Assembly (NCBI GenBank): GCA_027482505.1
Contig: JAIXVY010000191.1
Span: 1 to 32,108 of the forward strand
Length of the DNA stretch: 32,108 nt
Direction of reading: 5' to 3'
Source: Opitutaceae bacterium
GTDB taxonomy: Bacteria; Verrucomicrobiota; Verrucomicrobiia; Opitutales; Opitutaceae
The first letter of the stretch is position 1, and the number at the start of each line of letters is the position of its first letter. Of the stretch, positions 1 to 32,108 are shown piece by piece. Below the pieces are notes generated by a model that did no database searches, was not told where the DNA came from, and saw only the letters and a program-made list of their open reading frames with translations. The translations under genes were made by a program, and so were the position numbers.

Positions 1-1
1 C

Positions 2-241
2 ACCATCCCGCCCTACTACGACTCCATGATCGGCAAGCTGATCTGCTACGGCTCCACCCGTAAGATCGCCCTCGAGCGCAGCTACCGCGCCCTCAGCGAG
101 TATCTCATCCGCGGCATCAAGACCACCATCCCGCTCCAAAAGGCGATCATGAGCGACCCGACCTTCATGGAAGGCAAGGCCACCACCGCCTACATGGAAG
201 AGTTCTTCGCCCGCACCCCGACGGATCTGTTCACCCAGTAA
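2..241 (+). CDS. accC: Biotin carboxylase subunit of acetyl-CoA carboxylase, C-terminal fragment
   Basis: This is the 3' end of an open frame that enters the window at base 2. It encodes about 79 residues beginning [17 protein letters not shown]. The [10 protein letters not shown] segment, followed by [16 protein letters not shown] and a C-terminal segment on helix-forming [15 protein letters not shown], is the characteristic C-terminal domain of AccC, which carries out ATP-dependent carboxylation of biotin on AccB in the first step of fatty acid synthesis. The ATG at 26 in the ORF track is an internal methionine, not the start. The gene ends 33 bases before a strong intrinsic terminator, so the transcript probably stops there and does not run into the downstream accessory genes. 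The identification rests on family motifs that I recognise. Most of the protein lies outside the window. Confidence 0.93.
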
Positions 242-274
242 CTTATTCGGAAAAGCAAGCGCTTATCCGCCTAG

Positions 275-303
275 CCCGCCGCGAATTCCGCGGCGGGTTT
301 TTT
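275..303 (+). terminator. Intrinsic terminator after accC
   Basis: A perfect 9-bp stem, CCCGCCGCG / CGCGGCGGG, encloses the loop AATTC and is followed at once by six T residues. It lies between the accC stop and the convergent regulator gene, and in the plus direction it would end the accC transcript. Confidence 0.93.
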
Positions 304-306
304 GTA

Positions 307-615
307 TTATTCAGCCGACGTTCCGCCATAAGGCCCCCGTCGGCGCCGTTTATAATGAACACTGCTCTCCGCCAGCACACGTTGCACGTGAGAATGTTCA
401 GGTAACTGCGAACCTATCAAATCGCTTGCGGCCAAACCATAGGCCGCCGCGGCGCGCTCTACGGTCTCGAGCCAGATCTGCTTTTTTCGCCCCGATTCAA
501 GCAACTGATAAAACCGCAGGCTAAGCTCCATTAGCTCCGCAGCCTCTTCCTGCGTTAGCTCATGCCTTAAACGCAATGCCCGCAATCGGTCGGCGATAAG
601 CGGGATCAAGGACAT
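307..615 (-). CDS. XRE-family helix-turn-helix transcriptional regulator
   Basis: A 102-residue protein with an ATG start. Residues 8-62 form a Cro/C1-type helix-turn-helix: IADRLRALRLRHELTQEEAAELMELS is helix-turn-helix core and LRFYQLLESGRKKQIWLETVERAAAAYGL the following helices. The C-terminal 30 residues are basic (HYKRRRRG) and contain no recognised ligand domain. Small XRE proteins of this kind usually act as dimeric repressors. The gene is transcribed away from the RCC1/lectin gene, and the 134-bp space between them contains inverted and direct GCGTAA half-sites that could be its operator. Control of itself and of the secreted-protein gene is an inference from this arrangement. No toxin partner is adjacent. 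Confidence 0.85.
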   Translation of the reverse strand: MSLIPLIADRLRALRLRHELTQEEAAELMELSLRFYQLLESGRKKQIWLETVERAAAAYGLAASDLIGSQLPEHSHVQRVLAESSVHYKRRRRGPYGGTSAE

Positions 616-619
616 GCGT

Positions 620-672
620 CATGATCATGGCGTAATTTAATTGACTTTTTACGCCTAGATCGATGCGTAATT
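620..672. promoter_or_regulatory. Candidate operator between divergent XRE regulator and RCC1 protein gene
   Basis: GGCGTAA at 629-635 pairs with TTACGCC at 649-655 as a perfect 7-bp inverted repeat, and GCGTAATT at 630-637 is repeated directly at 665-672. A perfect 10-bp palindrome, CATGATCATG, abuts at 620-629. Multiple half-sites immediately upstream of an XRE gene are typical of autoregulated operators. Binding is not shown. Confidence 0.4.
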
Positions 673-749
673 GGACAAGTTCTCGGCGCCTTATCCCACC
701 TGCAACCTCTATAGGGCATTTATCCTAAAGCGCCGGTATTTTACAATTT

Positions 750-3700
750 ATGAACCAATCCCCAGCTCATCATTTTCCATGCCGTGCTTCGTGCGTTGGC
801 CAGCTGTGCGCAGCAATTATGCTGATTGCCGCGCTCGCCATCAGCGCAACGCGGCCCCTATCCGCGCAACCCGCCATTGCAGCAGGCTCGTTGCATAGTC
901 TCATCCTAAAGGCAGACGGCACACTCTGGAGCTGCGGAGACAATGGCTCCGGCCAGGTGGGCGGAGGCACGGCGACAAGGCTCTTATATCCCTCCTTGGT
1001 CATGTCCGGCGTTCGCGCCATCTCTACCCAATACTCCCATTCGCTTATATTAAAAGACGACGGCACAGCGTGGGGCTGCGGCTTCAACGGCTCAGGGGAA
1101 CTTGGACTCGGCAATACGACCAATCGCCTAACCCCCGTTCAAATAATGACTGGGGTTCAGGCGGTGGCAGCGGGCGTCCAACACAGTCTTTTCCTAAAAA
1201 CCGACGGCACCGTCTGGGCTACCGGAGTAAATGGAAATGGCCAATTAGGCGACAACTCCACTCAAAGTAAGTCTGCTCCCGCGCAAGTGTTGAGCACCTC
1301 AGGACAAGCACTCACGGGCGTAAAAGCCATAGCTGCAGGTTTAAGCCACAGTTTATTTTTAAAAACAGACGGGACAGTTTGGTTTTGTGGCACTGGTTAT
1401 TCAGGAAATGGTTCACTCACTGTCAACCAAACCTATGCCAGCCAGATAGCCACAGGCGTAAAAGCTATATCTGCAACTTGGAATCACAGCCTGCTATTAA
1501 GAGACGATGGTTCCGTTGCGGCTTTTGGTGAAAATAGCTGGGGCCAGTTGGGTGACGGTGGAACAACAGCTCGAGCCACCCCCGTGCAAGTCATGACTGG
1601 CGTTCAAGCAATCTCCACAAACCAGTTCTCAAGTTTATTCCTAAAAACAGACGGAACCGCGTGGAGAGCAGGAAGGGTGAATGTCGCTGGAGTAACTTCA
1701 GGCACTTCTACACCAATACAAGTCTTGACTAATGTGAGCGCGATTGCCGCAGGTCAAAATCATAGTCTATATTTAAAGGCCGACGGCTCGGTTTGGGGAG
1801 AAGGCACCAATCAATCTGCGCAATTGGGAGACGGCACATATTCTGATCGCGCGACTGCGATCCAAATATTTAATGTGGCCGCGCCGTCCTACCAAATAGT
1901 AAATGGATCGTTTACATGGACCCAAGCAAAGACGGATGCGGAGGCACGCGGGGGGCGACTGGCTATTATTGATACTCAAGCGAAGATCAATCACTTAGAG
2001 AACTTGCTCACCCGAGCAGGCTCTTGGCCTTTTCTATGGCTGGGCCTCACCGACACTGAATCAGAAGGAACCTGGAAGTGGCTGGACGGAACCATAATAA
2101 CAACTAACAACTGGGCAGCCGGAGAGCCAAGCGCATCCAACAGCCAAGAGGATTATGTTTACATTTATCCAAGTGGTTCAGTTTATCCACGCAAATGGAA
2201 CGATGCTCCGCAAGATGCACCATCTCCAAACCAATCAGGTTATCTACTAGAAGTCCTAAAGCCTTTTTCACCTTACGGCTGGGGAACGGACTCCGCGGAG
2301 GGCAGATTAAATACTCCCTCGGGGCTAGATAGCTTAACTAAGATCGAAGGAGGCTATAACCACAGTGTGGCACTTAAATCCGATGGCACCGTAGTCGCTT
2401 GGGGAAATAACAACGGAACCCAAGGAATCACCCAAGTGCCAGCCGGCCTTTCCAGTGTTATAGATATAGACGCGGGCTGGAATTGGACAGTTGCCAGAAG
2501 AAGCAACGGAACATTGGTCTCCTGGGGGGCCAATGATTCAGCTCAAATTACACAAACTCCTACCAATCAAAGCTTCATCTCCGTAGCCGCCGGAAACATG
2601 CATGGTGTGGCTTTAAAAAATGATGGCACCGTAGTGTGTTGGGGACGCGGAGACTTTGGTCAAAAAACTGTGCCCGCGGGATTAAATAATGCGATTGCGG
2701 TGGCTGCTGGCGGCCATTGGACAATGGCGCTTAAAAATGACGGCACGGTGGCCGCCTGGGGCGCGATTACCAATTTCCCGCCAATCGGATTATCCAACAT
2801 CTCGAAGATCGCAGCCGGAGACAGCTTTGGTTTGGCCCTTCGTAGCAATGGCACTGTGGTAGCTTGGGGAGACAACACTTACGGGCAACTAAACATTCCC
2901 GCAGGCTTGGATAACGTTACTTCAATTTATGCTACAGCTTTGACAGCATATGCCATAAAGACCGACGGCAGTGTAGTAAGCTGGGGCGATAATCGCTTCG
3001 GCCAGCGCAATATTCCGATATTACCCGGCAATCAACGATGGAACACAATCGGTGGCGGCTGGGAACATGTTTATGGATTGGCTTTAATTCCATCCGCTCC
3101 AATAATTACATCTCAGCCTCTTGCGGTTACCAACTTTTTGGGCGCAACCGCAAGCTTCTTGGTATCCGTTTCCAGCACACTTTCCCCAAGCTATCAATGG
3201 CGCAAAAATGGCGTCGATATTCCAGGGGCCACCACGTCTACCCTATCTCTCGCTTCAGTGTCTCTGACGGATGCCGGAAGTTATTCCTGCCTGATATCAA
3301 ATTCGGTCGGCTCGGTAGTATCAAATTCCGCAAATCTAACGGTATACCCTGAAACCAATCTCACTATCCGCACGCAGCCCGCCTCACAAGCAATAGTCCT
3401 AGGCAATAGCGTTACCTTTAGCGTATTCGCTACAAGCGTAGATCCAATTGGCTATCAGTGGCGCAAAAATGGCATTACTATTCCCGGTGCCACCTCGGCT
3501 AATTATACTATAGCTGCCGTCACTAGCACCGACGCAGGCAACTACACTTGTATAGTAAGCGATCCCGATGAACTACTGTTAACAACCGCAGCCACGCTTA
3601 TTGTTCAAACTCTACCGGCCATTACTTCTCAACCCACTTCGCTGACCGTGCTGCAGAATGCCTCCGCAACTTTCAGCGTCGCGGCCACCGGCACACCCGC

Positions 3701-4502
3701 CCCCACCTACCAATGGCGCTTCAACGGCAGCCCCATATCCGGCGCCACCTCGGCTTCCTATTCCATCGCCTCAGCCCAGGCGGCCAACGCGGGCAACTAC
3801 ACCTGCGTCGTGACCAACGCCGCCGGCTCCGTCACTTCGGGCACCGCCACGCTCACGGTAAACATACCCGCCGCCATCACCGCCCAGCCCTCTTCCCAGT
3901 CAGTCAACCCGGCCGCTTCCGCCACCTTTAGCGTCACCGCCTCGGGCACCGGTTCCTTGAGTTATCAGTGGCGCAAAAACGGCCGCAATATCGCCGGCGC
4001 GACCTCCAGCACCCTCACCCTGTCCAATGTCCGCTTCTTGGATGAGGCCAAATACACTTGCCTGGTCTCGAATGCGTTCGGCTCCGCACTGAGCACCGTA
4101 GCCACACTCACCATCACCATCAGCCCCACTTCGCCCGATTCCGACGGCGACACCATCTCCGACGCCTTGGAGACCTACCTGTCCGTCTTCGGCCTCGATC
4201 CGGCGGTGGACTCCACCGAGGAGTGGACCCGCCTCCTGGCCATGATTCCCGACCTTGGCGCCTATTACACCGCCGACCAGATGCGCGATCTCGCGGTCGG
4301 CAGCCCCACCCTGCGCCGCGGCACCAACGGCAACTTCCTTCTCGATGTCACCGTTCAAGAATCCACCAACCTCAACACGTGGACCAACCGCGCACTCTCC
4401 GCGCCGATGATCACCTATCCCGGCGGCGTCCTTCGCGTCGAACTGCCCCCACTCGATTCCTCCACCCACTTCTATCGCCTCAGGAGCCAAGCGGCCCCGT
4501 AA
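750..4502 (+). CDS. Giant exported protein: RCC1 repeats, C-type lectin-like domain, RCC1 repeats, four Ig-like domains
   Basis: A 1250-residue exported protein. A long N-terminus ends in a hydrophobic signal segment (LCAAIMLIAALAISATRPLSAQ), with likely cleavage near residue 40. Residues about 42-375 hold seven RCC1-like units of the form AIAAGxxHSLxLKxDGTxWxxG. Residues about 380-506 resemble a C-type lectin fold (FTWTQAKTDAEARGGRLAII, FLWLGLTDTESEGTWKWLDG, NNWAAGEPS). Residues about 528-775 give six more RCC1 units with AWG cores. Four Ig-like domains follow (about 785-1127), each with a YQWRxNG motif and a late C residue in the Y(S/T)C strand. DSDGDTISDALE at about 1132 resembles a calcium-binding TSP3 loop, and the C-terminus has a QESTNLNTWTNR motif. 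A role in surface adhesion or carbohydrate binding is inference. No PEP-CTERM or autotransporter domain is visible. The first 2.9 kb are AT-richer than the last 0.85 kb. Confidence 0.88.
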   Translation: MNQSPAHHFPCRASCVGQLCAAIMLIAALAISATRPLSAQPAIAAGSLHSLILKADGTLWSCGDNGSGQVGGGTATRLLYPSLVMSGVRAISTQYSHSLILKDDGTAWGCGFNGSGELGLGNTTNRLTPVQIMTGVQAVAAGVQHSLFLKTDGTVWATGVNGNGQLGDNSTQSKSAPAQVLSTSGQALTGVKAIAAGLSHSLFLKTDGTVWFCGTGYSGNGSLTVNQTYASQIATGVKAISATWNHSLLLRDDGSVAAFGENSWGQLGDGGTTARATPVQVMTGVQAISTNQFSSLFLKTDGTAWRAGRVNVAGVTSGTSTPIQVLTNVSAIAAGQNHSLYLKADGSVWGEGTNQSAQLGDGTYSDRATAIQIFNVAAPSYQIVNGSFTWTQAKTDAEARGGRLAIIDTQAKINHLENLLTRAGSWPFLWLGLTDTESEGTWKWLDGTIITTNNWAAGEPSASNSQEDYVYIYPSGSVYPRKWNDAPQDAPSPNQSGYLLEVLKPFSPYGWGTDSAEGRLNTPSGLDSLTKIEGGYNHSVALKSDGTVVAWGNNNGTQGITQVPAGLSSVIDIDAGWNWTVARRSNGTLVSWGANDSAQITQTPTNQSFISVAAGNMHGVALKNDGTVVCWGRGDFGQKTVPAGLNNAIAVAAGGHWTMALKNDGTVAAWGAITNFPPIGLSNISKIAAGDSFGLALRSNGTVVAWGDNTYGQLNIPAGLDNVTSIYATALTAYAIKTDGSVVSWGDNRFGQRNIPILPGNQRWNTIGGGWEHVYGLALIPSAPIITSQPLAVTNFLGATASFLVSVSSTLSPSYQWRKNGVDIPGATTSTLSLASVSLTDAGSYSCLISNSVGSVVSNSANLTVYPETNLTIRTQPASQAIVLGNSVTFSVFATSVDPIGYQWRKNGITIPGATSANYTIAAVTSTDAGNYTCIVSDPDELLLTTAATLIVQTLPAITSQPTSLTVLQNASATFSVAATGTPAPTYQWRFNGSPISGATSASYSIASAQAANAGNYTCVVTNAAGSVTSGTATLTVNIPAAITAQPSSQSVNPAASATFSVTASGTGSLSYQWRKNGRNIAGATSSTLTLSNVRFLDEAKYTCLVSNAFGSALSTVATLTITISPTSPDSDGDTISDALETYLSVFGLDPAVDSTEEWTRLLAMIPDLGAYYTADQMRDLAVGSPTLRRGTNGNFLLDVTVQESTNLNTWTNRALSAPMITYPGGVLRVELPPLDSSTHFYRLRSQAAP

Positions 4503-4524
4503 TATAAATAAGTTAGGCAACACC

Positions 4525-4549
4525 GCTAGAGACCCCCTAAGGGGTTAGC
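4525..4549 (+). terminator. Weak hairpin between the two giant secreted-protein genes
   Basis: GCTA-gag-ACCCC-CTAA-GGGGT-TAGC forms a bulged stem-loop 23 bases after the RCC1 gene stop. No T-tract follows, so it may be an attenuating or RNA-stabilising structure and not a full terminator. Confidence 0.3.
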
Positions 4550-4565
4550 TTGAAACCGAATACCC

Positions 4566-7500
4566 ATGAAAAAGAGCCTTTCCTCGCACCTGCTGATGCT
4601 CTGCGCCTTGATTTTTAATTTTGCGTTGGCCGGCGAACCGATTCCCGACCGAATCCTCGTGCGGTTCAAGCCGGACGTAACAACCGCGGAACGATCCTCG
4701 ATTGAAGAGAAATACAACCTTACACTGCTGAAGGAAATAAAACTCTTCAAAATACACGTATACTCCTTCGATAGCACCTTAAGCACAAGCACCAGTCTTT
4801 GCGAAAAGCTTAAGTCCGAAGTCGGTGTAGAAACAGCGGAGCCAGACCAAGCCAGAAAAATTAGCAGCGCGAACGACCCCGATTACACGAAGCAGTGGTA
4901 TCTGAATAACACCGGACAAACCGTGAACGGAAAATCGGGGCCGGCGGGCATCGATATACGATGGCCGGCCGCCAACGCTCGTTACAACCCCCAGTCCGTA
5001 ATTAAGGTCGCCGTAATAGACTCGGGCACGGCTATTCTGCATCCAGATCTCGTCGGCTCGATGTATAACAAAGCCTCTGAAGTAATAAATGGAATTGATG
5101 ACGACAACAACGGGCTAATAGACGACTGGTGCGGCTACGACGTCTTCTCGGACGACAGCCTGGCGCTTGACCAAAACGGACATGGCACGCTAGTCGCGGG
5201 CATAATCGCGGCCGAGATAAACAACTACACGGGCGGAAGCGGAATCACCAATAACATAGAAATAATACCCTACCGCATATTTGACCAGTTTGGTCGCGGA
5301 GGCAGTCCCAAATACAGGATTGGCAGCATAGGCGTTTCAGACGTGCTTGTGGCATTGGCGCACGCCGTCGAAGAGGGATCGAAAATCATCAACTTAAGCC
5401 TAGGTGGGAGCGGCTTCAGCTCACTGGAGCAAGAAGCCTATAATCAATTGGTTAATGAGAACATATTGGCTATAATTGCCGCGGGCAACGGAGGAGTCGA
5501 CAGCAAGGGAGATAATAACGACATTTACCCGACTTATCCCGCAACTTACCCTTCGTCTGCAATCATAGCTGTTGCCGCGCAAAAGAGAAGCGGCGGCCTT
5601 GCGGATTTCTCCAATTATGGAGTTGTCAGCGTAGATATAGCGGCCCCCGGAACCGACATCTATGGACCGGACGTAACCAGAAAGACAATATTCTACCAAA
5701 GCTTTGATAACGGCGCACCAGGATGGACAGTGGGGAGGAACACCAGTGACCAGTCCTACTTAAATTGGACGATAGCCTACGATGGAGCCAATGGCTACCT
5801 AACCGATCGCCTGCCTTATACAGAATACCTTCCAAATACAGATACATGGGTAAGGTCTCCATTTATCGACTTGAGCGCTGCCGCTGGAACCAGGCTTGAA
5901 TTCGATTCGTATTTCGAACTGGCGGATGACTACATAGTGCTAGAAGTTTCAAATGATGGCCTCAATTGGACTGACTACCAATATTTTTATAGCGATGAGT
6001 TTACTGCATTTTCAACCGAGCCCATGGATATATCCGACTTGGATGGGCAATCGGGATACCTAAGATTCAGATTGGTGAGCGATTATTCAATTCAAGGCTT
6101 TGGAGCATTAATCGATAATGTGAAAATCTCCGCCATTGATGACTTTAACGCCAGCAACCCAAGTTATAGATATAATGATGGAACCTCATTTGCGGCACCC
6201 GTCGTTGCCGGTGTAGCAGCTATGGTGTGGACTCACAGGCCTGACCTTACTGCCGCCCAAGTCAGAAATTGCATACTTCTCTCGGCTCGCCCCGTATCAC
6301 TTTTAAGCGGCAAGGTGGCTACCGGGGGCATGGTAGACGCAAACGCCGCACTGATTTACGCGGATTCGCTGCCAAAAACCACCCAGTCCATCGATTTCAA
6401 TCCCATCTCAAACCAAATTTTTAATCCGACAGAAAACAACCAAGTGCCGCTCTCGGCAATTTCCAGTTCCGGTCTGCCCGTCACCTACGAGGTCGTTTCC
6501 GGACCCGCGACGATCAGTAATAACACACTAACGATTACCGGACAGGGAACAATCACGGTTCGAGCCTACAATTCAGGAACCAACAGCTACTCTAGCGCAT
6601 CGGCAAGCCGAAGCTTCACTGCTTCGCTGCAGAAGCAGCAGCAAACCATCAGCTTCCCGCAACCTTCTGATAAAACTTTTGGCGATGCGCCGTTTACAGT
6701 GACGAGCTCCGCATCAAGCGGCCTCGCAACCAGTCTGACTTTGATCAGCGGGCCAGGAACCTTAAACGGAAACACCTTAACCATAACCGGGGCAGGTCAG
6801 ATCGTTTTGCGCTCCACCCAAGCAGGCAACAGCGCATACGAAGCGGCTAGCCCGGTTGATCGCACAATAGCAGTTAGCAAGCAAGTCGCAGGCATAGGCA
6901 CAAGCGGCCTTAATAAAATTTATAATGGTGGTCGTCATACAATCTCCACGGCCACCAGTCCAGCGGGACTAAACTTACTGGTCTCTTACAATGGCCAAGC
7001 CTTAGGCCCGATCGAAGCGGGGACTTATCAGGTTGGTCTTACCATCTCAGATGCCAACTACACTGGCAACTCCACCGCTATCCTCGTGATTGAGAAAGCA
7101 AACCAAACCATCACGCCGCCCAATATCCCATCCCAAATCAACTATTCTCCCTCCAACAACACCCTGACTCTAAACGCGACAGCAAGCTCTGGACTACCCG
7201 TATCCTATAGCGTAATAAGCGGCCCCGCCAGAGTTGATGGCAACATACTTACCGTCAGTGGAGGAGGCAATATCACGCTACGCAGTTCGCAGAGCGGCAA
7301 CAACAACTACAACAGCGCCGCAAATGTGGACACTAGTATTAGCGTAACTGACGCAAATGATGTTCCTCGGGTAATTAGTCAGCCCACCACGGTCCTTGCA
7401 GCGGTTAATTCCAACGCCTTACTAGATATAACAACTTCCGGAACTGGCCTAAAATACCAATGGTATTTTGCAGGCAAAGCCATCAAAGGTGCGGTAGCCG

Positions 7501-8123
7501 AAGATCTTTTCCTAAAGGTAACCGCGAAATCCGCAGGCACCTATATTCTTACCATGATCGACAGCACCGGAGACATCGCCACTGCTTCGGTCACACTTCG
7601 CGTGGCGCTAGCGCCCAAAATTACAAGACCTCCCGCCAAAGCAGCATCGGTCGCCCTTGGCGGCTCCGCGACCTTAGTTGTAGCCGCAAGCGGAGAAGCG
7701 CTTTCTTACCAATGGTTCCGCAATGGAGTAGCCCTCCAAGATCAAACCGCAGCCACCCTGTCTGTCTTCTCTGCCACGGCCGAATCCTCAGGCAACTACA
7801 CTGTGCGGGTCAGTAACATTGCTGGCTCAGTCACCTCGAAAGGAACTAGCCTTACTGTGCTTGCGCCACCGACCGTTGGCACAATTACCGGCCCCTCAGT
7901 GGTGGCGATGCGCTCGGGATTCACACTTGGCGTTATTGCCAGCGGTCCTGGAAAATTAATTTACCAATGGCGTCTGAACGGCAGCCCAATACCGAAGGCC
8001 ACCGGCCCCCGATACGTTGTGAAAACAGCCACTTCCACGAACGCGGGCACATATACCGTCACTGTAACGAATTCGGTTGGATCTACCACCAGCGATGGAC
8101 GCGTGTTGGCTGTAACACCCTGA
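4566..8123 (+). CDS. Secreted subtilisin-like serine protease (S8) with Ig-like and MBG-like C-terminal domains
   Basis: An 1185-residue exported protein with a clear signal peptide ([23 protein letters not shown]). A propeptide-like region ([22 protein letters not shown]) precedes a subtilase domain with Asp152 in VAVIDSG, His206 in NGHGTLVAG, Asn308 of the oxyanion hole in AAGNGG and Ser541 in [17 protein letters not shown], so all catalytic residues are present. A block of about 150 residues (about 376-525, [15 protein letters not shown] to [10 protein letters not shown]) is inserted between Asn and Ser and looks like a jelly-roll beta-sandwich. After the protease come three similar repeats with [14 protein letters not shown]/LTITGxGxI motifs, one MBG-like domain (NKIYNGG...[16 protein letters not shown]) and about three Ig-like domains with YQW motifs up to the C-terminus. 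It is co-oriented with the RCC1 gene 63 bp upstream and may share its transcript. The substrate is unknown. No sorting signal is seen. Confidence 0.93.
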
Positions 8124-8239
8124 ACAAGAAGGTATTTGGACTCGGCGGATTAATGGAAATTTAAATTTATCTTCTGCCGCGGCTCTCCGGGCGATTGGGA
8201 TTTGCCGCCGCGGGGCCCGTCTTGTTGGGTGATGGCATC

Positions 8240-8689
8240 ATGACGCCCTCGCCCGACGACACCCCGCCCACCACGCGTTACGACGACCAGCCCACCCTCG
8301 GCGACATCAAGATCAACCACAACGTCGTCGCCGGCATCGTCCGCCTCGCCACCCTCCGCGTGCCGGGCGTGGCCGGCGTCGGCGGCGGCATCGTCGACGG
8401 CATCAGCGAACTCTTCGCCAAGCGCGAGGCCGATCACCGCGGCGTCAAGGTCACCGAGGACGCCGAGGACAACTACTACGTCGAGATCCGCCTCATCGTC
8501 GCCTATGGCGCCGAAATCGGCAAAACCGCCTACCAGGTGCAGGTCGCCGTGGCCAAACAGGTCTCCGCCATGACCGGCAAACCGGTGCGCAAGGTCGACG
8601 TCATCGTCGAGGGCGTCCGCCTCCCCGAGGGCCGGGGCGACACCCGCGAGGACGACGATACCTGGCCCGACCTCCCCGCCACCGACTAA
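8240..8689 (+). CDS. Asp23/Gls24 family envelope stress protein
   Basis: A 149-residue protein, counted from the ATG at 8240. The track start at 8195 adds 15 low-complexity residues, and the ATG lies just before the conserved region. The Asp23/Gls24 core runs from GDIKINHNVVAGIVRLATLRVPGVAGV through YYVEIRLIVAYGAEIGKTAYQVQVAVAKQVSAMTGKPVRKVDVIVEGV. The acidic tail is family-typical. Members are small cytoplasmic or membrane-associated proteins linked to cell-envelope homeostasis, and in many Firmicutes an asp23-like gene follows accBC. Here accC lies about 8 kb upstream with an accessory block in between. The next gene resembles the membrane anchor AmaP, which tethers Asp23 in staphylococci. 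A joint role in the envelope is inferred from this. Confidence 0.88.
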   Translation: MTPSPDDTPPTTRYDDQPTLGDIKINHNVVAGIVRLATLRVPGVAGVGGGIVDGISELFAKREADHRGVKVTEDAEDNYYVEIRLIVAYGAEIGKTAYQVQVAVAKQVSAMTGKPVRKVDVIVEGVRLPEGRGDTREDDDTWPDLPATD

Positions 8690-8728
8690 GCAGCCCCCGG
8701 CTCCTAGCTCACTCCCCCTCGCTCCTCC

Positions 8729-9157
8729 ATGAACGATTACACCACCTGGGCCGAGGTTCTTTGGGCCGACGCCCCCCGCGACGCCGCCCTGCTCTGGCTC
8801 GCCCTTGCCCTCTGGGTCGTGCTCGTCCTCATCCGGCCCTCCTCCAGCGTGGTGCTGCGCAAGACCGAGGGCGGCCAGCTGGCCATTTCGCGCCACGCGC
8901 TGGATCGCCTCCTGGAATCCTGCGCCGAGCAGCTCAAGGGCGTGGCCCATGCGCGCGCCCACGTCCGCCGCCGCGGCGGCAAGTTTCACACCACGCTCCT
9001 GCTCAAGGTGCGCCCCTACGCCAAACTCGACGCCATCCAGGGCTACCTCGAGCAGGAGATTCGCGACATCTTCGCCCAAAACCTCGGCCTCGCCGACGCC
9101 ACCGGACGCGTCGAGGTGAAGATCGTGGGCGTCGTTCCGGAGCCCAAGGATTTCTAG
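8729..9157 (+). CDS. AmaP-like alkaline shock response membrane anchor protein
   Basis: A 142-residue protein with one N-terminal transmembrane helix (DAALLWLALALWVVLVLIRP), then an Asp23-like soluble domain: VVLRKTEGGQLAISRHALDRLLESCAEQLKGVAHARAHVRRRGGKFHTTLLLKV and a DIFAQNLGLADATGRVEVKIVGV ending. Residues ISRHALDRLLE and the closing VEVKIVGV are typical of AmaP/Asp23-type domains. It starts 40 bp after the asp23-like gene and runs the same way, so the two are probably translated from one transcript. By analogy with AmaP it would anchor the Asp23 homologue at the inner face of the membrane. The assignment is based on architecture and neighbours. Direct sequence identity to AmaP could be low. 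Confidence 0.75.
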   Translation: MNDYTTWAEVLWADAPRDAALLWLALALWVVLVLIRPSSSVVLRKTEGGQLAISRHALDRLLESCAEQLKGVAHARAHVRRRGGKFHTTLLLKVRPYAKLDAIQGYLEQEIRDIFAQNLGLADATGRVEVKIVGVVPEPKDF

Positions 9158-9230
9158 GACCGCGCGTTTCTCACGCCCGCATTTACACTTCTGCCTTTAT
9201 TCCCGGCGCGCCTCCCGCATACCTGCCCCC

Positions 9231-10073
9231 ATGCAGACGATCGGCGAACGCCTCGAAGAAGCCCGCAAGCGCAAGGGAATTTCCATCCGCGAAGCGGCCG
9301 AAGCCACCAAGATCCGGGGCGATTACCTGCACAAGTTCGAGAGCAACCAGTTCGATATAAAGCTGCCCGAAATCTACGTGCGCGGCTTCCTGCGCATCTA
9401 CTCGAACTTCCTCAAGCTCCCGGCCGACAAGATAGTAAACGACTACCTTTCCCTCGGTCTTGGCGAAGGCGGCAGGCCCGCCAGCCGCGGCCTCAATCGC
9501 GAGATCTACGGCAAGATGGAGATCTCGCACGCCACCGCCGGCGGAGCGAAAGCCGCCTCCGCGGCGGAGGGCTCGAACGCCGCGGCCAATGCGAACGCCG
9601 CCGATGCGGGCGCGCCCGCCCAGACCCGCCAGCCTTTCCAGCCGCGCATGCCGCTCGGCGGCCTTGATCGCGCCGCCCTGTTTTCGAAAAACGGCCTCTG
9701 GATCGGCATCGGCGCCGTCGTCGCCCTCGGTCTAATCGTCTGGGGCGTGGTCGCCATCGCCAGCGGCCCCTCGTCCCAACCCGCGCGGACCGAGACCGCC
9801 GCCACCACGGTGGCGGCCGATCCCGTTTACATCGTGGCCCTGCGCCCCGTGCAGGTCACCGGCGTGAAAAGCAAGGGCGACGGCCGCGACCTCGCGCCCA
9901 CCGCCCTGCCCGCCGCGCTCACCCAAGGCCAGCGCTACCCGCTGCCCAACGCCGCCATGCTCGTCTCCGTGAGCGCGCGCGACGCCGTGCAGATCGAGTT
10001 CAAGGGCGGCCGCTACGCCGCCAGCGGCACCGGACCGGGCACGCGCGACCTCGACTTCAGCGCCCAGCGCTGA
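9231..10073 (+). CDS. RodZ-like membrane protein with N-terminal helix-turn-helix
   Basis: A 280-residue protein. Residues 1-75 form the RodZ-type HTH (TIGERLEEARKRKGISIREAAEATKIRGDYLHKFESNQFDIKLPEIYVRGFLRIYSNFLKLP). This is the conserved cytoplasmic module that binds MreB in cell-shape control. A linker rich in Ala and Pro runs to about 155, and a single transmembrane helix follows (LWIGIGAVVALGLIVWGVVAIAS). The periplasmic tail of about 90 residues (VYIVALRPVQVTGVKS...YPLPNAAMLVSVSARDAVQIEFKGGRY) matches the position of the RodZ C-terminal beta domain and may be one. The gene lies 73 bp after amaP-like and shares orientation, so three envelope genes sit together. An NAETQRRG-type repeat follows immediately after it. 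Confidence 0.8.
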   Translation: MQTIGERLEEARKRKGISIREAAEATKIRGDYLHKFESNQFDIKLPEIYVRGFLRIYSNFLKLPADKIVNDYLSLGLGEGGRPASRGLNREIYGKMEISHATAGGAKAASAAEGSNAAANANAADAGAPAQTRQPFQPRMPLGGLDRAALFSKNGLWIGIGAVVALGLIVWGVVAIASGPSSQPARTETAATTVAADPVYIVALRPVQVTGVKSKGDGRDLAPTALPAALTQGQRYPLPNAAMLVSVSARDAVQIEFKGGRYAASGTGPGTRDLDFSAQR

Positions 10074-10095
10074 AAGTCCGGCCAACCCCGCTTTG

Positions 10096-10244
10096 ATTTT
10101 TCAACGCCGCGACGCGGAGGCGCGGAGAAAGAGACGCTGCGGTCGACCGCGAGGGTGATGGTGAGCGTTTTCCGCGCATCGAGCAGCCGTTGCCGGTGGT
10201 TTTTTCTTTGCGGGCTCCGCGCCTCCGCGTCTCTGCGTTAAAAT
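10096..10244. repeat. Intergenic inverted-repeat element, copy A (NAETQRRG-type)
   Basis: The left arm contains AACGCCGCGACGCGGAGGCG and the right arm is its near reverse complement, CGCCTCCGCGTCTCTGCGTT. The arms share an uninterrupted 17-base core, GACGCGGAGGCGCGGAG. They enclose about 75 bases of unrelated sequence. The right arm read on the minus strand, TTAACGCAGAGACGCGGAGG, recurs in the mnmE-mnmG gap. Spurious minus-strand ORFs across it contain LTQRRGGAEPAKKK, typical of this dispersed repeat class. Confidence 0.85.
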
Positions 10245-10273
10245 CCGTTTGGACTGGTTCGAAGCTGCGGCGC

Positions 10274-10672
10274 TCAGCCGCCGCACAGCGGACGCGTCCG
10301 CTCCGCCCATTCCTCCACCGGCCTGCCGCCGACCACGTGCTCGCGCACGATGCGCTCCACCCGCTCGGGCGTCGCGCGTCCATACCACACGCCCTCGGGA
10401 TAGACCACCAGCCACGGCCCGCCGGCGCACACCCGCAGGCATTCGGCCTTGCTGCGCAGCGCGTCCGCCCCGTGCGCCTTGCAGGCGGCCTTGAGCGCCT
10501 CCCACGAGGCCAGGCCCGCCTCCCGCGCGCAGCACTCCGGCCCGGGGCACAGGAACGCGTGCCTCCGCGCCTTCTCCAGGCCCATCTTGGCGAAGCCGGC
10601 GTCGATCCTGGCGCGTTCGTCGTTTCCTTGCTGCATGCCCGTCTTCTTGCGCGCCGGCGCGGCGGACGCCAT
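10274..10672 (-). CDS. Thioredoxin-fold [2Fe-2S] ferredoxin-like protein
   Basis: A 132-residue protein. The core HAFLCPGPECCAREAGLASWEALKAACKAHG, then LRSKAECLRVCAGGPWLVVYPEGVWYGRATPERVERIVREHVVGGRPVEEW is the (2Fe-2S) ferredoxin module also seen in HoxE/NuoE-like proteins and small free-standing ferredoxins. The four likely ligands are in CPGPECC and CLRVC. The alternative ATG at 10636 (MQQGNDERAR) would give 120 residues and remove overlap with the possible early start of the divergent gene. The protein is likely cytosolic and an electron carrier, but no reductase or partner is adjacent. The C-terminus ends in LCGG. Confidence 0.83.
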   Translation of the reverse strand: MASAAPARKKTGMQQGNDERARIDAGFAKMGLEKARRHAFLCPGPECCAREAGLASWEALKAACKAHGADALRSKAECLRVCAGGPWLVVYPEGVWYGRATPERVERIVREHVVGGRPVEEWAERTRPLCGG

Positions 10673-10682
10673 TTCTTTTACC

Positions 10683-11408
10683 GTGACGCCCCGCCTTCTC
10701 GCCGCGCTCCTCGCCGCCCTGCTCGCCCTCGCGCCGGCGAGCCGCGCCGCCGAGGTTCAGGCCCACGGCCTGCTCTTCGAGCACTGGGTTTGCGACACGT
10801 TTTTCGGCGGGTATCGGCCGGATGGATACACGCAAAAGTGGGACGTCCCCGCCCGGGCCAACCGCCTGCCCGACCCCGCCCTCGCGGGCCTGCCGGTCAA
10901 CCCGAAGGCGACGCGCCTCGGCGCGCCCGTGGGCCTGGGCGACGCCTTGCGCCAATACGACGTCGACGAGCCCTTCCTCCTCGTCCTCGGCTTCTGGGAG
11001 CAAAGCGGCCCGGGGCAAAAACGCTTCGTGAAAATCCTCGCCCCGCGGGTGGAGCCGGCCGCGTGGCGCGCGCTCTGGGGCCCGGTGACGCGCGCCGACC
11101 TGGAACGCCTCGACGCGGTGGTGAAGGACCGCTCGCTCTCCCCCGCCGAGGCCAGGCGCCGCGCGCAGTCTATGAAAGACAGGCCGCCCTTCTCGAAGGC
11201 CGTCTTCGTGCTCAACCCCAAGATCGACGAAAAGGGCCAGCGCCGCCTCCAATGCAGCCTGCGCTACGCCGACGCGCTGAAACACCTCGCCCCCGGCGTC
11301 TCGCCGGAGCCGGACGAGACGCCCGCGCTCTGGGGCGTGCCCTTTCCCGGCGCGGTCGATTCGGCCCCGCGGCGCTTTTCCCCGGACCCGGCCGTATCCG
11401 GGAAATAA
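10683..11408 (+). CDS. Exported conserved protein of unknown function
   Basis: A 241-residue protein from the GTG at 10683, which opens directly on a signal peptide (VTPRLLAALLAALLALAPASRAAEVQ). The in-frame ATG at 10635 would place 16 extra residues first, and the ORF-track start is a TTG far upstream that runs antisense to the ferredoxin gene. The mature part begins HGLLFEHWVCDTFFGGYRPDGYTQKWDVPARANRLPD, then GLGDALRQYDVDEPFLLVLGFWEQ. I do not recognise a family with an established reaction. The alternating GLLFExWV, YTxKWD and DALRQYD blocks are strongly patterned and look like conserved structure. It starts 10 bp from the divergent ferredoxin gene. An antisense ABC ATPase gene converges onto its 3' end with no gap. 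Confidence 0.7.
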   Translation: MTPRLLAALLAALLALAPASRAAEVQAHGLLFEHWVCDTFFGGYRPDGYTQKWDVPARANRLPDPALAGLPVNPKATRLGAPVGLGDALRQYDVDEPFLLVLGFWEQSGPGQKRFVKILAPRVEPAAWRALWGPVTRADLERLDAVVKDRSLSPAEARRRAQSMKDRPPFSKAVFVLNPKIDEKGQRRLQCSLRYADALKHLAPGVSPEPDETPALWGVPFPGAVDSAPRRFSPDPAVSGK

Positions 11409-12206
11409 TTACACCCCGGCCCGCAGCTCCAGCCGGGCGCCGCGCCGCGCCAGGCGGACGTCGGCGCCGAAGAGCTTCCCGAGGCTGGCGGAGGTGAGCG
11501 TGGCCGCGCGCGGTCCCGCCGCCGCCACCCGGCCCGCGCGGAGGAGAAGGGCGTGGGTGAAGGCCGGCGTGATCTCCTCCACATGGTGCGTCACCAAAAC
11601 CAGCCGAGGGCCGCGCGGCTCGCGCGCCAGCGCCTCGAGGCGGACCAGAAACGTCTCCCGCGCCACCGGATCGAGGCCGGCGCAAGGCTCGTCGAGGATG
11701 AGCAGGGCGGGCCGCGCCATCAGCGCGCGGGCGATCAGCACGCGCTGGCGCTCGCCCTGCGAAAGCACGCCCCAGGGCCGGTCGGCGAGGCCGGCCGCCC
11801 CGGCGCGGCGCAACTGCGCGCGCGCGGCCCGGGCCTCGGCCGGGGTCGGCTCTCCCCACAGGTCGAGTTGCGCGCGCGCCCCGCTGACCACGGTGCGCAG
11901 GGCCTCCTCGTGATCGGGCACGGAGGCGTTCAGGGCGCTGGAGACCAGGCCGACGCGGTGCCGGAGATCGCGCCAGTCGCAGGCGCCATATTCGTCGCCC
12001 AGCACCCGCACCGTCCCGGCGGAGGGCGTCAGGTAGCCCAGCAACACCTTGAGCAGCGAGGTCTTGCCGCAGCCGTTGGGGCCCAGCACCACCCAGTGCT
12101 CGCCGGGGCGCACCCGCCAGTCGATCCCGTCCAGCACCACCGCCCGGCCGCGCTCCACCCGCAACCCGGAGACGTCCAACACTTCGTCGCTTTTCGTTTC
12201 GCCCAT
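11409..12206 (-). CDS. ABC transporter ATP-binding protein (ModF/YlmA-like single-domain)
   Basis: A 265-residue ATPase from the ATG at 12206 (MGETKSDEVLDVSGLRVERGRAVVLDGIDW). The upstream 13 residues in the track look non-native. Walker A is GPNGCGKTS, the ABC signature is LSQGERQR, Walker B is ALLILDEPCAGLD and the switch histidine is in LVTHHVEEI. Such stand-alone ATPases with a DEPCAGLD Walker B and an HHVEEI segment are typical of the ModF/YlmA group. No permease is next to it, so its transport role, if any, cannot be stated. The start lies 144 bp from the divergent endonuclease-like gene. The stop meets the stop of the preceding unknown gene. Confidence 0.88.
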   Translation of the reverse strand: MGETKSDEVLDVSGLRVERGRAVVLDGIDWRVRPGEHWVVLGPNGCGKTSLLKVLLGYLTPSAGTVRVLGDEYGACDWRDLRHRVGLVSSALNASVPDHEEALRTVVSGARAQLDLWGEPTPAEARAARAQLRRAGAAGLADRPWGVLSQGERQRVLIARALMARPALLILDEPCAGLDPVARETFLVRLEALAREPRGPRLVLVTHHVEEITPAFTHALLLRAGRVAAAGPRAATLTSASLGKLFGADVRLARRGARLELRAGV

Positions 12207-12349
12207 GATGGGCCGAACCTGCGCCGCGGCGCGCCGGGCCGTCAACGCCGCCCGTGTCGCCCCGGTGTTTTCGTCGCCTTCACCGCAACGTTGCTTAGCA
12301 ACCTCGGCCTCAGCTTGGCGTCTCCGGGTTTTTCCCCATTCTCCCGCCC

Positions 12350-13870
12350 ATGTCGTTTTCGCTCCTCTCGCCGCGCGTCGCGGCCCTGTTAGCCGCGCTG
12401 CTGGCGCCCGTGGCCTTCGCCTCGCCCTTTTCCGTCGTGGCCTACAATGTGGAAAACCTCCACGACCTCGACGGCGTCGCGCTCTACGACGACTACCAAC
12501 CCGCCACCTGGACGCCCGAGCACCTGCGGGTGAAAACCGCCAACATCGCCCAGGTCCTGGCCCGGGTGAATAAGGGCGCGGGCCCCGAGATCGTCGCCTT
12601 CAACGAGATCGAGCTCGACCAGACCCCGGACTCCACCGTCGCGGACTATGACGCCTGGCTGGCCTCGGTGAAGGACACCACCGCCGCCGCCTTGCTCGCC
12701 AAGAGCCCCCTCCCGGCCGAGCTCGCCGGACTGCCCGCCGAGGCCTGGCTGCTCAAGGCGTGCGCCGACGCCGGCCTGGGGCCCTACCACGTCGCCGTCA
12801 CCGACGAGCGCCCGTCCAAGCACGAGGACGGCCGCGGCGCCGCGGTGCGCAACGTCCTGTTCTCCCGCTATCCAGTCACCGCGGTGAAAACCCACCGGCT
12901 GGTGAACGCGCGCGGCGTCCTCGAGGTCACCCTCGACGTCGAGGGCTCGCCGCTCACCGTCTTCGTCAACCACTGGAAATCCGGCGCCGGCGACGCCGCG
13001 CTGGAGGAAATCCGGCGCGACAACGCCCGCGTGCTGCGCGCCCGCATCGACGAGCTCCTGAAGGCCGACGCCAACGCCGACTTCATCGTCGCGGGCGACC
13101 TCAACTCGCACTACAACCAGAAGCAGCGCTATCGCGACATGCGCACCACCGGCATCAACGACGTGCTCGGCTCGCAAGGCAACGAACTCGCCCTGCGCGG
13201 CAAGGATCGCGATCTCTACAACCTCTGGTTCGAGCTGCCCTCCGACCAGCGCGGCTCCGACACCTTCCAGGGCGAGTGGGGCACGCTCATGCACCTCATC
13301 CTCTCGCGCGGCCTCTACGACCAGAACGGCGTGCAATACGAGGACGGCTCCTTCGCGGTCATGAAGTTCCCGGGCCTCAACGCCAACGGCCTCGGCCTGC
13401 CCAACCGCTGGTCGCGCGGCAAGGTGCCCGGCGGTTTCTCCGACCATTTCCCCATCTACGCCCGCTTCCGCGTGGTCGAGACGCGCGACAAGGACAAGTG
13501 GCTGCCCCTCACCCGCCCGAGCGAGACCGAGGACGGCCCGGCGGCCGCCGTGGCGGTCGAGACCGCGCCCGTCGATCTCTTCGCCAACGCCCTGCGCTTC
13601 GACAAGCTGCCCGCCGGCGCCAACGTGCGCGACGGCTCCTACAACGGCCGTATCTTCCTCGTGGAGGCGAAGTGCGCCGTGAACGAGCGGGGCCACGTGA
13701 AAGTGACCCTCGGCGGCGAGGAATACGACGTGTTCTCCCACCAGAAGGAAGTGCGCGACGAGGTGCGCAATCGCGCCCGTTCCGGACAGGTGGTCCGTTT
13801 CTACGGCGAGCTGGGCACCTTCCGCGGCAATTGGCAGCTCGTTCTCCACGGCAAGGAGTGGCTGCGCTGA
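12350..13870 (+). CDS. Exported endonuclease/exonuclease/phosphatase family protein with C-terminal OB-like domain
   Basis: A 506-residue protein with an N-terminal signal peptide (MSFSLLSPRVAALLAALLAPVAFAS). The EEP catalytic set is visible: the N of AYNVENLHD, the E of IVAFNEIELDQ, the H of FVNHWKSG, the D and N of VAGDLNSHYN and the DH of FSDHFPIYARF. Family members are divalent-metal phosphodiesterases that cleave nucleic acids or phospholipid headgroups. The last 100 residues (LFANALRFDKLPAGANVRDGSYNG to GNWQLVLHGKEWLR) are separate and resemble an OB-fold nucleic-acid-binding strand pattern. The combination with export suggests an extracellular nuclease, which is inference. Confidence 0.87.
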   Translation: MSFSLLSPRVAALLAALLAPVAFASPFSVVAYNVENLHDLDGVALYDDYQPATWTPEHLRVKTANIAQVLARVNKGAGPEIVAFNEIELDQTPDSTVADYDAWLASVKDTTAAALLAKSPLPAELAGLPAEAWLLKACADAGLGPYHVAVTDERPSKHEDGRGAAVRNVLFSRYPVTAVKTHRLVNARGVLEVTLDVEGSPLTVFVNHWKSGAGDAALEEIRRDNARVLRARIDELLKADANADFIVAGDLNSHYNQKQRYRDMRTTGINDVLGSQGNELALRGKDRDLYNLWFELPSDQRGSDTFQGEWGTLMHLILSRGLYDQNGVQYEDGSFAVMKFPGLNANGLGLPNRWSRGKVPGGFSDHFPIYARFRVVETRDKDKWLPLTRPSETEDGPAAAVAVETAPVDLFANALRFDKLPAGANVRDGSYNGRIFLVEAKCAVNERGHVKVTLGGEEYDVFSHQKEVRDEVRNRARSGQVVRFYGELGTFRGNWQLVLHGKEWLR

Positions 13871-13904
13871 GGCGCGGCGGTAGCGGTATTTTCCGACGGG
13901 CGGA

Positions 13905-13925
13905 GCCTGCGTTTGGCACGCAGGC
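13905..13925 (+). terminator. Hairpin downstream of the EEP gene
   Basis: A 7-bp stem GCCTGCG / CGCAGGC with loop TTTGGCA lies 35 bases past the EEP stop. There is no clear T-tract after it, so it is at best a weak terminator. Confidence 0.35.
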
Positions 13926-13968
13926 GGCTTGCGTTATCTTTACGTCCGTTTTAACGCATTCCATTCAC

Positions 13969-14487
13969 ATGAGCCAAATCGCCGAAGCCTTGGCCAAAGC
14001 CAAAGAGCGCACCGGAAAGGGCGTCCTTGCCGCCCCCGAGGGAGCCGCCTCCTTGTCGCCCGACCAAGTCGAGCGCGACGCCCGCCGCCGGCAGCGCCTT
14101 TGGGTGTTGGTGCTCGCGGCCGCCCTGCCCCTCACCGGCTTTGTGCTCTGGGCCAAACTTCGCGACGACACGGTGGTGGCGCCTCCCGCCGCGCCGGCCG
14201 CAACGGCCAACGCGGGAACGCAGGCCGGCGGCCCTGAGTGGCCCTCCGCCCCTTCCCCTTCTGCCCCGGCGGTCCAGATACCCGTTCAAAATCCCCAGAC
14301 CGTCCAGCTCGTCGCCGGGCTGGCGATCAGCGCGGTCATGCCCGGCGATCCCGCCCGCATCATGCTGGCCGGACGCGTGGTCCGCGCGGGAGATGCGATC
14401 GACGGTGGTCTGATTTTCTCCGGCGTGGCCGAGGGCCAGCTGCGCTTCACCGACGCCAACGGCGTGCTCTACACCCGTCGCTACTGA
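13969..14487 (+). CDS. GspB-like single-pass membrane protein
   Basis: A 172-residue protein starting at the ATG at 13969, where the composition and frame become protein-like. The longer track ORF from 12760 runs through the endonuclease gene in another frame and is a shadow. The N-terminus MSQIAEALAKAKERTGKG resembles the amphipathic IxxALxKAxxxR start of GspB-type proteins. One transmembrane helix follows (LWVLVLAAALPLTGFVLWAK), then a Pro/Ala-rich linker and a C-terminal domain, AGLAISAVMPGDPARIMLAGRVVRAGDAI...VAEGQLRFTDANGVLYTRRY, that has the INAI...P.RILING...GD.I...I...L.F.D..G..Y pattern of GspB/PilP-like pilot domains. Role in secretin assembly is therefore plausible. No other secretion genes are in the window. 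The gene converges on the next one with a 26-bp gap. Confidence 0.65.
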   Translation: MSQIAEALAKAKERTGKGVLAAPEGAASLSPDQVERDARRRQRLWVLVLAAALPLTGFVLWAKLRDDTVVAPPAAPAATANAGTQAGGPEWPSAPSPSAPAVQIPVQNPQTVQLVAGLAISAVMPGDPARIMLAGRVVRAGDAIDGGLIFSGVAEGQLRFTDANGVLYTRRY

Positions 14488-14513
14488 TTTCGCCGCCCAC
14501 GGCGCGCTCGGCG

Positions 14514-15407
14514 TTAGTCGTAGCGCGCCGCGCGGCCGAGGTAGTTGAGCGAAAGCATTTCCTTCCAGACCCGATAGCGCCCCTCGGAGCTGATGCGCCC
14601 GTGCTCCTCGTGCTCGGGCGTGGGCAGCAGAAATCCAAGCTGGGTGTTGAGCCGCTCCAGCTCCGCCTGCTGGGCGTTGACGTCGTCCAAGGGCTCCGTG
14701 GTCCAAGGCACGAGAGTCGACCCGGTGCGCGCCACGCGCTCGCGGTGGAGATTCAGCAGACGCGAAAAACTGCGGCGCCACGGACGGCGCTCCACCAGCC
14801 AGTTTTCCGGATAAAATCCCGCGAAGGGCAGATGATGGTTGTCCGTCACCACGCGCAGGCCGTCGGCGGTTTGGGTGGAGAGGTGCAGGCACACCGTCAC
14901 GTTGCCGGCGGGCTGGGGCAAAAACGTCACCTGAAGTCGCGTCGCGCCCTCGGTGTCGTGATAGAACGAGGCGCGCACGTGGATGCCGTCCGCCACCTCG
15001 GCGCGCAGGGCCTGCACGTTTTTGAAGCCCGCCGCGCGGATCTCCTCGCGAAGCTTGAGGAAACGCCCCTGCACCGGCCACTCGTCGCCGCCGCGGTTGA
15101 GCGTGAAGCGCGGGAACAGCGGCAGCGGGCTCACGCTCATGGCGTGGATGGCCAGCCAGTGATAGACGCTCTCCAGCATGAACCACCCGATGAGATGGGC
15201 GCCGAAAAGCACGGCGAAGGGCCGCTCGCTCCAGCCGAAGTGACGGCTGAGCTCGGCGGATCCGCCCGCCAGGACCAGCCAGCGCAGCCACCGATTCAGT
15301 ATGGCCAGGGCGGGCGACGCGAAGTGCTGGTTGAGGCGCAGCAGCATGAGCGAGCCCAGCATCGCGGGCACCAACAGAAGAATAGGTGTGAGGAGGGTTG
15401 CGTCCAA
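14514..15407 (-). CDS. Membrane protein of unknown function
   Basis: The open frame runs to a TTG at 15470, only two bases from the dnaN terminator T-tract. A second TTG at 15407 (LDATLLTPILLLVPAMLGSLM) starts on the first membrane segment and is used here. The next ATG, at 15362, would cut that segment. The first 120 residues contain about three hydrophobic segments, LTPILLLVPAMLGSLMLL, RWLRWLVLAGG and PFAVLFGAHLIGWFMLESVYHWLAI. The soluble rest has no recognised motif: GFKNVQALRAEVADGIHVRASFYHDTEGATRLQVTFLP, then YPENWLVERRPWRR and a C-terminal region with LERLNTQLGFLLPTPEHE. I do not recognise a family. A 9-bp inverted repeat at 14500-14530 overlaps its stop. Confidence 0.6.
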   Translation of the reverse strand: MDATLLTPILLLVPAMLGSLMLLRLNQHFASPALAILNRWLRWLVLAGGSAELSRHFGWSERPFAVLFGAHLIGWFMLESVYHWLAIHAMSVSPLPLFPRFTLNRGGDEWPVQGRFLKLREEIRAAGFKNVQALRAEVADGIHVRASFYHDTEGATRLQVTFLPQPAGNVTVCLHLSTQTADGLRVVTDNHHLPFAGFYPENWLVERRPWRRSFSRLLNLHRERVARTGSTLVPWTTEPLDDVNAQQAELERLNTQLGFLLPTPEHEEHGRISSEGRYRVWKEMLSLNYLGRAARYD

Positions 15408-15471
15408 GGGTCGGACAAGCTGCGGGAAAATTCCCCGGGGGACAAGCGCGGCCAACCGTAGGCCGGGCAAG

Positions 15472-15504
15472 AAAAACGCCCGCCGGTAAGGCCGGGCGGG
15501 CGTT
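15472..15504 (-). terminator. Intrinsic terminator after dnaN
   Basis: On the minus strand, AACGCCCGCC and GGCGGGCGTT form a perfect 10-bp stem with loop CGGCCTTACC, and a run of T residues follows. It lies 31 bases past the dnaN stop. Confidence 0.9.
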
Positions 15505-15534
15505 CTCCAAGCCGCGGCGGGGCGGCGGAAGCGT

Positions 15535-16659
15535 TTAGCTGATTCGCACGGGCATCACGACGCAGACGAAATTTTCGAGGGTCTTGAGGACGCCGGGACT
15601 CACCTCATCCTTCAGCTCGAAGTAAACCTCATCCTTGGTGAGGGCGCGGAGCGGGTCTATGATGAACTGGGGGTTGAACGCGACCTGGAGGTCGGGACCG
15701 CTGTAGGCGATCGCCATGCTCTCGTGCGCCTCGCCGAAGTCGGGACTGCTGGCGCTGATCTCGAGGAGATTGCTGGTGAGCTTCAGCTTCACGGAGTTGC
15801 TCTTGTCCGAGCACACGAGGGCGGCGCGGTGCACGCACTCGGTGAAGAGCTCGCGCTCGAGCTTCACGCGCTGGTGGGTCTCCTTCGGGATGACCTGCTG
15901 ATAGTTCGGGTAGTTGCCCTCGACGACCTTGCTGTAGAGGTAGATCGAGTCGACGAGACCGCTGTCGGGATTGTCGGCGTTGATCTGGAAGGCGGCGCGA
16001 CGGTCGTTGAAGGAGACCTTCAGCTTTTCGCCCTTGTCCAGCATGCGCAGGAGCTCGGAGACGGTCTTGGCGGGGAGGATGATGGCGCCGGCCTTCTCGG
16101 CGGGGACGTCCATTTCCTTGGAGATGAGGGCGAGGCGGCGTCCGTCGGTGGCGACAAGCGAGAGCTTGGCGTCGCGGAAATTGAAATACACGCCGTTGAG
16201 GATGTATCGCGTCTCGTCGGTCGACTGGGCGTAGGCGACGCTCTTGAGCATGCCGAGGAGTTCGCCCTGCTCGAGGGTGAATGTCTTGTCGTCGCCAAAG
16301 TCGGGCAGCGGGGGAAACTCTTCCTTGCCGATGCCCATGATGCGGAACACGGAGCCGCCGGAGGAAAGTTTGACCTGGTGGTTGGGCGCGGCGTCGAAGG
16401 CGACGTCGAGCTGGGGCAGCTCGCGGACGATGCCGGCGAGGCGCTTGACCGGAAGGGTGACCGAGCCGGTCTCCTTCACCTCGGCCTTGATCTTGGCGCG
16501 GATGCCGAGGTCGAGGTTGGTGGTGGTGAGGGTGATCCCGTCCTTCTCCGCCTCGATCAGCACGTTGCTGAGGATCGGCATCGTGGCCTTGGAGCCGACG
16601 ACGTTGAGCACCTGGGCAAGGCCGTTGCTGAAGTGATCGCGGTTGATCTTGAATTTCAT
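15535..16659 (-). CDS. dnaN: DNA polymerase III beta subunit (sliding clamp)
   Basis: A 374-residue protein from the ATG at 16659 ([37 protein letters not shown]). The track start adds 46 low-complexity residues. The three-domain clamp pattern is visible: [15 protein letters not shown] and [17 protein letters not shown] in domain 1, [13 protein letters not shown] and [14 protein letters not shown] in domain 2, and the C-terminal [15 protein letters not shown] and [10 protein letters not shown], which ends in the MPxRI signature. The clamp encircles DNA and tethers polymerases. It lies downstream of pssA, not next to dnaA, with a 340-bp leader and its own terminator. That leader carries tandem repeats described separately. 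Length fits the family. Confidence 0.97.
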
Positions 16660-16999
16660 GAGGGGAGTCGAAGTCGAGGAGATGGGCGGTTTAGGCCGGC
16701 GGGAATGCGGGGAGGAAAAAGCCTCGGGCGGAATGTGCAAGGCGCGAGAGGCCGCGGAAAGGGCAAAAGCGCGCGGCGGGCGCGAGGTTTTGCACACAGT
16801 CTGATTTATTCAGTCTCTCTTTAGATAAGTCAGTCATCTCCTTAAGGGCTGCGAACAACTCCAACAACCGCCGCGCTCACCTCTGAAAACCGGGCCTCTC
16901 TCGCCTGCGAACAAGGCCTCGGGCGAAGCCGGCAACCTTCGGGTTTTGCGCAAGGCGCGGGTTGTTGGGCGTTGTTCACGACGTTGTTCACGAAGTCGT
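16660..16999 (-). promoter_or_regulatory. pssA-dnaN intergenic region, probable dnaN promoter region
   Basis: The 340 bases contain no credible gene. Near the dnaN end is an AT-rich patch (CTGATTTATTCAG with a CTGA/TCAG inverted repeat, and TTTAGATAAGTCAGTCATC), which is the most likely promoter zone. GTTGTT-type words recur further back and become regular tandem repeats beside the pssA stop. No intrinsic terminator for pssA is seen, so readthrough into dnaN is possible. Confidence 0.45.
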
Positions 17000-17006
17000 T
17001 CACATC
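16961..17006. repeat. 12-bp tandem repeat beside the pssA stop, upstream of dnaN
   Basis: GTTGTTCACGAC, GTTGTTCACGAA and GTCGTTCACATC lie head to tail at 16971-17006, preceded by a partial unit GTTGTTGGGC. Each unit contains a TTGTTCACG or TCGTTCACA core that matches 7 of 9 positions of the DnaA-box pattern TTWTNCACA. The last unit covers the pssA stop codon. Confidence 0.75.
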
Positions 17007-17884
17007 GGCGGGTTCGAATCCGTGCTTTCCGGCGCCGGCGGATTTCGCAGGTGCCGGATCAGGCCGTAGAAAATGTAGCCGAGGCAGCAGGCCAGCATGC
17101 CGAACTCCTTGTAAACCACGACCGCCGCCGCGGCGATGACGTAGAGGATGAGCGTGGTGATCTTCGTCTTGGTCTGGAAATCGATCTGCTTGCCGCTCGG
17201 GTAGCGCACGCGGCTGACCATCAAAAATGCGATCAGCAGCATCAGCACGGGCAGGATGAGGGCCCAGCGCTGCAACTCGCGCTCATGGGCGGCGAGATTG
17301 AGGAGAAAGAGGACGAGCGCCGCCACCGTGCCGGCCGCCGCGGGCACGGGCAGACCGACAAAGTCCTTGTTGGAGGACCGGCCCGGTTTCTGGAGCAGCG
17401 GGTGGGTGATGACGTTGAAACGCGCGAGGCGGATGGCCGCGCACAAAAGGTAGATGAAGCCCAGCAGCCAGCCGATCTCGCGGAAGTGGGGGTAGCCCTG
17501 GGTCGGCGAGAGAATGAGGAAAAACACCATCAACGCGGGGGCCAGGCCGAAGGACACCACGTCCGCGAGCGAGTCGAACTCGGCGCCGAAGAAGGACTCC
17601 TTGCCGCCCATGCGGGCCAGGCGGCCGTCGAGGGCATCAAACGCCATCGCGCCGAAAATCAGCCAGACCGCGCGTTTGAACAAATCCGCCGCCTCCGTGG
17701 TGATCACGTCCGCCCCGCGCATCGCATAGTGCGCCTGGATGCACATGATCGCCGAGACGAAGCCGCAGAACAAGTTCCCGGCCGTCATCAGGTTGGGCAA
17801 AAAGTAGATGCGGCTCGCCTCCGCCGGATCGAGCGGCGGTTCGTAGTCTTCATCGAGCAAGGGCGGGCGGGAATTGGAGGGCAT
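17000..17884 (-). CDS. pssA: CDP-diacylglycerol-serine O-phosphatidyltransferase
   Basis: A 294-residue integral membrane protein from the ATG at 17884 (MPSNSRPPLLDEDYEPP). The track start is a TTG ten codons earlier. The CDP-alcohol phosphotransferase signature DALDGRLARMGGKESFFGAEFDSLADVVSFG is complete. Multiple hydrophobic segments follow (LAPALMVFFLIL, IGWLLGFIYLLCAA, AAAGTVAALVLFLLNLAA, WALILPVLMLLIAFLMV, TTLILYVIAAAAVVVY). It makes phosphatidylserine, the precursor of phosphatidylethanolamine. The motif alone could fit other CDP-alcohol transferases, but the N-terminal YFLPNLMTAGNLFCGF and length fit PssA. It lies 55 bp after the RelE-like gene and before dnaN in the same direction. 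Confidence 0.93.
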   Translation of the reverse strand: MPSNSRPPLLDEDYEPPLDPAEASRIYFLPNLMTAGNLFCGFVSAIMCIQAHYAMRGADVITTEAADLFKRAVWLIFGAMAFDALDGRLARMGGKESFFGAEFDSLADVVSFGLAPALMVFFLILSPTQGYPHFREIGWLLGFIYLLCAAIRLARFNVITHPLLQKPGRSSNKDFVGLPVPAAAGTVAALVLFLLNLAAHERELQRWALILPVLMLLIAFLMVSRVRYPSGKQIDFQTKTKITTLILYVIAAAAVVVYKEFGMLACCLGYIFYGLIRHLRNPPAPESTDSNPPM

Positions 17885-17939
17885 GATGGCTAAAAAGGAG
17901 CGTGTTGTCGCCAACGCGCTTTCCGGGCCGGGAGCGGGT

Positions 17940-18293
17940 TTATTTGGTCAGGGACTCCAGATACTTCCAGAATTTCGAATGCTGCTCGACGAGCTGGTCT
18001 TCCGAGACGGGCAGTCGGTTGCGAAGCAGGAAGTCCTCCAGGGAGTGATGGTGGAGGATGTAGAGAACATGCAGCACATCCTCGCCCTGAACCTCGAAGT
18101 AGTAGCGCAGCTCGCCATCGCGCAGCCGGTAGAGGGTCTTGCCCGCGCGCACGAAGCGACCGAGCGGCTCGCGCGGGTGGGCGAGGTCTTCGGGCCGAAG
18201 CTTGCCCACGGGCTCGATGGCGGAAAGCTGCGCCAGCGGATCGAGCTTCTTCAGCTCGCCGAGGGCCTGGGCGGAGAAGGTGACCTGGAACAT
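17940..18293 (-). CDS. RelE/ParE-like small protein without a visible antitoxin
   Basis: A 117-residue protein from the ATG at 18293 (MFQVTFSAQALGELKKLDPLAQLSAIEPVGKL). The track start includes 33 upstream low-complexity residues. The TFSAQALGELKKLDPLAQL start, then FVRAGKTLYRLRDGELRYYFEVQGEDVLHVLYILHHHSLEDFLLR has the order of helices and strands of the RelE/ParE toxin fold, with a central RAGKTLYRLRDGELRYYFE hairpin. The C-terminal 30 residues (VSEDQLVEQHSKFWKYLESL) extend beyond the typical toxin. No small antitoxin gene lies next to it, and it is upstream of pssA on the same strand. It may be a non-toxic cytoplasmic relative. The function is not known to me. Confidence 0.6.
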   Translation of the reverse strand: MFQVTFSAQALGELKKLDPLAQLSAIEPVGKLRPEDLAHPREPLGRFVRAGKTLYRLRDGELRYYFEVQGEDVLHVLYILHHHSLEDFLLRNRLPVSEDQLVEQHSKFWKYLESLTK

Positions 18294-18425
18294 GATGCGC
18301 CAAGCAACCCGCCGCCCGGCGCCAAGGCAAGGCCCATGGCGGCGCGGTCCTTTGCGGTTTGCGCATTGCCGCCCGCTCCCCCCGCGCGCCACCTTGCGGC
18401 CGAACAGTCTCTATGCAGACCTCTG

Positions 18426-18475
18426 ACTCTTGGCATCCCATTCATGGTGGACGACTACGGGGCGGAGTTTAAGGG
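18426..18475 (+). pseudogene. Relic copy of the N-terminus of the downstream solute-binding domain
   Basis: Bases 18426-18470 align without gaps to 19466-19510 with 37 of 45 identities, including the 16-base run CTACGGGGCGGAGTTT. Translated, LGIPFMVDDYGAEFKGE here corresponds to LDIPVLVAGYGAEFFEE in the fusion gene. The open frame continues only to 18548. It may be the decayed original 5' end of the transporter gene, with the PEP-CTERM patch placed between the two copies. Confidence 0.5.
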
Positions 18476-18554
18476 AGAAGCTTTAGACGGATCTTTTTTC
18501 TGCTGTTCTCTATATGGGCTTTTCTACCACAGGGCTTTCTATCTATAGTCAATT

Positions 18555-19160
18555 ATGGGTTATCTATTGCGTGTTGGCTTCGGAATTTGTCTCGCAACCT
18601 CCTGTTCGGTTGCACGTTCAGCTATAATTTATACGGATTTTAGGGCAGCACCAATTACGGTCGTATCTGGAAGCCCCATATCTGTGGACATGGATACCGC
18701 CCAGGCTGGAACAAGTGTTCCCGGCAATGATTTGTTTTTAGCCTACGGCAGCTTTTCCGTGGAAAATCCTAGCGTGCAGTCAAATCCAGCAGACACCTCC
18801 ATCGCCGCAGTTCCTGCTTCACCTGGCAATGTTTTGAGACTGAATTATGGAGACTCGTTTACATCAGCCTCTTTTGTGGCTTGGGGCGGTTTTTTAGACA
18901 ACGGTAGCTACGGAGGGTTTTGGGACGCTACAAGTGGCGAAGCCTATGTAGGTGTTCGAAAAGGCGGAAATGAGGGTTGGCTACGGATTTTTTATGACGA
19001 TAGTGCCGACGTGTTCCAGTTGACTGGTATAGCTTACAATCAGTCGGGAACTCTCACTGCTGGTCAAACGACGCAAATTCCTGAGCCAGGAACGGCAGGA
19101 TTATTTGGGGCATTTGTCGCGTTAGGTATGGCAAGTGTTTTAAGGCGCAGGGTGTCATAA
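18555..19160 (+). CDS. PEP-CTERM sorting domain-containing exported protein
   Basis: A 201-residue protein. A hydrophobic signal peptide opens it (MGYLLRVGFGICLATSCSVARSA). The C-terminus IPEPGTAGLFGAFVALGMASVLRRRVS has the PEP motif, a transmembrane helix and a basic cap, which is the PEP-CTERM sorting signal processed by exosortase in exopolysaccharide-producing Gram-negatives. The middle (YTDFRAAPITV, NVLRLNYGDSFTSASFVAWGGFLDNGSYGGFWDATSGEAYVGVRKGGNEGWLRIFYDD) looks like a beta-rich domain with no recognised function. Exosortase is not in the window. The gene is markedly AT-richer than the genes on either side, and the surrounding patch (18480-19465) shares this composition, consistent with acquisition. 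Confidence 0.9.
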   Translation: MGYLLRVGFGICLATSCSVARSAIIYTDFRAAPITVVSGSPISVDMDTAQAGTSVPGNDLFLAYGSFSVENPSVQSNPADTSIAAVPASPGNVLRLNYGDSFTSASFVAWGGFLDNGSYGGFWDATSGEAYVGVRKGGNEGWLRIFYDDSADVFQLTGIAYNQSGTLTAGQTTQIPEPGTAGLFGAFVALGMASVLRRRVS

Positions 19161-19357
19161 GCGAGCTTTTGGAGCTAGGTGCAGTGAGCGGCAGGCTCAT
19201 GACAGCGGTAATGCATCACTTCACCCCATTTGCTTTGCTTAAAATATGGTTTAACCCATTAGAAATATTTAATTTAAGGTAACTCTTCGTTAGAAAATCT
19301 GTCGCGTATTTTGCTAAACGCTACATCGATATAGCTCTCCGCGTGGACGCGAGTCCG
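19161..19357 (+). other. AT-rich intergenic stretch before the fusion transporter gene
   Basis: No gene is seen. The sequence is low in GC (AAATATTTAATTTAAGG, TTAGAAAATCTG) and could carry the transporter promoter. No ribosome-binding site, hairpin with T-tract or repeat of note was found. Confidence 0.5.
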
Positions 19358-21736
19358 ATGCACCAATTGAAACGATGCGCGTTTAATGTCTCGGTCTTTT
19401 ATTATTTAGGTATTTTTCTTTGGCTGCTCGCAGAGTCTGCTGGTGCAAAAGAAACCGATAAGACCACTCTCGACATCCCCGTGCTGGTGGCCGGCTACGG
19501 GGCGGAGTTTTTCGAGGAGACGGCGCGCGAATTCGAGAAACTCCGGCCCGGCGTGCGGGTGAATCTCCACGGCGATCCGCGCATCAACGACAAGGTCCGC
19601 ACCCGCGTGATGGCGGGCGACTTTCCCGACGCCACCGACGCCGTCCTGCTCTATCCGAAGCTCATCGAGGCCGGGCGCGTCCTCGACCTCGGGCCCGCCC
19701 TAGACGGTCCCAATTGGGAGGGCGACGGCCGCTGGCGCGACGATTTTCGCCCCGGCGTGCTCGCGCGCTGGACCGACGCCGCCGGGCGCGCGCACGGGGT
19801 GCCCTTCGCCCACGCCATCTGGACGATCTTTTACGACAAGGCCCTCTTCCGGAAAAACGGCTGGGAGACGCCGCGCACGTGGGACGAGTTTTTCGCGCTC
19901 TGCGAAAAGATCGAGGCGGCCGGCCTTGCCCCGCTTTCGCTGCCGGGCGTGGCCATGCGCTACGGCGACGCGATCCTGCGCGCCGCGCACCACAACCTCG
20001 TCGGCCCGGAGGGCTATCGCGACTATCTCGCCCTCGCGCCGGGCGCGCGCGAGGATCCGCGCTTCATCCGCGCGGCGGAGGTGCTGCGCCGCGTCTCCAC
20101 CCGGCATCTCGTGCGCGGCTGGGAGGGCATGACGCACACCGCCGCCCAGCTCGCCTTTCTGGAGGGGCGCTGCGCCATGACTCTCTCCGCCTCCTGGTTC
20201 GCCAACGAGATGCGCGGCCGCCTGCCGGAGGGCCTGGAGCTCGGGGCGATGAACCTGCCGGTCTTCGCCGATGGTATCAGCCATCCGGATACGGTGCAGG
20301 CCCAGAGCGGCTACTATTTTCTTTTCCGCACCGGCGATCCGGCGCGGGAGGCGGCCGCGGTGGACTTTTTCCGCTTCCTCACCTCGCGCGAGCGGGTGCG
20401 GCGTTTCGCCGCCCTGGCCGACGCGCCCGCCGCGCTGCGCGCCGCCGGGCCCGCGGACTACTCGCCGCGCATGGCCGACACCGCCGCGCTCCTCGCCGCG
20501 GCGCCGGCCGCCTTCGACGCCGCCCCCGCGCCCGCCTCAGCCGCCCAGGCCACGCTGGGGCAGGCCCTCTCGGACGCGCGCCACCTGCTGATGACCGGCC
20601 GCATAACGTCGGAGGAATTCGGCGCGCGCCTGGAGGCCGCCGCCGCGGTCGAACGCGAGCGCGCCGCCGATCCCGACCACGTGAGGTCGCGGCATCCGGG
20701 CAAGGCCGCCCTGCTGGGCGGCCTGCTGCTCGGCCTCGCGCTTTGGCTGGCCTGGCCGCGTCGCCGCAAGGGCGGGCGCGCCGCGGGCGCGGCGGAGGGC
20801 GACGGCGGCCTGCTCGGCCGACTGGGCGCGCGGCAGGGCGCGGGTTTCGTGGGTCCGGCCTTCGCGCTCTACGCCGCCTTCGTGCTGTTGCCCGGCCTCG
20901 CCGCCTTCGCGTGGGCGTTCACGCGCTGGGACGGATTTGGCGAGATGACGTGGGCGGGGCTCTTCAACTTCCGCTGGCTCCTGCTGGAGAGCGACGTGTT
21001 TTGGTCCGCCCTTGGAAACAATCTCTTCCTCATGCTCGTGCCGCCGCTCGTGGTGGTGCCGGTCGCGCTCGGGCTCGCGGCCTACGTGCACCGCGGCGGG
21101 GCGGGCGCGGGCGCGCTGCGCGTGGTGTTGTTGTTTCCCAATCTGCTCGGCGGCATCGCGGCGGCGCTCATCTGGCTGGCGGCCTACGAACCGACGAGCG
21201 GTTTGGTGAACGCCTCGCTCGTGGCGCTGGGCGATCTGGCCGGCGCGGCGGGGGCGCCGGCGTTTCTGGCCGACTGGTTGCGCTCGTTCTCCGGCCACGC
21301 CTGGCTGGCGCAGTCCAATCTCTACTGGTCGCTCGTGCCCATCTACCTGTGGATGGCGTGCGGCTTCAACCTCGTGCTCTACCTCGCCGCGATGCAGGCC
21401 GTGCCGGCGGAGCTCTACGAGGCGGCGGAGCTCGATGGCGCCTCCAAGGCGCGGCAGTTCTTCCTCGTCACCCTGCCGCTGATTCGCGAGGTGCTCGTCA
21501 TCTCGGCGGTGTTTCTCGTCATCGGCGGGCTCAACGCCTTCGAGCTGGTGTGGCTGCTCACCGCGCAGGATCCCTCGGCCGGCGCGCACACCCTCGGCAC
21601 CTTCATGGTGGGAACCTTGTTCACCGAGTTTCAGGCCGGGCGGGCGGCGGCGATCGCGGTGCTGCTGTTCGCGCTCGTGATGGTGGCGACCCTGGCGGTG
21701 TTGCGGGCCACGCGAAAGGAGACGGTGGAGCTATGA
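19358..21736 (+). CDS. Fused ABC solute-binding protein and MalF-like permease
   Basis: A 792-residue protein from the ATG at 19358. A GTG at 19343 adds five residues. A signal-anchor (FNVSVFYYLGIFLWLLAESAGA) leads into an extracellular solute-binding protein family 1 domain, about residues 30-430: IPVLVAGYGAEFFEETAREFEKLRPGVRVNL, RTRVMAGDFPDA, AHAIWTIFYDKALFRKNGWETPRTWDEFFALC, AAQLAFLEGRCAMTLSASW. One helix (AALLGGLLLGLALWLAWPRRRKGG) then returns the chain to the cytoplasm, and a MalF-type permease fills about 495-792 with several hydrophobic segments and the EAA loop YEAAELDGASKARQFFLVTLPLI. Binding protein and permease are normally separate. The frame is open across the join, so this is a true fusion and not a sequencing break. 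The MalG-like gene overlaps by four bases (ATGA). No ATPase is encoded nearby. Substrate, probably a sugar or oligosaccharide, is inferred from family only. Confidence 0.9.
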   Translation: MHQLKRCAFNVSVFYYLGIFLWLLAESAGAKETDKTTLDIPVLVAGYGAEFFEETAREFEKLRPGVRVNLHGDPRINDKVRTRVMAGDFPDATDAVLLYPKLIEAGRVLDLGPALDGPNWEGDGRWRDDFRPGVLARWTDAAGRAHGVPFAHAIWTIFYDKALFRKNGWETPRTWDEFFALCEKIEAAGLAPLSLPGVAMRYGDAILRAAHHNLVGPEGYRDYLALAPGAREDPRFIRAAEVLRRVSTRHLVRGWEGMTHTAAQLAFLEGRCAMTLSASWFANEMRGRLPEGLELGAMNLPVFADGISHPDTVQAQSGYYFLFRTGDPAREAAAVDFFRFLTSRERVRRFAALADAPAALRAAGPADYSPRMADTAALLAAAPAAFDAAPAPASAAQATLGQALSDARHLLMTGRITSEEFGARLEAAAAVERERAADPDHVRSRHPGKAALLGGLLLGLALWLAWPRRRKGGRAAGAAEGDGGLLGRLGARQGAGFVGPAFALYAAFVLLPGLAAFAWAFTRWDGFGEMTWAGLFNFRWLLLESDVFWSALGNNLFLMLVPPLVVVPVALGLAAYVHRGGAGAGALRVVLLFPNLLGGIAAALIWLAAYEPTSGLVNASLVALGDLAGAAGAPAFLADWLRSFSGHAWLAQSNLYWSLVPIYLWMACGFNLVLYLAAMQAVPAELYEAAELDGASKARQFFLVTLPLIREVLVISAVFLVIGGLNAFELVWLLTAQDPSAGAHTLGTFMVGTLFTEFQAGRAAAIAVLLFALVMVATLAVLRATRKETVEL

Positions 21737-22596
21737 CACAGTCCGGCCGCTCCGGTTCGTTGCGCGTATCGCGCCTGCTGCTCTGGCTCGTGCTGCTCGG
21801 CTACGCGGCCTGGACGCTCATGCCTATGGCGTGGGTGGCGTATTCGTCGTTCAAGACCGACGCCGCGATCCTGCGCGAACCGCTCGCCCTGCCCTCGTGG
21901 GCCGAGGCGGATTTTGGCGCCTACGAGCGGGCGTGGAGCGGCTCGCGCCTCGGCGACTATTTTTTCAACTCCGTCCTGGTCACCGGCGTCTCGGTCGCGC
22001 TCATCCTGGCGCTGGCAGCCCCGGCCGCCTACGCGCTGGCGCGTTTTCGCCTGCCGCTGGGTCGCGCGGCCTACGCGCTTTTCCTGGCCGGGCTTACGAT
22101 TCCCGCGCAGCTCGCGATGGTGCCCTTGTTTTTCGAACTGCGCGCGCTCGGGCTGCTGGATTCGCGCCTCGGGCTGGTGCTGGTCTACGCGGCCAACGGC
22201 CTGCCCTTCGCTGTTTTCATCCTGGCGGGTTTTTTCCGCGGCCTGCCGCGCGCCTTGCATGAGGCGGCGGTGGTGGACGGCTGCGGCGAGTTCGCGGCGT
22301 TCTGGCGCGTGATGCTGCCGCTCGCGCGGCCCGGTCTGGCGACGGTGGCGATCTTCCAGTTCATCGGAATCTGGAAGGAGTATTTTTTCGCCTTCATGAT
22401 CGTGGGCGGGGGCGACGGCGGGGCCCGCACGTTGCCGCTTGGGTTGGCGAATCTCGCCATCACCGCCCAATACGGCGGAGATCAGGCGCGCCTTTTCGCC
22501 GGTCTGGTGATCGTCACGCTTCCCATCCTGCTGGTCTACGTCTTGCTCCAAAGGCAGTTGGTCGCCGGAATCGCCGCCGGCGCGCTCAAGGGTTGA
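21733..22596 (+). CDS. MalG-like ABC transporter permease
   Basis: A 287-residue inner-membrane permease starting at the ATG that overlaps the stop of the fused gene. The reading frame lies inside the longer 19714 track ORF, whose upstream part is a shadow. Six hydrophobic segments are visible, starting with LLLWLVLLGYAAWTLMPMAWVAYSSFK, then YFFNSVLVTGVSVALILALAAPAAYALARFRLP. The EAA loop that contacts the ATPase is EAAVVDGCGEFAAFWRVMLPLARPGL. The protein ends in VIVTLPILLVYVLLQRQLVAGIAAGALKG, the typical CUT1 MalG C-terminus. Translational coupling with the fusion gene implies an equimolar heterodimer. The energising MsmK/MalK-type ATPase must be encoded elsewhere, as commonly found for CUT1 systems. 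Confidence 0.93.
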   Translation: MTQSGRSGSLRVSRLLLWLVLLGYAAWTLMPMAWVAYSSFKTDAAILREPLALPSWAEADFGAYERAWSGSRLGDYFFNSVLVTGVSVALILALAAPAAYALARFRLPLGRAAYALFLAGLTIPAQLAMVPLFFELRALGLLDSRLGLVLVYAANGLPFAVFILAGFFRGLPRALHEAAVVDGCGEFAAFWRVMLPLARPGLATVAIFQFIGIWKEYFFAFMIVGGGDGGARTLPLGLANLAITAQYGGDQARLFAGLVIVTLPILLVYVLLQRQLVAGIAAGALKG

Positions 22597-22639
22597 GCCC
22601 GGCGAGCCCGCGCCCTTTATTTTACCTCTCTCACCCGCC

Positions 22640-24988
22640 ATGCCCGCCACCGCGATGTCGCTGGACAACACCCTCGACGCCTACGAGCCGATGCTGCTGG
22701 CGTGGCTGCGCCAGGGGCTGGACGACCACGCCATCGTCGCGCTGACCGACGCCGAGGGCGTCATCCGCCACGTCAATCAAAGCTTCTGCGACATCTCCGG
22801 TTACTCCGAGGAGGAGCTGATCGGACAGAACCACCGCATCCTCAAATCCGGCCAGCATCCGCCCTCCTTCTACGCGCGCCTCTGGGAGACTATCGTGGCC
22901 GGCGAGGTTTGGCGCGGCACGATCTGCAACCGCGCGAAGGACGGGCGCTTTTATTGGGTGCAGACCACCATCCTGCCCTTGCTCGGACTGGCCGGCAGGC
23001 GTCTCGGCTACCTGTCCGTTCGGACCGACGTCACCCGGTTGATCAACGTAGAGCGCGAGCTCACGCAAAAGACCCGCGAGCTGCAGCTCCTCTTCGACCA
23101 CTCCCCCATCGGCCTGAGCTGGCGGGAAGTGGACGAGCACGGCAACGCCGGCATAAACCACGTCAACAAGCGCTTCTGCGAGCTCATCGGCCTCACCCCC
23201 GAGGAGGCGGCCGATATCGGCAACGTGGCCCGCGCCACCCACCCCGACGACTGGAAGCACCAGGAGGTGCTGAACAACGAGGTCTATTCCGGCAAACGCG
23301 ACTCCTTCACGATGGAGAAGCGCTACGTCCATCCCGACGGCCGCATCATCTGGGGCATCCTCACCGTGGTGGTCGTCCGCGCCTCGGGCAACGGGCGCGT
23401 GACCCACCACTTCGCGATGCTTGAGGATATCACCGCCCGGCGCTTCGCGGAAGACGAGTTGCGCCGCACCGAGGCGCGCTGGCGCACCTACATCCAGACG
23501 GCCAGCGAGATTCTTTATGCCCTCACGCCCGAGGGGCGGATCAAGTTCGTGTCCCAGGCCTGGACTTCCAAGCTGGGCCACCCCGTCGACGAAGTCATCG
23601 GTTCGCCCTTCCGCGATTTCATCCACCCCGAGGACGTGGCGATGTGGGACGTCTTTTTCGCCCGCACCCTGGAAACCGGCGGTGACGGCGAGGGCATCGA
23701 ATACCGCACCCGCCATCGCGATGGCCGCTGGATCTGGCACGCCTCCACCGCCTCGGCTTACAGCGATCGCGACCGGCGGCGCGCCTTCTTCGGCGTCGGG
23801 CGGGATATCTCCATCCGTCGCCAGGCCCAGCAAGAGCTGCGCACCGCCCTCGCTCGTCTGGAGGAGATGGCGCGCATCGTCGACCGCTCTCCGTCCGTCG
23901 TCGTGCTCTGGCGCGCCGAGGGTGGCAACTGGCCCGTTGAATTCGTCTCGGCCAGCATACGCCAGTTCGGCTATTCCCCCGAGGACCTCACCGGGCGCCG
24001 GCTCAGCTTCCGCGACATCACCCACCCCGATGATCGCGAACGCGTCGGCGCCGAGGTCGACGCGCACGCCGCCGCCGGCCATCACGAATACACCCAGGAA
24101 TATCGCATCCAGTGCGCCGACGGCTCGGTGCGCTGGGTCGACGACCACACTATCGTCCGCCTCAACGAAAAGGGCGAGGTCACGCACCACGAGGGGCTCA
24201 TCACCGACGTCACCGCGCGCAAGGCGGCCGAGACCGGCGCCCGCGAGGCCCAGGAACGCGAGCTGGCCCTCGCCCGCGACGTGCAGCAGCACCTCCTGCC
24301 CAGCAGTTTCCCGCCACTCGGCCGGGTGGAGGTTGAGGTGCTTTCCCAGCCTTCCCAGCAGCTCGGCGGCGACTACTACGACGTGCTTCCCGTCGACGAG
24401 CGCCACCACGGTTTCGTCATCGCCGACGTCTCGGGCAAGGGCGCGCCCGCCGCGCTCATGATGGCCGCCTGCCGCGCCAGCCTTCGCCTCTGCGCCCCCG
24501 GTGAGCTCTCCCCCGCGGCCGTGCTGCGCCGGGTGAACCGCGCCCTCCAGCCCGACATGCCGCCGGGCATGTATATCACCCTGTTCTATGGTATCCTTAA
24601 CTTGGATACGCTGGCGCTCCGCTTCTGCCGCGCCGGCCACGAGCCCGCCATGCTGCTGCGCGCCGGCGGCGGCGCGCCCGTCCTGCTCGGCGACGGCGGC
24701 ATGGCCCTGGGCATGGCGCCGGACGAGCTCTTCGAGGCCACGCTCGACGAGGGCCGCGTGGTGATGGAGGCGGGCGACCTGCTCGCGCTCTACACCGACG
24801 GCGTCAACGAGGCCTGCAACGCCGGCGGCGAGGAGTTCGGCCGCGACCGCCTGGCCGACAGCCTGCGCCGTCACCAGAAGGAGCCGCTTGCCGAAATCCT
24901 GCGCCGCGTGGACCGCTACCTCCGCCAGTTCTGCACGCTCGCGCCGCGCCACGACGACCGCGCGCTGCTTCTCGTGCGGGCCCGCTAA
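22640..24988 (+). CDS. PAS-domain SpoIIE/RsbU-type serine phosphatase
   Basis: A 782-residue cytoplasmic-looking sensor phosphatase. PAS1 is about residues 28-132 (AIVALTDAEGVIRHVNQSFCDISGYSEEELIGQNHRILKSGQ). PAS2, about 150-262, has VNKRFCELIGLTPEEA and FTMEKRYVHPDGRIIWGI. PAS3, about 275-392, has ILYALTPEGRIKFVSQAWTSKLGH. PAS4, about 403-530, has QFGYSPEDLTGRRLSFRDITHPDDRERV. Each PAS ends in a PAC-like D(V/I)T motif. The PP2C-type SpoIIE domain, about 540-780, opens with LARDVQQHLLPS and has GGDYYDVLPV, IADVSGKGAPAALMMA, LLALYTDGVNEACN and HDDRALLLV, so the metal-binding aspartates are present. Such proteins dephosphorylate anti-sigma-factor antagonists. No antagonist or anti-sigma gene is adjacent. 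The start is 44 bp after malG. Confidence 0.93.
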   Translation: MPATAMSLDNTLDAYEPMLLAWLRQGLDDHAIVALTDAEGVIRHVNQSFCDISGYSEEELIGQNHRILKSGQHPPSFYARLWETIVAGEVWRGTICNRAKDGRFYWVQTTILPLLGLAGRRLGYLSVRTDVTRLINVERELTQKTRELQLLFDHSPIGLSWREVDEHGNAGINHVNKRFCELIGLTPEEAADIGNVARATHPDDWKHQEVLNNEVYSGKRDSFTMEKRYVHPDGRIIWGILTVVVVRASGNGRVTHHFAMLEDITARRFAEDELRRTEARWRTYIQTASEILYALTPEGRIKFVSQAWTSKLGHPVDEVIGSPFRDFIHPEDVAMWDVFFARTLETGGDGEGIEYRTRHRDGRWIWHASTASAYSDRDRRRAFFGVGRDISIRRQAQQELRTALARLEEMARIVDRSPSVVVLWRAEGGNWPVEFVSASIRQFGYSPEDLTGRRLSFRDITHPDDRERVGAEVDAHAAAGHHEYTQEYRIQCADGSVRWVDDHTIVRLNEKGEVTHHEGLITDVTARKAAETGAREAQERELALARDVQQHLLPSSFPPLGRVEVEVLSQPSQQLGGDYYDVLPVDERHHGFVIADVSGKGAPAALMMAACRASLRLCAPGELSPAAVLRRVNRALQPDMPPGMYITLFYGILNLDTLALRFCRAGHEPAMLLRAGGGAPVLLGDGGMALGMAPDELFEATLDEGRVVMEAGDLLALYTDGVNEACNAGGEEFGRDRLADSLRRHQKEPLAEILRRVDRYLRQFCTLAPRHDDRALLLVRAR

Positions 24989-25055
24989 GCCCGCCGCGCG
25001 GCGTCGTGCGCTTCGGTTTGCGCCGCGGGCCGTCGTCTCCCCATTCTCGAGTCAG

Positions 25056-25892
25056 ATGTCCGCCGCGCCCGCTCCCGTCCTCTACGAATCGCACTGCCAC
25101 ACGCCGCTGTGCAAACACGCCGTCGGCGATCCCGAGGAATACTGCGCCTTCGCCCTTCTGCGCGGCCTGCGCGGCATCATCTTCACCTGCCACGCCCCCC
25201 TGCCCAACGGCTGGTCGGCCGACGTGCGCATGACGGACGCCGAGTTCGACACCTATGTGGCCATGGTCGACCGCGCCCGCGCCGCCTACGCCGGCCGGCT
25301 CGACGTGCGCCTCGGGTTGGAGAGCGATTTTTTCCCCGGCATCGAGCCTTGGCTCGAAAAACTCCACCGCCGCGCGCCCCTTCACCACGTCCTCGGCAGC
25401 GTGCACTACCAGATCGGCGTCTACCGCGAGCGCTATTTCACCGGCGACGTCTTCGCGTATCAACAAACCTACTACGAACACCTCGCCCTCGCGGCCGAGA
25501 GCGGCCTCTTCGACACCCTGTCCCATCCCGACCTGGTGAAAAACGAGTCGCCCATCGACTGGCACTTCCCGCGCATCCGTCCGCATATTGAGAAGGCCTT
25601 GGACCGCATCGCCGCCGCCGGCGTGGCGATGGAGCTCAACACCAGCGGCATGCTCAAATCGCTGCCCGAGATGAACCCCGGCCAGGCCCAGCTTCGCCTT
25701 ATGCACGAGCGCGCCATTCCCGTGGTCCTGGGCGCCGACGCCCACCGGCCCGACCGCGTGGCCGACCGCTATGGCCAAGCCTTGGATAATTTGCAAGCAG
25801 CCGGTTATCAGGAGGTAAACGTGTTTCTGGATCGGCGGCGCCACCCCATTCCCCTCGAGCAGGCGCGCGCCAGCCTCTTGTATCGCCGCTAA
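25056..25892 (+). CDS. PHP-type histidinol-phosphatase
   Basis: A 278-residue protein from the ATG at 25056. The track start is upstream in the phosphatase gene and is not native. The PHP metal-binding motifs are visible: ESHCHTPLCKHAVGDPEEYCAFAL, IIFTCHAPLP, VRLGLESDFFPG, HHVLGSVHYQ, FDTLSHPDLVK and VVLGADAHRPDRVADRYG. Members with the HCHTPLCKHA start act as histidinol-phosphate phosphatases in histidine synthesis, the HisK type. Other histidine genes are absent here, so a different phosphoester substrate is possible. It lies five bases from mnmE, and the two are probably cotranscribed. Confidence 0.85.
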   Translation: MSAAPAPVLYESHCHTPLCKHAVGDPEEYCAFALLRGLRGIIFTCHAPLPNGWSADVRMTDAEFDTYVAMVDRARAAYAGRLDVRLGLESDFFPGIEPWLEKLHRRAPLHHVLGSVHYQIGVYRERYFTGDVFAYQQTYYEHLALAAESGLFDTLSHPDLVKNESPIDWHFPRIRPHIEKALDRIAAAGVAMELNTSGMLKSLPEMNPGQAQLRLMHERAIPVVLGADAHRPDRVADRYGQALDNLQAAGYQEVNVFLDRRRHPIPLEQARASLLYRR

Positions 25893-25897
25893 CCGCC

Positions 25898-27268
25898 ATG
25901 TCCGCCGCGCCTCTCGATACCATCGCCGCCTTGGCCACGCCCGCCGGAGTCTCCGCGCTGGCCTTGATCCGCGTGAGCGGTCCGGCTTGCCGGGCTTTGG
26001 CCGCGGAGATTTTTGGCCTCCCCTCCCCTGCTCTCCCCGAGCGCCGACCGCGGCACGCGGTGTATCGCGCGGCCGATGGACGTGAGCTGGACGACCTGGT
26101 CTGGACCTTCTTTCCGGGCCCTCGCACCGCCACCGGCGACGATAGCCTGGAGCTCACTCCGCACGGCAATCCCCTGCTCGTGCAACTGATCCTCGCCGAT
26201 CTCTTCGCCCGCGGTTGCCGACCCGCCGAGCCGGGTGAATTTACCCGGCGCGCCTTCCTGGCCGGCCGCATCGAACTCACCCAGGCCGAGGCGGTGATGG
26301 ACCTGATCCACGCCCGCAGTGAGCGGGCCTTGGTCGCCGCGCGGCGCCAGCTCGATGGCGCCCTCGGCCGTCACCTTGATGGGCTGATTCAGCAGGTGCT
26401 GGCCACCCTGGCCCGGATCGAGGCTTACATAGACTTTCCCGACGAGGATCTCCCCACCGAAGATCGCCGCCTCGTGGTCCAAGGGACGGGCGATGTTCTA
26501 CGTGGAACAAGCCGCCTGCTCGCTACCCATCGCTACGGCGACCTGCTGCGCGAAGGGTTGAAAACCGTGCTCCTTGGCGCACCCAACGCCGGCAAGAGCA
26601 GTCTGCTCAACGCCCTTGTGGGCCGCGAGCGTGCCTTGGTAAGCCCCGAGCCCGGCACCACCCGGGATTTTATCGAGGAGCCTCTCCAGGTCGGCCCGCA
26701 CCTCTTGCGTCTGATCGATACCGCCGGACTAAATCCCGCCCCGGGTGACATTGAGCGGCTGGGTATCGCCAAGACCCTGGAGCGACTTGCCGAGGCCGAT
26801 CTGGTGCTCTGGGTGGCCGATGCCACTACTCCCCTGCCCTCCTTGCCGGCCGATACCAAGGCCCTGCTCCGTCCCGACAACACCCTGCTGGTGCTCAACA
26901 AGGTAGATCTGCTCCCCGACCCTCCCCTGCTCGGGTCGCTGCTGCCCCAGGTTTATGTTTCTGCCCTTACTGGCGCCGGGCTTGAGGAACTGCGCGCGGC
27001 CATCGTTCGCCACGCCGACGCGCTCGCTCCCGCGCTCGCCGCCGAGGAGCAGATCGCGGTCAATGCCCGCCATGCCGACGCCTTGCGCCGGGCCGAGGCG
27101 GGATTCCGGTCCGCCTTGGTCGGACTGCGCGATGAGCCACCCCGCCCCATCGAACTCGTCTCCGCGGACCTCCGGGCTGGTTTGGACGCCTTGGGCGAGA
27201 TCGCCGGTCGGGTCGACAACGAGCGCATGCTCGACTCGCTCTTCGCCACCTTCTGCATCGGGAAGTGA
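25898..27268 (+). CDS. mnmE: tRNA uridine-5-carboxymethylaminomethyl(34) synthesis GTPase
   Basis: A 456-residue GTPase. The N-terminal tetrahydrofolate-binding domain opens with DTIAALATPAGVSALALIRVSGP. The conserved RRAFLAGRIELTQAEAVMDLIHARSERAL leads into helices, and the G domain has the P-loop GAPNAGKSSLLNAL, GTTRDFIEE as switch I, DTAG as G3 and NKVD as G4. The protein ends in FCIGK with the invariant C-terminal cysteine. With MnmG it installs the cmnm5 group on wobble uridine of certain tRNAs. The partner mnmG follows 126 bp downstream across an inverted repeat element, so separation does not break the pairing. Confidence 0.97.
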   Translation: MSAAPLDTIAALATPAGVSALALIRVSGPACRALAAEIFGLPSPALPERRPRHAVYRAADGRELDDLVWTFFPGPRTATGDDSLELTPHGNPLLVQLILADLFARGCRPAEPGEFTRRAFLAGRIELTQAEAVMDLIHARSERALVAARRQLDGALGRHLDGLIQQVLATLARIEAYIDFPDEDLPTEDRRLVVQGTGDVLRGTSRLLATHRYGDLLREGLKTVLLGAPNAGKSSLLNALVGRERALVSPEPGTTRDFIEEPLQVGPHLLRLIDTAGLNPAPGDIERLGIAKTLERLAEADLVLWVADATTPLPSLPADTKALLRPDNTLLVLNKVDLLPDPPLLGSLLPQVYVSALTGAGLEELRAAIVRHADALAPALAAEEQIAVNARHADALRRAEAGFRSALVGLRDEPPRPIELVSADLRAGLDALGEIAGRVDNERMLDSLFATFCIGK

Positions 27269-27272
27269 ACTG

Positions 27273-27388
27273 ATTTTAACGCAGAGACGCGGAGGCGCTG
27301 GGAAAGGCCAACCCTATTTCTCAAACGTCTTTGCCCTGTTTCTTGCTTTCTCTCCTCCGCGCCTCTGCGTCTCTGCGTTATAGATTTC
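27273..27388. repeat. Intergenic inverted-repeat element, copy B (NAETQRRG-type)
   Basis: ATTTTAACGCAGAGACGCGGAGGCGC at the left and GCGCCTCTGCGTCTCTGCGTTATAGAT at the right form a near-perfect inverted repeat around 65 bases of spacer. The unit begins only five bases after the mnmE stop and ends shortly before mnmG. The left arm matches the minus-strand right arm of copy A at 10206-10244. A spurious minus-strand ORF across it contains NAETQRRGGEKARNR. Confidence 0.88.
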
Positions 27389-27394
27389 CTTTTC

Positions 27395-29452
27395 ATGTCC
27401 GCCTCTCCCGAAGCTCCCTTCGATGTCATCGTCTGCGGCGCCGGCCACGCCGGCTGCGAGGCCGCGCTTGCCGCCGCCCGCACCGGGGCGCGCACGTTGC
27501 TGCTGACGGGCAACCTCGATACCGTCGCCCAGATGTCGTGCAACCCGGCCATCGGCGGCCAGGCCAAGGGCCAGATCGTGCGCGAGATCGACGCCCTCGG
27601 CGGCGAGATGGCGATCAATACCGATCTGACAGGCATTCAGTTTCGCCTGCTTAACGAGTCCAAGGGTCCCGCCGTCCAATCGCCCCGCGCCCAGTGCGAC
27701 AAGAAGGCCTACCAGCTTCGCCTCAAGCACACCCTCGAACTCCAGCCCAACCTGCGCCTGTTTCAGGCCACGGTTACCGGGCTGATCTTCGCCGACGGCC
27801 CCGACGGCGTCCGCCAGGTGGTCGGCGTGCGCACCAACCTCGATCTGGAGTTTCACGGCCGCGCCGTGGTGGTCACCACGGGAACCTTTCTGCGCGGCCT
27901 GATGCACATCGGCCAAAACAAGAACGAGGGCGGTCGCCTGGGTGATTTCTCGGCCAAGACCCTCTCGGCCAGCTTTCTGGAGGCCGGTATCGAGCTTCAG
28001 CGCCTCAAGACCGGCACGCCTCCCCGCCTTCTGGGGCGCTCCATTGATTTCACCAAGATGGAGCCGCAGCACGGCGATGCGACGCCCACGTTGTTCGCCT
28101 TTCACGACACCCGTGACCCGGAGCCCTTGTTCCACGTGGAACATTCGCTGACGGGTGCCGCGCCCGGCGCCACGCTTTCGACTTTGCGCGAGGAGCGATT
28201 GGGGTGGAATCCGGGGCGCGACCAGGTGCCGTGCTGGATAACCTACACCACGGAACGCACCGCCCAGCTGGTCCGGGACAATCTTCATCTCTCGGCCATG
28301 TATTCGGGCGAGATCGAGGGCATCGGCCCGCGCTATTGTCCGTCGATCGAGGACAAGTTTGTCCGTTTCGCCGACAAGCCCCGCCACCAGCTCTTCCTTG
28401 AGCCCGAGGGGCGGGCCACCAACGAGTTTTACATCAACGGGCTCTCCACGTCGTTGCCCTTCGCTGTTCAGGTGGAGTTGGTGCGCAGCATCCCCGGGTT
28501 GGAGCGCGCCGAGTTGCTGCGTCCGGCCTACGCGGTGGAGTATGACTTCGCGCCGCCCACCCAGTTGTTCCCGTCGCTGGAGTCGCGAAAGGTGGAAAAC
28601 CTCTTCTTCGCCGGTCAGATCAACGGCACTTCGGGCTACGAGGAGGCGGCCTGTCAGGGCCTGATCGCCGGCGTAAACGCCGCCCGCAAGGGCAGGGGAG
28701 AGCCGCCCTTGGTTGTCGCCCGCCACGAGGGCTACATCGGCGTGCTCATCGACGACCTCGTGACCAAGGGCACCCGCGAGCCCTATCGTATGTTCACCAG
28801 CCGGGCCGAACATCGGCTGCTGTTCAATCACGGCAGCGCCGAGCTCCGGCTCGTCCATCACGCCCGGTCCTGCGGGCTTTTGTCCGCCTCCCGGCTTGCC
28901 CGGATTGAGGCCAAGGCCGAGCGCATCCGGGGCTGGATCGAGCGGCTGGAGCACACCCGCTTGCCCGCCGCGGCCGGGCTGGGCGTGGGCACGTGGGCGG
29001 ATCATTTGCGCCGGTTTCACAGCGCCCAGCCCAAGCCGGAAGACCTCGCGGCTGCCGCGGGCCCGGGATGCGAGTTGCCGCTCGCCGGCGACGGGGCGGG
29101 GCGGGGGAGCATCGGCGCCTCGGCGACGGACCAAGATGTCTGGACGGCGGTGGTCGCGCACTTGCCCGAATTGACCGCGCTGGCCCCCGCCGACCGGGCG
29201 GAGGTGCATTATCGCGTGACCTATGCGGGCTATCTGGCCCGGGAGGAGCGGCAAATCGCCCGTCTGGCCGACATCGAAAAGATCAAGATTCCCGCCGATC
29301 TCGACTACGCCACGGTGCGCGGTCTGCGTGCGGAGAGCCGGGCAAAACTCGCCGCCGCCCGCCCGGTGACCCTCGGCCAGGCAAGCCGGATCAGCGGGGT
29401 AAACCCGGCCGATATCAGCGTGCTGATGGTGCTTTGCGCCAAACGCCGTTAG
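27395..29452 (+). CDS. mnmG: tRNA uridine-5-carboxymethylaminomethyl(34) synthesis enzyme
   Basis: A 685-residue FAD protein. The dinucleotide-binding start FDVIVCGAGHAGCEAALAAARTGARTLLLTGN is followed by the MnmG-specific MSCNPAIGGQAKGQIVREIDALGGEMAINTDLTGIQFRLLNESKGPAVQSPRAQCDK and by GTFLRGLMHIGQ and LKTGTPPRL. YCPSIEDKFVRFADKPRHQLFLEPEG and GQINGTSGYEEAACQGLIAG also match. The C-terminal RAEHRLLFNHGSAELRLV region contacts MnmE and tRNA. It is longer than usual for MnmG (about 620-630 residues), with an extra loop near GCELPLAGDGAGRGSIG. FAD-dependent transfer of a methylene carbon to U34 is the known reaction. The start codon is an ATG 7 bases after the repeat element. Confidence 0.97.
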   Translation: MSASPEAPFDVIVCGAGHAGCEAALAAARTGARTLLLTGNLDTVAQMSCNPAIGGQAKGQIVREIDALGGEMAINTDLTGIQFRLLNESKGPAVQSPRAQCDKKAYQLRLKHTLELQPNLRLFQATVTGLIFADGPDGVRQVVGVRTNLDLEFHGRAVVVTTGTFLRGLMHIGQNKNEGGRLGDFSAKTLSASFLEAGIELQRLKTGTPPRLLGRSIDFTKMEPQHGDATPTLFAFHDTRDPEPLFHVEHSLTGAAPGATLSTLREERLGWNPGRDQVPCWITYTTERTAQLVRDNLHLSAMYSGEIEGIGPRYCPSIEDKFVRFADKPRHQLFLEPEGRATNEFYINGLSTSLPFAVQVELVRSIPGLERAELLRPAYAVEYDFAPPTQLFPSLESRKVENLFFAGQINGTSGYEEAACQGLIAGVNAARKGRGEPPLVVARHEGYIGVLIDDLVTKGTREPYRMFTSRAEHRLLFNHGSAELRLVHHARSCGLLSASRLARIEAKAERIRGWIERLEHTRLPAAAGLGVGTWADHLRRFHSAQPKPEDLAAAAGPGCELPLAGDGAGRGSIGASATDQDVWTAVVAHLPELTALAPADRAEVHYRVTYAGYLAREERQIARLADIEKIKIPADLDYATVRGLRAESRAKLAAARPVTLGQASRISGVNPADISVLMVLCAKRR

Positions 29453-29486
29453 CCTTTCGGGCGAGGGCGGCTTTAATCTTCCGGCC

Positions 29487-29921
29487 ATGATGTTCGACCT
29501 CCTGCCCCTGCTTCAGTTGGTGATAGCCGGCGCGCTGGCGGGCTTGATCTGGACGGTGCAACTCGCGGTTTACGCCCATTTTCCCCGGCTCATCTCGCGG
29601 GCGGGCGCGGAGGCGTTTCGCGCCTATCATGCCGACTATACCCGCAGCATGGGCTACGTGGCGGGGCCGCTTATGCTGGCCGAACTGGCGGCGGTGCTGG
29701 CACTGACGGGGTGGGGGAGGGGAGCGTTTGACGGCGTGGGCGCGGGCTTGGTGGCGGCGCTTTGGTTGCACACTTTTGGTCTGATGGTGCCCCTTCACGC
29801 GCGTTTGCAGGCGGCTCCGAGCGAGGCTTTGGCGCGCCGCCTGGTAACGCTCAACTGGCTCCGCACCGGCCTCTGGTCGGTGCGGTTGGCGTGGGTTATT
29901 TGGGCTACCCTGCACGGCTGA
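29487..29921 (+). CDS. Small membrane protein of unknown function
   Basis: A 144-residue protein with about four transmembrane helices: LLQLVIAGALAGLIWTVQLAVYAHF, GYVAGPLMLAELAAVLALTGW, GVGAGLVAALWLHTFGLMVPLHA and TGLWSVRLAWVIWATLHG. The first helix carries WTVQLAVYAHFP, and the HADYTRSMGYVAGPLMLAE segment lies between helices. This resembles a bacterial integral membrane family of four-helix proteins that I cannot name with certainty. It starts 34 bp after mnmG in the same direction, and may share its transcript, although no functional link is implied. It ends opposite a convergent efflux operon. Confidence 0.7.
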   Translation: MMFDLLPLLQLVIAGALAGLIWTVQLAVYAHFPRLISRAGAEAFRAYHADYTRSMGYVAGPLMLAELAAVLALTGWGRGAFDGVGAGLVAALWLHTFGLMVPLHARLQAAPSEALARRLVTLNWLRTGLWSVRLAWVIWATLHG

Positions 29922-30016
29922 TTTTAATAAATCGCCACGCTTCTGCGCACGGGCCGGGGCGTGGGTTTCCTCGGGATTTGTGCGATTTTCTCCCGTCCCT
30001 TGGGAGGTATGCGCAG

Positions 30017-30051
30017 GCAGGCCGTGTAACCTATTGGGTTACACGGCCTGC
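30017..30051. repeat. 15-bp perfect inverted repeat in the convergent intergenic space
   Basis: GCAGGCCGTGTAACC and GGTTACACGGCCTGC are exact reverse complements separated by the five-base loop TATTG. There is no T-tract on either strand. The stem could be a bidirectional transcription barrier or a protein-binding palindrome. Confidence 0.85.
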
Positions 30052-30109
30052 TCCGGTAATCGGGCCCGAGATGTTTATTAAGGCGGAGAAGGCAAAGGAT
30101 GTGGGACAC

Positions 30110-30139
30110 AAAAAACCCGTCGCGGTGGGACGCGACGGG
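30110..30139 (-). terminator. Intrinsic terminator after the efflux operon
   Basis: On the minus strand CCCGTCGCG and CGCGACGGG form a 9-bp perfect stem with loop TCCCAC, followed by six T residues. It lies 27 bases beyond the MFP adaptor stop. Confidence 0.92.
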
Positions 30140-30166
30140 CGTTGCGGGTAGGGCGTTACAGACGGG

Positions 30167-30892
30167 TCAGGGCTTGGCCGCGAATTGGGTCTGGGCGCGG
30201 AGGCCGGGCTTGAGGGCTCCGTCCGAGTTGTCGATCAGCACCTTCACCCGCATGAGGCCGCTGGCGGCATCGACGCGCGGATCGATGAAGTCTATCGTGC
30301 CCACGAAGACCCGCTGGGGATCCGCCACCTGGCAGCGGATGTTGAGGCGGTCGCCGACCCGCAGGGCGCGGGCGTCCTCGGCCGTGACGAAGAACTGGGC
30401 AAAGACCCGGCTGATGTCCACCAGGCGGAAGAGCGGCTGCGAGGCCGACACGGTTTCGCCGACCTCGCGGTTGCGTTCCACGATCAGGCCGCTGATGGGT
30501 GCGGAGATGGTGCGGAGGTTGAACAACTCGGCGGCTTGCTCGTATTGCAGGCGGGCGAGATCGAGCTCGATCTTGTTTTTGAGCTCCTCGTCCTTGGATA
30601 TGATCTTGTCGGCGAACAGGTTGGATGCGCTCTTGTAGTCGAATTCCTTCTTTTCGAGCGCGGCCTTGGCGCGCAGCATCTCCAGCTCCTCCACGCGGCT
30701 GTAGAGTTTGGCCAGAACGGCGCCTTCGCGCACGGTGTCGCCTTCCTTGAAGGGCTGGGTGGTGAGGCTGCTCTGCACCGGGGAGGAGACGACGACTTCC
30801 TTAAAGGGAAGCACGAGGCCGTCGGTGTGCGCGGGGGCGGCCGGGGCGAGCAGGGGGAGGGTGGCGAAGAGGGCGACGAAAAGGCGGCGCAT
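30167..30892 (-). CDS. Efflux periplasmic adaptor subunit (HlyD/MFP family)
   Basis: A 241-residue protein with a signal peptide (MRRLFVALFATLPLLAPAAPAH). The biotinyl-lipoyl-like part (VVVSSPVQSSLTTQPFKEGDTVREGAVLAKLYSRVEELE) leads into a short coiled-coil (AKAALEKKEFDYKSASNLFADKIISKDEELKNKIELDLARLQYEQAAEL), and the returning half (LRTISAPISGLIVERNREVGETVSASQPLFRLVDISRV) is followed by a beta-barrel part (VGDRLNIRCQVADPQRVFVGTIDFIDPRVDAASGLMRVKVLIDN). This gives the usual MFP order but at about two-thirds of the usual length, with a reduced membrane-proximal end. It lies 24 bp after the TolC-like gene in the same operon. No inner-membrane pump is seen within the window. Confidence 0.88.
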   Translation of the reverse strand: MRRLFVALFATLPLLAPAAPAHTDGLVLPFKEVVVSSPVQSSLTTQPFKEGDTVREGAVLAKLYSRVEELEMLRAKAALEKKEFDYKSASNLFADKIISKDEELKNKIELDLARLQYEQAAELFNLRTISAPISGLIVERNREVGETVSASQPLFRLVDISRVFAQFFVTAEDARALRVGDRLNIRCQVADPQRVFVGTIDFIDPRVDAASGLMRVKVLIDNSDGALKPGLRAQTQFAAKP

Positions 30893-30916
30893 GGCGAAGG
30901 CGGTGGGGGAGGGGGC

Positions 30917-32107
30917 TTACTCGGCGGTGAAGTTGACGCGCATCTGCTGCGGGATGGTGCCGAGCACGTAGTAGAGCTGCGCGACGGATTTGTTCAGGTC
31001 GACCAAGGTGGCGAGCTCGCGGGAGCGGGCCTGGGAGAGGTCGCGCTGGGCCTGGGCGACCTCGTAGCTGGTGGTCTTGCCGGAGCCGAGGATGCGCTGT
31101 TGGGCGTCGAGGCTGGCGGCGGCGAGTTTGACCGAGTCCTGCACGAGGCGGGTGCGCTCGACGGCGTTTGCGATGTCGCGCTGGGCGGTGTCGAAGGCGC
31201 TGAGCAGGGTGACCTCGGCGCGCTTGAGGTTGATGAGCGCCTGGCGCTTGCGGTTTTCCGCCTCGATCACGCGGGAGCGGGCGGTGCGGTTGCCGAGGGG
31301 AATGTTGACCACTACGCCGACGCTGAAGTTGGGCTGGTCGCGTTCTCCGTAGTCGTCGTAGGAGCCGAACCAGTCGTTATCGAGGCCGTTGTAGCCGAAG
31401 GAGGCCTTCAGGTCGACGCGCGGCCAGCGTTGGTTCTTGGCGTAGGCGACGCGGATCTGCTCGGCCTTGATGAGCTCGGCGGTGCCGAGGTAGGTGGGGT
31501 TTTTCTCAAACAGCGTGGCCAGGGCCGACTCGCGCTCGACGCCCGGGGCCTCGCGCACGACGAAGGCGGGGTCGACGGTGAAGGCGGCCTCGTCGAAATC
31601 AAAGGTGTCGCGGGTGAGCTCGCGCAGGGTGTTGCGGCGCTGGGCGATGAAGTTGCGGGCCAGGAGCAGTTCCTCGCGGGCCTCGGAGAGGCGGGCTTGG
31701 GCCTGGGTGACGTCGATCGGAGCCATGCGGCCTTCGTCGACGCGGCGCTGGTTGTCGCGCACGAGGGCCTCGGCGACGGCGACGGCTTCCTCCTTCACGC
31801 GGATGTTTTCCTGGGCGAAGACCATCTCGTAATAGGCCGAGGCGACGTCGCGCAGGATGCGTTGGGCGGTGGCCTCGAGCTCATGGCGGGCGCTTTTGAC
31901 GTTGGAGCGCTGGAGGCGGACTTCGGCGAGGTTGGCCGAGAGGCCGAAGTCGCGCAGCAGGGGCTGGGTGAGGGTCAGCGTGCTGGTCGAAACGTATTCC
32001 GGGCGGAACATCGACTTGGGCGAGAGGAAGCTGCCCGCGCTGTTGATGCTGGTGTTGGAGGTGCGGTCGAAGCCGGTGAGCAGCTCGTATTGCGTGCCGA
32101 AGGGCAG
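30917..32107 (-). CDS. TolC-like outer membrane efflux protein, C-terminal portion
   Basis: The frame is open through the window end, so the true start is beyond base 32108, and the ORF-track ATG at 32011 is internal. About 396 residues are visible. They show the duplicated OEP pattern: LTLTQPLLRDFGLSANLAEVRLQRSNVKSARHELEATAQRILRDVASAYYEMVFAQENIRVKEEAVAVAEALVRDNQRRVDEGRMAPIDVTQAQARLSEAREELL, and later VVVNIPLGNRTARSRVIEAENRKRQALINLKRAEVTLLSAFDTAQRDIANAVERTRLVQDSVKLAAASLDAQQRIL. These are the long helical hairpins of the periplasmic tunnel. It would form the outer-membrane exit duct for the downstream adaptor. The first gene of the operon is probably further out. Confidence 0.92.
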   Translation of the reverse strand: MPFGTQYELLTGFDRTSNTSINSAGSFLSPKSMFRPEYVSTSTLTLTQPLLRDFGLSANLAEVRLQRSNVKSARHELEATAQRILRDVASAYYEMVFAQENIRVKEEAVAVAEALVRDNQRRVDEGRMAPIDVTQAQARLSEAREELLLARNFIAQRRNTLRELTRDTFDFDEAAFTVDPAFVVREAPGVERESALATLFEKNPTYLGTAELIKAEQIRVAYAKNQRWPRVDLKASFGYNGLDNDWFGSYDDYGERDQPNFSVGVVVNIPLGNRTARSRVIEAENRKRQALINLKRAEVTLLSAFDTAQRDIANAVERTRLVQDSVKLAAASLDAQQRILGSGKTTSYEVAQAQRDLSQARSRELATLVDLNKSVAQLYYVLGTIPQQMRVNFTAE

Positions 32108-32108
32108 G

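Follow-up and report, generated by a model that had tools for sequence, protein, structure and literature searches.

The gene for a fused solute-binding/permease transporter protein in a freshwater Opitutaceae-type bacterium has very probably exchanged its front in a lineage-specific event, in which the joining of an insert of about 1 kb replaced the start of the gene and left a decayed remnant of the old front upstream. This analysis supports the preliminary description of the locus, which had read it as the result of an insertion or recombination. The host is represented by a draft genome of 4.28 Mb (540 contigs, 79% complete), and the window, that is, the whole stretch of DNA analysed, comprises 32,108 nucleotides of contig JAIXVY010000191.1. 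A direct repeat marks the site. To its left lie the minus-strand genes dnaN, pssA and a ParE-like gene; to its right lie the fused solute-binding/permease gene, a second permease gene and a gene for a PAS-SpoIIE phosphatase; and between the two blocks stands a gene for a PEP-CTERM protein of 201 aa. The ParE-like gene (17943-18293, minus strand; PF05016, E=0.00099, 20.1 bits, below the cut-off of 23) is the fixed left neighbour in the family, being found beside pssA and upstream of the transporter at 50 loci including the window, with orthologues 65-98% identical. It has no evident antitoxin partner, yet is kept by pssA family-wide, which is unusual for a toxin. Elsewhere in the window, positions 750-8123 hold a pair of very large genes, probably for secreted proteins, of ~50% GC amid surroundings of ~65-70% GC; their domains comprise RCC1/Ig/lectin repeats and a subtilase with Ig/MBG domains.

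The direct repeat and the old gene front

Positions 18426-18470 and 19466-19510 are identical at 37 of 45 bases without gaps, and the match stops sharply on both sides. Both copies encode L-x-IP-x-x-V-x-x-YGAEF in the same phase, as had been noted at the outset. The local score of the pair is 25, as against a best score of 14.0 in 500 dinucleotide-preserving shuffles of the flanks, of which none reached it, and 15.5 (n=100) when larger flanks of 2-2.5 kb were used; chance similarity, which would have undone the original proposal, thus fails to account for the match. The pair is the longest direct repeat within 17900-20000, with a copy spacing of 1040 bp. Its final 16 bases (CTACGGGGCGGAGTTT) are identical, and all eight changes fall in the first 29. 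This core was considered as a recurring attachment site and rejected as such, since at up to one mismatch it occurs at just one other place in the genome, and there with one mismatch. The low GC content and the PEP-CTERM gene reported between the copies were both found again: the GC fraction is 0.76 in 18294-18402, 0.39-0.56 in pieces of 18403-19465, and 0.66 in 19466-19600. The change in composition falls exactly at the edge of the repeat on the right (19466) and 23 bp outside it on the left. The right copy (19466-19510, plus strand; TLDIPVLVAGYGAEF) is the functional one and, in keeping with the first reading, marks the start of the mature solute-binding domain, as PF01547 begins near residue 54 of the ORF 19343-21736.

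The left copy belongs to a longer remnant. Positions 18341-18402 (plus strand) align with the native 5' region of the transporter gene in genome G013 (loci L022 and L060), the closest relative by transporter protein identity (86%), with E=2e-6 and an alignment score of 26.1 against a shuffle maximum of 20.0. Since this stretch is homologous to the native leader, the left copy is, as judged by sequence, the old front of the transporter gene. Within the former leader lies a conserved element, TTTGCGCATTGC (18358-18369, plus strand), which is intact in G013 and carries one to four changes ahead of the gene in most genus members; no convincing copy was found upstream of the gene in G009, and nothing comparable stands ahead of the new start. 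As an observation in its own right, the TTTGnnCRTTGC-like element at this position and in the orthologous leaders of most genus members is a candidate operator, and in the leader of G006 it forms an inverted repeat, TTGGTCA...TGACCAA.

The claim that the old 5' end was left behind as a relic therefore holds for the leader homology, but the left copy is not an intact 5' end, because its signal-peptide code is gone and the candidate ATG (18413-18415) is out of frame with it. Alignment with orthologous starts suggests that this ATG may be the old start, followed by a few bases of old signal-peptide code (18413-18425, plus strand), a very short and weak match. Counted from the leader element as far as the repeat's ACTCT, the window has 68 bp and G013 has 163 bp, so that ~95 bp of signal-peptide code are missing. 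The relic proper (18426-18470, plus strand; TLGIPFMVDDYGAEF) is a decayed copy of the code for the mature N-terminus. Most of its eight changes affect sites that are invariant or nearly so among the orthologues; in six of the eight, an A or T has replaced a G or C. Loss of the signal-peptide code together with changes at conserved sites would be the look expected of a disused fragment; the uneven distribution of the decay across the relic counts against the main explanation. At the five positions where the gene in the window differs from that of G013, the relic has the state of the window in all five, which indicates that it derives from this lineage's own gene; likewise, it matches the copy in the window's own gene best (37 bases, against 33 or fewer for any relative). 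The divergence of the relic (8/45; Jukes-Cantor 0.20, with a wide error on 45 bp) lies within the ~0.24 per lineage obtained from the fourfold distance between the window and G013 (0.479 for the pair), and thus fits the branch since the split from G013.

The AT-rich insert and the new gene front

The AT-rich patch (18471-19465; GC 0.39-0.49) has no homologue in relatives: its DNA gave no match in 56 relatives beyond 27-bp scraps, and no further copy was found in the assembled genome. No donor sequence was found for it among the 56 relatives, viral contigs and plasmids, and the PEP-CTERM protein likewise gave no match in viral contigs and plasmids. The only credible gene within 18471-19342 is the PEP-CTERM gene. 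The patch showed no recognisable integrase, excision, recombinase or transposase gene and no terminal inverted repeat, nor was a recombinase or transposase recognised among the genes seen in the window; with neither inverted repeats at its ends nor a transposase, the insert does not correspond to an insertion sequence or transposon. A search for RNA families across the region yielded chance matches only.

The surface-protein gene at 18555-19160 (plus strand) is a plausible, though not strongly scored, member of the PEP-CTERM class: its family-model scores fall under the cut-offs (TIGR02595, 15.5 bits against 16; PF07589, 13.5 against 20.7), and a clear IPEP...RRR tail is visible by eye. In this C-terminal signal, and in the presence of exosortases in the genome (three PF09721 hits over the cut-off, best E=6.4e-41), it resembles Verrucomicrobiota PEP-CTERM/exosortase genes. 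Its nearest protein relative found is a PEP-CTERM protein in G009 (29% identical, E=1e-14), and no significant match occurs in the fetched orthologous loci. Elsewhere in the genome there are 35 PEP-CTERM motif hits. The gene departs from that class in its sub-threshold scores and in being unusually AT-rich for this genome, with GC 0.49 and GC3 0.41 as compared with 0.64 +/- 0.05 and 0.78 +/- 0.10 in 20 other PEP-CTERM genes of the same genome, none of which has a GC of 0.50 or less. Low GC is therefore not simply a habit of this class here; the insert looks foreign in composition, and this would point to an origin in another organism. A literature search on the spread of PEP-CTERM genes in Verrucomicrobia returned nothing relevant. 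Among 19 other PEP-CTERM genes inspected for gene-fragment repeats around them, a single case (score 19.5, locus L143) came to light, and was rejected because the repeated TTTGCGCAAAA element there is AT-rich and non-coding, not a fragment of a gene. At that locus (G000:C196:11000-15100), a 32-bp AT-rich element starting AAATTTGCGCAAAA precedes both the PEP-CTERM gene and the next, pilin-like gene, and is possibly a shared regulatory site.

Downstream of the PEP-CTERM gene, an AT-rich intergenic stretch (19161-19342, plus strand) is presumed, by its position and composition, to hold the new promoter, which the insert would then supply. No sigma-70-like match was found there, and a sigma-70 scan says little for this phylum. 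The ORF then opens with a new 5' coding end (19343-19465, plus strand), starting at GTG 19343 or ATG 19358 and encoding a putative signal peptide, MHQLKRCAFNVSVFYYLGIFLWLLAESAGA-KETDK, which is presumably functional. The idea that bases upstream of the relic match this new signal peptide was rejected (score 7.0, shuffle mean 7.8). From 19466 to 21736 (plus strand) follows the native body of the solute-binding/permease fusion, with orthologues ~70-86% identical across the genus. The whole ORF, 19343-21736, has the domains of a sugar-type ABC importer fusion (SBP_bac_1, E=5.7e-26; BPD_transp_1, E=6.2e-9), and it is a clean open frame in which the native body continues in frame from the AT-rich start and its plausible signal peptide. 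The earlier proposal that the transporter gene was given a new 5' end is thus borne out, the native body being in frame with a start of different origin. Full-length orthologues of the fusion also occur in Opitutaceae, Latescibacterota, Gemmatimonadota and one Armatimonadetes record.

Comparison with relatives and the history of the locus

The relatives compared are Verrucomicrobiota/Opitutaceae MAGs and one complete genome of the same genus (G010), and a query with the transporter protein returned orthologues across the genus. The preliminary description had pointed to the interval between the pssA/RelE-like genes and the transporter as the place where related genomes might show a single continuous gene. 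This is what they show. In G013, 247-256 bp separate the ParE-like gene from the mature domain, the gene is continuous and free of the patch, and it starts with its own GC-rich signal peptide. A short interval of 194-297 bp ahead of an uninterrupted gene is found in seven other genomes of the genus (G003, G005, G006, G009, G010, G011 and G013). The interval itself often gains genes: G012, the sister of G013, has a Phd-type antitoxin and a PIN toxin in it, three other genus members have different genes in an interval of 2.5-2.6 kb, and across the family its length runs from 194 bp to 2.6 kb. Among the genes collected at this spot (18294-19465 in the window; loci L060-L137) are the Phd/PIN pair (L061), EF-hand-like proteins, an IlvA-like enzyme, a possible REP-associated transposase (L102) and others. 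The flanking repeat is absent in relatives, where the best score is 12.5 as against 25 in the window, and the arrangement is seen in one genome only. In the tree, the window is sister to G012 and G013 (support 100/99). The lack of the patch in relatives, together with this position, indicates that the patch was added in the lineage of the window. The opposite order of events, in which the arrangement including the relic was ancestral and lost in relatives, would have spoken against the original reading; family-wide the interval is variable and has other genes elsewhere, but the short form in the sister pair (G013) and in lineages outside, and the finding of this PEP-CTERM gene or repeat in no relative, leave the ancestral reading with practically no credence.

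In the history that we favour, the transporter gene of the ancestor would have been continuous, with its start ~100-150 bp beyond the ParE-like gene, as it still is in relatives. In this lineage alone, ~1 kb of AT-rich DNA would then have been joined in frame at the start of the mature protein, with the PEP-CTERM gene, the presumed promoter and a start with signal peptide as its cargo, and with a copy of 15 mature codons left at either edge. Production of the transporter would now rely on the start and signal peptide that the insert brought, and the remnant upstream, consisting of the old leader and 45 bp of coding sequence, would have lost most of its signal-peptide code and gathered point changes. 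The joining may have occurred in several ways. Such a repeat would be left by a single crossover if the incoming DNA shared the YGAEF-coding stretch, and equally by a template switch during repair in which 45 bp were copied twice; site-specific integration would also give one, but no integrase is present. A wider role, in which short PEP-CTERM segments devoid of a recombinase act as mobile gene-front modules that repeatedly enter secreted-protein genes within their first codons and exchange promoter and signal peptide, is very improbable, a single case having been found and 19 other PEP-CTERM genes having no gene-fragment repeat.

An unlikely alternative is that the front of the transporter gene was first duplicated internally and the PEP-CTERM segment came later, or that the whole stretch arose by rearrangement within the same genome. 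The relic's agreement with the window at all five positions that separate it from G013 is what this would predict, but the signal peptide and upstream region are unrelated between the two copies, the assembled genome contains the patch only once, and the patch is foreign in composition. We also regard it as rather doubtful that an integrative element once recombined site-specifically into the YGAEF codons, as such elements do in dusA and prfC, and has since shrunk to the present patch, with CTACGGGGCGGAGTTT as the attachment core and the new gene front as the restoring sequence of the element. A repeat with a perfect 16-bp core does bracket the insert, and the frame is restored with a new N-terminus, as has been described for IMEVchUSA3 (dusA) and SXT (prfC; PMC8409611). 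Against this stand the small size of the insert, its lack of an integrase or excision gene, and the single recurrence of the core in the genome; the match between the copies moreover takes in the 29 bp ahead of the core, which attachment of a foreign element would not in itself demand, even if such elements frequently imitate the gene that they restore. That assembly or binning has joined unrelated DNA would accord with a fragmented draft genome and an arrangement seen in no second genome, yet both junctions lie between orthologous flanks in the correct order, the shared exact stretch of 16 bp is below common assembly word lengths, the eight mismatches of the repeat imply age, and the chimeric gene reads cleanly as an open frame headed by a plausible signal peptide; such an artefact is highly improbable.

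Relation to known gene-front replacements

A chromosomal gene whose start and secretion signal come from inserted DNA, and whose old front can still be seen, provides a natural example of the regulatory rewiring of a sugar transporter. The closest known systems are the integrative mobilizable element IMEVchUSA3, which inserts in the 5' end of dusA, and the ICE SXT, which inserts in prfC (PMC8409611). These elements are bounded by attachment-site repeats, and through the new N-terminus and promoter that they supply the target stays in frame and expressed; the islands in that study measure 22.8-37.1 kb and carry integrase and excision functions (PMC8409611). The gain of the Phd/PIN pair in G012 is a nearer parallel in place, as unrelated genes arrived there in the interval that separates the ParE-like gene from the transporter; it differs in that the transporter gene of G012 retains the native leader element and that no repeat arose. 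Unlike the dusA and prfC elements, the insert described here measures ~1 kb and has no integrase or excision gene, its target is a transporter gene, and its promoter is presumed; lacking the integrase, it is not classed with them. Like them, it would have entered the 5' part of a gene, has a repeat with an identical core at both junctions, and restored the frame of the target with a new N-terminus (ORF 19343-21736). An uninterrupted site is seen in relatives. On this comparison, the principle of gene-front replacement is one already known from dusA and prfC, of which the present locus would be a clear if modest single case.

Follow-up and report, generated by a model that had tools for sequence, protein, structure and literature searches.

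A fused binding domain is an architecture already known among ABC importers. GlnPQ (PMC8025302) and OpuA (PMC11065425) carry fused binding domains, and within the CUT1 class a maltose/maltodextrin transporter has been described in which a single MalE domain is naturally fused to MalF, with structure and function characterised according to the title of the report (Licht et al., 2019, Res Microbiol 170:1-12, cited in PMC7756565). Here we analysed a locus of an Opitutaceae bacterium, contained in a window (the whole stretch of DNA that was analysed) of 32,108 nucleotides, that very likely encodes a CUT1-type ABC importer for a small oligosaccharide, with the sugar-binding protein permanently tethered to one permease subunit. 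In GlnPQ and OpuA, too, a single polypeptide contains both the permease and a binding domain, which docks inside the complex, but they belong to other importer families and have four (GlnPQ) and two (OpuA) binding sites, whereas one is expected here; the two or four sites of that type are not found at this locus, where MalG is a separate subunit that lacks a binding domain. The MalE-MalF fusion is said to come from Bdellovibrio. As far as the title of its description tells, it resembles the present protein in having one binding domain on the MalF-type subunit and a separate MalG, and differs in that its domain binds maltose whereas the one studied here is similar to NgcE and to lacto-N-biose-binding proteins. 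What is new is the scope, i.e., four fused clades in a permease tree of Verrucomicrobiota and a second fusion in the same genome; in the open-licence papers searched, no report of Verrucomicrobiota fusions was found.

Reading frame, domains and topology of the fused protein

The preliminary description of this DNA had placed a fusion of a solute-binding protein and a MalF-like permease at positions 19358-22596. The results showed that a fused ORF is indeed present, on the forward strand at 19358-21736, as a single frame of 792 codons running from an ATG at 19358 to a TGA at 21734-21736 with no internal stop; the fusion ends there, and the rest of the interval is a separate MalG gene (21733-22596). 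The features of the region, with the evidence for each, are as follows.

19358..21736, + strand: fused gene of signal peptide, SBP_bac_1 domain, anchor helix, linker and CUT1 permease, 792 aa plus stop (ORF, Pfam, homologues, AlphaFold2)
19358..19447, + strand: signal peptide, residues 1-30, h-region 7-25, likely cleavage after AGA as judged by eye (hydropathy; AlphaFold2 helix 2-27)
19463..20665, + strand: solute-binding domain, residues 36-436, predicted sugar contacts G46, Y202, D204, W280 and E284 (Pfam, alignment, AlphaFold2, fold match)
20696..20755, + strand: membrane anchor helix, residues 447-466, predicted to run from out to in (hydropathy, AlphaFold2; hydrophobic segment in 56/56 homologues)
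20756..20824, + strand: basic cytoplasmic cap and disordered linker of variable length, residues 467-489 (alignment, hydropathy, AlphaFold2)
20825..21733, + strand: CUT1 permease domain, residues 490-792, EAA loop at about 684-708 (Pfam, NCBIfam, conserved EAA residues, AlphaFold2)
21733..22596, + strand: MalG-type permease, overlapping the stop of the fusion by 4 bp (ATGA) (ORF, Pfam, NCBIfam)
22640..24988, + strand: PAS-SpoIIE phosphatase, 43 bp downstream of MalG, possible operon partner (ORF, Pfam)

Pfam searches matched SBP_bac_1 to residues 49-345 (92.7 bits, above the cut-off of 26) and BPD_transp_1 to residues 571-778 (36.3 bits, above cut-off), and the hydropathy profile displayed the signal peptide at 7-25, an anchor at 448-466 followed by WPRRRKGG, and then the permease segments, which comprise six helices with an intact EAA loop. 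ORF, Pfam and hydropathy thus agree with the earlier proposal that one frame joins a family-1 solute-binding domain, an anchor with a basic WPRRRKGG cap and a permease with an EAA loop. In an AlphaFold2 model of the whole protein (mean pLDDT 87.6, pTM 0.85), residues 447-465 formed the anchor helix and residues 475-486 a disordered linker (pLDDT < 50), followed by the permease helices with the EAA loop at about 684-708. The helix order of the model and the hydropathy profile together support the topology predicted previously, in which the binding domain would lie outside, the anchor would run inward, and the permease N-terminus and the EAA loop would lie inside.

The assignment as a full MalF-type permease held in part. 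The permease part is of the CUT1 type and its EAA loop is intact; the protein lacks any Pfam match to the P2 periplasmic domain of MalF (PF14785), which another permease of the same genome does have, it scored 38.8 bits against the NCBIfam MalF equivalog (cut-off 392, not reached), and its top-scoring permease model was UgpA. By these profile comparisons the fusion is not a MalF in the strict sense. Membership in CUT1 is indicated by a family-1 solute-binding domain (SBP_bac_1 over its cut-off, with sugar-binding folds nearest) and by two different permease subunits with EAA loops, the fusion and MalG both matching BPD_transp_1 and the loop of MalG being intact as read from its sequence.

Conservation of the fusion in Opitutales

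At E <= 1e-30 a match to the fusion was obtained in 41 of 141 near relatives, most of them aligned over almost the full length, and a genome collection supplied 49 loci; the final set of fused homologues, all distinct and full-length, numbered 56. We also sampled the order (373 genomes) and the phylum Verrucomicrobiota (388 genomes), and in these samples the family was confined to Opitutales, where it is mainly found in Opitutaceae, with members at 46-48% identity in two other families of the order; all 13 matches in the 388-genome sample fell within the same family. An additional fused homologue, with a frame of 764 codons, lies on a contig of 38% GC.

These data bear on whether two truly separate genes could have been fused by a sequencing or assembly artefact, a suspicion that a fragmented MAG of 540 contigs invites, as do the long open frames that arise by chance at high GC. 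We give this explanation next to no credence, given that the same fusion recurs in 56 distinct sequences, several of them from single-contig genomes (G018, G062, G027), and that the homologue on the 38%-GC contig repeats it; from base composition, the chance of a 792-codon open frame at 70.5% GC is P ~4e-7, and that of the homologous 764-codon fused frame is P ~4e-22. Among the homologues no split version of any complete gene of the family was found, the apparent splits being accounted for by contig ends (L129/L130, L082-L085) or by one transposon insertion (L056). In the latter, at L056:9989-11219 of the complete genome of IMCC26134, an insertion with IS3-like transposase frames, recognised by eye, interrupts the permease part of the fused gene. 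The idea of a conserved fusion, for which the preliminary description had looked to full-length homologues, is thus borne out: full-length fused homologues are numerous, the frame is uninterrupted near the linker, and close homologues are fused and not kept as two genes. Together, these data confirmed that the tethered fusion is conserved and is a real feature of this genome.

An origin from a two-gene operon was not visible in the genomes at hand. A search of 133 relatives gave no unfused close relative of the binding domain; the binding proteins that came next were about 30% identical, and no other close copy of the domain was found in this genome at E <= 1e-8. In the flanking sequence retrieved for the unfused sister group (L271-L280), no related binding protein was present.

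Across the 56 homologues, a hydrophobic anchor (KD > 1.4) was present in every one and was followed by a net charge of +2 or more in 55, the EAA residues E688, G694 and P707 were kept in all, and the permease helices were conserved to the same degree as the binding domain. The linker, by contrast, varied in sequence and in length (24-63 aa), and that of the 792-aa fusion is of low complexity and rich in basic residues. A disordered, variable and basic stretch of this kind might be where a protease cuts the chain after its translation, which would release a free permease and leave an anchored binding protein, the anchor staying on the binding domain. Such processing seems improbable for a linker that is cytoplasmic and carries no conserved motif, and a stop codon would achieve the same yet is used by no homologue. 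An internal ATG restart yielding a separate permease was also considered and rejected as not general, since 43 of the 56 homologues contain no Met in the stretch from the anchor to the permease. We retain the permanent tether as the preferred reading; conserved domains and a conserved anchor around a variable linker are the pattern expected if a tether is under selection.

Predicted binding site, partners and transport cycle

The nearest folds to the binding domain were sugar-binding proteins, and the closest of all, by fold and by sequence, was BiGFL-BP of B. infantis (9h0n/9h0o/9h0p), with about 21% identity over the structural match. The ligands of BiGFL-BP are lacto-N-biose, galacto-N-biose and the H1 trisaccharide, and the reported contacts are G47, Y208, D210, W290 and E294 (PMC12345172). 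These residues align with G46 (conserved in 53/56 homologues), Y202 (56/56), D204 (53/56), W280 (56/56) and E284 (56/56), respectively, and since such contacts are conserved, it is very probable that the domain is functional and binds a small oligosaccharide. The nearest named model was that of NgcE, which binds GlcNAc/chitobiose (TIGR03851, 163.7 bits against a cut-off of 399.65, not reached). The importers NgcEFG and BiGFL-BP share the key site residues of the domain studied here, but their binding proteins stand alone whereas this one is fused. As to the substrate, a beta-linked sugar with an N-acetyl group is a best guess and no more; no catabolic genes that point to a sugar are conserved next to the fusion.

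Of 57 loci, 55 had a same-strand MalG match next to the fusion, and the neighbours include dnaN, a CDP-alcohol phosphatidyltransferase and PAS-SpoIIE, the last near the same position in about 26 related loci. The closeness of PAS-SpoIIE and the missing catabolic genes would suit a transporter turned sensor, which would import little and pass a sugar signal on through the downstream phosphatase. Against this, both ATPase-docking EAA loops are intact, the permease helices are conserved as well as the binding domain, and many fused homologues have no PAS-SpoIIE gene nearby; the SpoIIE neighbour may also be coincidental synteny beside housekeeping genes. We therefore regard a sensor role as very improbable and favour an importer.

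The operon of the fusion contains no ATPase gene. A single OB_MalK ATPase was detected in the genome, a 79%-complete draft in which a second could be missing, at L180:767-1912 on contig C74 and unlinked to transporters, and exactly one MalK-type ATPase was present in 6 of 8 genomes examined. The simplest source of energy is probably this single unlinked MalK, shared among transporters. On contig C74, MalK adjoins a gene that resembles, by eye, a uronate isomerase.

In the importer that we propose, the predicted signal peptide would export the binding domain, the anchor would cross the membrane from outside to inside, the basic flexible linker would be cytoplasmic, and the permease, with its six helices, would begin on the inner side, as hydropathy and the model suggest. 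The permease would pair with the co-encoded MalG, to which gene order and the 4-bp overlap point, and a transporter assembled in this way would have exactly one binding domain. Two copies of MalK would dock on the two EAA loops and supply energy. The ligand would be a small oligosaccharide, probably with a beta linkage; the binding domain would close around it by means of two aromatic residues that stack and two acidic ones, as the conserved site residues suggest, and would hand the sugar to its own permease while staying in the complex. That one tethered domain per transporter would change capture kinetics, as previously suggested, is a reasonable inference.

Further fusions in Verrucomicrobiota

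A second, unrelated fusion of binding domain, anchor and permease was found in the same genome, at L175:2494-5061 on contig C263, where SBP_bac_1 (101.2 bits) and BPD_transp_1 (62.3 bits) lie in one frame; its clade reaches other families of Verrucomicrobiota. A phylum-wide permease search gave many matches within frames of 850-1000 codons, and 20 of the matches were sampled, with the binding domain assessed by a profile built in this analysis and not by Pfam. In all 18 with frames of at least 850 codons (L292-L309), the permease was preceded by a binding domain and a hydrophobic anchor, usually together with a basic flank, and these 18 fell in three further clades; the other two, with frames near 680 codons, did not have this arrangement. 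The C263 fusion and clades II-IV have the same order as the 792-aa fusion, i.e., binding domain, anchor, basic flank and CUT1 permease, but their permeases are about 24-30% identical to it where measured, their anchors differ, and they occupy separate clades of the tree.

A tree built from 118 permeases placed the fused proteins in four separate clades among unfused ones, which corresponds to at least four changes, gain and loss not being distinguishable; some branches are long, so that the number of origins may differ. A single origin of all fusions was disfavoured, by an AU test on a first, smaller tree (p 0.02) and by the four label changes on the larger one. One old gain of the fusion followed by losses is possible. 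We also put forward, as a tentative and rather doubtful proposal, that Verrucomicrobiota repeatedly tethered CUT1 binding proteins, in at least four clades; if so, some feature of their cell plan or lifestyle (for example a large periplasm or one shared ATPase) would disfavour free ones.

The default view of CUT1 binding proteins as separate is corrected by these findings. Free and tethered versions of one importer class coexist in one genome, probably sharing one ATPase, and this coexistence is a natural test of the effect of tethering on affinity, stoichiometry and transport rate. Annotation may name such fused genes 'solute-binding protein' only or 'permease' only.

Elsewhere in the same genome, on contig C500 (L174), lies a MalF that does possess the P2 domain; the frame next to it is unusually long and has a binding domain at its end. 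Positions 18555-19160 of the window, immediately upstream of the fusion, encode a small PEP-CTERM-like secreted protein (PEPGTAGLFG...LRRR, by eye), and positions 750-8123 encode two very large proteins, one with RCC1 repeats, Ig and C-type lectin domains and the other with subtilase, Ig and MBG domains.
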